This document shows positions 1-64,000 of a stretch of 64,000 nucleotides of DNA, piece after piece. The translations under genes were made by a program, and so were the position numbers. Origin of the DNA: a virus; IMG/VR virus record IMGVR_UViG_3300029922_000001, positions 377,499 through 441,498 of that record; one strand, 5' to 3'. The notes beneath the pieces were generated by a model. That model ran no database searches. It was not told the DNA's origin and saw only the letters and a list, made by a program, of their open reading frames with translations. Numbering within the stretch: the stretch's first letter is position 1; each line of letters starts with the position of its first letter.

Positions 1-57
1 CGGCAATTGATGAACTAAAAGAAGTTTCGAATCAACAGGTTGTGGTACACTAATATC

Positions 58-516
58 ATGAAAGAAGATCAATTGGCTCATATTAAAAAATTAGATAAAA
101 AACACACAAAATTATCTAATCAAATACATGATCTAATTGAATCTGCTTATAAAACAGTTAGCACATTAGAAGAAGCAAAATATCTTCTAGATCAATTGTC
201 TTTGGTTCAATGCGGTGCGTGGCATAGGGTTCAATTACGCATTTGGATTAACGATTTTCCACAAGATTTTGAAAAGTTATCCAATAATCATATTCCTGTT
301 ATTACTGATGATGAAATGATTAAACTCAAAAGGTTAGATAAACAGTGGAATAAAGTTTTTGATGATGCATATAATTTTCTAAAACCTATTGTTGAGGAAG
401 CGATGGCTGATGACAAATTAGGTCTAGAATTTTGTGAACAAACACTTAATATGGAAATTTGCGGATTCGAAAAATGTGAGATTCGCACAGCATTACGTAA
501 GAAGAACTTAATATAA
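58..516 (+). CDS. Hypothetical protein, charged helical
   Basis: 152 aa, no recognised family; mainly charged and probably helical. The start is the ATG 5-6 nt after a weak -10 (TACACT near 46-51), not the in-frame ATG at 40 upstream of it. The C-terminal half (TDDEMIKLKRLDKQ onward) matches the complete 70-aa protein at 6148-6360, so this gene looks like a longer paralogue or a fusion with an extra N-terminal half. No membrane segment or cysteine cluster. Confidence 0.8.
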   Translation: MKEDQLAHIKKLDKKHTKLSNQIHDLIESAYKTVSTLEEAKYLLDQLSLVQCGAWHRVQLRIWINDFPQDFEKLSNNHIPVITDDEMIKLKRLDKQWNKVFDDAYNFLKPIVEEAMADDKLGLEFCEQTLNMEICGFEKCEIRTALRKKNLI

Positions 517-530
517 GGTATACTAACAAA

Positions 531-620
531 ATGAGGAAATGCCCAAATAACAAAATTCACTTTACTAAGGCATGGTTTCTAAATCCCCAATGTTCAATTT
601 TAAGGTATAATAAAACATGA
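531..620 (+). CDS. Small ORF, 29 aa
   Basis: ATG lies 6 nt after TATACT (519-524), the same spacing as the main cassettes. The predicted peptide is basic with two cysteines and ends by overlapping the next start as ATGA (617-620). Its 3' half reads through the promoter of the next gene, so coding is uncertain; the promoter is the stronger evidence. Confidence 0.4.
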   Translation: MRKCPNNKIHFTKAWFLNPQCSILRYNKT

Positions 621-1096
621 AGCAAAGTCTAGAAGAACAGGCGAAATCACTCCGAAGTGAATTAGCTAAAATCGAAGAAGAACAGAGATATCAACAATTT
701 CCATTATTGTATGATTACTTAAAACAAAATGGATTTAATTTTTTTGGTAATTTTGCTGATAAGATTGTTAATGAAAATTTTTCTATTATGATTAAGTTTT
801 ATGCCTACACAATTGAAGCTTGTTTTCAGGATCGTAAAAACAAAAATTACGAAATTTATCCACTTATTTTTGCTTACGAAAAAAATGAATCTGCTAATCA
901 AGAATTAGAAGCTATTGAAAATCTCAAGAAGTTAACACTGCCAATTAAGTATAAAATGTATTTTGATCATGATGTAGAATTTTATTACAATTCTCTTAAT
1001 ATGGAAGATGCTAAGGAATCCTATCAGGAAGTGGTTAACTACATGAAAGCAAATGATTTCAAAATCACTATTCACAAAGTGTTGTCAACTGATTAA
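617..1096 (+). CDS. Hypothetical protein with N-terminal coiled coil
   Basis: 159 aa. The first 25 residues (QSLEEQAKSLRSELAKIEEE) look like a coiled coil; the remainder is a mixed Lys/Phe/Tyr-rich domain that I do not recognise. Class A promoter with TATAAT at 606-611 and ATG 5 nt after it, predicting a leaderless mRNA. Confidence 0.82.
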   Translation: MKQSLEEQAKSLRSELAKIEEEQRYQQFPLLYDYLKQNGFNFFGNFADKIVNENFSIMIKFYAYTIEACFQDRKNKNYEIYPLIFAYEKNESANQELEAIENLKKLTLPIKYKMYFDHDVEFYYNSLNMEDAKESYQEVVNYMKANDFKITIHKVLSTD

Positions 1097-1116
1097 TTTC
1101 AGGTATACTAACGACA

Positions 1117-1938
1117 ATGAAACTCGAAGATTATGTAAAAGATAATATTGCTAGATATCCTGGTCTATATGTCGGATTTGATTATGAAATATCTAGATTG
1201 CACGTTCTTGATCATACTTTTTTAGTACTCGGTAATGGCATGGAATGGGCTGAAACTGGCGATTCTAAAACTGGTGGTTATATGGTTCACCCAAAGAGTG
1301 TTAAGCGTAAAGGTGAATGGACTAGAGTAAAAGACAAGCCATATGGTAAGGAAAAATATACAGGTCCTGATATTGATAGGTTTTTTACCGATGACTGGAT
1401 TGAGGTAAACATTCTTGATCCTAAAAATTTTGATTTACTTCATACTGTTTATAATGCCCAACCAGTATGGGAGGGTTTTCTTTCCGACTTGCCACAAGAA
1501 CTCTTATCCGAATCTATTGAAAGAAATTACAGATATAAAGATGGCATATTTGTTCAAGACAATTCTGAGTTTCATATTAAAATTTTTGGTAAAAATGAGT
1601 TTCTATTCGCACCCGAACAATTGAATTTGGTTAACCCTAAGTATTTAATTGAAGTAGAAACCCATCGTGATTTTATTAAGCATCATGCAGGTAGTAGAAA
1701 CTTTTTTGCACCTTATCCATTCTGTGAGAAATCTTGGGCATATGCTGAAATTGATCCTAAGTTGATTCAACCTGATTGGCGACAAGGGATGATTGATGTC
1801 ATGCAAGCATCTTTGGACTATTACAATAACACTCCATATGGTCATGAAAATATGGCTTATAATCAATATGCTCGTGATTTTTCAGAAAAGATTTCTGAGT
1901 ATTGTCAAAGGTGGCAAAACCGCAAAACAAATACTTAA
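1117..1938 (+). CDS. Hypothetical protein, possibly frame-interrupted at its 3' end
   Basis: 273 aa, unknown family, rich in Tyr/Phe/Trp and without a signal peptide. ATG is 7 nt after TATACT (1104-1109); no CCCCAA box. The frame stops at 1936-1938, but a protein-like frame continues in +1 from about 1904 to 2191 with no promoter or ribosome site of its own, so the intact protein may once have been about 365 aa or may be made by frameshifting. Confidence 0.8.
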   Translation: MKLEDYVKDNIARYPGLYVGFDYEISRLHVLDHTFLVLGNGMEWAETGDSKTGGYMVHPKSVKRKGEWTRVKDKPYGKEKYTGPDIDRFFTDDWIEVNILDPKNFDLLHTVYNAQPVWEGFLSDLPQELLSESIERNYRYKDGIFVQDNSEFHIKIFGKNEFLFAPEQLNLVNPKYLIEVETHRDFIKHHAGSRNFFAPYPFCEKSWAYAEIDPKLIQPDWRQGMIDVMQASLDYYNNTPYGHENMAYNQYARDFSEKISEYCQRWQNRKTNT

Positions 1939-2191
1939 AGATTGGAGTTTAACACTTGAAGATGTACCTGAATTTGTTGATCTTGAATTTTCTAAAAGAC
2001 GATTTCCAGTATGTAAATCTTTCTTTAAGATGACTAGTAAGGAAAAGATGAATTCAATGAAGCCAAAACCAGAATTTGAAGAACTTGACAAGTACGGTGA
2101 TGCTCTATGTAGAGGGTCTTATGAAAGAGCTAGAAAGATGCGTATTGGATTTCTTGAAGAAGCACTAACAACATTGAGGGCGATTAAATGA
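1904..2191 (+). pseudogene. Frame-shifted 3' continuation of the 1117 gene
   Basis: Open +1 frame running from inside the end of the previous gene to the TGA at 2189-2191. It encodes a soluble charged segment (from GGKTAKQILKDW to LEEALTTLRAIK). The only upstream ATGs in this frame fall inside the previous gene and give low-complexity residues. Best read as the C-terminal part of the same protein after an indel near 1890-1925; an independent gene starting at ATG 1868 is less likely. Confidence 0.5.
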
Positions 2192-2270
2192 CACCAGCCA
2201 AGTATTGAACTTACTACATTTTTAGAGAGTTTTAACACAAACTAGCCGGAATTGAGGTATAATAGCAGAT

Positions 2271-2576
2271 ATGAAAATAATTCACGTACTTAGTCTTCTA
2301 GTAAGTGTTATACTTATTACTCATGCTCTTGATAAAGCTGCATATAAACAGAATCAATCACAAGCTTTGTATTCGCAGGATAATGCTTTAAAGATGTATG
2401 TCGATCCAGATTTAAATGTTAATGATGCGGCTGTCAATCCCAAGAATTACCCCAATACTCAACTAGACGTTAATATGCATATTCCCGGTAAACAAGACAC
2501 TGGCGAAAAAAACATTAGTGAAAAGGGTCCAACTAAGGTTGGGGATCGTAGTCCACGTAAAGATACAGGAAGTTAA
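2271..2576 (+). CDS. Small membrane-anchored or secreted protein
   Basis: 101 aa. Residues 1-22 form a hydrophobic N-terminus (IIHVLSLLVSVILITHAL), a signal anchor or signal peptide without a lipobox; the rest is hydrophilic and Asn/Asp/Pro-rich, expected in the periplasm. -10 TATAAT at 2258-2263, ATG 7 nt after it, no CCCCAA box. It is followed after 3 nt by another single-pass membrane protein, so the pair is probably co-transcribed. Confidence 0.78.
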   Translation: MKIIHVLSLLVSVILITHALDKAAYKQNQSQALYSQDNALKMYVDPDLNVNDAAVNPKNYPNTQLDVNMHIPGKQDTGEKNISEKGPTKVGDRSPRKDTGS

Positions 2577-2579
2577 AAT

Positions 2580-3014
2580 ATGGCGATTGTATTACTGGCT
2601 TTTGTTTTGGCACTCTTGATTGTTGTTGTACTTATTGCTTATAAGTCATATCAACAAAATCAAAAACTACTTGAAAAAGATAAGAAATTGACAGAGCAAT
2701 TGGATAATTGCCAAACTTATCTTGTGGAAGGGAAATTCCATATTGGCGATATCTTAACTGCATGTTCAAATCATATGCTTGCTCCTAAAAAGGAAGAGGG
2801 TATTAGAGAACTTGCAGAATACATGTTAGGAACAACTGTAGATATGGCTGAATTAGAATCATCTGTCGATAAAATCATTCCAGAATTGAATCATCAATTC
2901 CCTTGGATTAAGACAATTACTTTCGATGAATGCAATGAATCGAATTGGAAAGAATTTAGAGATAAATATGCCGAACAATATGGTGAATATCTCAACGTGA
3001 ATATGGTATACTAG
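2580..3014 (+). CDS. Membrane-anchored coiled-coil protein
   Basis: 144 aa. Residues 2-21 are a strong membrane segment (AIVLLAFVLALLIVVVLIAY), followed by a Gln/Lys/Glu coiled-coil stretch (about 22-45) and a soluble domain. N-in/C-out or N-out/C-in anchoring cannot be decided. Starts 3 nt after the previous gene without a clear SD, suggesting translational coupling. The small size plus one TM resembles spanin or holin accessory proteins only superficially; I assign no function. Confidence 0.8.
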   Translation: MAIVLLAFVLALLIVVVLIAYKSYQQNQKLLEKDKKLTEQLDNCQTYLVEGKFHIGDILTACSNHMLAPKKEEGIRELAEYMLGTTVDMAELESSVDKIIPELNHQFPWIKTITFDECNESNWKEFRDKYAEQYGEYLNVNMVY

Positions 3015-3024
3015 GAAAGTAAAT

Positions 3025-3549
3025 ATGAAAAACTTCAAACTCACACTTCTCGCACTCTTTGCTGTTGTAGCAAGCGTTTTCGTCACTGGCTGTACATCTA
3101 ACTATAACGATGGTTATGGTAATGATGGTTATGCTTATCAGCAGCCCGTCTATGACTATAACGCCAATCCTGTCTATATTATGCAGGGTGGTTCATACGT
3201 CCGAATCTATTCTACTCCTGCTGTTGGAGTCTCCGTCTATTCTCGTAGTAGCAATGGTAGCTATGGTGTAAGTTCATCTTATACTGGTTATCGCACTCGT
3301 GTCGCACAAAGTACTACAATGGCTCGTTCTGCTGGTACTACAGGTCGTTCTTCAGGTTCCAGTTCTAGTAACGGTGGTTGGAGAGGCGGTAGTTCTTCTA
3401 CTCGTAGTTCAACTCCTAGTTCAAGTGGCGGCGGTTGGCGTGGTGGTTCCTCTAGTTCTAGCTCAATGGGCGGCGGTTGGAGAGGTTCATCTAGCTCAGG
3501 TTCATCTAGTTCTAGCTCAGGTTCAAGTTCTAGGAGTGGTCGTAGATAA
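3025..3549 (+). CDS. Lipoprotein with Ser/Gly-rich tail
   Basis: 174 aa. Signal peptide residues 1-22 with lipobox VTGC (Cys23), so a lipid-anchored envelope protein. Residues 25-60 are Tyr/Asn/Gly-rich; from about 105 to the end it is a low-complexity Ser/Gly/Arg tail with repeated GGGWRGGSSS units, which would be disordered and basic. SD AGGAAAG lies 6-12 nt before ATG 3025; a TATACT at 3007-3012 lies inside the end of the previous gene. A role at the cell surface, such as superinfection exclusion, is only a guess. Confidence 0.85.
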   Translation: MKNFKLTLLALFAVVASVFVTGCTSNYNDGYGNDGYAYQQPVYDYNANPVYIMQGGSYVRIYSTPAVGVSVYSRSSNGSYGVSSSYTGYRTRVAQSTTMARSAGTTGRSSGSSSSNGGWRGGSSSTRSSTPSSSGGGWRGGSSSSSSMGGGWRGSSSSGSSSSSSGSSSRSGRR

Positions 3550-3815
3550 TGAATTACGGCAACTTCACACTACCTCTAGGTAATAGTAACTACATTAGTG
3601 TAGAACTAACACCAGATAATAAGACTGTAACCTCAGACCTTCGTGTTGCATTCGTCAGAAATGACAATGACAACATCTGGAATGATGGAGTCAGCGTAAT
3701 CGAATTCTTGGTTACTAATCTGTTTGAGCAAGGTATTGATGTTGTCGGTAATCCTGCAATCGTTGCAGCTATCGAAGAGACACTTAATAACCTTAACGGT
3801 TACAGCTACGACTAA
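3549..3815 (+). CDS. Hypothetical protein
   Basis: 88 aa, acidic, no cysteine, unknown family. Start overlaps the preceding stop as TAATG (3547-3551), so it is translationally coupled to the lipoprotein gene. Confidence 0.78.
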   Translation: MNYGNFTLPLGNSNYISVELTPDNKTVTSDLRVAFVRNDNDNIWNDGVSVIEFLVTNLFEQGIDVVGNPAIVAAIEETLNNLNGYSYD

Positions 3816-3867
3816 ATAAGATTGGGGTGGAAATCCCCAACACGCGAAAATCAGGTATACTCAAAAC

Positions 3868-4260
3868 ATGAACGAATTTAAAACAGGCACAAAAGTCTAT
3901 TATGCAACTCGAATTTGCGAACTTACAATTGATGCAGATAAACAAAGTATTAGTTTGCATGATGGCATTGGAATCACTGGTCTTCATATTTCGGCTTTAG
4001 AACAGTGCCGTAATCTCACTCCATTTATTGAGCAAGTAGTTGAACTATTAAAGGGTTACAAATATCAAATGTCTGAATCCAATACACTTGATTGGAAAAC
4101 ATCTTCAGTATTCAATCAGTTGGTACTTAATTTTATTGATACCTACACTAGTCTTTATGATGATGATGCAAGTGAAGCTTGGACACGTTTGTATGGCTAT
4201 AAGAATCGACTATTGGCACTCAAACAAGAGTATGATCTTGAGGTAATGAAGCTAAGGTAG
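3868..4260 (+). CDS. Hypothetical protein
   Basis: 130 aa, unknown; mixed alpha/beta N-terminus and a helical, aromatic-rich C-terminus. Class A promoter (box 3833-3840, TATACT 3856-3861), ATG 6 nt later. The box forms a GGGG/CCCC hairpin with the tail of the previous gene (3824-3840), a possible weak terminator or operator. Confidence 0.83.
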   Translation: MNEFKTGTKVYYATRICELTIDADKQSISLHDGIGITGLHISALEQCRNLTPFIEQVVELLKGYKYQMSESNTLDWKTSSVFNQLVLNFIDTYTSLYDDDASEAWTRLYGYKNRLLALKQEYDLEVMKLR

Positions 4261-4308
4261 CTGAAGAAAGACGGTTGCTTAATCTTCCAATTGAGGTATA
4301 ATACTATC

Positions 4309-4533
4309 ATGTTAGCTTGGTGTAGAAAGTGTCATAAAGACAGAGAAATAATTGATACAGGAGAATTCATTGAAGATAATGAGTTCTTCTGTAAAACTTG
4401 TCAAACTAAAATGGTTAGTAGTGATCTTACACAAGCATTATTGGATGAAGTAACCAGTTTAAGAAGTGATTTAGATGAACTTAAACAAGTAATAAATATA
4501 CTTTTGCAACACTATACGAGTAGAGGATTTTAA
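4309..4533 (+). CDS. Zinc-ribbon and coiled-coil protein
   Basis: 74 aa. CRKC (5-8) and CKTC (28-31) form a two-knuckle zinc ribbon; residues 42-66 are a Leu/Asp coiled coil likely to dimerise. Small zinc-ribbon plus coiled-coil proteins often bind nucleic acid or RNA polymerase, but nothing here proves that. TATAAT at 4297-4302, ATG 6 nt after. Confidence 0.83.
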   Translation: MLAWCRKCHKDREIIDTGEFIEDNEFFCKTCQTKMVSSDLTQALLDEVTSLRSDLDELKQVINILLQHYTSRGF

Positions 4534-4535
4534 AC

Positions 4536-4820
4536 ATGAAAGAACTTAAAAAGGAAGATATTAAAAAATATTGGATTGAATATAATGGAGAATATCATTA
4601 TTTTGTTGGTAAAATCCGAATAGCTAATATTTATTCTGTTGGTGATCTTTGGATTTGTGGCTGGAGTGGCTTTACAAATAGTTGTCTTTCTAGTTTATTA
4701 AATAAAGAAATAACACATGGGTATCATAACGATTTAGAACATTTAAAACAATTGTGCGAAAAACAAATGGATGAATTCCTTAATGATATGTTTGCACAAC
4801 GAAAAGTAAAATTCGATTAA
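4536..4820 (+). CDS. Hypothetical protein
   Basis: 94 aa, unknown, with several aromatic residues. Begins 2 nt after the previous stop, so it is the second gene of a two-gene unit. Confidence 0.75.
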   Translation: MKELKKEDIKKYWIEYNGEYHYFVGKIRIANIYSVGDLWICGWSGFTNSCLSSLLNKEITHGYHNDLEHLKQLCEKQMDEFLNDMFAQRKVKFD

Positions 4821-4856
4821 AATACCCAATGAGGGATTTCGAGGTATACTGCGATC

Positions 4857-5402
4857 ATGAATGAAAAGAACCAACCTAAGTATTTTGTCAAGTTTACAGG
4901 TACTTATGACGAATTGGAATCTCTGAATTGGAGATATGGTAAGGCTTTTGCTCGTGAATATGAGTTCTACGCTAAAAATCCTGATGGTTCAAAGCACGGT
5001 CAAGAATTGAGAATTTGGAAACATTATGAAGGCTATGTAGAATTAGATGATTTTCATGATCTTTCTTATGTGTTTTTTCTTGCAATTCAAAATAAAGAGC
5101 ATCTTAATTGGTATCAACCTGCACCAGACAAAAATGGAGTAGAGTTTGGATGTTATTACCTATGGATGAATAAAAAAGAGGGCTATTTAAAAAACTACAT
5201 CCCTGGTGACAATCCAAATAGTTTTATTTATAGAGAAGATTGGACTGATGAACAACTCAAAGAATATCACAAAACTTGGAGAGAAGCCAACATTGTCACT
5301 GAAGTTGTAGAAGAAATTGAAATGATGTTTGCAAAAGGAATGATTCAATTGGTTCCTTATGACGAATTTCCAAAGACAGAAATCCCCAATAAGGAAAATT
5401 AA
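4857..5402 (+). CDS. Hypothetical protein
   Basis: 181 aa, soluble, very rich in Tyr/Trp/Glu; no family recognised. Class A-like promoter with a degenerate box ATACCCAA (4822-4829) and TATACT 4845-4850. Its last codons run through the next promoter's box. Confidence 0.82.
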   Translation: MNEKNQPKYFVKFTGTYDELESLNWRYGKAFAREYEFYAKNPDGSKHGQELRIWKHYEGYVELDDFHDLSYVFFLAIQNKEHLNWYQPAPDKNGVEFGCYYLWMNKKEGYLKNYIPGDNPNSFIYREDWTDEQLKEYHKTWREANIVTEVVEEIEMMFAKGMIQLVPYDEFPKTEIPNKEN

Positions 5403-5417
5403 GGTATACTCTGATCA

Positions 5418-5798
5418 ATGAATAACTATGAAATCGGTAAGAAAGAATACGTATATACTAAAGGTAGTGCTACTTGTACAAGAAGAGTATATGAGGATGA
5501 TAAATTTAATCTGTCACTAGGTTCTACAAATGGTTGGACTAAAGATGGACACAGATCAGAACCAACAGCGTGGCTTAGCTTCTGTAATGAAAGTATTATT
5601 ATCTTTGGTAAGGGTTTTGAAGTTGCTAAAAAATGTAAAACCGATGCGGAATATCGAAAATTCTGCGAAAAATCACTGATTCAAACACTAAATAAATACC
5701 CTGATCTACTGTTTACCATGCTTCAAAGAAGTGAAGATAAGGGGATTAGAGAAGGACGACAACAAATTCAAGACCAGTTTAACGCCTTAATGAGATAA
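5418..5798 (+). CDS. Hypothetical protein
   Basis: 126 aa, unknown, basic C-terminus. Class A promoter (box 5382-5389 inside the upstream gene; TATACT 5405-5410); ATG 7 nt after. Confidence 0.82.
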   Translation: MNNYEIGKKEYVYTKGSATCTRRVYEDDKFNLSLGSTNGWTKDGHRSEPTAWLSFCNESIIIFGKGFEVAKKCKTDAEYRKFCEKSLIQTLNKYPDLLFTMLQRSEDKGIREGRQQIQDQFNALMR

Positions 5799-5800
5799 AT

Positions 5801-6112
5801 ATGGAAACACCACAACTTAAATCGAAAATTAAAACCGTTATTGAAGTAAACGCATTTGATCTTGATGCATTCGTTAAAAGTGTCTATGGCACTAAAAGCT
5901 ATAGCTTCATTGCTGATAATGAATGTGGTAATGATAGCGTACACACCTTTACAGTGGTTAATGAACAATTAGAAGACTATGAGCAAGACGAACTAAACGA
6001 ATGGAAGGAAAATGATAGTGCAGATAATTATATGACCAGCACACTTCTTCATGACCTTTGCATTAATGGTCATATTCAACCAGGAGAATATATCATCTCG
6101 GTTTGTTGGTAA
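5801..6112 (+). CDS. Acidic hypothetical protein
   Basis: 103 aa, acidic (many Asp/Glu between 55 and 85), unknown. Starts 2 nt after the previous gene without an SD, so probably read as the second gene of that mRNA. Confidence 0.76.
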   Translation: METPQLKSKIKTVIEVNAFDLDAFVKSVYGTKSYSFIADNECGNDSVHTFTVVNEQLEDYEQDELNEWKENDSADNYMTSTLLHDLCINGHIQPGEYIISVCW

Positions 6113-6147
6113 ATCCCCAACAAACCAGTTTTAGGTATACTTAAACC

Positions 6148-6360
6148 ATGACAGATGATCAACTTAAACGCTTAAAACGATTAAATAAAAGACAAAGTAA
6201 ATTGACAGATGAAATATTTAATTTATTACAGCCGTTGGTTGAAGAATCATTGACGAATTCCGATGTTGCGAAGCGATTTATTGAACAAACAATTAATATT
6301 GATATTGCACAATATGATCGAAACACATTAATTCGATTACGTAAAAATGAGGTAAGATAA
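6148..6360 (+). CDS. Small helical protein, paralogue of the 58-516 gene C-terminus
   Basis: 70 aa, helical and charged. Aligns along its length with residues about 85-152 of the protein at 58-516 (shared TDDxxxKLKRLxK opening and a FxEQTxNxxI stretch). Class A promoter (box 6113-6120, TATACT 6136-6141). Confidence 0.82.
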   Translation: MTDDQLKRLKRLNKRQSKLTDEIFNLLQPLVEESLTNSDVAKRFIEQTINIDIAQYDRNTLIRLRKNEVR

Positions 6361-6690
6361 ATGACACACCCTGGAAAAGAAATTGACGAACTTCAAAGTA
6401 AGATCACCAAACTGGCAACAAATTATCTAAAGGATCTTGTTGGTCAAATTCAAACTAAGTATCCATTTCTAAAGAATTTCAATAACAGTATGGGTTCTTG
6501 GAGTTTTACTACCCCAAGACCTAATAGTTATAATACATTTACGGAAAGTGATCTTAGGGATAAGGATATCTATTGTGGATGGGATACTGAACCGCACTTG
6601 TTAGAAGTCGTTAATGATCCATTATTTGTGCAATTAGTGGAATACATGGATGAATACTATGACAAGTGTAGCTACATTAGAATGAAGTGA
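6361..6690 (+). CDS. Hypothetical protein
   Basis: 109 aa, unknown; soluble. ATG follows the preceding TAA with no gap, indicating coupling to the 6148 gene. Confidence 0.77.
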   Translation: MTHPGKEIDELQSKITKLATNYLKDLVGQIQTKYPFLKNFNNSMGSWSFTTPRPNSYNTFTESDLRDKDIYCGWDTEPHLLEVVNDPLFVQLVEYMDEYYDKCSYIRMK

Positions 6691-6694
6691 TAAT

Positions 6695-6925
6695 ATGATT
6701 GAATGGAAAACAAAGGAAGGCAAGCAACAAGGTTATTACAAGGATAAACTTGTTGCTTATGTTCATAAACATGGTGACACGTTTGCCGAACTTTATCCTC
6801 ATGGTTATGCTTGGCTAGTTGGTGTCAGACGATATGAGAAAGTTAAGGATTTTTGTGAAGGGAAAGATTGGTGTAACACTAATTTTGATCCTGTAGAGTT
6901 TGATAATCATTTCTCAAATAAATAA
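6695..6925 (+). CDS. Small protein related to the 53566 protein
   Basis: 76 aa. Shares the layout WK-(G)-GY-x-DxKVAYVHxHG-F-A-YP and EGKxWCxxNFD with the N-terminal half of the protein at 53566-54021, so a paralogue pair. Function unknown. Fourth gene of the 6148 unit, 4 nt gap, no clear SD. Confidence 0.78.
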   Translation: MIEWKTKEGKQQGYYKDKLVAYVHKHGDTFAELYPHGYAWLVGVRRYEKVKDFCEGKDWCNTNFDPVEFDNHFSNK

Positions 6926-6933
6926 GGTGAATA

Positions 6934-7248
6934 ATGGAATTAATTAAAGACGAATGGTATCATGTGAACGTTAAAAGAAATACTTATATTTCGATGCGCC
7001 ATAAAATGAAATATAAGCGAAGGCTAGTCAAGGCTAATACTTCTTTTCGCTACTCTCAAGCAGAATTTATTACCAAAGATGGCGATGCTGTGTTTTTTAT
7101 TCATGCCTTTGGGGACTATGGATACGCTTACATTAATGCGAATGATATTAAAATTAAACACATTCCACTAGATGAACTTCACCTTGGGAAAGATTCACAT
7201 TTTTCCCAAACAATCAAATTTAAGGTATACTCTGATTATAATGTTTGA
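6934..7248 (+). CDS. Basic hypothetical protein
   Basis: 104 aa, Lys/Arg/Tyr-rich in the first 60 residues, possibly nucleic-acid binding by charge alone. SD AAGGTG lies just before ATG. Its last codons contain the promoter of the next gene (TATACT 7226-7231). Confidence 0.76.
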   Translation: MELIKDEWYHVNVKRNTYISMRHKMKYKRRLVKANTSFRYSQAEFITKDGDAVFFIHAFGDYGYAYINANDIKIKHIPLDELHLGKDSHFSQTIKFKVYSDYNV

Positions 7249-7687
7249 TGTAAGAGATTATTTTAATTCACTTGATAAAGTAGAAGTTATCGTACTTAGA
7301 CGACCTGATTTTCTGGCTGATGATTTTGAATATGAAAGCTATGTTGGATTGGGTATTATGCACAATTGTTTTAAAGAACGTATCATTAAAGATGATATTG
7401 TAAATATCACAATATCATTCCCGGAACGTTGGCTTAATATCATCGAAAGAAGAATGTTGTTTGAAAGAATTTCTTTGTATTATCCAAATCTTAAAACTCT
7501 ATTAATTAAAACACATTGTCCAATTTTAATTGGTTGTGTGCCAAATAAATATGCTTATCTGTTAACCGCAGAAAACGATATTGTGGCAACATCTGGTCGT
7601 GGAGAAAATCATGATAGAGAAACATCTATAGAAGATCCTACGGCGCTTTTTAAGGGAATTTCTGAAGGAAAACTATTTACGGCTTAA
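7241..7687 (+). CDS. Hypothetical protein
   Basis: 148 aa, mixed alpha/beta, unknown. I place the start at ATG 7241, 9 nt after TATACT; the earlier ATG at 7172 lies within the upstream gene and before the promoter. Confidence 0.8.
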   Translation: MFDVRDYFNSLDKVEVIVLRRPDFLADDFEYESYVGLGIMHNCFKERIIKDDIVNITISFPERWLNIIERRMLFERISLYYPNLKTLLIKTHCPILIGCVPNKYAYLLTAENDIVATSGRGENHDRETSIEDPTALFKGISEGKLFTA

Positions 7688-7705
7688 TTGAGGTATACTA
7701 AATCC

Positions 7706-7969
7706 ATGAAAACCGCTAAAGAAGCCATACATGTTTTTATTTTTAACCCACAAGATAATGGTGGGGAACAATTATCTTTATCAACGATTTATGCAGATAC
7801 AGGTGACCTAATTGATGGACTTTGTATTAATCAAGAATTAGAGTTGCAGTCTTATTGTAATTCCGTATCACTAAATCTAAATGCAGTTTGTTTTACTCCT
7901 GAAAATTTACGAAAACTAGCAGATGAACTAGAAGTATTTCGAATTAAAAACTTCCCAAACAAGGTATAA
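7706..7969 (+). CDS. Hypothetical protein
   Basis: 87 aa, unknown. ATG 6 nt after TATACT (7694-7699), no CCCCAA box; the in-frame ATG 7688 lies in the promoter spacer. Confidence 0.78.
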   Translation: MKTAKEAIHVFIFNPQDNGGEQLSLSTIYADTGDLIDGLCINQELELQSYCNSVSLNLNAVCFTPENLRKLADELEVFRIKNFPNKV

Positions 7970-7982
7970 TCTTTCTAATCTC

Positions 7983-8357
7983 ATGATTGAAATCTTAAAA
8001 AATGATTATGCAAAAAATGCATTGATGGCATTAAACCATAATTTGTATCATAATGTAAATTGGGGTTTGAAATCTTCATTGGAAAATCCCCAAAAGAATG
8101 ATTTTGTTATTTTAGCTTTAAATGATAAAATCCCAGTTGGTGTAATATTTGGTAAATACTATCGACATTATGATAGTTACGGATTAAGTATTTATGTAAA
8201 ACCAGAATATAGAAGAATGGGTATAGGCACCTTATTGATTAATGAAAGTAAAAAAATGGTCAACAAGGAACTAATAGGTTATCCTGGTATTGAAGAAAGT
8301 GGTGCATTCTATAAAAAACAAATTAATGTTACAAAATATGGTAGTTGGGCATCTTGA
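7983..8357 (+). CDS. GNAT-family N-acetyltransferase
   Basis: 124 aa, a short but complete GNAT fold. The acetyl-CoA motif A is visible as VKPEYRRMGIGTLLINESKK (about 73-92), with a beta-strand PVGVIFG before it and AFYKK near the end. It should move an acetyl group from acetyl-CoA to an amine; the acceptor is unknown. TATAAT 7965-7970; ATG 12 nt after. Phages use such enzymes to modify host proteins, but no target is indicated. Confidence 0.85.
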   Translation: MIEILKNDYAKNALMALNHNLYHNVNWGLKSSLENPQKNDFVILALNDKIPVGVIFGKYYRHYDSYGLSIYVKPEYRRMGIGTLLINESKKMVNKELIGYPGIEESGAFYKKQINVTKYGSWAS

Positions 8358-8397
8358 TTTTAGATTGCTTTAACTTCCCAATAAGGTATAATAAGCC

Positions 8398-8472
8398 ATG
8401 ACACAAAACGCCCACAAACTAATAGTAATGGGAATTAAAACCAACAAAACATATAAGGAAATAAAAATATAA
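8398..8472 (+). CDS. Leader ORF upstream of RNA ligase 2, 24 aa
   Basis: ATG 5 nt after TATAAT (8387-8392; upstream TTCCCAATA resembles the class A box). It ends in TAATG shared with the ligase start (8470-8474), so ligase translation is probably coupled to this leader. The peptide is Lys/Asn-rich with no recognisable domain. Confidence 0.55.
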   Translation: MTQNAHKLIVMGIKTNKTYKEIKI

Positions 8473-9494
8473 TGATCAAGTTTTTGGAATATCCGTCAAT
8501 CGAACAATTTCGCTCCGTAATTAAAGATTTTAGTCAGGCTGAATTTATTGGTTTAGATGAAGATGGAAATAAAGTTTATGATCGCACTAAACCTAAGCCA
8601 ATTGTTACTTTTAGAGGGACAGTCAAGCTTCACGGAACCAATAGTTGCGTTGCATATCATAATGGTGAAATTGCAATTCAATCTCGTACACAAAATATTA
8701 CACCAGAGAAAGATAATGCTGGATTTGCTTCATTTGTAATGCAACATAAAGAAGCGTTTTTGAATATTTTTGATCAAATTTTAACAAATCATCCTACGGA
8801 AAAAACGATTTATATGTACGCCGAATGGTGCGGTGGCAACATTCAAAAGGGTGTAGCCATTGCTAACCTTCCTAAATCTTTCTTTATCTTTGATATTTGT
8901 ATTTCTGATACAAATGAAGAAGAGATTACTCGTGAGTGGATTGATATTACTCCATATAGAGATATTGATAATGGTATTTATAATATTTTCGATTATCCTA
9001 ATTGGACTATGGATATTGATTTTAATAACCCAGCTTTAAAACAAAATGATCTAATTGATATTACAATTGGAATCGAAGATGAATGCCCAGTTGGTAAAGC
9101 TTTTGGCTTCTCAGGTACGGGTGAAGGTGCTGTATGGTCAGCAATTCATAATGGAAAGCGTTATATCTTTAAGGTTAAAGGTGAAAAGCACTCAGTAAGT
9201 AAAGTAAAAACCTTAGCTAGTGTAGACGTTGAAAAGCTTAACGGAATTAATGAATTCATTGATTATGCTGTTACCGAAAATCGACTAGATCAAGCTATTG
9301 ATACTGTCTGTAAAAATAGTCTAGATATTCAAAAAATGGGTGATATCATTCGTTGGGTAATGGCAGATGTAATTAAAGAAGAAACCGACACATTAGAATC
9401 TAATGGACTTACTACTAAAGATGTTACTAGTAAAATCGCAGAAAAAGTTCGTAAAATGGTTAGTCTTCGATTGGATAAACAAAGCGGTTTATAA
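8472..9494 (+). CDS. RNA ligase 2 family (T4 Rnl2-like)
   Basis: 340 aa ATP-dependent RNA ligase that would seal 3'-OH/5'-phosphate nicks, preferably in duplex RNA. Nucleotidyltransferase motifs are all present: motif I KLHGTN with the adenylated Lys52, motif III AEWCGG, motif IV GEGAVW and motif V FKVKGEK, followed by a C-terminal helical domain as in Rnl2. Length agrees with T4 Rnl2 (334 aa). Start overlaps the upstream leader ORF as TAATG. A second ligase (25272) and an RlaP-like gene (38030) make an RNA-repair role likely. Confidence 0.93.
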   Translation: MIKFLEYPSIEQFRSVIKDFSQAEFIGLDEDGNKVYDRTKPKPIVTFRGTVKLHGTNSCVAYHNGEIAIQSRTQNITPEKDNAGFASFVMQHKEAFLNIFDQILTNHPTEKTIYMYAEWCGGNIQKGVAIANLPKSFFIFDICISDTNEEEITREWIDITPYRDIDNGIYNIFDYPNWTMDIDFNNPALKQNDLIDITIGIEDECPVGKAFGFSGTGEGAVWSAIHNGKRYIFKVKGEKHSVSKVKTLASVDVEKLNGINEFIDYAVTENRLDQAIDTVCKNSLDIQKMGDIIRWVMADVIKEETDTLESNGLTTKDVTSKIAEKVRKMVSLRLDKQSGL

Positions 9495-9540
9495 TTATTT
9501 GGGGAATCCCCAATCGAGAAAATTAAGGTATACTAAGATT

Positions 9541-9777
9541 ATGAAAGATAAATGGGGACAAATAATGTGGTATCGCATCCTAACTTTGATAACTGCTCTT
9601 TACGGTTTAGGTACACTATTAGCTATATGTGGGGCTGCGTATATAAAACACGGATTTCAAAATTTATATCATATGCCAGCTTGTTTCGCCATTACTATTG
9701 TACTTTTGACTACATGTGTTTTTGCAGCAAAAAAACTCTTAAAACTTGAGAAAGAATATTTTAGTGATAAACAATGA
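9541..9777 (+). CDS. Small two-pass membrane protein
   Basis: 78 aa with membrane segments at about 11-31 and 45-63 and a charged tail. Start placed at ATG 9541, 6 nt after class A TATACT (9529-9534; box 9506-9513). Next gene overlaps by ATGA. Confidence 0.8.
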   Translation: MKDKWGQIMWYRILTLITALYGLGTLLAICGAAYIKHGFQNLYHMPACFAITIVLLTTCVFAAKKLLKLEKEYFSDKQ

Positions 9778-10217
9778 AACCTAAAGAAAGAATTGAAGAA
9801 AGAATTGAAAAAATAAGAACACCAGAAGAAATAAGAAATGAATTATTTCTTCGTGATCTTCTTATGTGTGGACTTTATAGCCATTTGATGGCACAGGATG
9901 TTATTACTGTGGAATCTATTAAAAAGCAATTCTATAGTGAACTTAAATTCATGAATTTAAGTTTTTATAAACCTAGACCAGAAGAAGACGCCACTGGTTA
10001 TGATCTTTATGAATTCGATGACGCCAAACTGAACTCATTTACGGAAAACGAACTATTTTTACTTAATGGTATGTGTCATACTATATCCAATATCTATATG
10101 GCTATTAATGATGTAGAAAGACAGGCGCAAAGAGCGCAACAAACAGCCGATAATGCTTATCGTGTTGCTAATGATGCAAGATGTACAGCACAAGTTGCTG
10201 GTGGAAGAACGGTATAA
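9774..10217 (+). CDS. Coiled-coil hypothetical protein
   Basis: 147 aa. Charged N-terminal helix (residues 1-25), unknown centre and an Ala/Gln/Arg-rich coiled coil at about 108-140. Overlaps the previous stop as ATGA. Confidence 0.8.
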   Translation: MKPKERIEERIEKIRTPEEIRNELFLRDLLMCGLYSHLMAQDVITVESIKKQFYSELKFMNLSFYKPRPEEDATGYDLYEFDDAKLNSFTENELFLLNGMCHTISNIYMAINDVERQAQRAQQTADNAYRVANDARCTAQVAGGRTV

Positions 10218-10224
10218 TCAAGTC

Positions 10225-10641
10225 ATGAATGAAGACAATCGACCTAAAGTTGGCGTAGCTGCAATGATTAAGCATAATGGCTGTGTCTTACTTGGATTAA
10301 GAGCAGGTAAAAGAGCTAATGGTAAGTGGGGTTTCCCTGGTGGTCATGTGGAATTCGCAGAACATCCAATTGATGCTATTGTTAGAGAAACGAAAGAAGA
10401 AACCAATCTAGATGTTATCATTAGTGATAATTGGGATTTAGGATGGGCAAGCAATGTTTTCGAAAACTCACACTACATTACACTTTATATTGGTTGCGAA
10501 CTAACTAATCAATGTTGGTCAACTGATGTAGTCAGAATGGAACCAGATAAATTCTCAGAATGGAAATGGTTTGATATTAATGAATTGCCAGATAATTTAA
10601 TGTTCGATAATATGTACGAACTTATTAGATCGAACAAATAA
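10225..10641 (+). CDS. Nudix hydrolase
   Basis: 138 aa. Nudix box at 40-62: G40, E46, R54-E55, E58-E59, matching GX5EX7REUXEEXGU except Asn61 at the Gly position. FPGGH before it and a SEWKWF segment near the C-terminus are typical. Such enzymes cleave nucleoside diphosphate-linked compounds (dNTPs, NAD(P)H, capped RNA); the substrate here is unknown. ATG 7 nt after TATAAT (10212-10217). Confidence 0.9.
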   Translation: MNEDNRPKVGVAAMIKHNGCVLLGLRAGKRANGKWGFPGGHVEFAEHPIDAIVRETKEETNLDVIISDNWDLGWASNVFENSHYITLYIGCELTNQCWSTDVVRMEPDKFSEWKWFDINELPDNLMFDNMYELIRSNK

Positions 10642-10705
10642 ATCCCCAATAGGAGAATTAGAGGTATACTCTAGACAACACAATCAGGAAAATCTTCAAG
10701 AAAGC

Positions 10706-10734
10706 TTGACAAAAGACTTCAAGATAGGTATAAT
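10706..10734 (+). promoter_or_regulatory. Perfect sigma-70 consensus promoter for the first RNA unit
   Basis: TTGACA (10706-10711), 17 nt, TATAAT (10729-10734). A class A promoter (10642-10670) lies just upstream. No protein start follows; predicted transcription start about 10741, 18 nt before the tRNA-like fold. Confidence 0.9.
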
Positions 10735-10758
10735 GAATGAGTAAGAAAGAAAGCAAGC

Positions 10759-11022
10759 GCCCGATAGCTTGGGTTAACGCAGACTTAACAAGTAGATGTC
10801 TATATTGATTCACTCATTGCGCAATGAGAAGAATAACGGGACACGCTGAATGGAAAATAGATAACTGAGATTAACACAGTTATTTATAAAGAAGACAGTA
10901 GCATAAAGAGAAAGCAAGTGAGGCTTAGAGTACGTAATGTTAATCACCCTCTAAGATAATGAGTAAGTAACGTAGTGGTGTTTGGTGAGTTTGATGTGTA
11001 GGTTCGATGCCTACATCGGGCT
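10759..11022 (+). ncRNA. tRNA-like RNA with about 200 nt inserted in the anticodon arm
   Basis: 5' acceptor strand GCCCGAT (10759-10765) pairs perfectly with ATCGGGC (11015-11021), preceded by a T-arm GTAGG-TTCGATG-CCTAC (10998-11014). A D-loop-like TTGGGTTAA follows the 5' strand. CAGAC (10780-10784) can pair with GTTTG (10989-10993) as an anticodon stem, but about 204 nt separate them, containing hairpins CTCATT/AATGAG, ATAACTG/CAGTTAT and CTTAGAG/CTCTAAG. Either an intron-interrupted tRNA (joined anticodon not assignable) or a tRNA-shaped structural RNA. I could not place a convincing group I core. Confidence 0.6.
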
Positions 11023-11026
11023 CGCG

Positions 11027-11722
11027 TTAAATATGTCTATTGTAAATATTTTTAATTAAATTGTTTACAATAGACCAATATTCATCTTTATGAGATTGAG
11101 TTAAGTGTTTGCATTTAGATGAATCTATAGTACAAAATTCTATTCCATTTTCATTACATAAAATAGATTTTTGTTTGTCATTATTTTGAATTTTATTCAA
11201 TTTATCTTGCCCGTAAATTGGTTCATAATGGAAAATACCATTAAGTTCAATAGCTAATTTCAGTGTTGGAAAATAAAAGTCTAATTCTGAATCAATCGCC
11301 TTATGTTTATTGTATTCACAATTCAACTCTGGGTAATGTAATTGTATTTGTTCTTCAAGATAAACCTCTAATTTAGATCGTCTATTGCCATGTGTTTTGT
11401 TTTTATTGTTGTAGGTGGTGGCGCAACTATGATTACAGAAAAATCTTCCAGTATTTGATTTTTTTATTGCTCCTAATCTTACTGTTATTTTTTTACTACA
11501 ACATGAACATTCTTTAGGAACTCTATATTTTATACTTTTTTGTGATGTCATGCACCTTGTAGAACAATAAAGTGGTTGATTTCTTTTAAGAGTTTTATTT
11601 ATTTGAGATTTCTTTCTTATAAAATATAAATTACAAGCATAACAAATTAATTCAATTTGAGGATCACCTTTAAATTGATTTAAATATTCTATTGATATAT
11701 TATTAGATAATGGAGTGTTCAT
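11027..11722 (-). CDS. Vsr-like (EDxHD) homing endonuclease with zinc ribbons
   Basis: 231 aa, one of two minus-strand genes seen. N-terminal half has Cys pairs (CYAC, CSTRC, CSCC, CNHSC) that look like zinc-binding MYM/HNH-associated ribbons. C-terminal half has the Vsr-like fold motifs: RSKLEVYLE, ELDFYFP, LAIELNGIFHYE and NNDKQK, matching the EDxHD homing nucleases of phages. It should cut DNA site-specifically to copy itself into related genomes. It ends 5 nt from the 3' end of the tRNA-like RNA and lies between two RNA units, a typical insertion site. No class A promoter on its strand. Confidence 0.88.
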   Translation of the reverse strand: MNTPLSNNISIEYLNQFKGDPQIELICYACNLYFIRKKSQINKTLKRNQPLYCSTRCMTSQKSIKYRVPKECSCCSKKITVRLGAIKKSNTGRFFCNHSCATTYNNKNKTHGNRRSKLEVYLEEQIQLHYPELNCEYNKHKAIDSELDFYFPTLKLAIELNGIFHYEPIYGQDKLNKIQNNDKQKSILCNENGIEFCTIDSSKCKHLTQSHKDEYWSIVNNLIKNIYNRHI

Positions 11723-11765
11723 AAATCTATCTTCTTAAAATAATCGAAGATTCCTTTTCGATTCC

Positions 11766-11794
11766 TTGACAGAGTATGAAAAACGAGGTATAAT
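11766..11794 (+). promoter_or_regulatory. Perfect sigma-70 consensus promoter for the second RNA unit
   Basis: TTGACA (11766-11771), 17 nt, TATAAT (11789-11794). Predicted start about 11801, with no ORF start near it. The first transcribed bases (ATCCATAAGCC) also follow the TATAAT upstream of the gene at 27802. Confidence 0.9.
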
Positions 11795-11985
11795 ACATCC
11801 ATAAGCCAACGAGATAAATATGGTCAAGTTCCGAAATGGGAACCGGAAAGGCTAATTGCATTACCTTCATCGGGTACGAGACGGATATATATACTACGTT
11901 GATGGTAGGATGAAATTTATTTCATGAATTAGGCTGAACTCCTAATGTATATAATAGGAAAGCTGAAATAATCTTTCCTGCGCAC

Positions 11986-12084
11986 GAGAAAGAAAGCTAT
12001 AAGTGGTACATAGAAAGCGCAGAAGTTTCTCTTTAAATTCAATAGAAAAAGAAGAGTGTATAGGTTCGATTCCTATCTTTCTCA
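11986..12084 (+). ncRNA. tRNA-like fold with expanded anticodon region
   Basis: Acceptor GAGAAAG (11986-11992) pairs with CTTTCTC (12077-12083), discriminator A. D-arm-like CTAT-AAGTGGTAC-ATAG with the GG of a D-loop, and a perfect T-arm ATAGG-TTCGATT-CCTAT (12060-12076). TTTCT can pair with AGAAG around a 19-nt loop instead of 7, and the D-to-anticodon linker is about 13 nt too long. An alternative CTGCGC/GCGCAG pairing competes with the acceptor. No anticodon can be assigned. Confidence 0.5.
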
Positions 12085-12093
12085 CGAGAAAAT

Positions 12094-12182
12094 GGGCGTT
12101 TGCCGAAGTTGGTTAACGGCAGTTCCACTATGACATAAAGTTGTAGTGGAGCTGATCAGGGGTTCGAGTCCTCTAGCGCCCA
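12094..12182 (+). tRNA. tRNA-like gene with 21-nt anticodon loop (anticodon undetermined)
   Basis: 89 nt. Acceptor GGGCGTT/AGCGCCC, D-arm GCCG-AAGTTGGTTAA-CGGC, anticodon stem GTTCC/GGAGC, variable loop TGATC, T-arm AGGGG-TTCGAGT-CCTCT, discriminator A12182; CCA not encoded. All spacings are those of an ordinary tRNA except the anticodon loop, 12127-12147, which is 21 nt and can fold on as ACTA/TAGT, giving one long helix capped by CATAAAG. It therefore carries 14 extra nt and lacks a normal U33 context. May be a tRNA with a tiny intron, a decoy, or a tRNA-shaped domain of the larger RNA. Confidence 0.6.
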
Positions 12183-12252
12183 CTCCGAGTTGTAACGATG
12201 TCGTAAACCTGTTTAAATGGTAACATACTGGAACGATTTAACGGACAATTCC

Positions 12253-12415
12253 GAGAGGGAAGAATATATAAGCAGTTAGTTAATGGTTATAATAGCATAA
12301 AGTAAGCATGAAGCAATTCATGGGTGAAAGCAGTAGTGAGTTAGAGTCTCAATTATATATTTGTTTAGTAAAGTAGAATTTTAATACAGATTAGTTCGAA
12401 CCTACCCTCTCTCCA
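12253..12415 (+). ncRNA. Possible third tRNA-like fold ending in CCA
   Basis: GAGAGGG (12253-12259) can pair with CCCTCTC (12405-12411), followed by T and an encoded CCA (12413-12415). The TTCGAAC loop (12395-12401) has only a 3-bp stem that abuts the acceptor, so the T-arm is defective. About 145 nt lie between the arms. Weak; may be chance complementarity inside the structured RNA. Confidence 0.3.
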
Positions 12416-12457
12416 TTTAAAATCCCCCAGCAGACATATTTAAGGTATACTATAATC

Positions 12458-13099
12458 ATGAACCACTACGCTTTTGAATATAATTGTGATTATTACTATG
12501 AATGTCAACATGGCTCAAGTTGTTGTCAAGATGATTATTGTAGATGCGGTAAGATTGTAGATTTAGTCATTACAAAAGTTCCTAATGAAGAAATAATTAA
12601 AGAACTTAAATCAACATTAAAACCCGGTAAAAGACCTAAGCCTATTTGGTCAGATATAGAGAATTATTGTATCGAAAGATTGTTTGTTATTCATAAACTA
12701 TACAAACCAGAAAAGTACGATATCGCCATAGAAGGTGGTTATTATGGTCAAGAATTAGGTGATGCCTATTTTGCATATAACGATGATGTCAAATTTTATG
12801 ATGATGCAAGAGAAATGTTAGCTCTTAATGATAATGATAAAATTAGATTTATCTTAAATAAGGAATATGGTTATATCTCTGATGATTTAAAAAATACTGA
12901 ATTTTTTATTGAATATATTCAATATAGTGATATCTTAACACCAATTGATCTTCGAAGATGTAATGGTGAATCTTATAGTTATAGCGATATTATTGGAATA
13001 TATAAATTAATTGGTGATAAATATAGAATTATAGACGGTCATCATAGATGGCTTGCCGCTAAAGACGAAACCATAGTTAAGGTAATCTGTTATTTTTGA
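12458..13099 (+). CDS. ParB/sulfiredoxin-like GHHR protein
   Basis: 213 aa. N-terminal Cys-rich segment (CDYYYECQHGSSCC, CRCG) followed by an unknown region and a C-terminal motif IDGHHRWLAA (about 194-203), the ParB/Srx-type signature also seen in four other proteins of the window. In ParB proteins this fold binds CTP; related nucleases exist, so the activity is open. Class A promoter, TATACT 12446-12451. The frame continues after the TGA at 13097-13099 to 13237, so the protein may be truncated. Confidence 0.82.
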   Translation: MNHYAFEYNCDYYYECQHGSSCCQDDYCRCGKIVDLVITKVPNEEIIKELKSTLKPGKRPKPIWSDIENYCIERLFVIHKLYKPEKYDIAIEGGYYGQELGDAYFAYNDDVKFYDDAREMLALNDNDKIRFILNKEYGYISDDLKNTEFFIEYIQYSDILTPIDLRRCNGESYSYSDIIGIYKLIGDKYRIIDGHHRWLAAKDETIVKVICYF

Positions 13100-13138
13100 A
13101 AACTTCCCCAACAGACAAAAACTAAAAATGGAAATGGA

Positions 13139-13237
13139 TTGCGACAACTCGAAGCTACTAGAATTTTTCAAGGTGCTAATGAAACACAACTTGAAATGAT
13201 TAGACTTATGTGTGAGAATCTAAGAGAACATGAATAG
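13139..13237 (+). pseudogene. In-frame remnant after the 12458 gene stop
   Basis: The 138 nt after the TGA at 13097 stay open in the same frame and encode a protein-like helical tail (LRQLEATRIF, then LEMIRLMCENLREHE). There is no promoter or SD; TTG 13139 is the only plausible start. Could be the original C-terminus cut off by a nonsense change. Confidence 0.3.
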
Positions 13238-13550
13238 TTATAAATTTATACAAGACTGGATTCAAGACGGATTCAGTATTCGTAAAGGTGTAGTCATTAG
13301 AGGCGATCTGATCGTTACTGAAACTACTGTGAGCATTAAAGGCTCAGAAAGCTTTAAAGATATTCCTATTGATATTCTTGAAGGACATCAAGATGTAGTC
13401 TATGCTAAGAAACAGAAAATTAAAAAAACGAAAGAAAGAAAACAACAGGTAAAGAAAACCGCTGAAGAATCTGCAAGAATTTCAAGCAGAATTGATTTGT
13501 TGGCTGAAAATCTATTGACACCTACTGAAAATGTGGTACACTCTGCTTAA
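13230..13550 (+). CDS. Hypothetical protein with Lys-rich helix
   Basis: 106 aa, unknown. A beta-rich N-terminal half is followed by a Lys/Arg-rich helix (about 60-85) that could bind nucleic acid. The next promoter (TTGACA 13515-13520, 16 nt, TACACT 13537-13542) lies within its last codons. Confidence 0.78.
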   Translation: MNSYKFIQDWIQDGFSIRKGVVIRGDLIVTETTVSIKGSESFKDIPIDILEGHQDVVYAKKQKIKKTKERKQQVKKTAEESARISSRIDLLAENLLTPTENVVHSA

Positions 13551-14161
13551 TGAAAACCACCAAATATATCCAAGACCTTAGCGAAAAAATTACTAAGAAT
13601 AATAAATCTTTCGCTAAAATGACCCCTGCACAACGTAGAGTTGCTGTAGCTAAGGATACACTTAAAGCTATTCAAGTTGGATTTATAAATCCAATAGTAG
13701 GATCATATGTCCTTGCGGATTATAATTTTAATAAAGTTCAGTTTGGGGAAGATATGCAAACTATCCTTCTTGAGCTTCCTTACTGTAATTGTTGTGCTAA
13801 AGGTGCTTTATTCGTTGTAAAAGTTGCAAAGTTCAACCATTGTAAAGTGGACCAAAATCTGAAAGAGGATTTTTCAGATAGTGGAATTATTGGGGATGAT
13901 GGACTTGTCTCAAGTTTGGATGGTGTCTTTACTAGGCGACAACTTAATATAATCGAAAATGCTTTTGAAGCTAAATATCTTAACGGTAGTTTTAAAAATA
14001 AAGTATTCTATAAAGCAAGCTTTTTATATGAACATCTTGAACCAAAAGATCGACTTATTGCTATCTGTGAAAACATTATTAAAAATGATGGTGATTTCCA
14101 TGTTCGACTTACTGGTAATGCCTTGAAACGATATAATGAGAAACAGCATAATGAAAACTAA
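13550..14161 (+). CDS. Hypothetical protein with CNCC cysteine cluster
   Basis: 203 aa, unknown family. YCNCCAKGALFV (about 80-91) is a short cysteine cluster reminiscent of the CCLG motif of the four genes that follow. ATG 7 nt after TACACT; it overlaps the stop of the previous gene as TAATG. Confidence 0.8.
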   Translation: MKTTKYIQDLSEKITKNNKSFAKMTPAQRRVAVAKDTLKAIQVGFINPIVGSYVLADYNFNKVQFGEDMQTILLELPYCNCCAKGALFVVKVAKFNHCKVDQNLKEDFSDSGIIGDDGLVSSLDGVFTRRQLNIIENAFEAKYLNGSFKNKVFYKASFLYEHLEPKDRLIAICENIIKNDGDFHVRLTGNALKRYNEKQHNEN

Positions 14162-14663
14162 TCCTAATCTACAGAAAACCCCAACAGTCAAAATTAATCG
14201 TGCTAAATGGAGAACAGGCTTTACAGGACAAAACCATGTCCTAGAAGACCTTTTTGGCACTACTAGCCTTGTTACAGAAAAAGGCTATATGTGTTGCCTT
14301 GGATTTGCATGTAAGCAATTAATGCCATCATTGACTCATAAAATCATTAATGATGCTACAGAACCAGCAGAAATCGCTTTTCCACTTCCTGGTAAAAGAT
14401 ATAAGAATCTTCCACTCTTTGCGGATTTTAAAGATAATAATTATAGATATTCAGATGATGAAAGTAAGTATTCGATTATTAAGAAATCTTGGATTGATGA
14501 TGCCATTCGAATCAATGATAGTGCAGCTAAATCAATCGAAGCAAAAGAATTTCAACTTACTCAACTGTTTAAGGAAAATGGAATCACACTCGAATTTGTA
14601 GGAGACTACACAAAGAAACAAATTAAGGCTTTTGAACAAGCTGGGATAAAATTAAATGACTAA
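14151..14663 (+). CDS. CCLGF-family protein, copy 1
   Basis: 170 aa. First of four tandem paralogues with the order NRAKWRTG, a TEKGYMCCLGFACKQLMPS motif (about 45-65), a WIDDAIRINDS segment and a C-terminal GITLEFVGDYTKKQIKAFE tail. Proteins with a W-R-G / MCCLG pattern are frequent in phages but I know of no assigned function; the paired cysteines could bind metal. TATAAT at 14132-14137. I prefer ATG 14151 (10 nt overlap with the previous gene) over ATG 14136, which lies within the -10. Confidence 0.83.
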   Translation: MKTNPNLQKTPTVKINRAKWRTGFTGQNHVLEDLFGTTSLVTEKGYMCCLGFACKQLMPSLTHKIINDATEPAEIAFPLPGKRYKNLPLFADFKDNNYRYSDDESKYSIIKKSWIDDAIRINDSAAKSIEAKEFQLTQLFKENGITLEFVGDYTKKQIKAFEQAGIKLND

Positions 14664-15117
14664 AGTTACAATTAATCGTGCTAGATGGAGAATGGGTGGA
14701 GACGCTAAATCACTAGCTTATGCATTCGGTAGAACCGCTCTAGCTACAGAAAAAGGATATAAGTGCTGCCTTGGATTTGCCGCAAATCAACTGTTTCCAT
14801 CTATTTCAGTAAAACACTTGAAAACTTGTGATATGCCATATAAAATTGACTTTCCTTCGTCACCAGGAAGATATAAAAATATTGAACTAATGTTTGATCT
14901 TTATGATGAAGGTAATGCAGTTATGGAAAAGAACTGGATTGCAGAAGCAGTTGAAATTAATGATCAACTGGATTTGACATTGCCAGAAAAAGAACAAAAA
15001 CTTATTAACTTGTTTAAAGAAAATGATATTGATCTTGAATTTGTTGGCAATTATACGAAAATTCAATTACAAGCACTATACGAAAATTCAATTACAAGCA
15101 CTAAAAGAATAGGATAG
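14656..15117 (+). CDS. CCLGF-family protein, copy 2, altered C-terminus
   Basis: 153 aa paralogue starting 8 nt before the end of copy 1. It keeps NRARWRMGG and KCCLGFAANQL. Near the end a 25-bp direct duplication (two copies of about 25 bp between 15053 and 15102) shifts the frame, so the family's usual C-terminal tail is replaced by a short stretch ending in the AGGAT repeat that supplies the stop. Confidence 0.82.
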   Translation: MTKVTINRARWRMGGDAKSLAYAFGRTALATEKGYKCCLGFAANQLFPSISVKHLKTCDMPYKIDFPSSPGRYKNIELMFDLYDEGNAVMEKNWIAEAVEINDQLDLTLPEKEQKLINLFKENDIDLEFVGNYTKIQLQALYENSITSTKRIG

Positions 15118-15147
15118 GATAGGATAGGATAGGATAGGATAGGATAG
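15111..15147 (+). repeat. AGGAT pentanucleotide tandem repeat
   Basis: Seven perfect AGGAT units plus AG. Starts within the last codons of copy 2. Pentamer slippage here would change the C-terminus of copy 2; it also contains GGAT/AGGA tracts resembling SD sequence but no start follows at the right distance. Confidence 0.95.
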
Positions 15148-15205
15148 CAAAAAAAACAAGAGAAGAGATAATCCCCAATAAGGGGATTCGAGGTATACTC
15201 TGAAC

Positions 15206-15373
15206 ATGATAACCGATCTTAAAAACCTTCCTAATATTGAACTTCTGCATATCGCTAAAGAACCTATCGAAGATGCGAAAATGGAAGTTAAACTGTTGGT
15301 GGGTCCAGAAAAGGGCAATACAGTAATTGGACAATTCTGTTCCTTTAAAGGAATTAAGGAAAGAAAAAAATGA
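15206..15373 (+). CDS. Small hypothetical protein, 55 aa
   Basis: ATG 6 nt after class A TATACT (15194-15199); the box (15171-15178) forms a perfect AATCCCC/GGGGATT dyad. Encodes a mixed-charge soluble 55-aa protein. Its stop overlaps the next start as ATGA, which supports both genes. Confidence 0.75.
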   Translation: MITDLKNLPNIELLHIAKEPIEDAKMEVKLLVGPEKGNTVIGQFCSFKGIKERKK

Positions 15374-15549
15374 AAAATCCACAATCAACCGTTTTTACCA
15401 AAGACTATAATAGAGAAGTTGTCTATGTCTATATCAATAATAAACAATTCTGCTTCTTCGCTGAAGAAGGAAATCTTAGCAAGAATGAAGCCAATGCAGA
15501 TAAATTGATTGATCTACTTAAACAAGCAGATAGTCAATCGTTTCGATAA
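15370..15549 (+). CDS. Small hypothetical protein, 59 aa
   Basis: Overlaps the previous stop as ATGA. Encodes VVYVYINNKQFCFFAEEG and an acidic helical C-terminus. Unknown function. Confidence 0.72.
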   Translation: MKNPQSTVFTKDYNREVVYVYINNKQFCFFAEEGNLSKNEANADKLIDLLKQADSQSFR

Positions 15550-15585
15550 AATCCCCAACAATCAAATTTAAGGTATACTCTAATC

Positions 15586-16107
15586 ATGAATACAAAACCA
15601 ATCCCTACAACTCCTACAGTAACAATTAATAGAACAAAATGGAGAACAGGAGGATGTTATCTAGATGAAATCTTTGGAGATACTGCACTACTTACAACGA
15701 AAGGACATATGTGCTGCCTTGGATTTGCTTGTAAACAGTTGATGCCAGAAATTAAAGAAAAAGATATCCAAGATGTCGGAACACCAGAAGATATTAACTT
15801 CGATTATAAAAATGTGACCAAATATCGAAATAGTAAACTACTGTTTGATTTTGTTACAGGTACATCAATGGGATATTGTGATAGCAGAATTCGACCACAT
15901 GATAAACTCTGGATCACAGAGGCTTTTCTAATTAATGATAATGATTCCATTACTCAGAAAATGAGAGAACAAATGCTTACCGATCTGTTCCTGAAAAATG
16001 GTATCAATCTTGTCTTTAAAGGCGACTATACAAAGAAACAAATTAAAGCTTTTACAGAAGCAAAGAAACAAATTAAAGCTTTTACAGAAGCAGGGATTAA
16101 AGTTTAA
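15586..16107 (+). CDS. CCLGF-family protein, copy 3
   Basis: 173 aa. NRTKWRTGG (14-22), MCCLGFACKQLMP, and a C-terminal GINLVFKGDYTKKQIKAF. The last part has a 27-bp in-frame duplication (KKQIKAFTEA twice). Class A promoter (box 15551-15558, TATACT 15574-15579). Confidence 0.85.
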   Translation: MNTKPIPTTPTVTINRTKWRTGGCYLDEIFGDTALLTTKGHMCCLGFACKQLMPEIKEKDIQDVGTPEDINFDYKNVTKYRNSKLLFDFVTGTSMGYCDSRIRPHDKLWITEAFLINDNDSITQKMREQMLTDLFLKNGINLVFKGDYTKKQIKAFTEAKKQIKAFTEAGIKV

Positions 16108-16587
16108 ATGGATATAACTCCTATAACTCCTAATACTCCTAATACTCCTAATACTCCTAATACTCCTAATACTCCTACAGTGACAATTGATAGACCTAAG
16201 TGGAGAACAGGAGGGGTACGGAATTCTTACAACTTCGGTCCTACATGTCTTAGAAATCATAAAGGATTGAAATGCTGTCTTGGATTTGCTACAGAACAAC
16301 TACTACCATCGTTGTCACATAAACTAAACGAATATGTGACAATACCATCTAGAATTACTTTTCCAGAAGATTATAAACAACTTGAATTTATTAATCTCTT
16401 GGTTGATGTAGAAGATACAGGAAGGTCATTGAATTGGGTTTCGGAAGCTGTTAACATTAATGATAGTAAACTAATTACACTAGAGAAGAAAGAAGAAATG
16501 CTGACTAAACTCTTTGGAGAAAATGGTATCAATCTCGTGTTCACTGGAAAATATACTCCAGAACAAGAACAAATAAAAGCGTGTTAA
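16108..16587 (+). CDS. CCLGF-family protein, copy 4, with TPN repeat
   Basis: 159 aa. Begins directly after the stop of copy 3. N-terminus contains five or more TPN tripeptides encoded by a 9-bp repeat (about 16126-16180), then DRPKWRTGG and KCCLGFATEQLLPS and the family tail. The repeat lengthens the disordered N-terminus found in copies 1 and 3. Confidence 0.85.
   Translation: MDITPITPNTPNTPNTPNTPNTPTVTIDRPKWRTGGVRNSYNFGPTCLRNHKGLKCCLGFATEQLLPSLSHKLNEYVTIPSRITFPEDYKQLEFINLLVDVEDTGRSLNWVSEAVNINDSKLITLEKKEEMLTKLFGENGINLVFTGKYTPEQEQIKAC
16126..16180 (+). repeat. 9-bp in-frame tandem repeat (ACTCCTAAT)
   Basis: About six units encoding Thr-Pro-Asn in the N-terminus of copy 4. Unit length is a multiple of 3, so copy-number change keeps the frame. 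Confidence 0.9.
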
Positions 16588-16625
16588 GTAGAATAGAGTA
16601 GGAGTAAATGAAAACAAAAGCATAA

Positions 16626-16700
16626 ATGATAGAAGATGCAAAATTTGGACTGATTATAGCAGTGGTTATCGCTGTTATTCTTTTTATTTTTGCAAACTAA
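16626..16700 (+). CDS. Tiny membrane peptide, 24 aa
   Basis: MIEDAKFG followed by a single hydrophobic helix (LIIAVVIAVILFIF) and a stop at 16698-16700. No clear promoter; lies between copy 4 and the next gene. Similar one-helix peptides recur at 36480, 38754, 49267 and 57781. Confidence 0.5.
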   Translation: MIEDAKFGLIIAVVIAVILFIFAN

Positions 16701-16715
16701 AGAAAAGGAAATAGA

Positions 16716-17111
16716 ATGATTATGACAACAACAGAATCTTGGGTTAATGCATGGGTTGATAAAGAACTAGCAATCATGATTGCAGAAATCGAAAGAATTG
16801 AAAACTATTACTATAAACATATTCGAAGACATGTTAGAGTTAGACCTGATTCAAAATTTCGATGTAAACTTAAAGTGAATCCTTATCAATTTAATGATCA
16901 AGATGAATTTAAAAGACAATTGGAATATAGATTCGCTAGACCTAATAAAGTCAATATCGAAATTGATAAAGAATATGAGGGTCCGTGGTGGGTCTATGTG
17001 AAACCAAATATTCCTGAGAAAACTACTGTGGAAAAAATGATCGAAGAACTGGATGCACTAACTGTAAAGAATGCAGATTGGAGAAAATGGTATCAATCTC
17101 GTGTTCACTAG
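16716..17111 (+). CDS. Hypothetical protein with 3' end copied from CCLGF copy 4
   Basis: 131 aa, charged, Tyr/Arg-rich, unknown. SD-like AAAGGAAA precedes ATG 16716 (ATG 16722 also possible). The last codons come from a segment (about 17084-17150) that repeats about 75 bp from the end of copy 4 (about 16516-16595) in another frame, so the C-terminus is chimeric. Confidence 0.75.
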   Translation: MIMTTTESWVNAWVDKELAIMIAEIERIENYYYKHIRRHVRVRPDSKFRCKLKVNPYQFNDQDEFKRQLEYRFARPNKVNIEIDKEYEGPWWVYVKPNIPEKTTVEKMIEELDALTVKNADWRKWYQSRVH

Positions 17112-17159
17112 AAAATATACTCCAGAACAAATAAAAGCGTGTTAAGTAGAGTAAAGTAG

Positions 17160-17230
17160 AATAGAGTAGGAGTTTTCAGAGTATTAGGAGTTTTCAGAGT
17201 ATTAGGAGTTTTCAGAGTATTAGGAGTATT
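17160..17230 (+). repeat. 18-bp tandem repeat (AGGAGTTTTCAGAGTATT)
   Basis: Three near-perfect units followed by a partial one, between two genes. AGGAG/CTCCT words recur from 15.1 to 17.6 kb (also CTCCTAGAA units at 17589-17630), marking this stretch as a repeat-prone zone. Confidence 0.9.
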
Positions 17231-17275
17231 TACTAGGTCTTTAGGAAATCTAGTAAGCGAGATAGTATAATTATT

Positions 17276-17596
17276 ATGATGACCGCCAATACAACCAATA
17301 CAACCAACACTATTAATATTGATGACTTCATAGGACAACAAGCACTGAAAGCTAAAGCTAAACAAGAACTTGAAGTGCAAATGAAAATGAATAAGATTAT
17401 TCAACATGTTGATAAATACATGGATAGGTATATTAAAGAATATCCTATGAATCCTTACTTCCGATTGCAAACACCAATCAGTGATCAAGGATTCTATCAA
17501 GTTATTCAATGGAACCAATTTGATAATGTGGCATTTACTGATGAACTACATGAAATGATTAATTCAGAAAATGGAGAAGATCAAGAAGACTCCTAG
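17276..17596 (+). CDS. Hypothetical protein with NTT-repeat N-terminus
   Basis: 106 aa. Starts MMTANTTNTTNT, again a short-repeat N-terminus, followed by a charged helical domain and an acidic C-terminus. ATG 4 nt after TATAAT (17266-17271). Confidence 0.75.
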   Translation: MMTANTTNTTNTINIDDFIGQQALKAKAKQELEVQMKMNKIIQHVDKYMDRYIKEYPMNPYFRLQTPISDQGFYQVIQWNQFDNVAFTDELHEMINSENGEDQEDS

Positions 17597-18165
17597 AACT
17601 CCTAGAACTCCTAGAACTCTTAGAACTCCTAAAACTTTCTGGGAAAATCCTGGGCGAATCTGGGAATTTCATGGGAAAAACATGGGAATAAAGTTGATAT
17701 AAAATTCAACTCCGAGACGTTGAAGTTTATATAATTTTATAGATTTGCTGAGAATGTATTAAAAATAGTATTAATTTAAGCTTGAGTGATCTAAAAAATG
17801 ATATTACTGATATGAACTAAGATAATAAATTTTTTGAAATTAAGGTATCAAGAGAATATAACTGCGAAAACGTTGTTTTTTCAAAAAATGAGAGAAAGTT
17901 TTCAAAAATAACTTTAATAGATGCTACCGGAGCAATTTTAATGTAATTTTTTGAATTGACTATATAAAAATGAACTTGTTACTGTTAAAGTTTTTCAAAA
18001 AACAATATTGAATTTCGAAAGACTGGATAAGGTTTTTGAGAGGTTGTTTTTATATAAACTTTGTAAGTTTTTTGGAGTTCTTGGGTACTTTTCGTGTTCA
18101 CCGTAAAAAATTAAAAAACACACGATGGTCTGATATCGAAAGTATTAATCTGTATAAAGTAGAAT
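17597..18165. other. Gene-free AT-rich stretch with short repeats
   Basis: 569 nt without a credible gene. Begins with four CTCCTAGAA-type 9-mers (to about 17630), then five TGGGAA/TGGGCGAA words between 17638 and 17690, then an AT-rich stretch with many TTTTTC/GAAAAA runs and TTCGAAA words. Could hold a replication origin, a regulator binding region or a decayed gene; a -10-like TATAAA precedes the gene at 18166. Confidence 0.6.
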
Positions 18166-18648
18166 ATGGCAATAACTGATACAGTAGAATCACTTTCACA
18201 ACAATTGCAGGACTTAAAAAATGAGATGGCTCAGCAAATTGGCACAATAAGTGGTAATCAGCAAAATGCTATTAATTCTGCCATTAGTGTTTATGTTACT
18301 GATTTACAAAATGCAATAGATACTCATGTTGCTGAAATTGCCGCTTTAAATTCCGCTCATGCTGCTGAGATATCAAAGTTAAAATCAGACTATGATAAAG
18401 AGATATCCTTAATAGAATCATTACGTTGTGAGGAACGTAATGCGCTTCAGACTACGTATAATAATATGGTCATTCAGAAAGACGCAGCGAAAGCGAATGT
18501 TGAATTTACGTTAGGAACTCAAATAGATAATTTAAAGAACAGTGTTATTGAGTTAAGTAATTCGGTCACAAAATTAAATAATGTTATCAAGGGTAAAGAT
18601 TCGAAAATCATTGAGTTATTGAACGCATCTAAGGTAAATCTTAGTTGA
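18166..18648 (+). CDS. Coiled-coil protein
   Basis: 160 aa, Ala/Ser/Asn/Gln-rich, with heptad-like helices over almost its whole length (LSQQLQDLKNEM, then HAAEISKLKSDYDKEI, then LKNSVIELSNSVTKLNNVI). Single cysteine. Expected to be a rod-like oligomer; a structural or scaffolding role is possible but unproven. Upstream -10-like TATAAA; no class A box. Confidence 0.8.
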   Translation: MAITDTVESLSQQLQDLKNEMAQQIGTISGNQQNAINSAISVYVTDLQNAIDTHVAEIAALNSAHAAEISKLKSDYDKEISLIESLRCEERNALQTTYNNMVIQKDAAKANVEFTLGTQIDNLKNSVIELSNSVTKLNNVIKGKDSKIIELLNASKVNLS

Positions 18649-18667
18649 TTGAACCTATAATAGATTG

Positions 18668-19012
18668 ATGATGTTAACAGACTTCGGAGTTTTCCCCACC
18701 TTACAAATCCTTGAAGGTGTATGGCTAGAATTACGAAATTCGAAAGGAGTTACTAAATTATATCCTCTTTTAGAGGACGAATTAATATCCTCAGATTACA
18801 CAGCACTAGATCCAATAGTATTACATCCTGGTAAATATTGGATAACGATATTCAATGACAGTACACCTATTGTTAATGATATCTTATCTATTGATGTTGA
18901 GTGCATATTGTTTAATTACAAGATAGATTATCAAAAAGATCGTGAAGTAACTTTAAGTAAGAGTTTATTTATAGGTACTGAGGAAGAGTGGTATTGCGAA
19001 ATGGAGATTTAA
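18668..19012 (+). CDS. Hypothetical beta-rich protein
   Basis: 114 aa, unknown, beta-rich by pattern. ATG 18668 is 6 nt after TATAAT (18656-18661); a second ATG follows immediately. Overlaps the region preceding the radical SAM gene. Confidence 0.78.
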   Translation: MMLTDFGVFPTLQILEGVWLELRNSKGVTKLYPLLEDELISSDYTALDPIVLHPGKYWITIFNDSTPIVNDILSIDVECILFNYKIDYQKDREVTLSKSLFIGTEEEWYCEMEI

Positions 19013-19014
19013 GT

Positions 19015-19647
19015 TTGGGTAGTTTTCAATTACATTCAGAGATTAGTAAATCTTTTGTAAATGGTCCAACTGAGAGTGGTCGTTATGTATTCTGGGTACA
19101 GGGTTGTCCCTTTGCGTGTCCTGGTTGTTTCAATCCTAGTACTTGGGCATTTACTGGTGGTTATTTAAAGACAGTAGAAGAGTTAGTAAAAGATATATTA
19201 GCGAGTGGTTGTGATGGTTTAACTATTAGTGGTGGTGAGCCATTATTACAGCGAGAGGCGTTATTGGAATTAATAATTCAATTAGAGCCATATGTATTAC
19301 AAGGAATATTAAAATACGGAATTATTTGTTATAGTGGTTTTGAGATCGAAGAGGTTGAGAAATTCGAAAGATCGGAAGAACTACTAGGACTGCTTGATGT
19401 TTTAATTGACGGGAAATTTGTAGAAAATTTAAAGACAGTAGATTCTATAGCTGGAAGTTCTAATCAACGATTTCATTTTTCGAAAAAGGAAGATAGGGGT
19501 AATTGTATTATTACTTTATCTGACATAGAAGAAATTGATAAAGGTGTTGAAATTCATTCTAGTTCTTTAGAAAAAACTGTACAAATAACAGGCTTCCCCA
19601 ATATAGACCGCAGATTTTTAAAGTCAATAGGTTTAACAGTGAAGTAA
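19015..19647 (+). CDS. NrdG-like radical SAM activating protein
   Basis: About 210 aa. CPFACPGCF (CX3CX2C) is the radical SAM [4Fe-4S] motif, set in the WVQGC...NPSTWAF context of anaerobic ribonucleotide reductase activators, followed by LTISGGEPLLQ for SAM binding. It would generate a glycyl radical on a partner enzyme. No class III reductase (NrdD) is in this window, so the partner is elsewhere in the phage or is the host enzyme. TTG 19015 has GGAG 8 nt upstream; GTG 18988 is the alternative, overlapping the previous gene by 25 nt. Confidence 0.85.
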   Translation: MGSFQLHSEISKSFVNGPTESGRYVFWVQGCPFACPGCFNPSTWAFTGGYLKTVEELVKDILASGCDGLTISGGEPLLQREALLELIIQLEPYVLQGILKYGIICYSGFEIEEVEKFERSEELLGLLDVLIDGKFVENLKTVDSIAGSSNQRFHFSKKEDRGNCIITLSDIEEIDKGVEIHSSSLEKTVQITGFPNIDRRFLKSIGLTVK

Positions 19648-19655
19648 GGAAAATA

Positions 19656-20549
19656 ATGAAAAATAATTCAAAGATACGTGGTATCATAAAATCCGAAGGG
19701 GATCAAGCCCCTTATCAAGTAAAGGGTTTCCCTACTAGTTACAGCAATCACATTCCAGGTGCTAATGTTTTAGCGACGATGAAAGATATAGAAGTATGGT
19801 ATCATTTCATTCGTTGGTATGATCATCCAAATGGTCAAATTGCTTTACAATACTTAGTTCAAAAGTATGATCGTTTTTTTCACAAGACTGCTCACAAGTT
19901 AAGTCATTCTAATCCCCATGAATTTGAGTATGCGGATTTCGTAGGTTTTGCAAGTCAGGGATTTTTATATGCTCTTTTAACTTACGATTTCGAAACAGGA
20001 ATTGAGAAGGGTAGTAGTTTAAACACATGGATTCATAGCAACGCTTATCCATTTGCAAACAACCAGCGTTATTCAGCCAGGATGGTAAGTTCCAATTCTC
20101 ATTTACGTCAAGACATTAAATATGCTGCTGGTGGTTATGATAGTGATCCTGAGAAGAAAGAGTTATTTGAGCGTCAGCGCAATTGGGTAAATGACAGTGA
20201 CATTGCATTAGCTTTACAGCGTGTAAAGTTATTAGATTCTCCAGCTATGTTTTCTGATTTAATGGATAATGATGATGAAGAGTCCCATGAATTATTAATT
20301 GAAGATCCAAACGTTTTAAATGAGGAACAATTAACATTGCGGATTTTGATTAATAACATGAAAGAAACATTTTCAGATGTTGAGCGTAAGATATTCGAAT
20401 ATCATTTTGAGCAAGAGATGAATGCTCAAGAGGTAGCATCAGAGTTATCTTTAGATTATCGCAAGACATTAAATTTGATTCGCAAGATCAAAGAGAAGAG
20501 TGTTGCATATTACAATCAGAGTGAACAAGAGTTAGCATTGGTTGTATAA
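19656..20549 (+). CDS. Phage RNA polymerase sigma factor
   Basis: 297 aa. Residues about 65-150 resemble sigma region 2 (core binding and -10 recognition), including FEYADFVGFASQGFLYALLT and a WIHSNAY segment; residues about 225-290 resemble region 4 with the helix-turn-helix NAQEVASELSLDYRKTLNLI. Regions 1.1 and 3 are short or absent, as in small phage and alternative sigmas. It should redirect host core RNA polymerase to phage promoters, perhaps late genes or the 21-bp-spaced elements. SD AAGGAAAAT precedes ATG. Confidence 0.85.
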   Translation: MKNNSKIRGIIKSEGDQAPYQVKGFPTSYSNHIPGANVLATMKDIEVWYHFIRWYDHPNGQIALQYLVQKYDRFFHKTAHKLSHSNPHEFEYADFVGFASQGFLYALLTYDFETGIEKGSSLNTWIHSNAYPFANNQRYSARMVSSNSHLRQDIKYAAGGYDSDPEKKELFERQRNWVNDSDIALALQRVKLLDSPAMFSDLMDNDDEESHELLIEDPNVLNEEQLTLRILINNMKETFSDVERKIFEYHFEQEMNAQEVASELSLDYRKTLNLIRKIKEKSVAYYNQSEQELALVV

Positions 20550-20573
20550 TCAGATTAGGGAAAATAGGAGATT

Positions 20574-20843
20574 ATGTTACTCAAGAAAGAGATTAAGAAT
20601 CTATATGAATATACTGCTGTGTGCAATGATGAAACCACAGCAGTAGATTTCGAAAACTTTTTAAAGTCATTAGACACTAAGTATTATTTTCGTCAAGGTC
20701 AAAATGTATATTTCATTTGTTCTAAGATGGAAGGATTACAAATAGCTAAACCTTTTATAAAAGAGTTATTAAATAAAAGTAAACTTCTAGAAAGTGAAAA
20801 TTCGAAAGAATCGAAAGATAAAGTCATTGAAGATACGGTATAA
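20574..20843 (+). CDS. Hypothetical protein
   Basis: 89 aa, unknown; charged C-terminal tail (ESENSKESKDKVIED). SD AGGAG 6 nt upstream of ATG. Follows the sigma gene by 24 nt and is probably co-transcribed. Confidence 0.8.
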   Translation: MLLKKEIKNLYEYTAVCNDETTAVDFENFLKSLDTKYYFRQGQNVYFICSKMEGLQIAKPFIKELLNKSKLLESENSKESKDKVIEDTV

Positions 20844-20852
20844 TAGGTTTGT

Positions 20853-21215
20853 ATGTTAGTAGCAGATCCCCACGTTAAAGTAAGACCAGGAATTGAGGAT
20901 TTTGAAAATACTCCAAGCGGCTTTGATAGTTTGTTTGGTCCATCATTTCCCAACCATGTATATTTGATTGAGTACCCTGGCAATTTATATGCATTATATT
21001 TCCATAAGGGTGATCGTGGTATAGCTTGCTTTTCGTCAGAAGGTCGTGCTATAATGTACATGGATCACTTAGTTGGGGATGTTCCACCTGGGAGTAAGGT
21101 CACTAAATTAACATTAGATGATGCTTTAGATAAAGCTAAAGCTAAGGGCGATCCAATTGTTGGTATTTTCTTATTAGATAATATTGACAATCCTCAAATT
21201 CAGTATGTAGTTTAA
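20853..21215 (+). CDS. Hypothetical protein
   Basis: 120 aa, soluble alpha/beta protein of unknown family. TATAAT 20839-20844 overlaps the end of the previous gene; ATG 8 nt after it. Confidence 0.8.
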   Translation: MLVADPHVKVRPGIEDFENTPSGFDSLFGPSFPNHVYLIEYPGNLYALYFHKGDRGIACFSSEGRAIMYMDHLVGDVPPGSKVTKLTLDDALDKAKAKGDPIVGIFLLDNIDNPQIQYVV

Positions 21216-21257
21216 CTCACTACTGAATTATAATAAGATACGGAGAAAAATAAAAAC

Positions 21258-21761
21258 ATGAATAAATTAAGTCTCGTTGCAATCGCTACACTCGCGTTGT
21301 CAGCTATGGGTTTTGCCCAAACAACAACCCAAACCACAACAACCACAACAAAGGTTGTCACGACCACAACAAATGCTAAGCCAACTGTTTATGTTGCTAA
21401 GTCAAATCAACAAGTCAAGGAACAGTCTATTGCTGTTACCACTAATTCTAATGGAATTAGTCTAACCTATCTTCATGATGGTTATCAAGGTATGGTTGGT
21501 GTAACTGGTCAAGTTACACAATTGCTTCCTCGTTTGAGCCTAGATGCTCTAGTTGTTACTCCATTGGTTAAGACAGGTACTACAAGTCAAGCTTGGGTTG
21601 GTGGTGCTTTACAGTACGATCTTTTAGGCAAGCCTCTAAGTGGTTGGTCAGTTAATCTACTTGGTGGATATAAGGGTTGGGACGTTACTCAGCCATTCTC
21701 AGCGCAAACTCTTAAATTCCAGAACTTTGTTGTTGGATTCACAGTAGGACGCCAGTTCTAA
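21258..21761 (+). CDS. Secreted outer-membrane-like protein
   Basis: 167 aa. Sec signal peptide (1-20, cleavage after GFA), a Thr-rich repeat segment (TTTQTTTTTT) and a C-terminal domain of alternating beta-strands ending GFTVGRQF with a terminal Phe, the signature of outer-membrane beta-barrels. Only a few strands fit in 130 residues, so it may form an oligomeric or small barrel. SD GGAG lies 11-14 nt before ATG. Followed by a strong terminator. A surface-altering role such as superinfection exclusion is an inference. Confidence 0.85.
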   Translation: MNKLSLVAIATLALSAMGFAQTTTQTTTTTTKVVTTTTNAKPTVYVAKSNQQVKEQSIAVTTNSNGISLTYLHDGYQGMVGVTGQVTQLLPRLSLDALVVTPLVKTGTTSQAWVGGALQYDLLGKPLSGWSVNLLGGYKGWDVTQPFSAQTLKFQNFVVGFTVGRQF

Positions 21762-21825
21762 GAACTCTTAGAGTTCTAATTTAGATTTTCGAAAATCGAA
21801 AGATTTAGAAATTCGAAAATTCGAA

Positions 21826-21860
21826 AAGACCCTAACTAGGATTATCTAGTTAGGGTCTTT
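21826..21860 (+). terminator. Rho-independent terminator
   Basis: Perfect 14-bp stem AAGACCCTAACTAG / CTAGTTAGGGTCTT with a 6-nt loop and a short T tract. Ends the 21258 transcript. Confidence 0.92.
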
Positions 21861-21876
21861 GTGTTTATAATAGAGT

Positions 21877-22485
21877 ATGAATGATATTGGTATTTTACCT
21901 GGAAGTATTGAAGAAAAATTTTGTCATTATATGACAACTCTTAATGGACGTGTATTTTTAGCTCAATCATTTTGTAAACGAATTAATGAAGCAATGGAGC
22001 CTTATTTAAAAGCATTAGATTGTATATTAGGTAATACTCATTTTGAGTATGCCACTAATGCAGATAGAGGTAAAGTTCTTCCATTAGTAGAAATTGCTTG
22101 TTATCCCACAGTTAAATTTGATGATAAAGAGAACTGGGTAAAGCTTTGGAATAATCATGGTGTAGAAAGAGTTAAGAATTCTTTATTAAGACAATTATTA
22201 GCTAAGTTTACTGAAGCTGCAAATAAAGCTGGTTATGAAATTAATTTTTCAGATGCGGAAACTATCACTACTGATGAAATTGTCAAAAATTCACAATTAG
22301 GAATGAGTGGTAAAATCCACATTAATGAAATTACTTGTTTACCTGCTGATTCTCAAGGTGGAATTAAAGAACATTACAATGATGAAACAGGTGAATTAAT
22401 ATGGCGTAGTGAAACCCCACGTCCTGCAACATTAGGTCATGTTAATTATTTTGAGGTTGGAATTATTATAGAGGATAAAAAATAA
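21877..22485 (+). CDS. Hypothetical protein
   Basis: 202 aa, soluble, unknown family. ATG 5 nt after TATAAT (21866-21871), leaderless-like although outside the class A set. Confidence 0.83.
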   Translation: MNDIGILPGSIEEKFCHYMTTLNGRVFLAQSFCKRINEAMEPYLKALDCILGNTHFEYATNADRGKVLPLVEIACYPTVKFDDKENWVKLWNNHGVERVKNSLLRQLLAKFTEAANKAGYEINFSDAETITTDEIVKNSQLGMSGKIHINEITCLPADSQGGIKEHYNDETGELIWRSETPRPATLGHVNYFEVGIIIEDKK

Positions 22486-22778
22486 TGGAATTATTTGGAT
22501 TTTTAGCTAGAAAGAATAGATGGTCAAAAGAAACATTTCCAACAGTTACTGTTGATGGTGTTCTCAATCATATTGTAGAAGAGATAAAAGAGATTAAAGC
22601 TAAACCTGATGACTTAGAAGAATGGATTGATTTAATACTATTAGCATTTGATGGAGTACATAGGGCAGGTTTCACGCCTCATGAGTTAATTAAAATGTTA
22701 GAGTATAAGCAAGATAAGAACACTAAGCGCAATTGGAATGCGGTTAATTCAGAAGGTTATCATAAACACGTTGAGTAA
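22485..22778 (+). CDS. MazG-like dATP/dGTP diphosphohydrolase
   Basis: 97 aa. Pattern FPxxTxxGVLxHIxEEIKEI, then PDDLEEWIDLILLAFDG and KxDKNxKRNW, matching the small all-alpha NTP pyrophosphohydrolases (the dATP/dGTP family, DUF550 type) with EExxE and ExxxD metal-binding helices. It would hydrolyse dATP/dGTP to the monophosphates and pyrophosphate. In phages with 2-aminoadenine DNA a relative (MazZ) supplies dGMP; no PurZ partner is visible here, so a housecleaning role is equally possible. Coupled to the previous gene as TAATG. Confidence 0.82.
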   Translation: MELFGFLARKNRWSKETFPTVTVDGVLNHIVEEIKEIKAKPDDLEEWIDLILLAFDGVHRAGFTPHELIKMLEYKQDKNTKRNWNAVNSEGYHKHVE

Positions 22779-22780
22779 TA

Positions 22781-22817
22781 AGTGTATAGATAAAATCATT
22801 TAGGGGAAATGGGGAAA
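22781..22817 (+). promoter_or_regulatory. TGTATA-21-TGGGGA element, copy 1
   Basis: TGTATA 22783-22788 and TGGGGA 22810-22815, separated by 21 bp. Lies directly after the MazG-like gene and downstream of the convergent minus-strand gene. Confidence 0.75.
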
Positions 22818-22873
22818 CTCATTCATCTTCATCCCTTTCCGACCATCCCAGAATACTAATAGCTAGAGCTTCC

Positions 22874-22993
22874 CTAATTTTTACAATTGGTTACGTATCG
22901 TGCATCTTTAAGTAAAATAGCAGTAGATCCTACCACATTAGATGGTTCCAATAGATCATAGAGTCTCTGAAGTTTTTTTAGTTGTTCGTTCAT
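22874..22993 (-). CDS. Small minus-strand cassette gene, 39 aa
   Basis: On the minus strand a complete class A promoter (box 23028-23021, TATACT 23005-23000) is followed after 6 nt by ATG (22993-22991) and a 39-codon frame ending in TAG (22876-22874). The peptide begins MNEQLKKLQRLYDLLEP and resembles the helical KLxxL openings of other small proteins here. The only class A cassette seen in reverse orientation. Confidence 0.7.
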   Translation of the reverse strand: MNEQLKKLQRLYDLLEPSNVVGSTAILLKDARYVTNCKN

Positions 22994-23166
22994 GATATAA
23001 GTATACCTTAATTTTGAGTGTTGGGGATTTTTAAAAAAGTCAATAAAAGTATTGACAAATGATTAATTTGTGGTATACTAAAAACAATCTCATGCGGGGA
23101 TGTTCGGAAGTCAAGGCGACTAAAGAAAATCCCCAACACAAAAATTTGAGGTATACTGGACACACA

Positions 23167-23649
23167 ATGGAAAATACTACAACTGTTACGGAAAAGTCTC
23201 GACGTGGGCGAAAGCCTCTAACCTTCATCGGTTTTCTCTCATTTGCGGATGCAAAGGCATATGTACAGGGTCTAAATATCACTTCTATCAAGGCATGGAA
23301 TGAGTGGTGCAAGACTGATGCGCGACCTGAGAGTGTACCTGCTGCTCCTGGTCTAACTTATCGTGAGGATGGTTGGGTTGGAATGCCTGATTTCCTTGGT
23401 TACACTGCTTCTGGTCGTGGTCGTCCTCTTGGTAGCAAGAACAATACAGTAGTTGATGTAGTCACTACTGAAGTTCTCAACGCTGCTGATACTTATGCTG
23501 CTTCTGTAGTTGTTGGAGATGAAGCTGCTGAAGTTGCTACTGGTGATGTTACGACTATTGAGGATGCTGTTCTTATCAATCTCATTGATAATATTCCTGA
23601 CGTAGTTGCTGAAGTTCTTGCTGAGCAAGAAGCTGCAAACGTCGCCTAA
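23167..23649 (+). CDS. AT-hook and integrase-repeat (SIRPR-like) DNA-binding protein
   Basis: 160 aa. N-terminal RRGRKP (AT-hook core), a domain with FADAKAYVQGLNITSIKAW, EWCKTDARPESVPAAP and DGWVGMPDFLGY matching the phage-integrase repeat unit, then a second AT-hook GRGRPLGS and an Ala/Val/Asp-rich acidic tail. Likely binds AT-rich DNA. Paralogue at 45605. Two promoters: class A TATACT 23152-23157 before ATG 23167, and TTGACA-16-TATACT (23052-23079) before an in-frame ATG 23092 that would add 25 residues. Confidence 0.86.
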   Translation: MENTTTVTEKSRRGRKPLTFIGFLSFADAKAYVQGLNITSIKAWNEWCKTDARPESVPAAPGLTYREDGWVGMPDFLGYTASGRGRPLGSKNNTVVDVVTTEVLNAADTYAASVVVGDEAAEVATGDVTTIEDAVLINLIDNIPDVVAEVLAEQEAANVA

Positions 23650-23670
23650 TCAAGCGTAAATAACAACAAT

Positions 23671-23713
23671 AAAGTGCAAGCTAGGGATTAAAAAAATTCT
23701 CTACTTGCACTTT
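23671..23713 (+). terminator. Hairpin, probable terminator
   Basis: AAAGTGCAAG (23671-23680) pairs perfectly with CTTGCACTTT (23704-23713) around a 23-nt AT-rich loop; T-run is short. Follows the AT-hook gene. Confidence 0.65.
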
Positions 23714-23728
23714 ACTATCTCATTGGGG

Positions 23729-23904
23729 TATAATAATAGAAGTTATTAATTTATTAGTAACTAATCTTTATCAATGAGGATAGGGATAGCACACAAAAGA
23801 ATATGAACGACGCTCCCAGGTAAGTGAGTGTTGTCATATCAGTGTTGCACAACAATATGATTTAATTTCGATTATAAGAAGTTGGATCAAACGATAGGAG
23901 AACA
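23729..23904 (+). promoter_or_regulatory. TATAAT promoter and 165-nt 5' leader
   Basis: TATAAT 23729-23734 would start a transcript near 23741, leaving a leader of about 165 nt before ATG 23905, unusual in this window. It contains an imperfect TCATAT/ATATGA hairpin (23837-23863), a 6-codon ORF (about 23803) and ends with SD AGGAG. No known riboswitch recognised. Confidence 0.5.
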
Positions 23905-24486
23905 ATGAAATTGACAAAATTTTTACCAGTGGTTGCATTATTGACATTATCTTGTGGAAGTACCTTGTCCGAAGGTCAAACACATAAATTATCATTTACT
24001 GCTCATCCAATAAAGAAAACGCATTTACTCTATGAGAAGTTAACTTCTAAAGTTGTAAAGATAGATGACCGTAAAACATTCGACAAGCGCAAGAACATTG
24101 CCAAGAAGATTGAGTTACGGTTTCGTAAGAGAGGTATTAATGACAAGAGGGCTATTATAGGCGCTTGGGTTAATGCTTGGCATGAATCTGAATTTAATCC
24201 AAAAGATGAATATTACGGTTGTAAGGGGTTATTCCAATTACTAAGTGATCATTCTGATCATTGGTTATACAATGCAGATCGCAACATAGATATTTTACTT
24301 AATGAGGAACCTTATAAGCCACGTATTGACAAGTGGTACATATGGGTAAAGAAACATCCTCATGCTTCTGTTAGAGAAGTTACAGTGAAATTTGCTACAG
24401 ATGTAGAACGCTGTGCAAAACGATTTAGAGCAAGAAGAGGGGTTACCGCTATTCATTGGATGAAGGTAATCAATTCTGAATCATAA
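23905..24486 (+). CDS. Lytic-transglycosylase-like lipoprotein
   Basis: 193 aa. Lipoprotein signal with lipobox TLSC (Cys17). Residues 84-115 read IIGAWVNAWHESEFNPK then GCKGLFQL, the pattern of soluble lytic transglycosylases: Glu94 in HES as catalytic acid and GLFQ as the GLMQ motif. It should cleave the peptidoglycan glycan strand from a lipid-anchored position. C-terminus is Lys/Arg-rich. Shorter than host enzymes. SD AGGAG upstream. Confidence 0.8.
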   Translation: MKLTKFLPVVALLTLSCGSTLSEGQTHKLSFTAHPIKKTHLLYEKLTSKVVKIDDRKTFDKRKNIAKKIELRFRKRGINDKRAIIGAWVNAWHESEFNPKDEYYGCKGLFQLLSDHSDHWLYNADRNIDILLNEEPYKPRIDKWYIWVKKHPHASVREVTVKFATDVERCAKRFRARRGVTAIHWMKVINSES

Positions 24487-24501
24487 GACTTATAATAAGT
24501 C

Positions 24502-24831
24502 ATGAACATTGATTTATACGACGTTAAAGAATCTTCAGTGCAGCCAAATTGTATTAGAATTTGGCATCCTGAAGATCAACCTTATGATTTTCCTTTTGGA
24601 GATTATCCAAATAAAGATAGAAAATGTCTTTGGGTAATTGAGTCACCTAAAGACTTTGGTGGTTTCCCAGGTACTGAGTATTTATTCTATTCTGGTTTAG
24701 GTGGTGATACTGATAAACTAGAGATGGAAGATTCTATTATCTACTTTGTGTATGATCGTAGTAATAGAAGTGTTTGCGGTGATAATTGTCCATTTGAGAT
24801 TTCTAATGATGATTGTTGTTGTAGTATTTAA
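24502..24831 (+). CDS. Hypothetical protein with Cys-rich C-terminus
   Basis: 109 aa, acidic and aromatic; C-terminal CGDNCPFEISNDDCCCSI could bind metal. ATG 5 nt after TATAAT (24491-24496), which sits in a GACTTATAATAAGTC dyad. Confidence 0.8.
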   Translation: MNIDLYDVKESSVQPNCIRIWHPEDQPYDFPFGDYPNKDRKCLWVIESPKDFGGFPGTEYLFYSGLGGDTDKLEMEDSIIYFVYDRSNRSVCGDNCPFEISNDDCCCSI

Positions 24832-24868
24832 AATCCCAATAAGGAAAATCTAGGTATACTCTATTCAT

Positions 24869-24904
24869 ATGATGAATCTTTGTTTGAGGCAGAATAATGA
24901 TTAG
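24869..24904 (+). CDS. Possible 11-aa leader peptide
   Basis: ATG 8 nt after TATACT (24855-24860) opens MMNLCLRQNND, whose end overlaps ATG 24897 of the next gene. This may simply be the 5' leader that carries the downstream start. Confidence 0.35.
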   Translation: MMNLCLRQNND

Positions 24905-25187
24905 AGTGACCTTTGAAATTCCTGATGGGAATTTTGTAATCCCCAAGAAACAAAAGGTATATACAAAAGGTGGTGGACAACACATGAAAGATGATGCTTT
25001 GTGTGGTGTTATCCAACATATAGATGAATATCTTAATTCGGCTAAAACATATCAACTTCTACAAGCAATGAAATGGTTAGCTAACGATAGTGTTGATAAA
25101 GAAGTGCGTGATGACATGGCTAAAATGCATACTGATATGTATGAACGCATGAAGGATCTTACAATTCTTAGAATTGAAGTCGATTAA
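24897..25187 (+). CDS. Hypothetical protein
   Basis: 96 aa; beta-rich N-terminus and a helical Asp/Met-rich C-terminus. Unknown. Promoter TATACT 24855-24860 with a one-C-shorter box; start is 36 nt downstream, overlapping the 11-aa leader ORF. Confidence 0.78.
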   Translation: MIRVTFEIPDGNFVIPKKQKVYTKGGGQHMKDDALCGVIQHIDEYLNSAKTYQLLQAMKWLANDSVDKEVRDDMAKMHTDMYERMKDLTILRIEVD

Positions 25188-25271
25188 TAAAAATCCCCAA
25201 CACCCTGATTTGAGGTATACTAAACAAAAGGATATATCGAAATTGGGATATAGAAAAGGCGATGACAACAA

Positions 25272-26324
25272 ATGTTTAATGTAGAAAATCTTGAGAAAAT
25301 GGTTACTGAGGGATATATTCACAAGATTCCTCATGAAAATGGATTATATCATCTATTAAATTATACGCCTTTGGCTGCGTTCAAAAAGGTGTGGAATTTT
25401 GAAACTCTTAATAGTCGTGGTACGGTTATTGATAATGAATACAATATCATTTCAAAACCTATGGAAAAATTTTTTAATGATTTCGAAGTCACTGAAGGTT
25501 TAATTCCTTATCATCTTCCATTTGATGCATTTACAAAATTGGACGGTTCTTGTATCATTGTGAGACGATTAGGTGATGAACTTCTTGTGAACACTCGTGG
25601 CTCATTTAAATCACCGCAATCACAAATGGCTCATTTATTGTTAAAAGAAAAGTATAACATTAATGATTTTGATCCAAATTACACTTATATTTTCGAATAT
25701 ATCGGGTTAGAAAATCGTATTGTGGTGTTATATAAAGAAAGCGATGTTGTTCTTTTAACAATGTATGATATGCGAACATTAGAAGAAGTTGAATATGATC
25801 AATTCCCTAAACATTTCAATATTGTTAAGCGATATGATGGTCTTGATATTGAAACAATGAAATCATTAGACATTCCAAATGAAGAAGGTTTTGTTGTTAG
25901 ATTTTCTAACGGTTTCCGTATGAAACTGAAGATGAAAACTTATATGTCACTTCATGGAATTGTTACAGGATTGAGTTCTAGAAAAGTTTGGGAATTAATG
26001 AAAGATGGAAAATCTCTAGAAGAAATTGCATCTGCTTTACCAGATGAATTTTATGAATTCGCAACTAAAACAAAAACACAACTTCAGGATAAGTTTGATG
26101 CAATTGAAAGCAAGGTGCAGATTGCTCAGATGGGACTTGCGTTCGCAGGTTTAACTGAGCGAAAGGATAAAGCATTGTGGATTCAGGCTAATGCTAAGGA
26201 TGTTGCACCATACATGTATGCATGGCTTGATGGTAAGGATTTCACCGCTGGTATTTGGAAGTCAATCTATCCTCCATATATCAGCCCTTTTGAAGAAAGA
26301 GCTAAGTTAACAGGAGAGAACTAA
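25272..26324 (+). CDS. RNA ligase 1 family (T4 RnlA-like)
   Basis: 350 aa. Nucleotidyltransferase motif I KLDGS with the adenylated Lys89, upstream LNSRGTVI, motif III-like YIFEYIG, motif IV EGFVVRF and motif V KLKMKTY, followed by a C-terminal helical domain typical of T4 RNA ligase 1. It would join 3'-OH and 5'-phosphate ends of single-stranded RNA, notably cleaved tRNA anticodon loops. Class A promoter (TATACT 25216-25221) with a leader of about 45 nt, longer than most. Confidence 0.93.
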   Translation: MFNVENLEKMVTEGYIHKIPHENGLYHLLNYTPLAAFKKVWNFETLNSRGTVIDNEYNIISKPMEKFFNDFEVTEGLIPYHLPFDAFTKLDGSCIIVRRLGDELLVNTRGSFKSPQSQMAHLLLKEKYNINDFDPNYTYIFEYIGLENRIVVLYKESDVVLLTMYDMRTLEEVEYDQFPKHFNIVKRYDGLDIETMKSLDIPNEEGFVVRFSNGFRMKLKMKTYMSLHGIVTGLSSRKVWELMKDGKSLEEIASALPDEFYEFATKTKTQLQDKFDAIESKVQIAQMGLAFAGLTERKDKALWIQANAKDVAPYMYAWLDGKDFTAGIWKSIYPPYISPFEERAKLTGEN

Positions 26325-26656
26325 TGCAACAGTGGGAATATATAATTTTAAGAATGGGCTATGTTGAACTAAGTTCAACAATTGATGAAGTGGGTAAAAA
26401 TGGTTGGGAACTAGTAAATGTAGTTAGTTTTAGTGATTCAACTGCATTAATGGCATTTTTTAAACGACCATTGGTTGTAGTTGAAGAAGTTGAAGAAAAG
26501 GCTTTAACTCACCGATCAGATAAGTTCATTTGGTATCATGATGAATCATTTTGCAATCGTGCAGATTTGGACAAGTTCGGAGATTGTCCAGTATGTAAAA
26601 TTCATCCAGATACACAATCAGTTTGTGGTAGACACAACCCAAACTATACAGAATAG
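26324..26656 (+). CDS. DUF4177-like protein with C-terminal Cys/His segment
   Basis: 110 aa. N-terminal WEYIILRM, a GxNGWELVNV core and a FFKRP strand match the small DUF4177 fold. The C-terminal extension has CNRAD, CPVCKIH and CGRH, likely metal binding. Coupled to RNA ligase 1 by TAATG, suggesting a related role. Confidence 0.8.
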   Translation: MQQWEYIILRMGYVELSSTIDEVGKNGWELVNVVSFSDSTALMAFFKRPLVVVEEVEEKALTHRSDKFIWYHDESFCNRADLDKFGDCPVCKIHPDTQSVCGRHNPNYTE

Positions 26657-26723
26657 GGTATAATAAAATCATCATCGCAAGAACTCTGAGATGAAATCTA
26701 AAAGCAGGTAAAAACAAAACAAC

Positions 26724-26930
26724 ATGGCATCCAATCTAAAAGCAGATTCGTATTCGTTCTTCTATCGACTTCCAAAGGACAGTCCTGACATCGCCTTGAT
26801 TCTTGAGGTACTTGAGTATTCCAAGCTTGAAGGTGGTCCAATCCCTTATCGTGTTACTCCAAAGGAAACGGTAACTGAGATTTGGCTTGACTCGACTCGT
26901 CTTGAGGATGCACGAAAGTTCGTCTATTAA
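26724..26930 (+). CDS. Hypothetical protein
   Basis: 68 aa, unknown. A TATAAT near 26660 would give a leader of about 60 nt that contains a 6-codon ORF; the words AATCTAAAAGCAG occur in both leader and gene start (short direct repeat). Confidence 0.75.
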   Translation: MASNLKADSYSFFYRLPKDSPDIALILEVLEYSKLEGGPIPYRVTPKETVTEIWLDSTRLEDARKFVY

Positions 26931-26971
26931 TTTGATTTCCCCAATGGGGGAAACCGAGGTATACTTTGCTT

Positions 26972-27172
26972 ATGGATCGTATTAAACAGAATCGCTTAGA
27001 TAATCAGCGTGATAATTCCACCTTAGACCAAACTCAACGCAAGAGATTAATGGGAACAACACATTGGTTTGCTTTTGTTTCAGGTTGGATTAATGCAGCA
27101 GAAGCTATAGATATTCTTAATGTCTATGCACGAATTGATGAAGCTAATGCGCGTTTTGGATTTCCCCAATAA
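26972..27172 (+). CDS. Hypothetical protein
   Basis: 66 aa, basic and Asn/Gln-rich N-terminus, helical C-terminus; unknown. Class A promoter with box 26937-26944 in a TTTCCCC/GGGGAAA dyad and TATACT 26960-26965; ATG 6 nt later. C-terminal Phe-Pro-Gln is encoded by the next promoter box. Confidence 0.78.
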   Translation: MDRIKQNRLDNQRDNSTLDQTQRKRLMGTTHWFAFVSGWINAAEAIDILNVYARIDEANARFGFPQ

Positions 27173-27196
27173 AGGAATAAAAGGTATACTCTAATC

Positions 27197-27391
27197 ATGG
27201 ATAAACCATTTTCAGTAATTGATGAATTCGAAAACTGCTATTCTCAACATGGAACAAAAGACAAAGCACAAGACAGTATCTATGATCTAGTTGGAGTCTT
27301 TATTGGTGTTCCTTTTGAGATTACTGAAAAATTAGATTGGAATGAAGGTGGTACTAAGTTTCAATATGACAAAATGGCGGTGACACTATAA
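27197..27391 (+). CDS. Hypothetical protein
   Basis: 64 aa, acidic, unknown. Class A promoter (box 27162-27169, TATACT 27185-27190). Confidence 0.77.
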   Translation: MDKPFSVIDEFENCYSQHGTKDKAQDSIYDLVGVFIGVPFEITEKLDWNEGGTKFQYDKMAVTL

Positions 27392-27594
27392 TGACAGGAC
27401 TATCTAAATCTCAAATTAAACGGCTTGATAATCTCCTAGTTAGTGAAAAGGATCATCTAGGATATATCACACGTAGTGAACGTATTCTTAAACGGATTAG
27501 AGCGCGAATTGAGGAAATTCAAAGGTATTGCATTCACGAATTCAATGATGGTGAGAACGTGTGTATTCTTTGTGGGAAGAAAATTCCCCAATAA
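27391..27594 (+). CDS. Helical zinc-finger protein
   Basis: 67 aa. Charged helical N-terminus (LSKSQIKRLDNLL) and a C-terminal CIHEF...CILCGK treble-clef-like finger. Same layout as the 72-aa protein at 34811, so paralogues. Coupled to the previous gene by TAATG. Confidence 0.8.
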   Translation: MTGLSKSQIKRLDNLLVSEKDHLGYITRSERILKRIRARIEEIQRYCIHEFNDGENVCILCGKKIPQ

Positions 27595-27618
27595 GGAAAA
27601 TCAAGGTATACTCTGATC

Positions 27619-27735
27619 GTGGACCCAAACTTGACCCACGGTATTTTCCCTCAAGAGTGCAATAGAACTCCTATTGGATTCATTGAATTAAAAAGGGATA
27701 ATCAAAGGCATTTATATACTTCGCTCACAAAATAG
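27619..27735 (+). CDS. Small cassette gene with GTG start, 38 aa
   Basis: A full class A promoter (TATACT 27607-27612) is followed after 6 nt by GTG instead of ATG, opening a 38-codon frame to TAG 27733-27735. The peptide (VDPNLTHGIF and so on) has no known family. The position of GTG exactly where ATG normally sits is the main evidence. Confidence 0.6.
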   Translation: MDPNLTHGIFPQECNRTPIGFIELKRDNQRHLYTSLTK

Positions 27736-27736
27736 G

Positions 27737-27795
27737 TTGCAAATCACGAAAAGCGTGATATAATAAATCCATAAGCCGAAAGGATCGGCAAGGAG
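27737..27795 (+). promoter_or_regulatory. TTGCAA-16-TATAAT promoter with SD hairpin
   Basis: TTGCAA 27737-27742, TATAAT 27759-27764, then a leader with GCCGA-AAGGA-TCGGC hairpin (27775-27789) immediately before SD AAGGAG (27790-27795). A host-like, strongly translated unit in contrast to the leaderless cassettes. Confidence 0.75.
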
Positions 27796-27801
27796 AATCT
27801 A

Positions 27802-28239
27802 ATGGAAAACACTCTCAAACCAAATACTCAGCAACTAGGCGAAAGTCTTATTATCAGCATCAAGGGGAAGGGGTATGCAGTGACCTCTGTCGAAGAGGTT
27901 TACAATTTGTGCGCTAAGTCAGCAGCGGCAATCAAGAATGTTCTCACTGAACTTGAACGAGCTGAAAATGCACTCGAAAATGATGCTGACGAAACCGTAA
28001 TTCGAGTAACTTGGAGCAAGCCAACTCGCCGATACCCTTCGAAGCCTTGCATGGAATTGGTAAAGATCGTGTGCTTTAATTCAAGCCCAAAGTTTGCAAC
28101 CACAGTGCAGGGAGAACAAGTCGGCAGATCAACACTTTACAGAATGCCCAAAAAGGCTCGAATTGCAAACATTTTTGCAAAACGCAATGAGGCTTATTAC
28201 AAGAGAGCGGAATTGATTCAAGACAGTGCATATAATTAA
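27802..28239 (+). CDS. Hypothetical protein
   Basis: 145 aa. Central helix with LTELERAENALENDADE and a basic C-terminal half; unknown family, no membrane segment. Strong SD and hairpin leader suggest high expression. Confidence 0.83.
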   Translation: MENTLKPNTQQLGESLIISIKGKGYAVTSVEEVYNLCAKSAAAIKNVLTELERAENALENDADETVIRVTWSKPTRRYPSKPCMELVKIVCFNSSPKFATTVQGEQVGRSTLYRMPKKARIANIFAKRNEAYYKRAELIQDSAYN

Positions 28240-28277
28240 ATAATCCCCAATAGGGGAAACCGAGGTATACTAAGACT

Positions 28278-28463
28278 ATGAAAAAAGCGAAGGTCGAAAA
28301 ACGAGGGAAAACCCTAATCATCAAAATTACTGTTGATCCATTTGCTGGTGGATCGCACACTACTTACAGCGGTTACGGTCTTCATGTTAAGGGAACTAGC
28401 AAGCATAATCGTGTTAGCAATCGACTTGAAGCAAGAAAGGCACAAAGGGGAGATTATGATTAA
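28278..28463 (+). CDS. Small basic protein
   Basis: 61 aa, Lys/Arg/His-rich, Gly-rich centre; could bind nucleic acid. Class A promoter (box 28243-28250 in a CCCC/GGGG dyad, TATACT 28266-28271). Confidence 0.77.
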   Translation: MKKAKVEKRGKTLIIKITVDPFAGGSHTTYSGYGLHVKGTSKHNRVSNRLEARKAQRGDYD

Positions 28464-28659
28464 ACTTACTGTAGATAAGAATTCGACAATGGCATCTATC
28501 ACTAGAAGATTGAATGCACTTTTCCCTGGAGAGGATGTTGCACTCATTTTTGATGATAAGCCAACTAAACGTCATTTTGTCTATATGGGTTCTGGTAATC
28601 ATCCAGAAGGTCATCCTTTTATGTATATTAAGAGTGATGAAGTATATAGTAAGAATTAA
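28456..28659 (+). CDS. Hypothetical protein
   Basis: 67 aa, unknown. Start ATG 28456 follows SD GGGGAG and overlaps the previous gene by 8 nt. Confidence 0.76.
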   Translation: MIKLTVDKNSTMASITRRLNALFPGEDVALIFDDKPTKRHFVYMGSGNHPEGHPFMYIKSDEVYSKN

Positions 28660-28834
28660 AAAGACCATTGTGCAAGAAACTAGAATTGTAGTTGATGTAT
28701 TTCAAGACGATCCAGAAAATACGATTTTCGAAGATATTACATTAGATGCAATACACAGAGAATTACCAGGTGTGGATTGGCTAACAGTTGATGTATACTA
28801 TGAAGTGCTTGCAAAAACAGAAGAACAAGGATAA
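28637..28834 (+). CDS. Hypothetical protein
   Basis: 65 aa, acidic C-terminus, unknown. Overlaps the previous gene by 23 nt. No separate promoter; part of the 28278-29302 operon. Confidence 0.68.
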   Translation: MKYIVRIKKTIVQETRIVVDVFQDDPENTIFEDITLDAIHRELPGVDWLTVDVYYEVLAKTEEQG

Positions 28835-28838
28835 TGAA

Positions 28839-29102
28839 ATGGCTAATATCTATGTAATCGAACGTTTATCTCTACATAACAAGGTAAGATTTACAAGTAA
28901 TGATCTAACTATAGAGCTAGACTATAATTTGAAAAATCGAAATTTGCCTGTTAGTTATGAGCAGATAATAGATGATTTAATTGAATTTAGTCCAGAATTC
29001 GAAGAAACACTACATGAGATTATCAACACCCAAAGAACTTTAGATTTTTGTTCAGGTCAGCAATTTTGGGCTGATGATATCAAACGTTTTTTAAGACGGT
29101 AA
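28839..29102 (+). CDS. Hypothetical protein
   Basis: 87 aa, unknown; alpha/beta, acidic centre. Starts 5 nt after the previous stop with GGAT upstream as weak SD. Confidence 0.76.
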   Translation: MANIYVIERLSLHNKVRFTSNDLTIELDYNLKNRNLPVSYEQIIDDLIEFSPEFEETLHEIINTQRTLDFCSGQQFWADDIKRFLRR

Positions 29103-29104
29103 AA

Positions 29105-29302
29105 ATGGCTTTTAGAACAGATTTAATTATTGAAGCATGTAGATTGACATTGGAAGAAATTCGAGTTCCTACCGAAGATGAACTAAAACATATTATTCCA
29201 GCTATTATTGAATATGCAAATTTTGCTCATTGTCCAATTAATGAAGTAGCACCTTCACTAATTTGTGCTACTCGTTATGCTTTACTTGAAAATCCCCAAT
29301 AG
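29105..29302 (+). CDS. Hypothetical helical protein
   Basis: 65 aa, helical, three cysteines. Last gene of the operon; its C-terminus Asn-Pro-Gln and TAG stop are encoded by the class A box of the next gene (29292-29302). Confidence 0.76.
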   Translation: MAFRTDLIIEACRLTLEEIRVPTEDELKHIIPAIIEYANFAHCPINEVAPSLICATRYALLENPQ

Positions 29303-29326
29303 ACAAACAAGAGGTATACTCCCAAT

Positions 29327-29812
29327 ATGAAAAGAGTGACTGAAATGAACGGCAATAGGGCTAATGGTATTCGTGGATGTAGAATCACAATTTGGGATAA
29401 CAACAGCAATATTATAGATCGTTTTGTTGTTCCTTCTATGTTTGGTGGAGTTAATTATTGCAAAAAATATCCTAATGGTATATATGGTAAAAGATTTTAT
29501 AATGCTTTAAAAGAAATCCCCAATACTGGGATTCGAGGTATACTCCCAGTATGGAGAATAGTCATGTTTCGAACTTATGCGTACATTTTAAAATTAGATG
29601 CTAATTACACAAATGGTGTTATTGATAGGGAATTCACGGAAGTATCTAATGAAGAAATTCAGTTCTTAACAAAGAAATCATCTAAGGAAAAGCCACTCAC
29701 TCCATTACAATTTAAGTTTGGTGATATGTTCACTTCTAATATCTATTTAGATGGTGATGAATACATTAACACAGAAGATGGTTTAGTTCCTATTGAAGAA
29801 ATCATTCAGTAA
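29327..29812 (+). CDS. Hypothetical protein, probably two cassettes fused in frame
   Basis: 161 aa if read through. Class A promoter (box 29292-29299, TATACT 29315-29320). A second complete class A promoter (box 29515-29522, TATACT 29538-29543) lies inside the frame and is translated as EIPNTGIRGILP. In-frame ATG 29564 would start an 83-aa second protein. So the ORF may be gene A whose stop was lost plus gene B. Confidence 0.68.
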   Translation: MKRVTEMNGNRANGIRGCRITIWDNNSNIIDRFVVPSMFGGVNYCKKYPNGIYGKRFYNALKEIPNTGIRGILPVWRIVMFRTYAYILKLDANYTNGVIDREFTEVSNEEIQFLTKKSSKEKPLTPLQFKFGDMFTSNIYLDGDEYINTEDGLVPIEEIIQ

Positions 29813-29851
29813 GGGAAAGTCTCAGCGTTGAGATCTCCTTTATTTTCCCTA
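29813..29851 (+). terminator. Probable terminator
   Basis: AGGGAAA (29815-29821) pairs with TTTTCCCT (29843-29850) around an inner GTCTCAGC/TTGAGAT hairpin; T-rich 3' side. Lies at the gene end and overlaps the TCCCTA half of a 21-bp-spaced element. Confidence 0.55.
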
Positions 29852-29882
29852 TTTCCTTGGATGGTGTTTATCTATACACTAA
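29846..29882 (-). promoter_or_regulatory. TGTATA-21-TAGGGA element, copy 2 (reverse)
   Basis: On the + strand TCCCTA 29846-29851, 21 bp, TATACA 29873-29878, ending ACTAAT. Same element as at 22781 in the other orientation. Confidence 0.72.
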
Positions 29883-29944
29883 TTAATTGAATTATTCGAA
29901 CAATTCGAAATCCCCAATAGAAGAAATTGAGGTATACTCTGATC

Positions 29945-30907
29945 ATGAAAACAAAAACATTTTCTCGTGAAATTAGTTTAATTAAAGCAGCTAATGAAGT
30001 TTATTCTTTATGTGATAGCTACGGTATTAAAAAAGGATGTTTAGGTGCTTTTGATAAAAACATTAAGCCTTTTGGTTTAAAGAGAGAAGATCTTAAAGAA
30101 ATTTTGAAATATGTTTCTATTCAAAACAAAATTAGAACAAATAGATATAATTTAAGTTTAAAGATAAATTCTAAAAAACAGGGATATACTTTAGTTCCAA
30201 ATATAGTTAAGAAACTTAATGATTTAAAAATTAGGACTATTAGTTATAATGTTAAAAATGTTCTTAGAACATCTAATCTAAAAATTGTATTATCTAATAA
30301 CCCAAATAAGTTTAATGCAACTCATACTTCTACTACTGATTATGGTGGAAGATACCCAGAGACAACACATTATAACACTATTACAGTACCTAGTAATTGG
30401 CGACTAAGAGTGGATAAGTTAGGAATTAGTAATTTAGGTAACATGTTTACATTAGACGCTTTTCCTTGTGAAACCAAAGGTGATTTTAAATTATATTCTG
30501 CAATGTGGATTTCTCAAGGTCGTGGTTATAATTTAAATGTCCATAAAGGTTTTATTGCGGTAAAAGACAATGAATCATGTCATGCATTGACATCTAGTTC
30601 TGCTATTTCTGGATTAAAAAGAAAATTATCTTTAACTAAAGAAGAAAAATTAGCAATGGGATTAAAACTTATTAATTCATCGTTGTCAAAAAAAGTAAAA
30701 CAAAATAATCATCTTTATGTTACTCTTCAAGATGCTTATACTGTAGGTTCCTGTGATAGCGGAATTAGATCATGGTGTAATCATGTGGGTTTAAATTATT
30801 ATGATGGTAAAGCGCCGATTGAATTAGTTATGAAAGGTTATGAATTAGCACCATTATCAGAAGTTAGAAGAACACTTTTATATACACTTAGAAATTCTCC
30901 CCAATAG
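29945..30907 (+). CDS. Hypothetical protein
   Basis: 320 aa, basic, Lys/Asn/Ser-rich, no recognised family. N-terminal third helical; a HTSTTDYGGRYPETTHYNT stretch (about 125-143) and several scattered Cys/His (GCLG, SLCDS, SCHALTS, GSCDSG, WCNHVG) may form a catalytic or metal site. Class A promoter (box 29910-29917, TATACT 29933-29938). Its final SPQ and stop come from the next promoter. Confidence 0.83.
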   Translation: MKTKTFSREISLIKAANEVYSLCDSYGIKKGCLGAFDKNIKPFGLKREDLKEILKYVSIQNKIRTNRYNLSLKINSKKQGYTLVPNIVKKLNDLKIRTISYNVKNVLRTSNLKIVLSNNPNKFNATHTSTTDYGGRYPETTHYNTITVPSNWRLRVDKLGISNLGNMFTLDAFPCETKGDFKLYSAMWISQGRGYNLNVHKGFIAVKDNESCHALTSSSAISGLKRKLSLTKEEKLAMGLKLINSSLSKKVKQNNHLYVTLQDAYTVGSCDSGIRSWCNHVGLNYYDGKAPIELVMKGYELAPLSEVRRTLLYTLRNSPQ

Positions 30908-30931
30908 AAGAAATTGAGGTATACTCGAAAC

Positions 30932-31180
30932 ATGAAGATTTTTAAAGACCAATTAATTAATTTATCAGGTTGTAATCAACCTGGTAAAGTCAGAGTTATG
31001 ACTACCATTACTCAGTATGACTTGCGTTATAAGATTTTTGACGCCATTAAGGAAGAGTTAGGTTTACCTGAACTTTCTTTAGAGGTTAGTGCAATTAGCA
31101 TGGATGAAACTGGAAATTGGCATATTGATCTTAATATACCTATTGGCGTTGCAAAAGAATTAGTCGGAAATATTGCCTAG
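30932..31180 (+). CDS. Hypothetical protein
   Basis: 82 aa, alpha/beta, unknown. Class A promoter with TATACT 30920-30925 overlapping the preceding stop region. Confidence 0.8.
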   Translation: MKIFKDQLINLSGCNQPGKVRVMTTITQYDLRYKIFDAIKEELGLPELSLEVSAISMDETGNWHIDLNIPIGVAKELVGNIA

Positions 31181-31243
31181 AAAATCCCCAATAAGGAAAA
31201 TTGAGGTATACTAAACACAACGAACGGAGAATACGAAAACAAA

Positions 31244-32194
31244 ATGATTCAACAACTAGCATATACAATCGCCCGAAACGGCAACATTACAGTTTATGTG
31301 AACTTCAATCCTTATCATGTTAACGCTGAAGCGCCAAACTATGAGAAGGTTATGGAAATTCTCAAAAGCGATACCGCGACTAAGATTGATGATCTACTTG
31401 TCGCACTTGACGTAAGAGCGGCTTTGACCAGTCATCTCAGTAACTACATTACCATTGTTGACAATGAGTTGTATTACAAGGATACCGTCATCAACACAAC
31501 CTTGGCGGATCGTATTGTAGAATTCTTTCATAAGGGATATGCGATCAGCAACCTTATTAAGTTTTTCGAACGACTTCAAGCTAACCCTTCAGAAAGGGCA
31601 CAAATTGAACTTTTCAACTTTCTTGAGAAGAACGACTTGCACATTACCGATGATGGTTACTTCCTTGCATATAAGAAGGTAAGGTCTAATTACACTGACT
31701 TGCGAACCGGTACGTTTGACAATAGTGTAGGTGCAACACCTTGGATGGATCGTAACGAATGCGACGATAATGCAGATGAAGATTGTTCTCATGGACTTCA
31801 TGTTGGAACTTACAAGTTTGCTTATGGGTTTAGTAACAATTATGACAATAAGCTTATTCTTGTAAAGGTAGACCCAACGGATTGTGTATCTGTACCTAAG
31901 TCTGATGCAGGAAAGATGCGTGTATGTCAATACTTGGTTATTGCTGATGTCACTGGAAAGGACGGGGTAACTCCTGCTTTTGTTGCAGAATCAACAGTAA
32001 CACAATTGGCTCCAACTCCTACTCCAGTTGTTGCAACTGAAAAGAAGTTGTATCGGGACAAGCAGGGGCACTTTATCTCTAAGGAAAAATATGATGCACT
32101 TCATGTTGTCACTAACCAATTCCCTAATGGGGTAACACTGACAACAAATAAGTTGCCACAACGTGACAGTAAGGGTAGGTTCCTACCTAAGTAA
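31244..32194 (+). CDS. rIIB: RIIB-like protein
   Basis: 316 aa. Matches the phage rIIB pattern: FLEKNDLHITDDGYFLAYKKV, a YTDLRTGTFDNSVG segment, DEDCSHGLHVGTYKFA and KMRVCQYLVIADV, in the family order. In T4 the rII proteins affect lysis inhibition and exclusion by prophages through an unknown membrane-related mechanism. C-terminal RDKQGHFISKEKY and RDSKGRFLPK are small repeated motifs. Class A promoter (TATACT 31207-31212), leader about 30 nt. Next to rIIA, reversed relative to the T4 gene order but adjacent as usual. Confidence 0.9.
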   Translation: MIQQLAYTIARNGNITVYVNFNPYHVNAEAPNYEKVMEILKSDTATKIDDLLVALDVRAALTSHLSNYITIVDNELYYKDTVINTTLADRIVEFFHKGYAISNLIKFFERLQANPSERAQIELFNFLEKNDLHITDDGYFLAYKKVRSNYTDLRTGTFDNSVGATPWMDRNECDDNADEDCSHGLHVGTYKFAYGFSNNYDNKLILVKVDPTDCVSVPKSDAGKMRVCQYLVIADVTGKDGVTPAFVAESTVTQLAPTPTPVVATEKKLYRDKQGHFISKEKYDALHVVTNQFPNGVTLTTNKLPQRDSKGRFLPK

Positions 32195-32290
32195 AAATCC
32201 CCAATGGGGAAAATCAAGGTATACTGGGAATGTAAGAAACATTCTCAGTAACGAGAAGAAAAATAGGAGACTTTGAACGGTACTATTAAT

Positions 32291-34465
32291 ATGATTCAAA
32301 AAGACACAGCAGGTAACGCAACAGTAGTAGGAATGAACGCGCAATCAGGATTTGCAATCCTTGCATCCGCGAAAGCATTCAAGATTTTGTCATCGGGTAT
32401 TTATAAGAATAAGATTCTTGCCCCAATTCGTGAACTTAGCACTAATGCAATTGACATTCATCGCAAGTTCAATGTTGACCGTCCTTTCGAGGTTCAACTT
32501 CCTAACAATCTTAATCCTCATTTCGTGGTCCGTGACTTTGGACCAGGTTTGTCTAAACTGCAAATTATGGGCGATAAGGAATTGGACATTCAAGGAATTT
32601 ACACTACGTATTTTCTTTCAACTAAGGAATCTGAGGCAGATCAGATTGGTTGTCTTGGATTGGGTACTAAATCCCCATTTGCTTATGTTACGTCTTTCAC
32701 TGTAACCTCTTACTTTGATGGTCTAAAATCAGTGTACGCTATGTACCTTGATGGTGATATGCCAAACGTTAACCTAGTCGGTAGTGAACCTTCTGATGAA
32801 CCCACCGGATTGGAGGTAAGCTTTGGAGTCAATGTCTACGACTTTGGTACGTTCCGAAACGAACTACAGAAACTTTATTCCTTCTGGACTGAGGCTGAGC
32901 GTCCTGTAGTAACTGGACAAACGGTATCTTATACCAATTACATGGAAGGTAAAACTAAGGGTAACGGTTGGTTCCTGTCAGATCAGACATACGGTAATCT
33001 GTTTAGTCGTGGTTACTTCCATGTAGTAATGGGGAATATCGCCTATAAGGTGAACTGTTATGATGGTCCTAATAAGGCTTTTGAAGAGATTGCAGAATAT
33101 AGCAATTTGATCTTCGAATGCGATCTTGGCGAAGTCAACTTTACTGCATCTCGTGAAGAGTTGGAGTTGGACAACAACACGGTTGCCGCAATTGTCAAGC
33201 GAATTGAAGACTTTAAGCAGAGCATTGTTGTTTCATTAGAGGAACAGGTTAACAATGCCGGTAGTCTTTGGAAAGCTAGACATCTTGTTGCAGATTTCAA
33301 AAAGTCTCACTCTCTGGTTAAGCGACATGATTTCAAATATCACGGTATGACTCTACTCTGGAATAATCGTGTTAAGTTCACTAAGACACCAATGGTACTT
33401 TATGTCCGAAATCACGATCAGAAGCTTCACAAGAAACAGGATATTACAAGTTTCTATATCGGAGATTCGTCCCGTAATACAACGTTCTATTTCAATGATC
33501 TTGAAAAGCCACAACATACGCATAGTCGAATGAACTTCCACCTTAGAACTCATAAGACTTCAAATGAAGTAGTATTGATTGACGGGGTAAGCTTCAGGGA
33601 TGCTAAAAGAATCTTTGGACTGTCAAAAGATCAGATCACTAGGGTTTCAACGCTTGACATTCCTGTAAGAACTCCACGAATGCGACGGGATAAGAATTTG
33701 GACTTTGATGATCAAATCGAATTCTGCAATAAGCACATTATGAAGTTAAGCTACTATCGTTGGGACGACTGCGTTCTACCTAAGAGCGAACCGGTTTACT
33801 ACTTTGTTGACCTGAAGGGACAAAAGCCACAATTTGAAGATGAAGAGATCACTAGTTTCGATAACGTAGTGCGATTTATGAGAGAATGCACTAGCTACGA
33901 TGTTACAACAGTGTATGGCGTTCGTGGTCCTGCTAAGAAGCTAGTCGAAAATTCAGATGCTTGGGTAAACATTTATGATCTTTTCAAGGTGGAACTAAAG
34001 AAGTATCTTGATAAGTATCCTCTTGCGGAATATGCAAGTAAGGACTATCTCAAGACTAATGTAATTAAAGAATTGTTGAAGATCAAAGAAGTGTTGGCTT
34101 TGAATCCGGTTACTGAGAATGGTGACATATGCAAGAAGATTACAAAGATTGAGGCTGACGTTATCGTTCCTTCAACCTGGGAATGGAAGATGGATTACTA
34201 CACTTTCCAGCGATTGGCTTATAAGATCGGAGTGAGTTTGCCAGAATCACACAATAAGGACACTACAACTCTTTCACAAGATGTTAAAGATATCCGTGTT
34301 GAATATGCTACACAATTCCCACTAATGCAGCATCTTAGCTATTCAGTTGAGGGTAAGAAGGAATACCTAAGACTTTGGGTAGTCGATCAAGAAGCTAAGG
34401 CACTTGCAAATACAGTTCAAGAATCAAAACTAGAGGATACCGTTCAAGTCTCACTGACAGTCTAG
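32291..34465 (+). CDS. rIIA: RIIA-like protein with GHKL ATPase domain
   Basis: 724 aa, the largest gene here and close to T4 rIIA length. N-terminal GHKL ATPase motifs: ELSTNAIDIH (Bergerat N box), VRDFGPGLS (DxGxG), and GCLGLGTKSPFAY (G-rich lid). The long C-terminal part is unrecognised. Class A promoter TATACT 32219-32224 with a leader of about 60 nt. Start: ATG 32291 chosen; an in-frame TTG 32273 lies only 3 nt after AGGAGA and is less well spaced. Confidence 0.92.
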   Translation: MIQKDTAGNATVVGMNAQSGFAILASAKAFKILSSGIYKNKILAPIRELSTNAIDIHRKFNVDRPFEVQLPNNLNPHFVVRDFGPGLSKLQIMGDKELDIQGIYTTYFLSTKESEADQIGCLGLGTKSPFAYVTSFTVTSYFDGLKSVYAMYLDGDMPNVNLVGSEPSDEPTGLEVSFGVNVYDFGTFRNELQKLYSFWTEAERPVVTGQTVSYTNYMEGKTKGNGWFLSDQTYGNLFSRGYFHVVMGNIAYKVNCYDGPNKAFEEIAEYSNLIFECDLGEVNFTASREELELDNNTVAAIVKRIEDFKQSIVVSLEEQVNNAGSLWKARHLVADFKKSHSLVKRHDFKYHGMTLLWNNRVKFTKTPMVLYVRNHDQKLHKKQDITSFYIGDSSRNTTFYFNDLEKPQHTHSRMNFHLRTHKTSNEVVLIDGVSFRDAKRIFGLSKDQITRVSTLDIPVRTPRMRRDKNLDFDDQIEFCNKHIMKLSYYRWDDCVLPKSEPVYYFVDLKGQKPQFEDEEITSFDNVVRFMRECTSYDVTTVYGVRGPAKKLVENSDAWVNIYDLFKVELKKYLDKYPLAEYASKDYLKTNVIKELLKIKEVLALNPVTENGDICKKITKIEADVIVPSTWEWKMDYYTFQRLAYKIGVSLPESHNKDTTTLSQDVKDIRVEYATQFPLMQHLSYSVEGKKEYLRLWVVDQEAKALANTVQESKLEDTVQVSLTV

Positions 34466-34512
34466 ATTCTAAGAAAATCCCCAACAATGGGGATTCGAGG
34501 TATATTAATTTT

Positions 34513-34773
34513 ATGAAGAATTCTAAAGTGATTGATTATTTACTATGTTTGTTTGATGGATATCAACATTGGGGAAGAAATCACGAAAAAGATAAATCCG
34601 ATAATAAAATTACTGTTATTCAATTTTATTATCCAAGTACATTTGATAAGTTAATGAATTCTTTATCTAATGGCATTGAAGATGGTGGTCAAATAATTAA
34701 TATTACAGATGAAATTATTGAATTACAACGTTCAGAAGATTTAATCACTATGACTGTTCAGGGTTGGATTTAA
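34513..34773 (+). CDS. Hypothetical protein
   Basis: 86 aa, unknown. Class A promoter with TATATT (34501-34506) and a CCCCAACAATGGGG dyad box; ATG 6 nt after. Confidence 0.78.
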   Translation: MKNSKVIDYLLCLFDGYQHWGRNHEKDKSDNKITVIQFYYPSTFDKLMNSLSNGIEDGGQIINITDEIIELQRSEDLITMTVQGWI

Positions 34774-34810
34774 AAATCCCCAATAGAAAAATTCGAGGTA
34801 TATTTATTTT

Positions 34811-35029
34811 ATGGGACATATGAGATTAACCTTTGAACAGAAGCAATTGATTAAGAAGCTAGATAAGCAATTGATTGAATTGTCTAAAAATCAAAAAGAG
34901 AATAAGAGAATCATCAATGACACTCTTAAACAGATTAATAATCTGTATAGCTTTTGCGACCATCAATATAAACATTTTAATCATACTGGAGAGTTGATAT
35001 GTGCTTATTGTGGTCACGTTCATGAGTGA
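34811..35029 (+). CDS. Helical zinc-finger protein, paralogue of 27391
   Basis: 72 aa. Charged helix (LTFEQKQLIKKLDKQL) and C-terminal CDHQYKHFNHTGELICAYCG finger. Class A promoter with TATATT 34799-34804; a second ATG (34820) after MGH is possible. Confidence 0.8.
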   Translation: MGHMRLTFEQKQLIKKLDKQLIELSKNQKENKRIINDTLKQINNLYSFCDHQYKHFNHTGELICAYCGHVHE

Positions 35030-35072
35030 TTTTAAAAATCCCCAATAAAGAATTAAGAGGTATACTGCCAAC

Positions 35073-35777
35073 ATGAAAACACTTAGATCGGTTGCAGCAA
35101 TTGAAAAATCGTCCAACTCGAAAATTGGAATTGCATCTACTACTTATGCTTCGCAAGAATCTTGTCCTAAGACTTGTATGTTCTATAATAACGGTTGCTA
35201 TGCAGGTTTGGGTCTAACAGGTATTCACACTAAACGATTAAACCGAAGTGGCGTTACTGACATTGTTGAGATTGCTAAGGCAGAAGCTGAAGGAATCCGG
35301 TCTTTGACAGGTTGTTACAATCTAAGAATCCATACGGTTGGGGATTGTAAGACTGATGAAACAGCTAAGATTGTTTCAGATGCGGCAAAGGATTTTATGT
35401 CAAAAGATGGCAAAATCGCTTGGACCTATACTCATGCTCATGATGTTAAACGTGAGTCATGGGGTAGCGTGAGTATCTTACGTAGTTGTGAGACTATCGC
35501 GCAAGTCAAGCAAGCACATAGCGATGATTATGCAAGTGCAATGGTTGTATCTGAGTTTGAATCTGATAAGCCTTATGATATAGGTGAGGGATTCACCGGT
35601 ATCCCTTGTCGCAATCAAGTTAATAAAGAGATTACTTGCACTAAGTGTAAGCTATGCTTTAATGATAAGGTCTTGCACAAGTCCAAAAGAGTCATCTTGT
35701 TCGCTAGTCATGGCACAATGAAGGGTACAGTTAATAAAACACTAAAAGTACTTAATCTCCCAAATGACAAAAACTAA
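35073..35777 (+). CDS. GP88/DUF7227-like phage protein, Cys-rich
   Basis: 234 aa. Contains GIASTTYASQESCPKTCMF, a NNGCYAGLG segment, RIHTVGDCKT, WTYTHAHD and a C-terminal CTKCKLCF. This Cys/His layout (CPxTC...GCYA...GDC...YTH) belongs to a widespread phage family of unknown function; the conserved Cys and His suggest a metal or Fe-S centre. Class A promoter (box 35038-35045, TATACT 35061-35066). Followed by a strong terminator. Confidence 0.85.
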   Translation: MKTLRSVAAIEKSSNSKIGIASTTYASQESCPKTCMFYNNGCYAGLGLTGIHTKRLNRSGVTDIVEIAKAEAEGIRSLTGCYNLRIHTVGDCKTDETAKIVSDAAKDFMSKDGKIAWTYTHAHDVKRESWGSVSILRSCETIAQVKQAHSDDYASAMVVSEFESDKPYDIGEGFTGIPCRNQVNKEITCTKCKLCFNDKVLHKSKRVILFASHGTMKGTVNKTLKVLNLPNDKN

Positions 35778-35779
35778 GA

Positions 35780-35815
35780 TTCAGGGAATGCAAATTCCCT
35801 GAATTAATTTTTTAG
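35780..35815 (+). terminator. Rho-independent terminator
   Basis: TTCAGGGAAT / ATTCCCTGAA perfect 10-bp stem with GCAA tetraloop and a following TTAATTTTTT tract. Confidence 0.92.
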
Positions 35816-35841
35816 CTTTTTATTGAGAACCATCTACTCTA

Positions 35842-35880
35842 TTAGTGTATAGATAAAAGGTTTCCCCGAAAATGGGGAAA
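35842..35880 (+). promoter_or_regulatory. TGTATA-21-TGGGGA element, copy 3
   Basis: TGTATA 35846-35851, TGGGGA 35873-35878. The right half also forms a GGTTTCCCC/GGGGAAACC hairpin. Confidence 0.75.
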
Positions 35881-35897
35881 CCTCCGAAATCCCAGCA

Positions 35898-36083
35898 TTG
35901 ATAAGTCAATTACTCACAGCTAAAGCAGTGGGCTTGTTTTTGGTCGTGATAGGGGTTGCAGTCAGCACCATGACAATATTAGTATTGGGTTGGGTTGTAG
36001 GCATTGGGGTATTATTATTATTGTTTGCTATGGTTAACTGGTTTGTCAACATCTGTTGTCCACGTAAAATCCCCAATAGGTGA
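35898..36083 (+). CDS. Small two-pass membrane protein, TTG start
   Basis: 61 aa. Two hydrophobic segments (about 10-27 and 29-52) and a Cys-Cys near the end. Starts with TTG and lacks a promoter or SD, so start and expression are uncertain; its stop lies in the tRNA promoter. Confidence 0.55.
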   Translation: MISQLLTAKAVGLFLVVIGVAVSTMTILVLGWVVGIGVLLLLFAMVNWFVNICCPRKIPNR

Positions 36084-36097
36084 ATTGAGGGTATACT
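36069..36097 (+). promoter_or_regulatory. Class A promoter of tRNA-Arg
   Basis: Box 36069-36076, TATACT 36092-36097. Predicted start (about 36104) is 2 nt before the tRNA 5' end, so little or no 5' processing would be needed. Shows that class A promoters also serve RNA genes. Confidence 0.85.
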
Positions 36098-36105
36098 AGA
36101 AACTT

Positions 36106-36178
36106 GTCCCGGTAGCTCAGTGGATAGAGCAACAGCCTTCTAAGCTGTGGGTCGCAGGTTCGAATCCTGTTCGGGACG
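36106..36178 (+). tRNA. tRNA-Arg (TCT)
   Basis: 73 nt, canonical cloverleaf. Acceptor GTCCCGG/TCGGGAC, D-arm GCTC-AGTGGATA-GAGC, anticodon loop CTTCTAA (anticodon TCT, reads AGA), T-loop TTCGAAT, discriminator G; CCA not encoded. AGA is a common Arg codon in these AT-rich genes and rare in many Gram-negative hosts, so the tRNA should support phage translation. Confidence 0.95.
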
Positions 36179-36202
36179 CGAGATTTATGGTATAATAACA
36201 TC

Positions 36203-36445
36203 ATGACAAAAAAAGTATTTGCCTTCGTTATGACTATTAGCATTATTGGTGCTTTGCTATTTGGTTGTAGTTTTGGTACTCAAGATTCCGTTAATGTAAC
36301 ACCGATAATTTACACCTTTACCATTGATGGTAGAACCTATCAGTATCAAGATTGCACTTTCTATGAAAGTGGTCTTGCCCAATGTACTGATGATAAAGGT
36401 AAACAAGTTGATATTAGCGGTAGCTATAAATCAGTGGAAAATTAA
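36203..36445 (+). CDS. Small lipoprotein
   Basis: 80 aa. Signal peptide with lipobox LLFGC (Cys22), then a beta-rich domain with two cysteines (QDCTFYESGLAQC) that may form a disulphide. TATAAT 36191-36196, ATG 6 nt later. Small phage lipoproteins can block superinfection; not shown here. Confidence 0.83.
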   Translation: MTKKVFAFVMTISIIGALLFGCSFGTQDSVNVTPIIYTFTIDGRTYQYQDCTFYESGLAQCTDDKGKQVDISGSYKSVEN

Positions 36446-36479
36446 TCCCCAATAAAAAAATAACAGGTATACTCTGATC

Positions 36480-36608
36480 ATGAACACACACATTGAAGAT
36501 AAGATTTGGTCAAACGATGATCCAAAGATGAAGAAGGTTTTGACAATGGTTTGGGCTGTTAGTTTGGTGATCGCAATCGCCATTGCTTTGGTTACGCTTA
36601 TTGGTTAA
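36480..36608 (+). CDS. Small membrane protein, 42 aa
   Basis: ATG 6 nt after class A TATACT (36468-36473; box 36445-36452). Hydrophilic N-terminus then one membrane helix (VWAVSLVIAIAIALVTLIG). Confidence 0.75.
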   Translation: MNTHIEDKIWSNDDPKMKKVLTMVWAVSLVIAIAIALVTLIG

Positions 36609-36642
36609 TCCCCAACGATTGGATTAAAGGTATACTGCACTT

Positions 36643-37749
36643 ATGAGTTCAAGATTCCACGTTGGAACCCTAACCAAAGCAAAACTTAAATCTCCACAGG
36701 TAGTACTACCTGTGAAGCAGAAGAAACTAGCCACCTTTCAAGAACGGGATACAATTCCTTCTACTGGTAATAAGGTAAGTTATCTTAACTCAATTAAGGG
36801 TCAAGAAAATCTAAAGGAGATGTTACAAATTCAAATAGATGCCTATAACAACTCTAAGGGTAGTGTAGGGCACTGGCTATTCACTGGTCCTTCAGGATTG
36901 GGTAAGACAAAGTTTGCTAACGCTTTTGCGGCTGATTTAGGACTGCCATTCTATCCGATTTTAGGTAATCGTATTAAGAAGTGGTCTGAAGTGGTCGCAC
37001 TGCTTTCTAGAGTTCAAGAGAATGATATTATCTTCATTGACGAAATTCATGCTCTTAGACCTATGTTCCAAAATAACTTTTATAACATCTTACAGAATTT
37101 TACTTTTGATGATATCGTTGAAGGTAGTGCTATAACCTATAAACTGCCTAAGTTTAGTTTATGGGGTGCCACTACTCATGTAGGTGATCTAAATGAAGCC
37201 TTAAAGAACCGTTTTACTGACATTGCGGAAATGGTCCCTTACACTCGAAATCAACTTACTAACATTATCGTAGAAACTGCTGCGAGTGAATTCGATGTTA
37301 ATATTAATAATGAACTGGCTTATAAGATGTCTAATCTAGTGCGTGGCACTCCTAGATACGCTGTAAACATGATTCGGACGTTAGTTAAGGTGTCGAAAGC
37401 ATATCAAACCGAAATTGATATAAAGGTTCTTACTAAAAGCTTGCAATTGAAGAATTTAGATCCGTTTCTAGGTTTAGATTTTACTGCACGTAAGTATCTC
37501 TTTGCTTTGTATGATAATGGGTCTATGGGAACGGCATCCATTGGTATCCACATTAATGAAGAAGAAAAAACTGTGATTGCATTAGAAAAATTCTTATTCT
37601 CTTATTTTGAAGTACCAGAACTTAACATTAAGGGACCATTGATTGTTAAAGGATTGGGTAAGAAACTTTCCCCTAATGGATTTAAGTACATTGATGGAAT
37701 TCGAAAGTTAAAACAGAGTGGGTGGTTTCTAGCTGAGAACTGGGATTAA
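36643..37749 (+). CDS. RuvB-like AAA+ Holliday-junction helicase
   Basis: 368 aa. Residues about 48-210 form the AAA+ core: GPSGLGKT (Walker A, about 82-89), FIDEIHAL (Walker B), WGATTHVG (sensor 1), RF arginine finger context, and RGTPRYAVNMIR (sensor 2). The C-terminal winged-helix region (LGLDFTARKYL to SPNGFKYI) follows RuvB architecture, though the usual RTPRGR is replaced by GLGKKLSPNG. Would drive branch migration during recombination-dependent replication; no RuvA is seen. Class A promoter (box 36608-36615, TATACT 36631-36636). Confidence 0.9.
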   Translation: MSSRFHVGTLTKAKLKSPQVVLPVKQKKLATFQERDTIPSTGNKVSYLNSIKGQENLKEMLQIQIDAYNNSKGSVGHWLFTGPSGLGKTKFANAFAADLGLPFYPILGNRIKKWSEVVALLSRVQENDIIFIDEIHALRPMFQNNFYNILQNFTFDDIVEGSAITYKLPKFSLWGATTHVGDLNEALKNRFTDIAEMVPYTRNQLTNIIVETAASEFDVNINNELAYKMSNLVRGTPRYAVNMIRTLVKVSKAYQTEIDIKVLTKSLQLKNLDPFLGLDFTARKYLFALYDNGSMGTASIGIHINEEEKTVIALEKFLFSYFEVPELNIKGPLIVKGLGKKLSPNGFKYIDGIRKLKQSGWFLAENWD

Positions 37750-37795
37750 AAATAGGATATTTCCCCAATAGGGGAATTCGAGGTATACTAAATCT

Positions 37796-38011
37796 ATGGA
37801 AAAAATAGAACGTTATAATTCAATCGTTAAAATCGGTTATAAGCAACCACTACCACAGAACGGTGAAGTTTTCAGACTTGTTAAAAATGTTTTCCATGAT
37901 GGTTTTAGTGTACATCAAACAAATATTGTAAATTCGAAAATCACCTATGATAGTGTGTTGCGAAAATCTAAAACTAAAAACCCATGTCAAAAGTTTTTCG
38001 ATAATCTTTAA
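37796..38011 (+). CDS. Small basic protein
   Basis: 71 aa, Lys-rich, unknown. Class A promoter, box 37761-37768 in a TTCCCC/GGGGAA dyad, TATACT 37784-37789. Confidence 0.77.
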   Translation: MEKIERYNSIVKIGYKQPLPQNGEVFRLVKNVFHDGFSVHQTNIVNSKITYDSVLRKSKTKNPCQKFFDNL

Positions 38012-38029
38012 GGGTATAATATATTCATT

Positions 38030-38734
38030 ATGAATGTCGTACACTGTTCCCTTGTTGGTAGTCGAATGCATGGATTAAATACCGAAAATTCTGATTATGA
38101 TTATCGAACGATTTATAAAATGGATCTGAAAGATATTCTTGATCCTTTTATTAAACCTGAAGAAAAAAAGGTATTAGAAGATGGACAAGATGTTGAAGAA
38201 TTTGAATTAAGGCATTTTTTGAAGATGTTATGTGGAGGCAACGGTACCGCATACGAAATCCTTTGGAGTGATCAATACACAACGTCACCAGACTTTCAAG
38301 TATTCAAAGACAATAAGCACTGGTTCTTGAATACAAAGGGTATCTGTAATGCTCATATTGGTTATGCCGATTCTCAGCTAGAAAACTTTTTAGAGAAAGT
38401 CGAAAAAGATCCTACCGCATTAGATAAGTCTAATGCAAGGAATCGAATTCGAAAAGCTTCTGTAGCTGGTATCCGTATTCTATGTCAAGCAGAACAGTTG
38501 CTATTGACAGGTGATTTTGCACCAAAGATTGCTGACTATAATAAGAATGTAGCAGATTATCTATTGGAACAGAAGTACACTCCTGATGATCAGATTAATG
38601 CAGATTTTATCACTAGGAATATTGAGATAATCGAAGGACTGAAATTTGATGTAAAGAAACTCCATGAGAATGTTCCTGTAGTTCTGCCTCAATATGATCA
38701 GATTGTTGAAGCTTTGGTCGCAATTTATTCATAA
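38030..38734 (+). CDS. RlaP-like nucleotidyltransferase
   Basis: 234 aa. GSRMHGL (10-16) followed by SDYDYR (21-26) is the GSxxHG/DxD active site of the polymerase-beta nucleotidyltransferases typed as RNA-ligase-associated (RlaP). C-terminal helical part with AGIRILCQAEQLLLTG. Expected to add a nucleotide to RNA or protein; in phages it co-occurs with RNA ligases, as here (8472, 25272). ATG 9 nt after TATAAT (38015-38020). Confidence 0.87.
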   Translation: MNVVHCSLVGSRMHGLNTENSDYDYRTIYKMDLKDILDPFIKPEEKKVLEDGQDVEEFELRHFLKMLCGGNGTAYEILWSDQYTTSPDFQVFKDNKHWFLNTKGICNAHIGYADSQLENFLEKVEKDPTALDKSNARNRIRKASVAGIRILCQAEQLLLTGDFAPKIADYNKNVADYLLEQKYTPDDQINADFITRNIEIIEGLKFDVKKLHENVPVVLPQYDQIVEALVAIYS

Positions 38735-38753
38735 TATTAGGTATACTAAACAT

Positions 38754-38864
38754 ATGACAAAATTTTTAACGAATCTTTTGATTTTCTTGATTTGTGTTGC
38801 TATTGCTTTAGGCATTTCGTTCTATACACTTTGTTGTATTCTAGATCATAGAATCATTATGTAA
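38754..38864 (+). CDS. Small membrane protein, 36 aa
   Basis: ATG 6 nt after TATACT (38742-38747). One membrane helix (LLIFLICVAIALGISF), then a Cys-Cys and a short tail. Unknown. Confidence 0.68.
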   Translation: MTKFLTNLLIFLICVAIALGISFYTLCCILDHRIIM

Positions 38865-38901
38865 AATTCCCCAATAGGGGAAACCGAGGTATACTCAGAT
38901 T

Positions 38902-39117
38902 ATGGTTAAAATCGAATGGAAAGAGATTATTCATCCTAATAATTTTAGAGAAATGACAACAACAATTAATGGGGATAATTGGAGTGTGTATCAATTAACT
39001 TGGAGAACAAAATTTAAAGCACATAAAAACAAAACAAGTCAAAATCCAATTTGTTATCAACCTTTTGATTCTGAAGAAAAAGCAATTCAATTTGTAGAGA
39101 ACAAATATAATGGCTAA
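38902..39117 (+). CDS. Hypothetical protein
   Basis: 71 aa, Lys/Trp-rich; unknown. Class A promoter, box 38867-38874 in a CCCC/GGGG dyad, TATACT 38890-38895. First of three overlapping genes. Confidence 0.78.
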   Translation: MVKIEWKEIIHPNNFREMTTTINGDNWSVYQLTWRTKFKAHKNKTSQNPICYQPFDSEEKAIQFVENKYNG

Positions 39118-39379
39118 CAATAGACGTAAGTGGCATTGCCTTGATTGTGGTAAAGATTGTGGATCAAAAGGTTTGTGTGAACATTATTTTATTCACACCA
39201 ACCTATGGATGCAAGCAGTTGGTAGCAATAAGGGAATGTTATGTGTTCAAGATCTTGAAAAAAGATTAGGTAGACAATTAACTCCTGCTGATTTTACAGA
39301 TTGCCACATAAACGATCCTAAAAAAAACACAATGTCCCCTAGACTTTTATCAAGAATCAGGGGTAAAATCCATGCATGA
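39110..39379 (+). CDS. Phage zinc-finger protein (GMLC/RLGRQL family)
   Basis: 89 aa. WHCLDCGKDCG (zinc knuckle), EHYFIHTNLW, GMLCVQDLEKRLGRQLTPADF: a motif set repeated in many phages, function unknown. Overlaps the previous gene by 8 nt and the next as ATGA. Confidence 0.82.
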   Translation: MANNRRKWHCLDCGKDCGSKGLCEHYFIHTNLWMQAVGSNKGMLCVQDLEKRLGRQLTPADFTDCHINDPKKNTMSPRLLSRIRGKIHA

Positions 39380-39789
39380 TTGTGTATCGCGTAGAGACAG
39401 TTAGCGGGGTAGGACCCTACATAGAACGTAATGCACCACAAATACTTTATGATGCTGTAACCCATCCTTCATGCAGAAATGATGAATTGCCAGGATGTAA
39501 CAACTATAAGAAGGTAGAAGATAAACATTATTGGGGATTTCGAACGATTGAACAGTTGCATGATTGGTTCCATTACATTTATGAAAAATTTGAAAGACAT
39601 AGTTATGTAGTGGCTATATACAATGTCTCTAAAGATTATGTCTTGGAGTTTAAATCACAGTTAGTGTTTGAAAAAGATAAATCAGAATTGCAAGAAACAT
39701 TTCGTGTCAATAATTTCTTTGAGGCATTTAGTGGTGAGCATCAACTCTATTTGAATCTCCCCAACACAAAAATTGTAGGTATACTCTAA
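39376..39789 (+). CDS. Hypothetical protein
   Basis: 137 aa; opens VYRVETVSGVGPYIE, with WGFRTIEQLHDWF in the middle. Resembles phage proteins of unknown role. Overlaps the previous gene as ATGA. Confidence 0.78.
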   Translation: MIVYRVETVSGVGPYIERNAPQILYDAVTHPSCRNDELPGCNNYKKVEDKHYWGFRTIEQLHDWFHYIYEKFERHSYVVAIYNVSKDYVLEFKSQLVFEKDKSELQETFRVNNFFEAFSGEHQLYLNLPNTKIVGIL

Positions 39790-39791
39790 CA

Positions 39792-40025
39792 ATGAAAGGT
39801 ATTTTTGAAATTGAAACCAATGATCTTACTCAAATGATTCTATCAATGGGACATAAAGATTCATTAATGGTTTCATCTCAAAATGGTGATGATGGTGCAT
39901 ATGAATTTTATTGTATTCATGATTGTATTTTTATTTTCGATGATAATTTAGAACTTATTTTCTCTGTTAATAAAAATAAATATGAATTAACAATGTCAAT
40001 CAATGAAATTAAAAAATGGACTTAA
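39792..40025 (+). CDS. Hypothetical protein
   Basis: 77 aa, acidic, unknown. Class A promoter inside the end of the previous gene, TATACT 39780-39785. Confidence 0.78.
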   Translation: MKGIFEIETNDLTQMILSMGHKDSLMVSSQNGDDGAYEFYCIHDCIFIFDDNLELIFSVNKNKYELTMSINEIKKWT

Positions 40026-40061
40026 AATCCCCAACACCAAAAAGAGAGGTATACTAGGAAC

Positions 40062-40271
40062 ATGATGATTTTCGAACTTTACAGGCGTTCTACTGGAATC
40101 ACGGTAGTAATAGCAAACACACTAGAAGAAGCAATAATTATGATTCGAAAAAGTGAGTTTGGTTATTTGTGGGACAATTTTGATGATAAGGAATTAGTTT
40201 CACATATAACAATCAGCAATTTTGTTGGATCTGGTATGGTTTTTGGTGAAAATACAAGCGATAGAGATTAA
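40062..40271 (+). CDS. Small protein, paralogue of 40850
   Basis: 69 aa. Same plan as the protein at 40850: IFELYRRSxG, LEEAIIMIR, GYLWDNFDDKE. Class A promoter TATACT 40050-40055, identical in sequence from box to start codon with the next promoter (40288-40325). Confidence 0.78.
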   Translation: MMIFELYRRSTGITVVIANTLEEAIIMIRKSEFGYLWDNFDDKELVSHITISNFVGSGMVFGENTSDRD

Positions 40272-40322
40272 TGGGATAATTTAGATAATCCCCAACACCA
40301 AAAAGAGAGGTATACTAGGAAC

Positions 40323-40850
40323 ATGAATACAATTCAAAATAAAGTACACGACAATAAGCCTTACAATGCGACTGCCGCATCTGCAAACGTGATTCGAGAC
40401 ACCCGCGCTAAGAATGCTACTACAAAATTCTTGACTTCGCTTGGTTACACGATCACCGACAACTTGGAGCGATACGCAAAGTACGACCTTGCGGCAAATC
40501 ACCCTACATTTGGTACTGTAAAGATTGAATGCGAAGATCGTCTAATCCGTGATTGGACTAATATGGTCACTCGTTCTTTCAATAAGTTCCGAATCTATAA
40601 GCGAAAGATTAATAAAGAATCTGAATGGTTGTTGTATGTGGCAACTTGTGGCGATGATTCTAATCTGATCTTGATTACGACTCATGATGCAATTAGCAAC
40701 TCTAAGGTAGTTATGATTACCAATAAGGGTTGGGGACAATTGGAACCGGTTTATGAAGTCGAACATACTGATTGGGTTTGCTACAATATGACAACTCAAA
40801 AGGTTGAATGGGGTGATAATCCTATCATCATGGGACTTCTAGGTAAGTAA
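40323..40850 (+). CDS. Hypothetical protein, possible nuclease-like fold
   Basis: 175 aa. A YDLAANHPTFGTVKIECEDR segment (about 49-68) faintly resembles a PD-(D/E)xK strand pair but the motif is incomplete (IEC rather than ExK). Codon usage is richer in GC than its neighbours. Class A promoter TATACT 40311-40316. Confidence 0.8.
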   Translation: MNTIQNKVHDNKPYNATAASANVIRDTRAKNATTKFLTSLGYTITDNLERYAKYDLAANHPTFGTVKIECEDRLIRDWTNMVTRSFNKFRIYKRKINKESEWLLYVATCGDDSNLILITTHDAISNSKVVMITNKGWGQLEPVYEVEHTDWVCYNMTTQKVEWGDNPIIMGLLGK

Positions 40851-41053
40851 TGAATATTTACACAATCGAAAAAACGTCAAAAGGTTACACTTCTGTACTT
40901 GCTGAAACTCCAGAAGAAGCAGTACAGTACATTAGGGATACCACAAATCCTTATGCTTATCTTTGGAGTTGTTACCCTGATGATGAAATTATTATATCAT
41001 TTAAAGTTACCCCTTTCAAGGGTGGTGTATTGTCAAATATTGACTACTATTAA
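40850..41053 (+). CDS. Small protein, paralogue of 40062
   Basis: 67 aa; IYTIEKTSKG, PEEAVQYIRD, YLWSCYPDDE. Coupled to the preceding gene by TAATG. With 40062 it brackets that gene, suggesting a local duplication. Confidence 0.78.
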   Translation: MNIYTIEKTSKGYTSVLAETPEEAVQYIRDTTNPYAYLWSCYPDDEIIISFKVTPFKGGVLSNIDYY

Positions 41054-41109
41054 GTATTGAGGGATTCGAAAGAATCCCCCAATACGAGTTTAAGAGGTAT
41101 ACTTAGATC

Positions 41110-41538
41110 ATGCTAGATGAAGCATTTTATTCAGCTTTCACAAGAAAAAAACTATTTAGCAGTTATATTAAAATAGGAGATTATTCTTTTCAAGAAGGTG
41201 CTGATCTAGTGTTAAACAAAACACGATTGGAGTTTACCTATCGTATGGGGAAAAATCCTTATAACGTAGTATTCCAAGCTAAGAAACTATCACGTACAGG
41301 CAAAAGACTACTAATATCTCATCCCTATTGCAAACATTGTGGAATAGAGGGTGTTAAGTGGGGATTAGAAGCTAAAAAATACCATGTTCAAATGATTCTG
41401 TATTCTGAGAACAATGTACCTCTAACCATTGATCATATTCTACCCAGATCAAAAGGTGGTTCTGATAGTCCAAAGAATTATCAAGTGCTATGTTATGCTT
41501 GTAATCAACGTAAAGCTGACTTTGAAAATCCCCAATAA
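41110..41538 (+). CDS. HNH endonuclease
   Basis: 142 aa. C-terminal HNH domain: CKHCG, then [30 protein letters not shown], with two CxxC zinc pairs and the catalytic DH. N-terminal half unknown. May be a free-standing homing endonuclease. Class A promoter, TATACT 41098-41103, after a GGATTC/GAATCC hairpin. Ends in the promoter-encoded Asn-Pro-Gln. Confidence 0.9.
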
Positions 41539-41562
41539 AGAAATTTGAGGTATACTCTTATC

Positions 41563-41985
41563 ATGGAAAACGCACAACTTTTTGCACAACGAGCTTATGG
41601 ATATGTCGGCAAGCAAACAGATCGTCCTAATAGTATAACTGATGAATGTGTAACTATTAATATTAATCATCAGGTAATAAAACGCCTTATTTGTATATTA
41701 CGTGATCATCCAAAGTATTCTATGACTGATAGATATTCTGAGTTTATCAGTGATATGATTGATAAAATCATTATGAATAAAACAACATTAAAAGGACTTT
41801 ATATACCCAAAGTTACAAAATCATTTTTTGTTATATCTCCAAATGGTGAAATTATTATAGTTAGCAATCAATCGAAATTTTGTAAAGATAACAATTTAGA
41901 CTCAACAAGTTTTAGTAGAATGCTTAACGGTAAAAGAAAATCATCTCAAGGTTGGACTAAATATATCCCCAATAAAGAAATTTAA
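41563..41985 (+). CDS. Protein with NUMOD1-like DNA-binding motif
   Basis: 140 aa. The C-terminus (about 100-135: VSNQSKFCKDNNLDSTSF, then LNGKRKSSQGWTKY) matches the NUMOD helix-turn-helix repeats that usually sit next to homing nucleases; no nuclease motif is visible here. Follows an HNH gene directly, so it may be a separated DNA-binding partner. Class A promoter, box 41528-41535, TATACT 41551-41556. Confidence 0.82.
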   Translation: MENAQLFAQRAYGYVGKQTDRPNSITDECVTININHQVIKRLICILRDHPKYSMTDRYSEFISDMIDKIIMNKTTLKGLYIPKVTKSFFVISPNGEIIIVSNQSKFCKDNNLDSTSFSRMLNGKRKSSQGWTKYIPNKEI

Positions 41986-41999
41986 GGTATACTCTGATC

Positions 42000-42260
42000 A
42001 TGAAAGTAAGAGCTAATTCGAGTTATATTTATCACCCTTGTCTTTTGGATGTTTGCGATGGTAGAACAGACCTAGTAAAAGGTGATCTTGTGGTAGTTAA
42101 GAATCTACCAGGTTGTCCTAAGTGTAATATAATGAATCATGCACACGTCTATAAAGATGATAAATTTGCTGGTCTAGTTTGTTGCGCTTCATTGTATTCT
42201 CCAAAGGAATACCCTAAGTTGCTTGCCGAATGGGAAGCAAGGAATGCACAAAATGCTTAA
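42000..42260 (+). CDS. Cys-rich hypothetical protein
   Basis: 86 aa. CLLDVC, CPKCN and CC suggest one or two zinc sites. Class A promoter TATACT 41988-41993 within the preceding gene's last codons. Confidence 0.8.
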   Translation: MKVRANSSYIYHPCLLDVCDGRTDLVKGDLVVVKNLPGCPKCNIMNHAHVYKDDKFAGLVCCASLYSPKEYPKLLAEWEARNAQNA

Positions 42261-42489
42261 AAAAGTACATAACTTCACCATTAAATTGGTGATTACTATT
42301 ATATTGGGAGTAATGTTACTGCCAATGATTGCATCTTGTGTTAAAGTGATTCCAGCTTTGCATCCTTGGGGAATTGGACCATTAAAATGTCACTATCTTG
42401 TGACTATAATCCCAAAGTATGAGCAAAGAAAAATTGTTGATGAATTGGAACAACCAGGACCATGTTATCACAATAACCATAAGAAGTGA
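42253..42489 (+). CDS. Small lipoprotein
   Basis: 78 aa. Signal with lipobox IASC (Cys29) after a long hydrophobic stretch; two further cysteines. ATG 42253 chosen because AAGGA lies 9 nt upstream; ATG 42244 abuts that SD. Overlaps the previous gene. Confidence 0.77.
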   Translation: MLKKVHNFTIKLVITIILGVMLLPMIASCVKVIPALHPWGIGPLKCHYLVTIIPKYEQRKIVDELEQPGPCYHNNHKK

Positions 42490-42496
42490 TGTATAA

Positions 42497-42533
42497 CGGA
42501 ATATATGAAGAAGAAAAAAACTCATATATTCCG
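42497..42533 (+). promoter_or_regulatory. 12-bp inverted repeat enclosing a start codon
   Basis: CGGAATATATGA (42497-42508) pairs perfectly with TCATATATTCCG (42522-42533) around an A-rich 13-nt loop. The ATG at 42505-42507 is in the left arm. Could be an RNA hairpin blocking initiation or a DNA operator over TATAAC (42492-42497). Confidence 0.7.
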
Positions 42534-42687
42534 TTTTCATTTTGATGCAACATTAGTAGATGTTGATGTAGAAGCTTTAAACATTAGAGAAGCTTTTCGT
42601 ATTATGAACAAAGAACATCCTGAGTATAGTACAGGATTTATGATATTACGAAAAGATGAATCAGGATCTTGGATTCAGATTGATTAG
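42505..42687 (+). CDS. Hypothetical protein
   Basis: 60 aa, basic start (MKKKKTHIFRFHFD), unknown. -10-like TATAAC 42492-42497, ATG 7 nt later within a perfect inverted repeat. Confidence 0.74.
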   Translation: MKKKKTHIFRFHFDATLVDVDVEALNIREAFRIMNKEHPEYSTGFMILRKDESGSWIQID

Positions 42688-42722
42688 TGTATAGATGAAA
42701 GGTTTTCCTGAAAATGGGGAAA
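42684..42722 (+). promoter_or_regulatory. TGTATA-21-TGGGGA element, copy 4
   Basis: TGTATA 42688-42693 (overlapping the previous stop region), TGGGGA 42715-42720. Confidence 0.75.
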
Positions 42723-42762
42723 CATAAATCCCCATTAATCAAAATTAAGGTATACTTTGTTT

Positions 42763-43263
42763 ATGATTACGTTTACACATGAAGATGGGAATGTTTTACA
42801 CCTATCAACTGTTACAGATAAGGAATTCTATCTCAAACATAAAGAAGTTTACTTTGATGATGAGCCAGAAATCATACCTCATTGTAGTGGTGTTATTATT
42901 AGGCATGGTCACGATATTTGGATTGTAGAACCTTTTAATCACTTTAGCGGATATCACTATTCATTCGCTAAGGGGAGGCTAGAAAAGCATTTAACACCCC
43001 AACAGAATGCACTTAAAGAAGTATGGGAAGAAAGCGGTTTAATTGTCACTATTGATGGTTATGTTGGCGATGTTCTCAATAATAGATTTTACACTGGTGT
43101 TGCAATTGGTGGAAGTCCCAATAAGTTTGATTGGGAAACTCAAGCTGTTCATTTAGTCGATATTCCAATGGCTAGAAGTTTATTTGAGCATCAAGGTAAG
43201 CCTATTCCGATTCAAGGACTAGAATTATTTGAACAGTGGCTAGAAAGAAATCCCCAACCATAA
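42763..43263 (+). CDS. Divergent Nudix hydrolase-like protein
   Basis: 166 aa. Nudix-like box from Gly71: G71, then KEVWEESG at 85-92 keeps the REUXEEXG core (with Lys for Arg), but the first Glu (position 77) is Leu. It may have altered or lost activity. Class A promoter (TATACT 42751-42756; box ATCCCCAT). ATG 42763 sits 6 nt after. Confidence 0.82.
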   Translation: MITFTHEDGNVLHLSTVTDKEFYLKHKEVYFDDEPEIIPHCSGVIIRHGHDIWIVEPFNHFSGYHYSFAKGRLEKHLTPQQNALKEVWEESGLIVTIDGYVGDVLNNRFYTGVAIGGSPNKFDWETQAVHLVDIPMARSLFEHQGKPIPIQGLELFEQWLERNPQP

Positions 43264-43284
43264 AATTTGAGGTATACTAAGATT

Positions 43285-43551
43285 ATGAATTGGAAAGTAC
43301 GTTATTGGATTTTATCTGCTGCTTTACTTCTTAGTATTGTTACATCTTTGGGTTGTGGAGATGAATCACGATCAACATTCAGCCTTACACTAGCTAACAC
43401 TCTTTTCCCAACTGCTCAAAATAAGGTAGTAGAAGGTGAAGGTGTGACATTTGAAGTTATTCTAGGAAATAAGATAAGAAAGTTATTCCTAGTAGACTAT
43501 AACAGTAATCCTATTATTACCTGTATTGAAGGTTGTGGAGAAACACGATAA
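43285..43551 (+). CDS. Small lipoprotein
   Basis: 88 aa. Signal with lipobox SLGC (Cys24), beta-rich mature part, C-terminal CIEGCG. Class A promoter TATACT 43273-43278. Heads a run of five envelope or small proteins. Confidence 0.83.
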   Translation: MNWKVRYWILSAALLLSIVTSLGCGDESRSTFSLTLANTLFPTAQNKVVEGEGVTFEVILGNKIRKLFLVDYNSNPIITCIEGCGETR

Positions 43552-43844
43552 TGTTGAATTTTATCAAAGCTAATAAATGGAATTTAGTTATCATGGCATT
43601 TGTAATTGTGATTGCGATTAATCTTGCTGGATATATTAAACAACATGGTCCTATCTTACCTATTCCTTTACAAGTTAGCAACCGTGGTAGGACGTTTAGA
43701 GAATTAAGTGTAGAATATACAGATGTAAAATCATCAATGATAGAAGATGAAAATGAAATGAAATATCATCTTCAGGATATTAAAACTGGCGAACGATTCT
43801 GGACTTATGATTTGAATGGTGATGGAGCATTGTATCCAGAATGA
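43551..43844 (+). CDS. Single-pass membrane protein
   Basis: 97 aa, membrane helix about 12-28 (LVIMAFVIVIAINLAG), soluble C-terminal domain with a DLNGDG end. Coupled by TAATG to the lipoprotein. Confidence 0.8.
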   Translation: MLNFIKANKWNLVIMAFVIVIAINLAGYIKQHGPILPIPLQVSNRGRTFRELSVEYTDVKSSMIEDENEMKYHLQDIKTGERFWTYDLNGDGALYPE

Positions 43845-44056
43845 AAGTACTTTATAGCTACATTGATCAGTATGGCACCAAATTTGAAATAAGGGAAGCA
43901 CTTCCTGAAGGTTATTCTTGTTGGCTAATTCTATCTGAAAAAGACGGTGGAATTACTAGACAATGTGGTTTTCCTTTGGAAAAGATTCTTGAGTTAATTG
44001 AAGAGAATAATCAAATGCAAGGAATTATTAAAAAATTAATGGAGAATAAGAAATAA
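43841..44056 (+). CDS. Hypothetical protein
   Basis: 71 aa; beta-hairpin-like N-terminus and helical C-terminus. Overlaps the previous gene as ATGA. Confidence 0.77.
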   Translation: MKVLYSYIDQYGTKFEIREALPEGYSCWLILSEKDGGITRQCGFPLEKILELIEENNQMQGIIKKLMENKK

Positions 44057-44250
44057 TGTTTATTTATCATCTGTTTAAAAACATCGTTTACAATGCAACT
44101 ATTACGGTATGTGTCTCTATTCTAATGCTAGGTGTCTATAGTATTAAAATTGCATTTACTAGTTTCTTGATTTTTCTATGTGTTTTGTGTCTACTTGATG
44201 GCATCATTGGTTACTATAAAGAACGTAGAAAATCCCCAACAAAGAATTAA
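44056..44250 (+). CDS. Small two-pass membrane protein
   Basis: 64 aa, helices about 10-27 and 31-50, basic tail. TAATG coupling to the previous gene. Confidence 0.78.
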   Translation: MFIYHLFKNIVYNATITVCVSILMLGVYSIKIAFTSFLIFLCVLCLLDGIIGYYKERRKSPTKN

Positions 44251-44266
44251 AAGGTATACTTTGATC

Positions 44267-44449
44267 ATGAACTTATGGAAAATCTTTAAAAAATATTTTT
44301 TCTCAAATTTGCGTTTTAAATTTATCGCTACGCTATTTTTGTCAGCAATTCTTGCTGCTTGTGGTTTACATTTAATTGACATAATTATTGTTGCCACTAT
44401 TTATTTTATTGTATGGTGCTTTTGTGGTGTTTTGGCAATGCTTTTATAG
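44267..44449 (+). CDS. Small two-pass membrane protein
   Basis: 60 aa, basic N-terminus (LWKIFKKYFFSNLRFK) and two hydrophobic helices. Class A promoter TATACT 44255-44260. LAAC in the first helix is not placed as a lipobox. Confidence 0.76.
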   Translation: MNLWKIFKKYFFSNLRFKFIATLFLSAILAACGLHLIDIIIVATIYFIVWCFCGVLAMLL

Positions 44450-44472
44450 TTATCAAAAAGGAGTGAATAATA

Positions 44473-44799
44473 TTGGAAATTTCTAACGATTACATGGTTT
44501 TGCTTTTTAATGCCCAACATCAATATCGTCGTAACTGGTTGGGAAGTGGTACAGATCAAAAGGTATATAATCTAAAATATCAAGGTAAAACCTTTAGCGA
44601 GATTCAAGAACAATTTAAAAATTGTAAAATCTATGTTTATAACAAAACTAAAAATATGGATGTTCTAATTTATGACAAAAATGGTAATGTCCTTAGTCGT
44701 TTTGGTAGTAATTACCAATTAAGCGAATTTGAAGTATTAATTGAACCTATTGACACAAGTGTTAAATACTTTGTGTGGTTTGGTAAAAAATTACAATAA
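44473..44799 (+). CDS. Hypothetical protein, TTG start
   Basis: 108 aa, beta-rich, unknown. SD AGGAG 9 nt before TTG 44473; no promoter, so it belongs to the 44267 unit. Confidence 0.77.
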   Translation: MEISNDYMVLLFNAQHQYRRNWLGSGTDQKVYNLKYQGKTFSEIQEQFKNCKIYVYNKTKNMDVLIYDKNGNVLSRFGSNYQLSEFEVLIEPIDTSVKYFVWFGKKLQ

Positions 44800-44841
44800 T
44801 TTTAAAACCCCCAACACTCGAATAAGAGGTATACTCCTAAT

Positions 44842-45276
44842 ATGAGAACGGATTTACCAGATTTTTCTAATATTTTATGGATACCAATTGAAGATATTTT
44901 TAATTCATGGTTATCAATTGATAGTTCTAAAATTAAGTTAGGTCCGCAAGAACGAACCTATGAAGAGTGGATGAACTTACTTAATTATAAAAGAAAAAAT
45001 AGGGGATATGAAACAGTTTTACCTTTGTTGACTGAAACAGGTTTTCTTCGTCCTTTAGCTTTCCGAACATACAATAAAAATTTATATTTACCTAATGGTC
45101 ATCATCGTTTAACAGCGGCGTATGATTTGGGTTACAAGTATATACCATTTGTTGAAGCTGTAGATGGACAATCAGCATACTATGATATACATGAATTTGA
45201 AGATTCAGAATTGTGGTCTTTGATTCATCCTGAAAATCCATTGCCTACAAATCCAAAAATCCAAAAACCCCAATAG
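44842..45276 (+). CDS. GHHR (ParB/Srx-like) family protein, paralogue A
   Basis: 144 aa. WIPIEDIFNSWLSIDS, a TYEEWMNLLNYKRK block and PNGHHRLTAAYDLGYKYIPF (about 90-109) followed by HPENPLPTNP. The ParB/sulfiredoxin-like GxHR segment is shared with 52024, 52778 and 57932 (and 12458). Function unknown: possible nucleotide binding or nuclease. Class A promoter TATACT 44830-44835. Confidence 0.85.
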   Translation: MRTDLPDFSNILWIPIEDIFNSWLSIDSSKIKLGPQERTYEEWMNLLNYKRKNRGYETVLPLLTETGFLRPLAFRTYNKNLYLPNGHHRLTAAYDLGYKYIPFVEAVDGQSAYYDIHEFEDSELWSLIHPENPLPTNPKIQKPQ

Positions 45277-45300
45277 CGGAATAAGAGGTATACTAAGATC

Positions 45301-45588
45301 ATGATAATCGGTCAACGACTTACAGATTTTCGGAAAGACTATGAAAATCCTAATATTGTAGATTTTCTATGGGAAAATCGAAAACATTTTCTCACAAACA
45401 ACTCAATAGATACTAGTGATCAATGGGGTTTGGTTACAAAGATTGAAGGACCATATTCTTCACCAATCTACAATGAATCTGTAAAGTACAAATATGTAAA
45501 AGAAGCACTATCGGATCAGGGTATCATCATGGAATTTATCCGTCATAATGGCAAACTTCGATTCACAATTTCCCCAACACTCGAATAA
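45301..45588 (+). CDS. Hypothetical protein
   Basis: 95 aa, unknown. Class A promoter TATACT 45289-45294. Its final codons run into the next promoter. Confidence 0.79.
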   Translation: MIIGQRLTDFRKDYENPNIVDFLWENRKHFLTNNSIDTSDQWGLVTKIEGPYSSPIYNESVKYKYVKEALSDQGIIMEFIRHNGKLRFTISPTLE

Positions 45589-45604
45589 GAGGTATACTCA
45601 GATC

Positions 45605-46111
45605 ATGCCACGCGGAAGAAAACCACTAGATTTCACTTTTATGTCTTACCAGGATGCTAAAGTTTATGTTCGAAAGAACGGTATCCGAAGTCTCGCCCAA
45701 TGGCAGGACTTTTGCAGTAAGAACAAACGACCTGACAATATCCCTGCCGCTCCCAATATTAAGTATAAGGACGAATGGGAAGGCTTTCCTGAGTTTCTAG
45801 GCTATACTGCCAGTGGTCGCGGACGACCAGCAGGTAGCGTAAATCGTCCTAAAGAAGAAAGGGATCAAGATAAAGAAAGTACCAATATCTTCGAAGATCG
45901 CCCAATTAATACAGTAATGTATACTTACGAAGAGGCTAAGGCATGGTGCTATAAGTTGCGCTACACTAAGGCTATGTACAAGAAGTTCATTACTGATTAC
46001 ACCTATCAGGTTCCAGGTTCTTGCAGTTCCAGACTTCCTAAGAATCCTTCGGAGTTCTATCCTGAATTTGATGCAAATGACTTCTATTACACTGAAGGGG
46101 ATAATGTCTAA
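45605..46111 (+). CDS. AT-hook and integrase-repeat protein, paralogue of 23167
   Basis: 168 aa. RGRKP at the N-terminus, integrase-repeat-like domain (YQDAKVYVRKNGIRSLAQW, then DNIPAAP, WEGFPEFLGY), second hook GRGRPAGS, then a new C-terminal domain with a TYEEAKAWCYKLRYTKAMY segment that looks like a second, partial repeat. Class A promoter TATACT 45593-45598. GC-rich codons relative to neighbours. Confidence 0.85.
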   Translation: MPRGRKPLDFTFMSYQDAKVYVRKNGIRSLAQWQDFCSKNKRPDNIPAAPNIKYKDEWEGFPEFLGYTASGRGRPAGSVNRPKEERDQDKESTNIFEDRPINTVMYTYEEAKAWCYKLRYTKAMYKKFITDYTYQVPGSCSSRLPKNPSEFYPEFDANDFYYTEGDNV

Positions 46112-46295
46112 AAAGATCAATACTAATAATGCAACCTTCTCTAAAAAGAGGGTTGCAAAAGCTTGTCTTAATACACCACAATATGCTTTTAAGACTATTA
46201 AGGTTAAAATAAGACCTAAAAAAGTTATGGATACTGTACAATCTCCACAACCAAAACAACTTAATCTGTTGGAATTTTTGCTAAAGATTTTTTAA
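46104..46295 (+). CDS. Small basic protein
   Basis: 63 aa, Lys-rich (calculated by eye as strongly basic), unknown. Overlaps the previous gene by 8 nt with GGGG upstream. Confidence 0.72.
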   Translation: MSKKINTNNATFSKKRVAKACLNTPQYAFKTIKVKIRPKKVMDTVQSPQPKQLNLLEFLLKIF

Positions 46296-46331
46296 AATCC
46301 CCAACGAGTAAATAAGAGGTATACTCAGATC

Positions 46332-46583
46332 ATGGAAACAATTAATCAAACAAATTTTCAAGCTGTTTTTGTTAATACAAATAAAGCTCCAATTGAAACA
46401 CAACATATTTACTGGTACACTAGAGAAATTAATCTCGTTGGTGATTCTCCAAAGATTGCGTTAATTGAAGTAGTGCGTGAAAAATATCAACATCCTGACG
46501 CTGAAAATGATGCAGTTATTTGGCTTCTCAATGAACATCAACGTCAAATTACAGATAAATACAATGGAGAGGATTTATTCTAG
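46332..46583 (+). CDS. Hypothetical protein
   Basis: 83 aa, unknown. Class A promoter TATACT 46320-46325; spacer identical to the promoter at 46653-46681. Confidence 0.78.
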   Translation: METINQTNFQAVFVNTNKAPIETQHIYWYTREINLVGDSPKIALIEVVREKYQHPDAENDAVIWLLNEHQRQITDKYNGEDLF

Positions 46584-46690
46584 GATTGCATCATGCTCAA
46601 AATACTACTTGCGATTCAGTAAAGGTGTATTAATACTGGATGCGCGCCATAAATCCCCAACGAGTAAATAAGAGGTATACTAAAAACACA

Positions 46691-46945
46691 ATGAACGAAT
46701 TCCCACAGTTTCCAGCTTGGATGATGCCTTCAAAGGCTGTAATGCTCACTGCTATGAAAACCGCGAACAGCATTCTTTGGACATTCATTTTTTTCGCCCT
46801 TGCTTTCACTTTGAAAGAAACGTCTCTTGCACATGACGTGCAATATGCATATCAATTCGGTATGTTCACAATGGCTTGTACTGTACTTGCTTGGATGGCG
46901 GTACTGCATCAAGTTTGGACTGATCCAAAGTCCAAGACAGAGTAA
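46691..46945 (+). CDS. Small two-pass membrane protein
   Basis: 84 aa, helices about 24-42 and 56-75. Class A promoter TATACT 46676-46681; ATG 9 nt after. Confidence 0.78.
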   Translation: MNEFPQFPAWMMPSKAVMLTAMKTANSILWTFIFFALAFTLKETSLAHDVQYAYQFGMFTMACTVLAWMAVLHQVWTDPKSKTE

Positions 46946-47029
46946 GTGCATTAAAATTAATCTTTGAATTATAATAAATCAAGGATTAGAGAAAATCCCC
47001 AATAGAAAATTAAGAGGTATACTAAAAGC

Positions 47030-47299
47030 ATGAGTAAGCGAACAGAAACCTTTAGCAGAGATTTGGTACTCAAATTGATTAATAATCATTTGAGACAAAT
47101 TAAACAATGGAAGTCATTGAGTAGTCTAGAATTAGCTATTAAATGTCGTGAAAACGCAACAGCTTTGATTGAGATGCTAGAGTCAGAAGATTGTGGTTCT
47201 TGGGGTGGACATGATCCAGAAGATCCAAAATGTGGCAAACACGCTGATATTTATTCTCGTTATGAGTGGTTAAGAGATAGACCAAAAAATCCCCAATAG
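47030..47299 (+). CDS. Hypothetical protein
   Basis: 89 aa, helical, with a C-terminal His/Cys patch (CGSWGGHDPEDPKCGKH). Class A promoter TATACT 47018-47023. Ends NPQ from the next promoter. Confidence 0.79.
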   Translation: MSKRTETFSRDLVLKLINNHLRQIKQWKSLSSLELAIKCRENATALIEMLESEDCGSWGGHDPEDPKCGKHADIYSRYEWLRDRPKNPQ

Positions 47300-47326
47300 A
47301 AAATTAAGAGGTATACTAGGAGTACA

Positions 47327-47797
47327 ATGAAAACAATTTCACGAAATGCGATTGCTGAAAAGCTAAAGGACACTGCAAAGGGAACACGGATCATCGGAGT
47401 GCAATATACTACCGAACCAAAGGTAAAGAAGTCTTGCCCGTTCGCAAATCTTCAGAAGCATACTCAAAGTACGGTTATGCTTGGTGTTAACTACGCTAAC
47501 CGTTTGGCGGCTAAAGGTGAACAACCTGCTGGCGTAGACCCTTACTTTGAGGACATTGACGGTCAAAACTGGCTTGTTCGCCATAAGACCAACGGTACAG
47601 AATACTTGCGGGTTTCACCAACTGGTAACAACTTTGCAAAGTCATTCTACACTTCTGATGGTGTAGATGTTGACTCAGACTTGGTAAAGGAACATCTTTA
47701 CGCTAAGGCTGAAGGGGTACCTGAAGTATTCTTGATCAAACTTGCAAACATTCGTAACATCTCACTCAATGGTGAGCAGTACCAGATTGTAGGTTAA
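47327..47797 (+). CDS. Conserved-looking phage protein of unknown function
   Basis: 156 aa. KSCPFANLQKH, GVNYANRL, then TEYLRVSPTGN; resembles hypothetical proteins of several phages by pattern only. Class A promoter TATACT 47312-47317. Strong terminator follows. Confidence 0.82.
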   Translation: MKTISRNAIAEKLKDTAKGTRIIGVQYTTEPKVKKSCPFANLQKHTQSTVMLGVNYANRLAAKGEQPAGVDPYFEDIDGQNWLVRHKTNGTEYLRVSPTGNNFAKSFYTSDGVDVDSDLVKEHLYAKAEGVPEVFLIKLANIRNISLNGEQYQIVG

Positions 47798-47813
47798 GCC
47801 ACAATCTAACGAA

Positions 47814-47850
47814 ATGAGACTGAGGGAATAATCTCTCAGTCTCATTTTTA
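47814..47850 (+). terminator. Rho-independent terminator
   Basis: ATGAGACTGAG / CTCAGTCTCAT 11-bp stem, 10-nt loop, T tract. Confidence 0.92.
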
Positions 47851-47886
47851 TATATTTAAGCGTATAATTCAAATCCTTTATACGTT

Positions 47887-47925
47887 TTAGTGTATAGATC
47901 GAAGTGATAGACGAAAATGGGGAAA
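47887..47925 (+). promoter_or_regulatory. TGTATA-21-TGGGGA element, copy 5
   Basis: TGTATA 47891-47896, TGGGGA 47918-47923. Followed by two 21-bp direct repeats (AATCTCCGA-AACATGCTA) at about 47925-47965 that include the TATAAT of the next gene. Confidence 0.75.
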
Positions 47926-47971
47926 TCTCCGACAACATGCTAAAATCTCCGAGAACATGCTATAATAAAGT

Positions 47972-48361
47972 ATGGAACTATTTATTTCAATCACAGGTCA
48001 AGCGGCAACAGGTAAGACCACAATAGCTAAAATCATAGAAGATGCTCTACGCGATAAAGGCTTTAAAGTCATTCAGAACGACATAGATTTGACTGGTGAT
48101 GTAATTAAACCCGATGGATGGGTAGAACGTAACACAGAAGGAATTAAGGGCAAAGAAACCACTATTAGCATTGATACAGTAGGTGTACGTAGAGGAAGAG
48201 AGAAGGTTACTTGTCCAAAATGCGGATATTGCCCAAAATGCGGTTGGGATACAACAGAAGAAGATCTTTGTTTGTTTTGCGGTGGTGTTCTTGGATCACC
48301 TAAACGCAGTGCTGACATTGGAGTAACCACTGACAAAGAGATTATCTTAGGTATGGGATAA
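47972..48361 (+). CDS. P-loop kinase-like protein with zinc ribbon
   Basis: 129 aa. Walker A GQAATGKT (9-16) at the start of an adenylate/APS-kinase-like fold, interrupted after about 85 residues by a zinc-ribbon block CPKCGYCPKCGW...CLFCGG. Too short for a full kinase and without a visible Walker B, so ATP use is uncertain. ATG 5 nt after TATAAT (47961-47966). Confidence 0.8.
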   Translation: MELFISITGQAATGKTTIAKIIEDALRDKGFKVIQNDIDLTGDVIKPDGWVERNTEGIKGKETTISIDTVGVRRGREKVTCPKCGYCPKCGWDTTEEDLCLFCGGVLGSPKRSADIGVTTDKEIILGMG

Positions 48362-48395
48362 TCCCCAATAACCAAACCAGAGGTATACTTAATTC

Positions 48396-48890
48396 ATGGA
48401 AACAATCCCTAAGAGAGATATATGGGATCAGAAATTAGCTGATCATATTTTAGAGACAGTCAAGAAATATATTCCTACTTTGCCAGAAGGGACCACTGTT
48501 TATAAGTATAGTGGTATGTGCATGAATGCCAAAGAAGGTAGGCATTCATTTGTGTATCTTATGAGTACTGGTTGGAATGAGACTTTTATCGTTACCTTGA
48601 AAATACCTGGTGCTTCAATTAAGCTTAAAACTGAGGCTATTTATATTCCAGTTAAGGATATTACTTTGCCAACACCACAATACTATCCTAATGAAGAAGT
48701 GGTTTACAAGCGAAAATATAGCGATAAGAAAAAAGCTAGGATCAAATATGTCACTGCAATTTGTTGGGATTGGATACAGGAAAAGCATGGTAAACCTTGG
48801 TTATTGCGTTATCAAATGTCTAGCAATGGTCATGACACAATCGAAGATGAAGATGTTCTACGTGCCAAGCAAGAATCCCCAACAGAATAA
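48396..48890 (+). CDS. Hypothetical protein
   Basis: 164 aa, unknown; basic C-terminal half. Class A promoter TATACT 48384-48389. Confidence 0.82.
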   Translation: METIPKRDIWDQKLADHILETVKKYIPTLPEGTTVYKYSGMCMNAKEGRHSFVYLMSTGWNETFIVTLKIPGASIKLKTEAIYIPVKDITLPTPQYYPNEEVVYKRKYSDKKKARIKYVTAICWDWIQEKHGKPWLLRYQMSSNGHDTIEDEDVLRAKQESPTE

Positions 48891-48909
48891 TTAGAGGTAT
48901 ACTTAGATC

Positions 48910-49188
48910 ATGGTTAAGATTACTAGAGGCGATATCACCACCTACACTTTCAACGTAGAAGTACCAGAAGAATTGGTTGACAGTGTGAAGCGTAAGAAAG
49001 CTTTTAAGCAATGGATTGAAGTTCATCTAGGCATGAACAGTAAGGCAGAATGGTCTACTATGTTCCCAACTCGACTTCAGCTTACAATTGCAACTGGTTG
49101 GAACGAACAAGAAATCACTGAAAAGGTGAATGCATTTGTCACTGGTGAATACAACAGGACTATGAAAACCCCTCTCGCTCAACTTTGA
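48910..49188 (+). CDS. Hypothetical protein
   Basis: 92 aa, unknown. Class A promoter TATACT 48898-48903. Confidence 0.79.
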   Translation: MVKITRGDITTYTFNVEVPEELVDSVKRKKAFKQWIEVHLGMNSKAEWSTMFPTRLQLTIATGWNEQEITEKVNAFVTGEYNRTMKTPLAQL

Positions 49189-49202
49189 GGTACAATAAAA
49201 AC

Positions 49203-49274
49203 ATGGAATACATTCGACTACAATTAGCTTTCGACATCGCAGAAGCAACCGGAGCAAACATAGAAGATGATTAG
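49203..49274 (+). CDS. Tiny ORF, 23 aa
   Basis: ATG 6 nt after TACAAT (about 49191-49196). Overlaps the next ORF by 8 nt. Coding only weakly supported. Confidence 0.45.
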   Translation: MEYIRLQLAFDIAEATGANIEDD

Positions 49275-49389
49275 TATACCGATTTGGTTATTTGTTATTT
49301 TGGTATTGCCATGTACTATCCTCGTATTGTATCTCAGCTTTTTGGCTTTTGTTATCTTTTTTTCTTGGATTTTCGATTTATGTGTGTGA
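49267..49389 (+). CDS. Small two-pass membrane protein, 40 aa
   Basis: Almost entirely hydrophobic (IWLFVILVLPCTILVLYL and FLAFVIFFSWIF). Start overlaps the previous stop region (ATGATTAG). No own promoter. Confidence 0.6.
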   Translation: MISIPIWLFVILVLPCTILVLYLSFLAFVIFFSWIFDLCV

Positions 49390-49417
49390 TCACCTATCTT
49401 TATGTATAATAGAATAC

Positions 49418-50050
49418 ATGAAGATACGTCTCCTAAGTGATATACACGGTTTTATACAACCAGTAATCTATAATTACGCTCAGCGTGATGATACTATCAA
49501 GGGTTATGATCTTCTAATTCAATTGGGAGATTTTGGATTTCGCGATACATATAAACATCTTAATAAATTTGATCCTGCAAGATTAAGAATACTTGGTGGT
49601 AATCACGATGATTATGGCGCTATGAGATCACTTGATATTATTCCTTATTTCCTTGGTAATTTTGGATTATTACCTGAAAGTGATGGTAAAGTCTTTTTTG
49701 TGCGTGGTGCATGGTCTATAGATCGTGACAGAAGGATTGAAGGATGGAATTGGTGGAAAGAAGAAGAATTATCATGGTCACAAATGAATGATTGTTTAGA
49801 TTTATGGGATCAAGTTAAAGACGGTGTTGAGGTTGTTTTGTCACATGAAGCCCCAATGAATTTTGCTTCAGTATTATTTGGTAGTTATCCTATTGAAACT
49901 AATACAGGAAAATTACTATACGAAATGTGGAAAATGCACGAACCTAAAAGATGGTTTTGCGGGCATTGGCATATGCAAAAAACATGGAAATTTGGCAATA
50001 CAGAATTCCGTTGTTTAGCTATTAATGAATCTATAAATATTGAAGTCTAA
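49418..50050 (+). CDS. Calcineurin-like metallophosphoesterase
   Basis: 210 aa. All metal motifs: SDIHG (7-11), QLGDFG, GGNHDDY, LSHEAP and GHWH. Hydrolyses phosphomonoesters or diesters with two metals; substrate unknown (phosphatase, nuclease or cyclic nucleotide). ATG 49418 is 6 nt after TATAAT; in-frame codons upstream lie in the previous small gene. Confidence 0.92.
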   Translation: MKIRLLSDIHGFIQPVIYNYAQRDDTIKGYDLLIQLGDFGFRDTYKHLNKFDPARLRILGGNHDDYGAMRSLDIIPYFLGNFGLLPESDGKVFFVRGAWSIDRDRRIEGWNWWKEEELSWSQMNDCLDLWDQVKDGVEVVLSHEAPMNFASVLFGSYPIETNTGKLLYEMWKMHEPKRWFCGHWHMQKTWKFGNTEFRCLAINESINIEV

Positions 50051-50064
50051 GGTATAATCTGATT

Positions 50065-50253
50065 ATGGAACTTTCCGCAGAAATGATAGTTAAACTCGAA
50101 AAATTAGCCACAAGAAAAATTTGGAGTGATAATCCCGATTTTATGATTGATGATTATGCTGGTGGTCAAACTGATGATGCTTTTTATGGTGGATCTGATG
50201 CTGGAGAAACACTCTTAGCAAGAGAAATTTTAGGTCTTCAATTTCCCCAATAA
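50065..50253 (+). CDS. Hypothetical protein
   Basis: 62 aa, acidic, unknown. TATAAT 50053-50058, ATG 6 nt after. Ends FPQ from the next promoter. Confidence 0.76.
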   Translation: MELSAEMIVKLEKLATRKIWSDNPDFMIDDYAGGQTDDAFYGGSDAGETLLAREILGLQFPQ

Positions 50254-50277
50254 GGGGAATCGAGGTATACTTTATTT

Positions 50278-50667
50278 ATGGAAAACTTGACGATTGAACA
50301 ACTTGAAAAGAAACTTGGAATTAGATTCGTAACGGATTGCCATTATTCGATTACAGAAACGCGAGTTTATATGCCAAAGTCTAATGACTATCTACGAATT
50401 GTTATTGATTGGAAATCAAATAAACATTGTACTAATAAATATGTTCATTTTCTTTATGATCTATCTTCTAGTCTTGGACATCATATTCACTTCTTTCGCG
50501 CTCCAAGGGGAAAAAAGTTTTATATAGGACTTGAAGATTTGAAAGAAAATTCAAATAAACATAATAATTGGGAATATATTGGATTTAGCAATTTGAAGTA
50601 TAGTGTAGAACTTACCTATATTAGTCGCAAACATTCTACAACAATGTATAAGGAGGAAAGAGAATGA
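50278..50667 (+). CDS. Hypothetical protein
   Basis: 129 aa, His/Lys/Tyr-rich, unknown. Class A promoter TATACT 50266-50271. Confidence 0.8.
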   Translation: MENLTIEQLEKKLGIRFVTDCHYSITETRVYMPKSNDYLRIVIDWKSNKHCTNKYVHFLYDLSSSLGHHIHFFRAPRGKKFYIGLEDLKENSNKHNNWEYIGFSNLKYSVELTYISRKHSTTMYKEERE

Positions 50668-50840
50668 TTATATGTACTATTTTTTTCTTATGTGTTGTTG
50701 CGTCTGTGGTTATCAGTAGACGTAATATTCCAATTGGAACTAAAGCCTTTAATCTATCTTGGGGTATACTTTTTGCCATTATATTTATTGGTGAATTAGT
50801 TGCATTGTATTGTTGCGCTCACAATATTCTCATTCCATAA
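50664..50840 (+). CDS. Small two-pass membrane protein, 58 aa
   Basis: Helices about 2-17 and 33-50, six cysteines. Very strong SD AGGAGG 7 nt before ATG 50664 and ATGA overlap with the previous gene. Confidence 0.78.
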   Translation: MIICTIFFLCVVASVVISRRNIPIGTKAFNLSWGILFAIIFIGELVALYCCAHNILIP

Positions 50841-50874
50841 TCCCCAATAAAGGGATTCGAGGTATACTAAATCT

Positions 50875-51045
50875 ATGGAACGTACATACACCTATAAAGA
50901 AGTATTGGCTTTGATTAAACAAGCTTATGTGGAAGGTCATGGTCAAGGTATTACTGATGGTCATTCGATGAATAAATACCGTGATCCGAAAGGTCTTTTT
51001 GAGGATTCTTACGTATTAGATGATCTTAATGATTTGTTAAGATGA
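50875..51045 (+). CDS. Small hypothetical protein, 56 aa
   Basis: ATG 6 nt after class A TATACT (50863-50868). Soluble; GHGQGITDGHSMNKYRD resembles the middle of small phage proteins with GxxxG turns. Unknown. Confidence 0.75.
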   Translation: MERTYTYKEVLALIKQAYVEGHGQGITDGHSMNKYRDPKGLFEDSYVLDDLNDLLR

Positions 51046-51072
51046 TACACATTGAGGTATACTATAGGCAAT

Positions 51073-51432
51073 ATGATTAAACACACTCCAAACCCACCTG
51101 GATTTATAAAGCTATCAGATAGAAGCACTGATGATATTTTATCATCTTCATTGACTAATTTTCCAGAACAGTTAGTGTTGCTATATTTAGGTGATGGAAA
51201 TTATTTATCTATTGCAAGTCCACAATCTGAATTTGACACTTCACTCTTAGGATTGGCTACATTCATTAATTCTGAGGAAGCAATTATCTTTAGAGAAGAT
51301 AACAATGTAATTGCGGATCTTTCTCGTAAGAGTTTTGAAGAAGCAAGAGAGATTGCTATTGCTAACCCTGATGTTCAAGCACTATTCTTGATTTTCGGAA
51401 AAAAGATTACAGAAACTCATTTCGTGAGATAA
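51073..51432 (+). CDS. Hypothetical protein
   Basis: 119 aa, unknown, alpha/beta. TATACT 51058-51063, ATG 9 nt later; no CCCCAA box. Confidence 0.8.
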   Translation: MIKHTPNPPGFIKLSDRSTDDILSSSLTNFPEQLVLLYLGDGNYLSIASPQSEFDTSLLGLATFINSEEAIIFREDNNVIADLSRKSFEEAREIAIANPDVQALFLIFGKKITETHFVR

Positions 51433-51479
51433 GGAAAGGAGATAATCCCCAATAAGAAATTCGAAGGTATACTCTAATT

Positions 51480-51656
51480 ATGATTAAATGCTTCAATAAG
51501 ATTCTAAAAGATCATCGTCCTGCTGATCAAGTTTTTAGTGCTGATGAACTTTTTTGGATTACTTGTCTATTGGAAAATCAAAAGCAATATGAAGATCAAT
51601 GGCATGTTGTCTATAAAAATGTAGTGCTTACCACTGAAAACTGCCTTGTAATTTAA
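51480..51656 (+). CDS. Small hypothetical protein, 58 aa
   Basis: Class A promoter TATACT 51468-51473, ATG 6 nt after. Soluble, three cysteines. Confidence 0.75.
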   Translation: MIKCFNKILKDHRPADQVFSADELFWITCLLENQKQYEDQWHVVYKNVVLTTENCLVI

Positions 51657-51692
51657 AATCCCCAATAAGAAATTCGAAGGTATACTCTGATC

Positions 51693-51842
51693 ATGCTTAC
51701 AGTGATTTTTATTTTCTCAGCGGTTTGTTTTGTGCTATCGTGTAGACCTAAGCCTATTACAAACTTTCAGAAAATCTTTACTGCGCTTTTCTGGATTAGT
51801 TTTGTTGCTTATCTTGTCTGTTTGGTATTTGGAGTTAAATGA
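51693..51842 (+). CDS. Small two-pass membrane protein, 49 aa
   Basis: Class A promoter TATACT 51681-51686. Helices about 3-17 and 30-47. Overlaps the next gene as ATGA. Confidence 0.75.
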   Translation: MLTVIFIFSAVCFVLSCRPKPITNFQKIFTALFWISFVAYLVCLVFGVK

Positions 51843-52006
51843 ATAATATTATCATTAGTTTTATATTGACTATTGTAGGTATGCTTTTTATGCTAGGAAA
51901 CTTTATGTTTACTGACAAAAATAATAAACCTGCATCTACTTTTTGTTTTGGTATTTCCATGCTTTTATTTGGAGTTGCATCGGGTTTGATTTTTGGCTCA
52001 ATTTAA
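51839..52006 (+). CDS. Small two-pass membrane protein, 55 aa
   Basis: Helices about 4-23 and 36-54 joined by TDKNNKP. ATGA overlap with the preceding membrane gene suggests a pair that acts together. Confidence 0.72.
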   Translation: MNNIIISFILTIVGMLFMLGNFMFTDKNNKPASTFCFGISMLLFGVASGLIFGSI

Positions 52007-52023
52007 CATTAAGGTGATGGTTT

Positions 52024-52428
52024 ATGAAGTCTCGAAAGAAAATTCATTGGATATCAATTACGGAAATTTTAAGCACTTGGGGAAGTTGTGATAGCGAATG
52101 TGCTGGAGAAAACTACCCTGACAATAAGATGCTTACTGAATCAGAATGGCAAGTACTTCTAGATTACAAACGTAAAGAACTTAAATATAAAGAACTCTAT
52201 GAGATTATTAAAAAAGAGGGTTTTAATGAGCCACTTGTCTTTTGCAATAATTGGGGAAGAATACTCCATCTAGATGGTCATCATCGTTTAACTGTTGCTA
52301 TTGATTTAGGATATAAATACATTCCCTATATCAAACGATCTAAAGTAAAAGATATTTGGGTGGATTTTTATGAGGATTTTAGTCACTTTAATTTTGCTCA
52401 TCCTGAAAATCCCCAACCAATAAATTAA
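52024..52428 (+). CDS. GHHR (ParB/Srx-like) family protein, paralogue B
   Basis: 134 aa. WISITEILSTWGS, SEWQVLLDYKRKE, LDGHHRLTVAIDLGYKYIPY, HPENPQ. SD AAGGTGATG upstream; read from the 51693 unit. The C-terminus of the family ends where the next promoter begins. Confidence 0.84.
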   Translation: MKSRKKIHWISITEILSTWGSCDSECAGENYPDNKMLTESEWQVLLDYKRKELKYKELYEIIKKEGFNEPLVFCNNWGRILHLDGHHRLTVAIDLGYKYIPYIKRSKVKDIWVDFYEDFSHFNFAHPENPQPIN

Positions 52429-52443
52429 AGGTATACTCTATTC

Positions 52444-52743
52444 ATGGATACAGTTAAAGAACAGAATGAAGTGTTTGATGAACACGTTAGTAGACAACTT
52501 AAATCAAGGCTTACCTTTGGTCTTAAAGCGTGGATTCTACTTGAAGTTACCCGAAATACCAGTGGATTAGTAGACCTTGAAGGTTATCCTTGGCATGAGT
52601 TTCGGAATCCTTTTGATATCTACATGAGCGATGTTGAAGAGTTTGGGCAAAAGATTGGCGTCTTGAGTCTATATGAAGATCAAACTTATCACATTAATGA
52701 TGCCAAACGTCATGAACTGCTTGAATGGATGGAATACGCATAA
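52444..52743 (+). CDS. Hypothetical protein
   Basis: 99 aa, acidic, helical, unknown. Class A promoter TATACT 52432-52437. Lies between two GHHR paralogues. Confidence 0.79.
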   Translation: MDTVKEQNEVFDEHVSRQLKSRLTFGLKAWILLEVTRNTSGLVDLEGYPWHEFRNPFDIYMSDVEEFGQKIGVLSLYEDQTYHINDAKRHELLEWMEYA

Positions 52744-52777
52744 TCCCCAATACTTGAACTAGAGGTATACTCTATTC

Positions 52778-53188
52778 ATGTCAAGGTTAATTGAACGAAT
52801 AGAGTGGATTTCCATCGAAGATATTACCGAAAATGGTTGGGGTAGTGTTGATAGTAAAGAAATTGATATTGATTTTCAAAGATACATTATGCTTAACGAA
52901 AGAGAATGGAAACAACTTCTTGACTTGAAGCGGGAAGATAAAAAGTACCCCAAACTTCTAGCTAGTGTTAAGGCAAATGGCTTATTAGTGCCAGGTAATT
53001 ACATTATCCACGAGGGAATGTATTTTCACGGCAATGGTCATCACCGCCTAGCGGCGGCAATTGATTTAGGTTTCAAAAGACTACCTTATATTCAAGTACC
53101 AGGACCTAGACAACTTGCATGGCATTGGAGTAAGAAGATGTTTGAAAAAGCAAATTTAATGGAATATGCTCATGGATTTCCCCAATGA
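52778..53188 (+). CDS. GHHR (ParB/Srx-like) family protein, paralogue C
   Basis: 136 aa. WISIEDITENGWGSVDS, REWKQLLDLKRE, GNGHHRLAAAIDLGFKRLPYI. More diverged C-terminus (HWSKKMFEKANLMEYAHGFPQ region). Class A promoter TATACT 52766-52771. Confidence 0.84.
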   Translation: MSRLIERIEWISIEDITENGWGSVDSKEIDIDFQRYIMLNEREWKQLLDLKREDKKYPKLLASVKANGLLVPGNYIIHEGMYFHGNGHHRLAAAIDLGFKRLPYIQVPGPRQLAWHWSKKMFEKANLMEYAHGFPQ

Positions 53189-53215
53189 GAAAATCGAAGG
53201 TATACTTAACACAAC

Positions 53216-53479
53216 ATGAAGAACATGACGAATTTTAAGAACATTCTCGCCACTGCCAACTCTTTCACCGCGAAGCGATCTCGTGGTAATGCCGCTCTCA
53301 AGGGACTTCTCGCTTTGGTAGTCATTGCGGTAGTTATTTTCCTGTGCTACATTGGTCCGATTTGGACAATCGGCGCTCTCAACCTCCTGTTTGGACTCCA
53401 TATTGCGGTAACGCTTCAGACTTGGCTTGCTACCTTATGGCTTATGATTGTAGTCGCCGCTAAGAACTACAGCAAGTAA
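53216..53479 (+). CDS. Small two-pass membrane protein
   Basis: 87 aa, basic N-terminus (to residue 28), helices about 30-50 and 60-82. Class A promoter TATACT 53202-53207; ATG 53216 or 53225. GC-rich codons. Confidence 0.79.
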   Translation: MKNMTNFKNILATANSFTAKRSRGNAALKGLLALVVIAVVIFLCYIGPIWTIGALNLLFGLHIAVTLQTWLATLWLMIVVAAKNYSK

Positions 53480-53498
53480 ATCACCTTTGACAAAATCG

Positions 53499-53525
53499 AA
53501 AGGGTACCCGATGGTACCCTTTCTC
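53499..53525 (+). terminator. Rho-independent terminator
   Basis: AAAGGGTACC-CGAT-GGTACCCTTT perfect 10-bp hairpin plus TCTC. Confidence 0.9.
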
Positions 53526-53565
53526 TATTTGTCCCCAATAAAAGAATTAGAGGTATATTTAGATC

Positions 53566-54021
53566 ATGCTTGAATCGAAGATTAAATGGAGAGATGCATT
53601 TGGTAACGAAGGTTATCATAGAGATGTAAAAGTTGCATACGTTCATCAACATGGCAACTTCACCGCTTTTGTGTATCCTACTGGAAAACCTTCTTATGCA
53701 TCACCACTAGATCAAATTAAGTCCTCTGTCAGAAATATTGAAGAAGGAAAATTGTGGTGTGAACAAAATTTTGACATTGATGTTTTCGAAAAAGCAAACT
53801 TAATACCTTTGTGTTTTTCAGAAACCCATAGAGCTATTATGGTGGAAAAAAGAGAAGTCTATATTCCTACATTTGGGATAGTTTGGATTAACGAAAATCG
53901 AACAGATCAGATTGTGGAAATTACAAAAACTTCGAATTTACTCACTCTAGAACAATATCAAGAACGATATCCAGATACAATATTATTGGGTTATGGTCGT
54001 CGGATTTATAATCCCCAATAG
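53566..54021 (+). CDS. Hypothetical protein, N-terminus related to 6695
   Basis: 151 aa. Residues 1-75 align with the 76-aa protein at 6695-6925 (DVKVAYVHQHGNFTAFVYP, EGKLWCEQNFD); the C-terminal half (a TFGIVWINENRTDQIVEI block) is extra. Class A promoter with TATATT 53554-53559. Ends YNPQ from the next promoter. Confidence 0.8.
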   Translation: MLESKIKWRDAFGNEGYHRDVKVAYVHQHGNFTAFVYPTGKPSYASPLDQIKSSVRNIEEGKLWCEQNFDIDVFEKANLIPLCFSETHRAIMVEKREVYIPTFGIVWINENRTDQIVEITKTSNLLTLEQYQERYPDTILLGYGRRIYNPQ

Positions 54022-54045
54022 AAAAATTTGAGGTATACTAGCATC

Positions 54046-54420
54046 ATGAACGTAATTCACACTTATCGACAGAACCTTAAAGAGATTGCCACAGAAGGTG
54101 AAATTCTCATTAGCCTTTGGCGAATGGCTCACCGATCTGACTACATTCCGCGATTTGGTATCGAACACTATAAGCTAACCATTACAGAAATTTGGGTACA
54201 GCTTGATGTTCTCTATCGAACTTATGGTATCAATTATAATCCTGATATTCGATTCCGATATCTGGAAGATTATTACTTTCATGAAATTGATGCAATGAAT
54301 TTTGAGTTCTCAGTTTCTTATGATCCAGATGACGAACTCAGTAAGATAAAGTGTGTGACTACTGCACTTTTATCACAGCTATATGGTAAGCCTTGTTATT
54401 TCTTGATCCCACAAGAGTAA
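54046..54420 (+). CDS. Hypothetical helical protein
   Basis: 124 aa, helical, Tyr-rich, unknown. Class A promoter TATACT 54034-54039. Terminator follows. Confidence 0.82.
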   Translation: MNVIHTYRQNLKEIATEGEILISLWRMAHRSDYIPRFGIEHYKLTITEIWVQLDVLYRTYGINYNPDIRFRYLEDYYFHEIDAMNFEFSVSYDPDDELSKIKCVTTALLSQLYGKPCYFLIPQE

Positions 54421-54426
54421 AAGAGT

Positions 54427-54452
54427 AACCGGAGAGAATCCGGTTTTCTTTT
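54427..54452 (+). terminator. Rho-independent terminator
   Basis: AACCGGA-GAGAA-TCCGGTT hairpin followed by TTCTTTTT. Confidence 0.88.
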
Positions 54453-54480
54453 TGCTTCCACGATTCATAATTCCTATATA

Positions 54481-54519
54481 TTAGTGTATAGATGCATAGG
54501 AATTATGAAAATGGGGAAA
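54481..54519 (+). promoter_or_regulatory. TGTATA-21-TGGGGA element, copy 6
   Basis: TGTATA 54485-54490, TGGGGA 54512-54517. Immediately upstream of a class A promoter that drives non-coding sequence. Confidence 0.75.
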
Positions 54520-54569
54520 TAATGATCAGTAAAAATCCCCAATGATCAAAAATGAGGTATACTAAGATC

Positions 54570-54972
54570 GTACAAGACGGTAAGGTGGCTGAAAGGAAAT
54601 CCCCAAAAGTCTATAAACTAATTTAGAATTGAATACATATAGTAACTTTCAGGGTGTGCGGTGACGGGTTAAAATCGTACACACCTTTCAATGTACACGA
54701 TAAATCTTTGTGGCTCAACGAATAAGATGCAGTGAGAGTTTTATCCCGTTTTAGAATCTACCCTAGTGAATAAGGTCAAAATCCCCAATGAGATGGCAAA
54801 TCTCCCAGATAAGGTAATCCATGTATATCCATGATATGATCGTTGACCACGTATCGTCTAAATGTGTAAAGAACTGATGAAGATCCTTTAGCCCATTTAT
54901 GGGTTATAAATAGAAAGGTAATGAGGGTTGTTGTGCGGCTTAAATCGTATAGTCAGCCCTTTAACTTTTTAT
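54570..54972 (+). ncRNA. Candidate structured non-coding RNA
   Basis: Class A promoter (box 54535-54542, TATACT 54558-54563) followed by no start codon and about 400 nt without a gene. Two hairpins share an internal motif: AGGGTGTG/CACACCTT (54651-54687) and AGGGTTG/CAGCCCT (54924-54960), each containing GTGCGG followed by TTAAAATCGTA or TTAAATCGTA. The second is followed by TTTAACTTTTT and could terminate the RNA. Two further ATCCCCAA words (54599, 54780) lack a -10. Confidence 0.6.
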
Positions 54973-55005
54973 CCCCAATAAAAGAATTACAGGTATACTC
55001 CAATT

Positions 55006-55194
55006 ATGAGATTCAAGACAACAGTTAGCAAGTTTGAGAATGGTGAATGGACTATCATTGAGGGTTCAGTTTATCGTAATTGGTCAAAGCAACCAACTGA
55101 GAAAATGATCAGCAATGCAATTGCCAGTATCTTGAAAGACCTACAGACTATCATTCCTGGTTTTAGGGAATATGGAGTGGAGAAGATCATTTAA
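55006..55194 (+). CDS. Hypothetical protein
   Basis: 62 aa, unknown. Class A promoter TATACT 54994-54999. Confidence 0.77.
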   Translation: MRFKTTVSKFENGEWTIIEGSVYRNWSKQPTEKMISNAIASILKDLQTIIPGFREYGVEKII

Positions 55195-55230
55195 GAATCC
55201 CCAATAGGGGAATTAAGGTATACTCTAAAT

Positions 55231-55390
55231 GTGATGAATAGTTATCATCCAAAAAGATAAGGGTTTAAGTTTATTTTTGCAAAAGCTGTACGTTGGTTAG
55301 TAACCAATAAAAGAATATTCTAATAACTAAAGAAGAAAGATTGATAGAGTAGCGTCTATTAAAATAAATGTATATCCTTATCACATTTTC
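55231..55390 (+). ncRNA. Candidate small non-coding RNA
   Basis: Class A promoter (TATACT 55219-55224, dyad box) is followed by GTGATG, which opens only 8 codons. The next 160 nt fold with a closing stem GATAAGG (55256-55262)/CCTTATC (55376-55382) and inner hairpins TTGGT/ACCAA (55293-55307) and ATAGA/TCTAT (about 55343-55359). No other gene. Confidence 0.5.
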
Positions 55391-55422
55391 CCCAACACTC
55401 AAATTAGAGGTATACTATATCC

Positions 55423-55671
55423 ATGAAAACATACAATCTTGGAGATTTGGTTATTGTCAAAGGAACAACGAATAATCCATATGTAACTGGTGGAATTTCA
55501 GGACCTGATAGAGCAAGGGTCATAAACTCTCTAAAAGAGCAAAAGACAGTAAGTGACGATTATGAATTCTGGATTGCTCCTACTAATGGTGGTGCATTTA
55601 AAGTGCAACAGCATCTTATCTCTTTCCAAAATCCAATAGTGTTGCAGATTCATGCTCAAAATCCCCAATAA
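55423..55671 (+). CDS. Hypothetical protein
   Basis: 82 aa, opens YNLGDLVIVKGTT, a beta-barrel-like (KOW/SH3-like) start. Class A promoter TATACT 55411-55416; ends QNPQ from the next promoter. Confidence 0.79.
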   Translation: MKTYNLGDLVIVKGTTNNPYVTGGISGPDRARVINSLKEQKTVSDDYEFWIAPTNGGAFKVQQHLISFQNPIVLQIHAQNPQ

Positions 55672-55695
55672 AAGAATTAGAGGTATACTAGAAAC

Positions 55696-56079
55696 ATGGA
55701 AAACTTTAATCAGAAACTTCAAGACTTTCTCGCTCTAGCTGAAAAGGAAACTCAACACCGAATGCATATGGAAGGTTATGACAGTCTTCTAGCAAGTGCG
55801 GAAAAGGCAGGACGACGGGCATACTATTACTTTACCTGTGAACCAGGATTGAAGTTTGTCAAAGTGTGGAAAGAAGCACAAGGTGACAAGTTTATTCACA
55901 GTTTTGTTGAAAAAAATACTGGAATCATCTATGGCGCGGATAGTTGGAAGAAACCCAATTTTAAGAGAGCATACGGCACTCTAGACACCATTAATGATTG
56001 GTATTGGGGTGATTATTACGGGGTAAGTAAGACAGGGGTTAATACACTAGTACCAAAAGAAAAGCGTCGTAAGCCTTGA
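55696..56079 (+). CDS. Hypothetical protein
   Basis: 127 aa, basic, Tyr/Trp-rich; FVKVWKEAQGDKFIHSFVEK, NTGIIYGADSWKKPN. Unknown, though the layout recalls small phage proteins placed near DNA-metabolism genes. Class A promoter TATACT 55684-55689. Confidence 0.82.
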   Translation: MENFNQKLQDFLALAEKETQHRMHMEGYDSLLASAEKAGRRAYYYFTCEPGLKFVKVWKEAQGDKFIHSFVEKNTGIIYGADSWKKPNFKRAYGTLDTINDWYWGDYYGVSKTGVNTLVPKEKRRKP

Positions 56080-56117
56080 TAAATCCCCAATAGGGGGAAT
56101 TAAGGTATACTACCGGT

Positions 56118-56348
56118 ATGGAAAACTTCAATACCGGTGGGTCTGTTTCTCTAGCCGCTTTACATCAACGTCAAGCGGCTACTAAGGCTTTATTAGAGTC
56201 GTTGTATGGTGAAGTCTTAGCTAAAAAGGTTCACACTGATCGTAAATATTTAAATTTACTATTACATGTTCTTGATTCTGATGGTAAAGATCTAGAAGCA
56301 GTGGAGAATTTACGTACAATGCTTGAAAAGGATCTGGTATACTACTAA
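56118..56348 (+). CDS. Hypothetical helical protein
   Basis: 76 aa, helical, unknown. Class A promoter TATACT 56106-56111. The next small gene's TATACT (56338-56343) lies in its last codons. Confidence 0.79.
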   Translation: MENFNTGGSVSLAALHQRQAATKALLESLYGEVLAKKVHTDRKYLNLLLHVLDSDGKDLEAVENLRTMLEKDLVYY

Positions 56349-56349
56349 C

Positions 56350-56460
56350 ATGAGTGACGCAAGAATCGAATAGATTGGTTTAATCTGTGGAACCTTAATT
56401 GCAGCATTGGCTGCTGGCTTTGGATTGAATATCCTTTTAGCTTTGATTTTAGGTCTTTAA
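56350..56460 (+). pseudogene. Small membrane-peptide gene interrupted by an amber codon
   Basis: ATG 56350 is 6 nt after TATACT (56338-56343). The frame reads seven codons (MSDARIE), then TAG at 56371-56373, then continues as a clean membrane helix (IGLICGTLIAALAAGFGLNI) to TAA at 56458. Either a nonsense mutation or amber readthrough. TAG is used as a normal stop elsewhere in the window. Confidence 0.55.
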
Positions 56461-56497
56461 AAATACCCAATAAGAAAATCGAAGGTATACTCTATAT

Positions 56498-56815
56498 ATG
56501 AAACAACATGAACTGTATGATGAACTATGTTTGACTGAAGCATCACAAGCAGAAGGACTTAGCTTTGATGTTGGTTTTCATTCAGATTTAATTGAATTAT
56601 ATAGACTTGATGTTAAATCTGAGTTTAGATGGCAAGGACGCGCTACTAGATTCTTAAAGGAATTAACTGCAATTGCTGATAGGAATAATTTACCTATTGA
56701 GTTAGAAGTTGGTTCTGGTACTGATGAAATAGACATAGTAGAGGATCTTCCAGCTTTTTACAATAAGTTTGGTTTCGAGTGGGTGGATACTTATATGCGT
56801 AGAATCCCCCAATAA
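56498..56815 (+). CDS. GNAT-family acetyltransferase
   Basis: 105 aa. LYRLDVKSEFRWQGRATRFL (motif A with Q/RxxGx-like loop, about 34-53), then LPIELEVG and DLPAFYNKFGFEW (motif B). Compact GNAT lacking the first strands. Acceptor unknown. Promoter with box ATACCCAA and TATACT 56486-56491; ends IPQ from the next promoter. Confidence 0.85.
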   Translation: MKQHELYDELCLTEASQAEGLSFDVGFHSDLIELYRLDVKSEFRWQGRATRFLKELTAIADRNNLPIELEVGSGTDEIDIVEDLPAFYNKFGFEWVDTYMRRIPQ

Positions 56816-56839
56816 AAAAATTAGAGGTATACTCTAAAT

Positions 56840-57073
56840 ATGAACATTCTAAAGAAGATTCTCAAAGCTATTGGATGTAAACAATCTACGCTTTGTAAAT
56901 TTGGTTATCATACACTAGCTTGGTATTCAAAAGCTGATTGTGAAATGTATTTCATTCAGAAGCGCAAATTTGGTCCTTTAGTAGAGTGCGGTTGTTGTCG
57001 TAAGATTTTACATATTGAAGAAGTTAACGTTGATGAGGTTGAGTATCTTCATGGATTATATCCAATAAATTAA
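56840..57073 (+). CDS. Small Cys-rich protein
   Basis: 77 aa. CKQSTLCKFGYH and CGCCRK suggest a zinc site. Class A promoter TATACT 56828-56833. Confidence 0.8.
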   Translation: MNILKKILKAIGCKQSTLCKFGYHTLAWYSKADCEMYFIQKRKFGPLVECGCCRKILHIEEVNVDEVEYLHGLYPIN

Positions 57074-57113
57074 GAATTATCCCCAATAGGAATTTTAAAG
57101 GTATACTCTAAAC

Positions 57114-57479
57114 ATGAAAGTTTTAATATCTGATGATGACCAAAATCTTTTAGATAGTATGGTTCGCTATTTAGAGCGTTATGATATCGAAGTACATGGT
57201 TTTCTTTACAATGATCTTGCTATGAATGATCTTGAGGCAGGTTTTACACCTGACTTCATTTTGACAGATTATGACTATGGTTGCGGACGACGAAATGGAG
57301 TAGATTATATTAAAGCACTTAGGTCAAAACATTTTACTGTACCTATCGCTTTAGTTTCAGGTTCAAGTAAACAACAATTAATGAAGGAAATCGAAGGTAT
57401 TGACAATGTTGTTGTAATTGAAAAATCAATGAATTTATGTAAAATGATTTTTAGGTTTCTTAATTTAAATCCCCAATAG
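57114..57479 (+). CDS. CheY-like response-regulator receiver protein
   Basis: 121 aa, a stand-alone receiver domain. Acidic pocket D7-D9, phospho-acceptor D52 (LTDYD), Ser82 (LVSGS) and Lys104 (IEKS) are all present, so phosphorylation is possible. No output domain and no histidine kinase nearby; it may interfere with a host two-component system or chemotaxis. Class A promoter TATACT 57102-57107; ends NPQ from the next promoter. Confidence 0.88.
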   Translation: MKVLISDDDQNLLDSMVRYLERYDIEVHGFLYNDLAMNDLEAGFTPDFILTDYDYGCGRRNGVDYIKALRSKHFTVPIALVSGSSKQQLMKEIEGIDNVVVIEKSMNLCKMIFRFLNLNPQ

Positions 57480-57503
57480 GAATTTTAGAGGTATACTCTA
57501 AAC

Positions 57504-57704
57504 ATGATTAAAAAGACTCTTCGACAAGGATTCATTGTTGACAAGCACGGTGTTCAACGATGGTATAAGGATGATTTTATGCATAATCTTAATGGTCCTG
57601 CGGCTGTTTTCCCTGATGGTAGGGTAGCTTACTACATTAACGGTACACGAATTCCACGTAAGACGTTCGGACAAATGCTGGCTAAAGCAAGGAAAAAGAA
57701 GTAA
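57504..57704 (+). CDS. Small basic protein with DGPA-type repeat
   Basis: 66 aa. HGVQRWYKDDFMHNLNGPAA then FPDGRVAYYINGTR: matches the WYxxGxxHxxxGPA repeat found in phage and YwqK/MORN-like proteins. Basic C-terminus. Class A promoter TATACT 57492-57497, almost identical in spacer to the previous one. Confidence 0.82.
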   Translation: MIKKTLRQGFIVDKHGVQRWYKDDFMHNLNGPAAVFPDGRVAYYINGTRIPRKTFGQMLAKARKKK

Positions 57705-57781
57705 TGCCAGAAACCCCACCGCCAATTACAAGTATGCAACTTCAAGCTTTTTGCTTACTATTTCAACAATCTCTTACTTAA
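57704..57781 (+). CDS. Tiny ORF, 25 aa
   Basis: Linked to the genes on both sides by TAATG overlaps (57702-57706 and 57779-57783), which supports translation. Peptide is Pro/Gln-rich without a known domain. Confidence 0.5.
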   Translation: MPETPPPITSMQLQAFCLLFQQSLT

Positions 57782-57894
57782 TGTATTGGGGAACAAATTC
57801 GAAACAAGATACTTGTTTTCTTGTTCTTACTATTGCATTTTTGGTGTTGGGTCTAAGTGTACTTATGTGCAAATACCTGATACCACCAGACTAG
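57781..57894 (+). CDS. Small membrane protein, 37 aa
   Basis: MYWGTNSKQD then one membrane helix (FLVLTIAFLVLGLSVLM). TAATG coupling to the previous ORF. A different frame through the same bases is open but has no start signal. Confidence 0.6.
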   Translation: MYWGTNSKQDTCFLVLTIAFLVLGLSVLMCKYLIPPD

Positions 57895-57931
57895 TTTTCC
57901 CCAATAAGAAAATCGAAGGTATACTCTTTTC

Positions 57932-58366
57932 ATGGCTAATTTTCCTACTCTGCAAGACGTGCATTGGGTTTCAATTGAAGAGATTTTAAACTCTTGGCTT
58001 TCAATTGATAGTAAAGCACTTAAAACATCTACGGACATTTCAAAAGAGTTGACCTATAAAGAATGGGAGATACTACTTACAAGAAAACGTGAAGAGTGTG
58101 AATATGAAGAGATTAGACCTATCATTGAACAAGAGGGGTTTAGAATGCCTTTGGTTTACGAAATTCAAGATCGAACTGGAAAATTCTGTCATTGTCAGGG
58201 ACATCATAGACTAGCTTGTGCAATAGATTTAGGATATAAATATTTGCCATACGTTCATTATCAATGGGCTGATGGTGGTTGTTGGCACATTGCTGATTTT
58301 GAGTGGGATACATTAATCCATCCTGAAAATCCCCTGCCTACTAATCCAATTTTGACTGATAAATAA
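57932..58366 (+). CDS. GHHR (ParB/Srx-like) family protein, paralogue D
   Basis: 144 aa; closest to paralogue A (WVSIEEILNSWLSIDSK, YKEWEILLTRKREE, CQGHHRLACAIDLGYKYLPY, HPENPLPTNP). Class A promoter TATACT 57920-57925. Confidence 0.85.
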   Translation: MANFPTLQDVHWVSIEEILNSWLSIDSKALKTSTDISKELTYKEWEILLTRKREECEYEEIRPIIEQEGFRMPLVYEIQDRTGKFCHCQGHHRLACAIDLGYKYLPYVHYQWADGGCWHIADFEWDTLIHPENPLPTNPILTDK

Positions 58367-58403
58367 AAATCCCCAATGGGGAAAACCGAGGTATACTTAG
58401 AAC

Positions 58404-58649
58404 ATGAAAACACTTTCAACACAGACAAGAGATCGAAAAGGACTACTCACTGCTTACGGATTTGTCGATGGTGGCACCGAAACAAGACAAAAGGATAATA
58501 CAAAGATCACGATTCATCGTCCTGAAGATACAGAAAACTACATTCTGACAGGAATGTACGACGGCAAGAAGGTTGGAATTGACGCAGGTAAGAGTCTGGA
58601 GAATGCGCGAAAGATGGTAAGCAAGTATCTCCGGGGCGAAATCAAGTAA
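58404..58649 (+). CDS. Hypothetical basic protein
   Basis: 81 aa, beta-rich, Lys/Arg-rich, unknown. Class A promoter TATACT 58392-58397 with a CCCC/GGGG dyad. Confidence 0.8.
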   Translation: MKTLSTQTRDRKGLLTAYGFVDGGTETRQKDNTKITIHRPEDTENYILTGMYDGKKVGIDAGKSLENARKMVSKYLRGEIK

Positions 58650-58756
58650 GTTTATATCTGTCATCTGTAGAAACAATAAGACAATGACTCCCCCTAAAGG
58701 GGGAAATCCCCAATGCCTCTAATTGAGGTATACTATATTTGAGGAAATCGAAAACT

Positions 58757-59203
58757 ATGAATAACTACGATCTATGGCAAACAACAGAATGGCAACGAAA
58801 AAATGGATTTGCATCTAAAGGTGATAAAGTAACTTTTAAAGCCAACGATGGTTATGATGGTGACATTCAACGCGCTAAAGATGCGGGACTAGTAATTGGT
58901 GAAAGTTATATTGTCACAAGAACAGAAGTTGGACGTTGTAATAGTTATCATATTCTAGAGGGATTTGGTTACAGTTTCAATATTGTAATGTTTGAACAAA
59001 TTCCAGATCCTAAAGCGATCATCAAGTGTGTAGTAACCGAAATTGGACAAGATACGCTCCGTGGAGACTACAAGGCAGAGGATTTTGCTAATTTGTTACG
59101 TACAGCGGCAGATGCAATTCTAAGTCCTGATAGTAATCATTACTATTATGAATTCACGTTCACAAACGGGGATTGTATCTATCAAATCACTGCAAAGAAG
59201 TAA
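58757..59203 (+). CDS. Hypothetical protein
   Basis: 148 aa; a KGDKVTFKANDGYDGDI segment (20-37) looks like a small beta-barrel; the rest unknown. Class A promoter TATACT 58729-58734 but the start is 22 nt further, after GAGGAAA; a CCCCC/GGGGG hairpin (58689-58703) precedes the promoter. Confidence 0.81.
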   Translation: MNNYDLWQTTEWQRKNGFASKGDKVTFKANDGYDGDIQRAKDAGLVIGESYIVTRTEVGRCNSYHILEGFGYSFNIVMFEQIPDPKAIIKCVVTEIGQDTLRGDYKAEDFANLLRTAADAILSPDSNHYYYEFTFTNGDCIYQITAKK

Positions 59204-59206
59204 GAA

Positions 59207-59233
59207 TAGGGGAACTCTTCGGAGTTTCCCTAT
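59207..59233 (+). terminator. Terminator hairpin with TTCG loop
   Basis: AATAGGGGAACTC-TTCG-GAGTTTCCCTATT; the 3' arm contains the TCCCTA of the following 21-bp-spaced element. Confidence 0.85.
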
Positions 59234-59264
59234 TTCGGTTCGAGTTCCTTATCTATACACTAAT
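59227..59264 (-). promoter_or_regulatory. TGTATA-21-TAGGGA element, copy 7 (reverse)
   Basis: + strand TCCCTA 59227-59232, 21 bp, TATACA 59254-59259, then CTAAT. Confidence 0.72.
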
Positions 59265-59325
59265 AAGGAACATTAAAACGTACACTTAAAATCCCCAATA
59301 GATGAATTTAAGGTATACTCTATTC

Positions 59326-59667
59326 ATGGGAAAGAAACCAATTACACCATCTAAGCCACCATTTGAGGTTGGAGATATAGTCTCTAGCCGACATGGTGAA
59401 TATGCTGGGTTACTGTTAAAAATAGAATCTATTTACCCTTCTGAAAGATATGGTTCTGGATATGGCGCTCGTTGTGTTGGAGCTATCACTGGAAAATATA
59501 TTAAAGAAAGCTATGTTGATTCTGCATGGTTTGTGAAAGTAGAAGATCCAAAATTGTCACCTTATCGCGTTGAATTATTATTGCGAAAGTCAGACAACTA
59601 TTTCCATATTTTGGCTGCTGAAGCGATCAAGCAACTACGACTTCAAAAATCCCCAATAAAGAAATAA
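59326..59667 (+). CDS. Hypothetical protein with small beta-barrel start
   Basis: 113 aa. FEVGDIVSSRHGEYAGLLLKIE resembles a KOW/SH3-type barrel; C-terminus helical and basic. Class A promoter TATACT 59314-59319. Confidence 0.8.
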   Translation: MGKKPITPSKPPFEVGDIVSSRHGEYAGLLLKIESIYPSERYGSGYGARCVGAITGKYIKESYVDSAWFVKVEDPKLSPYRVELLLRKSDNYFHILAAEAIKQLRLQKSPIKK

Positions 59668-59683
59668 GAGGTATACTCTGATC

Positions 59684-59998
59684 ATGGCACAAAAACAAAA
59701 GGTCACCGTGGATACGCCTTATTTGAATAGTTGGGCGCATCAACAGGAACAAGAGCAAAAAGCTATTGAAGATGAAAGTAAATTGCCATTCAAACAGATG
59801 ATTGAAGCAAGAAAGAAGCGTTTGTCATCGACTATCGAAAGTGCCAAAAAATGTACAGTCATTTTTGAGAACCAAAACATTGCTTGGTACATGAAACTTT
59901 TTTACTGTGACAGAGAAAGCGCAAGACAGGAACTTGGTTATCGTCCAGCTATTGCAACTTTAACTTTCGAAGAATATCGCAATAGTGCTTTACGATAA
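59684..59998 (+). CDS. Hypothetical helical protein
   Basis: 104 aa, Lys/Glu/Gln-rich helices, unknown. Class A promoter TATACT 59672-59677 within the previous gene's last codons. Confidence 0.8.
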   Translation: MAQKQKVTVDTPYLNSWAHQQEQEQKAIEDESKLPFKQMIEARKKRLSSTIESAKKCTVIFENQNIAWYMKLFYCDRESARQELGYRPAIATLTFEEYRNSALR

Positions 59999-60032
59999 TC
60001 CCCAATAGAAAATTAAGAGGTATACTTAAAAC

Positions 60033-60458
60033 ATGAACACTCTCCCGAACATCGTTCTCGCCGGTTTGAATCGCTATCAGAATCCAGCCCCTAAGAAGGT
60101 AATCACGAGGGAACAACAGATTGAGCGGCTTCTCAATCGTTATGCGTCGGCTGTTTTGACTTTTCGCAAGCCTGAAACCTGGAAGGTTTGGGCAAAAGAG
60201 AGGGACGCGATTATTGCCGAAGCTGGTAAGCTAATCGGCAAGAACTACAACGGTAACAACGTTGTAACAATCTGGGAGCATGAGACTCCAAAGGATGAAT
60301 TGGACTACATTGTTGCAAAAGAGTATCACACTTGGAGCAATAATCCGTGCCGTCCTTGGAATTCAGGCGACTCGGAGCATCTAGAGAATCGTGTGGTTTT
60401 TGATATCGCATTTCTTGCGAAGAAGAAATGTTATCACATTTACTACGATCACTCGTAA
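60033..60458 (+). CDS. Hypothetical protein
   Basis: 141 aa; helical basic N-terminal half, C-terminal strands ending CYHIYYDHS. GC-richer codons than neighbours. Class A promoter TATACT 60021-60026. Confidence 0.82.
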   Translation: MNTLPNIVLAGLNRYQNPAPKKVITREQQIERLLNRYASAVLTFRKPETWKVWAKERDAIIAEAGKLIGKNYNGNNVVTIWEHETPKDELDYIVAKEYHTWSNNPCRPWNSGDSEHLENRVVFDIAFLAKKKCYHIYYDHS

Positions 60459-60502
60459 GGGGGAGAAATCCCCAATAAAAGAATTGGAGGTATACTAAGA
60501 TC

Positions 60503-60742
60503 ATGTCACATTTCGAAAATGAATATCGTTCTCCTGGTTACTGGCTTGATGCCAGAGAAAGAATGGAATCAGGCATGTGTCCTGAATGTGGCGAATGGTT
60601 GAAACTTGAAGAAATTTGCCCATGTAAAGAAGATTGCGATTGTGCTACTGAGTACGCTAATATGCAAAGAGATTATCTTGCAGCAGATTGGCAAGACGCA
60701 GAAGAAGGATTGGGAAGTTACGTAAAATCCCCAACGATCTAA
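60503..60742 (+). CDS. Zinc-ribbon hypothetical protein
   Basis: 79 aa. CPECG, CPCKEDCDC metal site, acidic C-terminus. Class A promoter TATACT 60491-60496. Confidence 0.81.
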   Translation: MSHFENEYRSPGYWLDARERMESGMCPECGEWLKLEEICPCKEDCDCATEYANMQRDYLAADWQDAEEGLGSYVKSPTI

Positions 60743-60761
60743 TTAGAGGTATACTCAAAAC

Positions 60762-61022
60762 ATGGAAGACTTTGGAGATTTCAGCGAATATGGCGATCAG
60801 GATGCTTTAGATAGCATTGACGACTACAACCGATTTGAAGAAAGGGAAGTATTCAACGATCAAGAAGGACGTGACCCTGATGATGAATTTGAAGATGATG
60901 ACGAAAGGGAAGAATTCGAAAGGGAAGAATTCGAAAACTTTTTCGAAAATGAACCAGATTGCACGGCTGATGACAATTGGGCAATGGGAACTTTACAAAT
61001 AGATCCCGATTTTGGTTACTAA
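60762..61022 (+). CDS. Very acidic protein, candidate DNA mimic
   Basis: 86 aa with about 35 Asp/Glu and very few basic residues, several Phe/Tyr. Such composition is typical of DNA-mimic inhibitors of restriction or nucleoid proteins. The gene lies 1.7 kb before ArdC. No sequence match to a named mimic is recognised. Class A promoter TATACT 60750-60755; strong terminator follows. Confidence 0.8.
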   Translation: MEDFGDFSEYGDQDALDSIDDYNRFEEREVFNDQEGRDPDDEFEDDDEREEFEREEFENFFENEPDCTADDNWAMGTLQIDPDFGY

Positions 61023-61026
61023 GCAA

Positions 61027-61060
61027 AATAAGGAACTTTCAGAAAGTTCCTTATTTTCTT
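61027..61060 (+). terminator. Rho-independent terminator
   Basis: AATAAGGAACTTT-CAG-AAAGTTCCTTATT 13-bp stem followed by TTCTTTTT. Confidence 0.92.
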
Positions 61061-61098
61061 TTTAGGTTTCTATGTATCTTATCTATTCTTTCGGAGTA

Positions 61099-61137
61099 TT
61101 AGTGTATAGATGTACACGTTCGGGGAAAATGGGGAAA
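61099..61137 (+). promoter_or_regulatory. TGTATA-21-TGGGGA element, copy 8
   Basis: TGTATA 61103-61108, TGGGGA 61130-61135. Confidence 0.75.
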
Positions 61138-61196
61138 GCTACGAAAGCTCCGAACTCCGATTTCCCCAATAACAGAATAAGAGGTATACTCTATTC

Positions 61197-61472
61197 ATGA
61201 AGCAGATCACAAAAGAGCAAGCTCTAGAACTTTTCAAAGCAAACAGAGAGTATGCGGATGACAACGTTTTTACCATTTGCGCATCCAATATGGACCCAAA
61301 TGGAATGTTTGCAATGGAAGTGGAAGGTTGGCGCATTCGCGAAAATACGTTTACTTCAGTTCCATTGTATTCGGAAGATCCTAGCGTAGAAGCTTTTGAG
61401 CGGTATCTTGCAAACTTTAGCTTTTACAACTGTGATGAAGAAACAGGGAAAGACATAACCTATTGGGTTTGA
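61197..61472 (+). CDS. Hypothetical protein
   Basis: 91 aa, acidic, unknown. Class A promoter TATACT 61185-61190. Confidence 0.8.
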   Translation: MKQITKEQALELFKANREYADDNVFTICASNMDPNGMFAMEVEGWRIRENTFTSVPLYSEDPSVEAFERYLANFSFYNCDEETGKDITYWV

Positions 61473-61510
61473 GAAATCCCCAACACTCAGATTAGAGGTA
61501 TACTACACAC

Positions 61511-61981
61511 ATGGCACACATGGCACACACGAGCTATTTGAATTCAGTTTTCGACAAACGATCTAATGCTGCTGCAATCAAATTCATCTGTAGAGCGTTG
61601 GAACTGGTAGATTGCGATGCTATTGCATTTACTGGAATGTCTGGGGCACTAATGGCTCCAAAAATTGCAGAACTCACAGGTAAGAAACTTGTAATGGTTC
61701 GAAAATCGGGGGATGATTCTCATTCTAGCTTTAGAGTTGAAGCCACAACAACGAAAGTGTATAAGTATGTCATTATTGATGATTTGATTTTCTCTGGCAG
61801 AACAGTCAATCATATCATCAAGACTCTGAAAGAGAGTAGTAATTTTCAGCTTGCTAAGTGTCAAGCTATCATTATGTACGCGGAAAAGGGCGAAACAAGC
61901 TATAAGACGGTACATAATGGCTTGAAAATCTACAACCGTAAGCAAGGATTGCCACGTAAGAAAACCCCAAAGCCTGTTTAA
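61511..61981 (+). CDS. Phosphoribosyltransferase-fold protein
   Basis: 156 aa. YVIIDDLIFSGRT (about 87-99) is the PRPP-binding loop of type I phosphoribosyltransferases; FTGMSGALMAPKIAEL and VRKSGDD match flanking loop regions. May salvage a base or act as a regulator using PRPP. Repeated ATGGCACAC gives two possible starts (61511, 61520); the first is 6 nt after class A TATACT (61499-61504). Confidence 0.85.
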   Translation: MAHMAHTSYLNSVFDKRSNAAAIKFICRALELVDCDAIAFTGMSGALMAPKIAELTGKKLVMVRKSGDDSHSSFRVEATTTKVYKYVIIDDLIFSGRTVNHIIKTLKESSNFQLAKCQAIIMYAEKGETSYKTVHNGLKIYNRKQGLPRKKTPKPV

Positions 61982-61997
61982 CAGGTATACTCTATTT

Positions 61998-62240
61998 ATG
62001 AAAAGCCGACGTTCACTAAATCGAGTTCTACGCGACAGTCTTGGAAAGGGACTCACCAAAGAAGAAGTTAAGATTCTTGCACTTGAAAATATGAGACTAT
62101 TAAACTCAAACTTCGATAAGAATTTGGTTGATGCTTTCATGACAGAAGCGCAACTTTTACAATGGGCAACTGCAACAAGTAAAGTAGAAGGAGTTTTTGA
62201 CGATAATCATATTATGAGTCATGATATGAAGTATCGTTAA
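61998..62240 (+). CDS. Hypothetical helical protein
   Basis: 80 aa, helical with basic start, unknown. TATACT 61986-61991, ATG 6 nt after; no CCCCAA box (AACCCCAAAG at 61964 may be a decayed one). Confidence 0.79.
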   Translation: MKSRRSLNRVLRDSLGKGLTKEEVKILALENMRLLNSNFDKNLVDAFMTEAQLLQWATATSKVEGVFDDNHIMSHDMKYR

Positions 62241-62286
62241 GGGGATGGAAAATCCCCAATAAAAGAATAAGAGGTATACTCAAATC

Positions 62287-62529
62287 ATGGAAACGACCAA
62301 AATCAACAAAGACGAAGCTACAAAGCTAATCGACGGTTACAAACTCACACTCTATGGACGAAATTTGGTTCGACATCGTAGAGGGTTGAAGACTCTGGAG
62401 GAAATGTACAAAGATTGCGCTATCGCAGAAGTCTTGATTCGCGAACTTAACACGGCATTGTCGAATGTTTCTAATGACACAGAAATGAAGTTGTTCATGG
62501 GTGGTTTGGAAAATATCATCAACTTCTAA
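62287..62529 (+). CDS. Hypothetical helical protein
   Basis: 80 aa, helical, unknown. Class A promoter TATACT 62275-62280. Confidence 0.8.
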   Translation: METTKINKDEATKLIDGYKLTLYGRNLVRHRRGLKTLEEMYKDCAIAEVLIRELNTALSNVSNDTEMKLFMGGLENIINF

Positions 62530-62539
62530 GAAATCTAAG

Positions 62540-62572
62540 GAGAAGGGGCGAAAGCTCCTTTTCCCTATTTTC
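62540..62572 (+). terminator. Terminator hairpin with GAAA loop
   Basis: GAGAAGGGGC-GAAA-GCTCCTTTTC 10-bp stem (two G-T pairs) followed by CCTATTTTC. Confidence 0.82.
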
Positions 62573-62598
62573 TTAGTTTGGGTCTATCTATACACTAA
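62562..62598 (-). promoter_or_regulatory. TGTATA-21-TAGGGA element, copy 9 (reverse)
   Basis: + strand TCCCTA 62562-62567, 21 bp, TATACA 62589-62594, then CTAAT. Confidence 0.72.
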
Positions 62599-62684
62599 TT
62601 AAGAGTAAGACTATCATCTAGAATAATTGCAATATTGATTCAATTAGAAATCCCCAATGAGTCAAGGCAAGGTATACTATGTTC

Positions 62685-63587
62685 ATGGCACAATCGAAAG
62701 ACACACCGAGAGACGTAGTAGAGAAACTTCTTGAACTGACAAAAGGCGACTTACTTCCTTGGAATTGCCCTTGGATGCGACGACAACCTAAGAATCCAAT
62801 TAGTGGTACGCGATATCGCGGAATCAATTGGTTACTTCTAACTTGGAAGATGGGCGAATTTGATGGAGAAAACCGATTCGTCACCTACAAGCAGTTGCAA
62901 GAATTCTCCAAGAAGCAAGTCAAGTCGATGTTTATTAAGGCAGGTTCTAAGGGAAGCATGATCATTAAATACGGAATGTTCCAAAAAGATAAGGACATGG
63001 GAAATGGCACTATCAAGGAAGTTTCAATACCGTACATGCAAACGTGGTCCGTGTTTAGTGTTACTCAAGTAGACGGTTGGGATATCCCAAATACTGAAAC
63101 TTATGGCACAAAAGCCCTTCCTGAAGTCAATGCACTAATTCAAAAAATGGGCATTACTGTCAAGAGCGGGAATCAAGCCGCATATTCACCTAGTGGCGAT
63201 TATCTGATTATGCCACCCGCTGATACGTTTAAGTCACCAGAATTGCATCTGGCTGTTGCCATCCATGAACTGATTCATTGTAGTGGACATAAGGACCGCT
63301 TGAACCGAAAGAGTATGGAAGAGGGCAAAGACCAGAAATATGCAACTGAGGAAATGGTTGCGGAAATTGGAGTAGCTATCGCGATGGCAGAACTTGGAGT
63401 AGAGTATCAAATTCAACAATCTGCTGATTACATTAAGGGGTGGTGGAGTGTGATTCAATCCAACCCTAAGAACTTTATATGGGCTGTAAGTCAAGCCCAA
63501 AAAGCAGTAGAATACGTTCTTGGAACCACTATCGAAACGGTTGAATTAACAGAATCAGGAACCGAAAGTTTCGCCTACGTAGGTTAA
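62685..63587 (+). CDS. ardC: ArdC-like antirestriction protein
   Basis: 300 aa. N-terminal single-stranded-DNA-binding domain (LPWNCPW, a GTRYRGINWLLLTW block, RFVTYKQ) and C-terminal zincin-like domain with HELIHCSGH (about 192-200) and downstream EEMVAEIG supplying the third zinc ligand. Family members on plasmids protect incoming DNA from restriction. ATG 62685 lies 6 nt after class A TATACT (62673-62678); ATG 62679 overlaps the promoter and is unlikely. Confidence 0.92.
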   Translation: MAQSKDTPRDVVEKLLELTKGDLLPWNCPWMRRQPKNPISGTRYRGINWLLLTWKMGEFDGENRFVTYKQLQEFSKKQVKSMFIKAGSKGSMIIKYGMFQKDKDMGNGTIKEVSIPYMQTWSVFSVTQVDGWDIPNTETYGTKALPEVNALIQKMGITVKSGNQAAYSPSGDYLIMPPADTFKSPELHLAVAIHELIHCSGHKDRLNRKSMEEGKDQKYATEEMVAEIGVAIAMAELGVEYQIQQSADYIKGWWSVIQSNPKNFIWAVSQAQKAVEYVLGTTIETVELTESGTESFAYVG

Positions 63588-63589
63588 GG

Positions 63590-63630
63590 ATTAAAAGAGT
63601 AGAGTTAAAATCCTACTCTTTTAATTTTAT
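63590..63630 (+). terminator. Rho-independent terminator
   Basis: ATTAAAAGAGTAG / CTACTCTTTTAAT 13-bp stem, about 10-nt loop, TTTTATTT tract. Confidence 0.9.
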
Positions 63631-63664
63631 TTATTTAAGCCTCATATTATAATTTTTAAGAATA

Positions 63665-63703
63665 TTAGTGTATAGATCAAACGGATCATGAATAATAGGG
63701 AAA
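63665..63703 (+). promoter_or_regulatory. TGTATA-21-TAGGGA element, copy 10
   Basis: TGTATA 63669-63674, TAGGGA 63696-63701; the only + copy with TAGGGA instead of TGGGGA. Confidence 0.72.
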
Positions 63704-63763
63704 TTTGGTAATTGATGAATTCTTAAAAATCCCCAATAAAGGAAATTAAGGTATACTAAGATC

Positions 63764-63982
63764 ATGACTCTAAGGGACAAGACAACGCTTCTTCATCAAG
63801 CTCAAAGCCTTGAGAATGATGGTCGTGGCGTTTTTTGTGTACGTGAAATTGTCAATTACTTAGAGCGTGGGGATTTACGTAGTGCAAAAACAGTAGCAGA
63901 TACAGATAATGACAAAATTAGGAATTATCCCTTTTTGTCAAAAATCATTCAAGCCATTTTTGAGACTGAGAATCCCCAATAA
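63764..63982 (+). CDS. Hypothetical helical protein
   Basis: 72 aa, helical, unknown. Class A promoter TATACT 63752-63757; ends ENPQ, with the stop inside the box of the next promoter. Confidence 0.8.
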   Translation: MTLRDKTTLLHQAQSLENDGRGVFCVREIVNYLERGDLRSAKTVADTDNDKIRNYPFLSKIIQAIFETENPQ

Positions 63983-64000
63983 AAAATCAAGAGGTATACT
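63972..64000 (+). promoter_or_regulatory. Class A promoter at the window edge
   Basis: Box 63972-63979 and TATACT 63995-64000; its gene begins just beyond the window. Confidence 0.85.

Follow-up and report, generated by a model that had tools for sequence, protein, structure and literature searches.

A predicted early noncoding RNA with a repeated hairpin in an orphan jumbo phage

Comparison with described regulatory RNAs

CsrB/CsrC-type RNAs are sponges that carry repeated protein- or RNA-binding hairpins. Phage-encoded small regulatory RNAs have been reviewed, and the sponge activity of the SprY RNA is covered in the same source (PMC12197685). Descriptions of regulatory RNAs from jumbo phages are scarce.

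A candidate for such an RNA was analyzed in a window of 64 kb, the whole stretch of DNA under study, which runs from position 377499 of a virus record to its last base, 441,498, and is thus the final part of a 441-kb genome. The candidate has two related hairpins, here called hairpin 1 and hairpin 2. Like the reviewed phage small regulatory RNAs (PMC12197685), it would be a structured, ORF-less phage transcript with its own promoter and an intrinsic terminator, in this case predicted from sequence. Unlike them, it has no sequence relation to any Rfam family and belongs to an early promoter class of a jumbo phage. A repeated hairpin in a noncoding transcript is shared with sponge RNAs, but unlike CsrB/CsrC-type sponges the candidate has two copies only, and the GGA present in CsrA sites is missing from its loops. 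A CsrB-type protein sponge with multiple GGA-loop hairpins was accordingly rejected, the loops being UGACGGGUUAAAA and CUUAAA. Compared with intrinsic terminators, hairpin 2 is alike in having a stem and a U-rich tail, while hairpin 1 has the fold without the tail.

The genome and its early promoter class

The genome is of the tailed-phage type, encoding a terminase, a DnaE-like polymerase, a DnaB-like helicase and a topoisomerase II. Searches of IMG/VR with neighboring proteins, the terminase and the helicase found no close relatives. Among the matches listed, relatives of the terminase reach at most about 27% identity, and the topoisomerase search returned a single contig at 30% identity, which does not contain the promoter described below. 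Judged by these comparisons, the 441-kb virus is an orphan jumbo phage, without close kin in the collections searched.

The final ~100 kb of the genome consists of short genes on the + strand, the majority of which have AAAATCCCCAAT-N11-AGGTATACT upstream. The promoter consensus is CCCCAAY-N11-AGGTATACT, and the early region is built as promoter-gene cassettes. Genome-wide, exact CCCCAAYN11AGGTATACT sites number 87 on the + strand and 1 on the - strand, with 0 for the reversed-pattern controls. At 91 of the 130 AGGTATAYT sites the next ATG lies exactly 6 nt past the -10 box, which would place the RNA start at or beside the A of AUG, and the mRNAs of the early cassettes are hence probably leaderless. 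The label "early" for this class is deduced from the small accessory genes and the clustering of the promoters. The exact promoter-plus-ATG pattern is absent from the IMG/VR and GTDB contigs searched, and no contig there has more than one site of the promoter pattern. The stretch from genome position 345750 to 441498 contains about 87 early promoters that are nearly identical and in most cases serve one gene each; expression there is apparently via leaderless mRNAs. A minority of promoters, at 516, 1101, 7691, 38739 and 51055 of the window, carry AGGTATACT and an ATG 6-9 nt on, without the CCCCAAT box, and may form a second promoter subclass.

The predicted RNA unit and its hairpins

The preliminary description placed a class promoter ahead of a gene-free stretch, and both parts of this claim were confirmed. 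The promoter (54535-54563, + strand) belongs to the phage's dominant class and is one of the 87 exact + sites, with a -35 type box ATCCCCAAT and a -10 box TATACT at 54558-54563. Its PWM score ranks 37 of 87, i.e. average strength for its class. GTA occupies the position expected for ATG, so that there is no start codon, and the RNA start is predicted at 54570 from the leaderless genes. Two operator-like TGATCA palindromes (54523-54528 and 54543-54548, together spanning 54523-54548) stand on either side of the -35 box. Even one TGATCA within 45 nt upstream of the -10 element is found in just 1 other of 88 promoters, and the pair may be an operator that gives the RNA unit its own regulation, distinct from that of the other early units. 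A 14-bp perfect inverted repeat with an 18-nt spacer (54464-54509), among the four longest perfect ones of the window, lies immediately upstream of the promoter.

Among ORFs that begin no more than about 60 nt from the -10 box, the longest has 13 codons, and codon-usage scores reveal no coding frame in the RNA region comparable to the neighboring gene; the unit at 54570-54970 is without coding capacity. With ORFs of at least 40 aa considered on both strands, 54421-55005 (585 nt) is the largest ORF-free stretch of the window, and the second largest, 12086-12457, contains a tRNA-like gene. An intrinsic terminator at 54427-54455 on the + strand closes the upstream gene (54046-54420) and separates it from the RNA unit. 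On the other side, the next early promoter (54971-54999, + strand), serving gene 55006-55194, has its -35 box directly abutting the terminator tail of the unit. Given the upstream terminator and the next gene's own promoter, 54570-54970 on the + strand is likely a real and well delimited separate noncoding transcription unit of about 400 nt; it lacks any ORF behind the promoter, shows no coding signal and matches no Rfam family.

The pair of GTGCGG...TTAAA(A)TCGTA sequences reported earlier does occur twice, 277 nt apart from start to start, and nowhere else in the 441 kb, where the closest other sites differ at 3 positions and appear random; no third copy of the hairpin is present in the phage's own genome. 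The pair had been described as a common loop in different stems, which requires correction, because GUGCGG pairs with UCGUA(Y) in both copies and forms the apical half of one bulged hairpin. The common sequence is thus the upper stem itself together with UUAAA(A) on the 3' side of the loop. Hairpin 1 (54651-54686, + strand) is composed of AGG/CCU, the bulged A54683 and GUGUGCGGU/AUCGUACAC, with GUGCGG at 54656-54661, UCGUA at 54675-54679 and a poor U-tract. Hairpin 2 (54923-54961, + strand) is composed of GAGGGUUG/CAGCCCUU, the bulged U54953, UUGUGCGG/UCGUAUAG and the loop CUUAAA, followed by UUUAACUUUUU.

Both hairpins have 8 common apical pairs, a single 3'-side bulge in the same register (A54683, U54953) and a lower stem beneath. 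Pair probabilities are 0.94-0.98 for the apical helices and the lower helix of hairpin 2. In a comparison of these two hairpins only, with structures predicted from the same sequences, 7 of the 11 comparable pairs are identical, 1 is changed on one side (G-C to G-U) and 3 are changed on both sides with pairing kept (G-C/U-G, G-C/U-A, A-U/U-G), while exchanging the arms between the hairpins leaves pairing at just 8 of 11, with 3 lost. The hairpins look like diverged copies of one hairpin, and their common fold and apical sequence, set against two-sided changes in the lower stem, are compatible with selected binding sites. A genome-wide scan for repeated hairpins gave 216 pairs; among the matches listed, most are tandem repeats, protein repeats or the promoter itself.

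The suggestion that the second hairpin is a terminator agrees with its fold (z = -4.9) and the U-rich tail UUUAACUUUUU, and hairpin 2 is likely an intrinsic terminator; a simple terminator scan did not list it. Below it an outer stem GAAAGGU/ACUUUUU (54913-54970, + strand) can form, and the stretch 54880-54972 folds with z = -5.3. Hairpin 1 alone folds with z = -1.5, and the RNA body without hairpin 2 (54570-54872) folds no better than shuffles (z = -0.6). The local self-similarity of the 404-nt stretch is 32, a score matched by 1 of 300 dinucleotide shuffles. The same score is reached by about 10% of the window's 404-nt stretches (42/424, promoters masked), so that the repeat alone is modest evidence. 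What is unusual about the repeat is the matching hairpin fold and its place in the one long ORF-free promoter cassette.

Rfam covariance models, including ROOL, GOLLD, 6S, tmRNA, RNase P, group I introns and others, gave no match at the gathering threshold and chance-level matches only at a permissive threshold (E up to 5). Blastn of the region against INPHARED phages found no match. Neither INPHARED phages nor IMG/VR yielded a relative of the RNA region, and GTDB contigs yielded none of the promoter. The hairpin pattern gave 14 single matches in IMG/VR, in unrelated contexts and judged to be chance. A tRNA or tmRNA gene was rejected, since ARAGORN, with intron-containing genes allowed, found nothing in 54400-55420. 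Complementarity of the RNA to the 5' ends of the leaderless mRNAs does not exceed that of shuffles, and this search for antisense pairing yielded no target.

Interpretation of the gene-less cassettes

The promoter, the missing coding capacity, the repeated hairpin and the terminator are read directly from the DNA. The best single guess, to which a probability of about 0.45 is given, is a noncoding phage RNA of about 400 nt that would be expressed early and has a duplicated hairpin, most likely recognized by a protein, with a regulatory or titrating role; that an old cassette has decayed is almost equally likely. We infer that the RNA is transcribed, stable and bound by something. The phage-specific early promoter would start it at about 54570 and hairpin 2 would end it near 54970, giving an RNA that bears two diverged copies of the bulged hairpin GUGCGG-loop(UUAAA)-UCGUA. 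A phage or host protein would recognize the hairpins, the transcript would thereby act early in infection as a small RNA with a regulatory or titrating function, and hairpin 2 could double as terminator and 3' end protection. That the promoter class can drive noncoding RNA is indicated by the early promoter at 10662, which is without an ORF and leads into a tRNA-type RNA region. Of the proposal of a promoter-driven noncoding RNA, the sequence gives good support to a + strand transcript that ends at hairpin 2, and the hairpins may be selected binding sites. It is doubtful that the locus represents a new family of jumbo-phage early regulatory RNA, with the duplicated GUGCGG-UUAAA-UCGUA hairpin as a dedicated site for a phage or host RNA-binding protein and a specially regulated, TGATCA-flanked early promoter.

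A quite possible alternative is that the unit descends from one or two former promoter-gene units that lost their genes, of which the first promoter and the last terminator survive, perhaps still transcribed into a functionless RNA. A AAATCCCCAA box without a -10 box (54597-54606, + strand) is a possible promoter relic, as is GTCAAAATCCCCAATGA (54775-54791, + strand), which repeats 16 of the 17 bases of the intact promoter start (54529-54545) and has no -10 box at the right distance. The region thus holds two ATCCCCAA boxes without -10 boxes, against about 20 in the whole 441 kb on both strands; orphan boxes being so few, these two look like promoter relics, and a pair in about 400 nt is unexpected (estimated Poisson probability about 2e-4). 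They suggest that at least part of the RNA unit is a decayed cassette, and the promoter-to-promoter distance of 436 nt equals an ordinary gene cassette length. Yet promoter and 5' region are both intact, no remnant of a coding frame is detectable, pairing is kept in both hairpins, and similarity to the rest of the genome is limited to promoter boxes and short chance-level matches.

It is unlikely that the repeat is a duplicated terminator only, in which one hairpin arose from the other by tandem duplication of a short unit and serves termination, processing or 3' end stability instead of ligand binding. The AGGG...C(C)CUUU flanks and alignable upstream sequence common to both hairpins would fit such an origin, as would the U-rich tail on hairpin 2 and the intrinsic terminator that likewise closes the upstream gene. 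However, the tail of hairpin 1 is just UUU, termination does not call for the degree of conservation seen in the apical sequence, G-U wobbles and UUAAA included, and the sequence from -35 box to hairpin is dissimilar between the supposed units (156 of 500 shuffles were as good). A transcript encoding a very small protein is highly improbable: short frames are present, such as one of 18 codons from the ATG at 54823 or one of about 24 codons that starts with GTG and runs through hairpin 1, but none begins at the conserved leaderless position, coding signal is absent, and on inspection the motif copies lie in different reading frames.

The regular promoter code, with about 87 near-identical copies and mostly one per gene, makes a gene-less cassette conspicuous and offers an annotation-free route to phage noncoding RNAs. 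Should the RNA prove real, the repeated hairpin could be used directly to find the protein that binds it.

A second ORF-less cassette adjoins the RNA unit at 55216-55388, where AGGTATACT is followed after 6 nt by ATG-TGA, a start directly followed by a stop. Its promoter spacer is one base shorter than in the class, and it has no special fold (z = -0.8). At 10662-12420 an early promoter without an ORF leads into a tRNA cluster. In intron mode, ARAGORN predicted there a tRNA-Pro(TGG) at 10759-11023, whose anticodon loop contains a 195-nt insertion, and another tRNA at 12094-12183, which is interrupted by 14 nt. The 195-nt insertion is preceded by T and ends in G, a pattern seen in group I introns, but no Rfam intron model matched it. 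T-arm-like ends were seen by eye near 12085 and 12420, and TTGACA-N17-TATAAT near 10708-10736. The phage region that contains the interrupted tRNAs also encodes two proteins of the RNA ligase family and an RlaP-like nucleotidyltransferase of RNA repair (8472-9494, 25272-26324 and 38030-38734).
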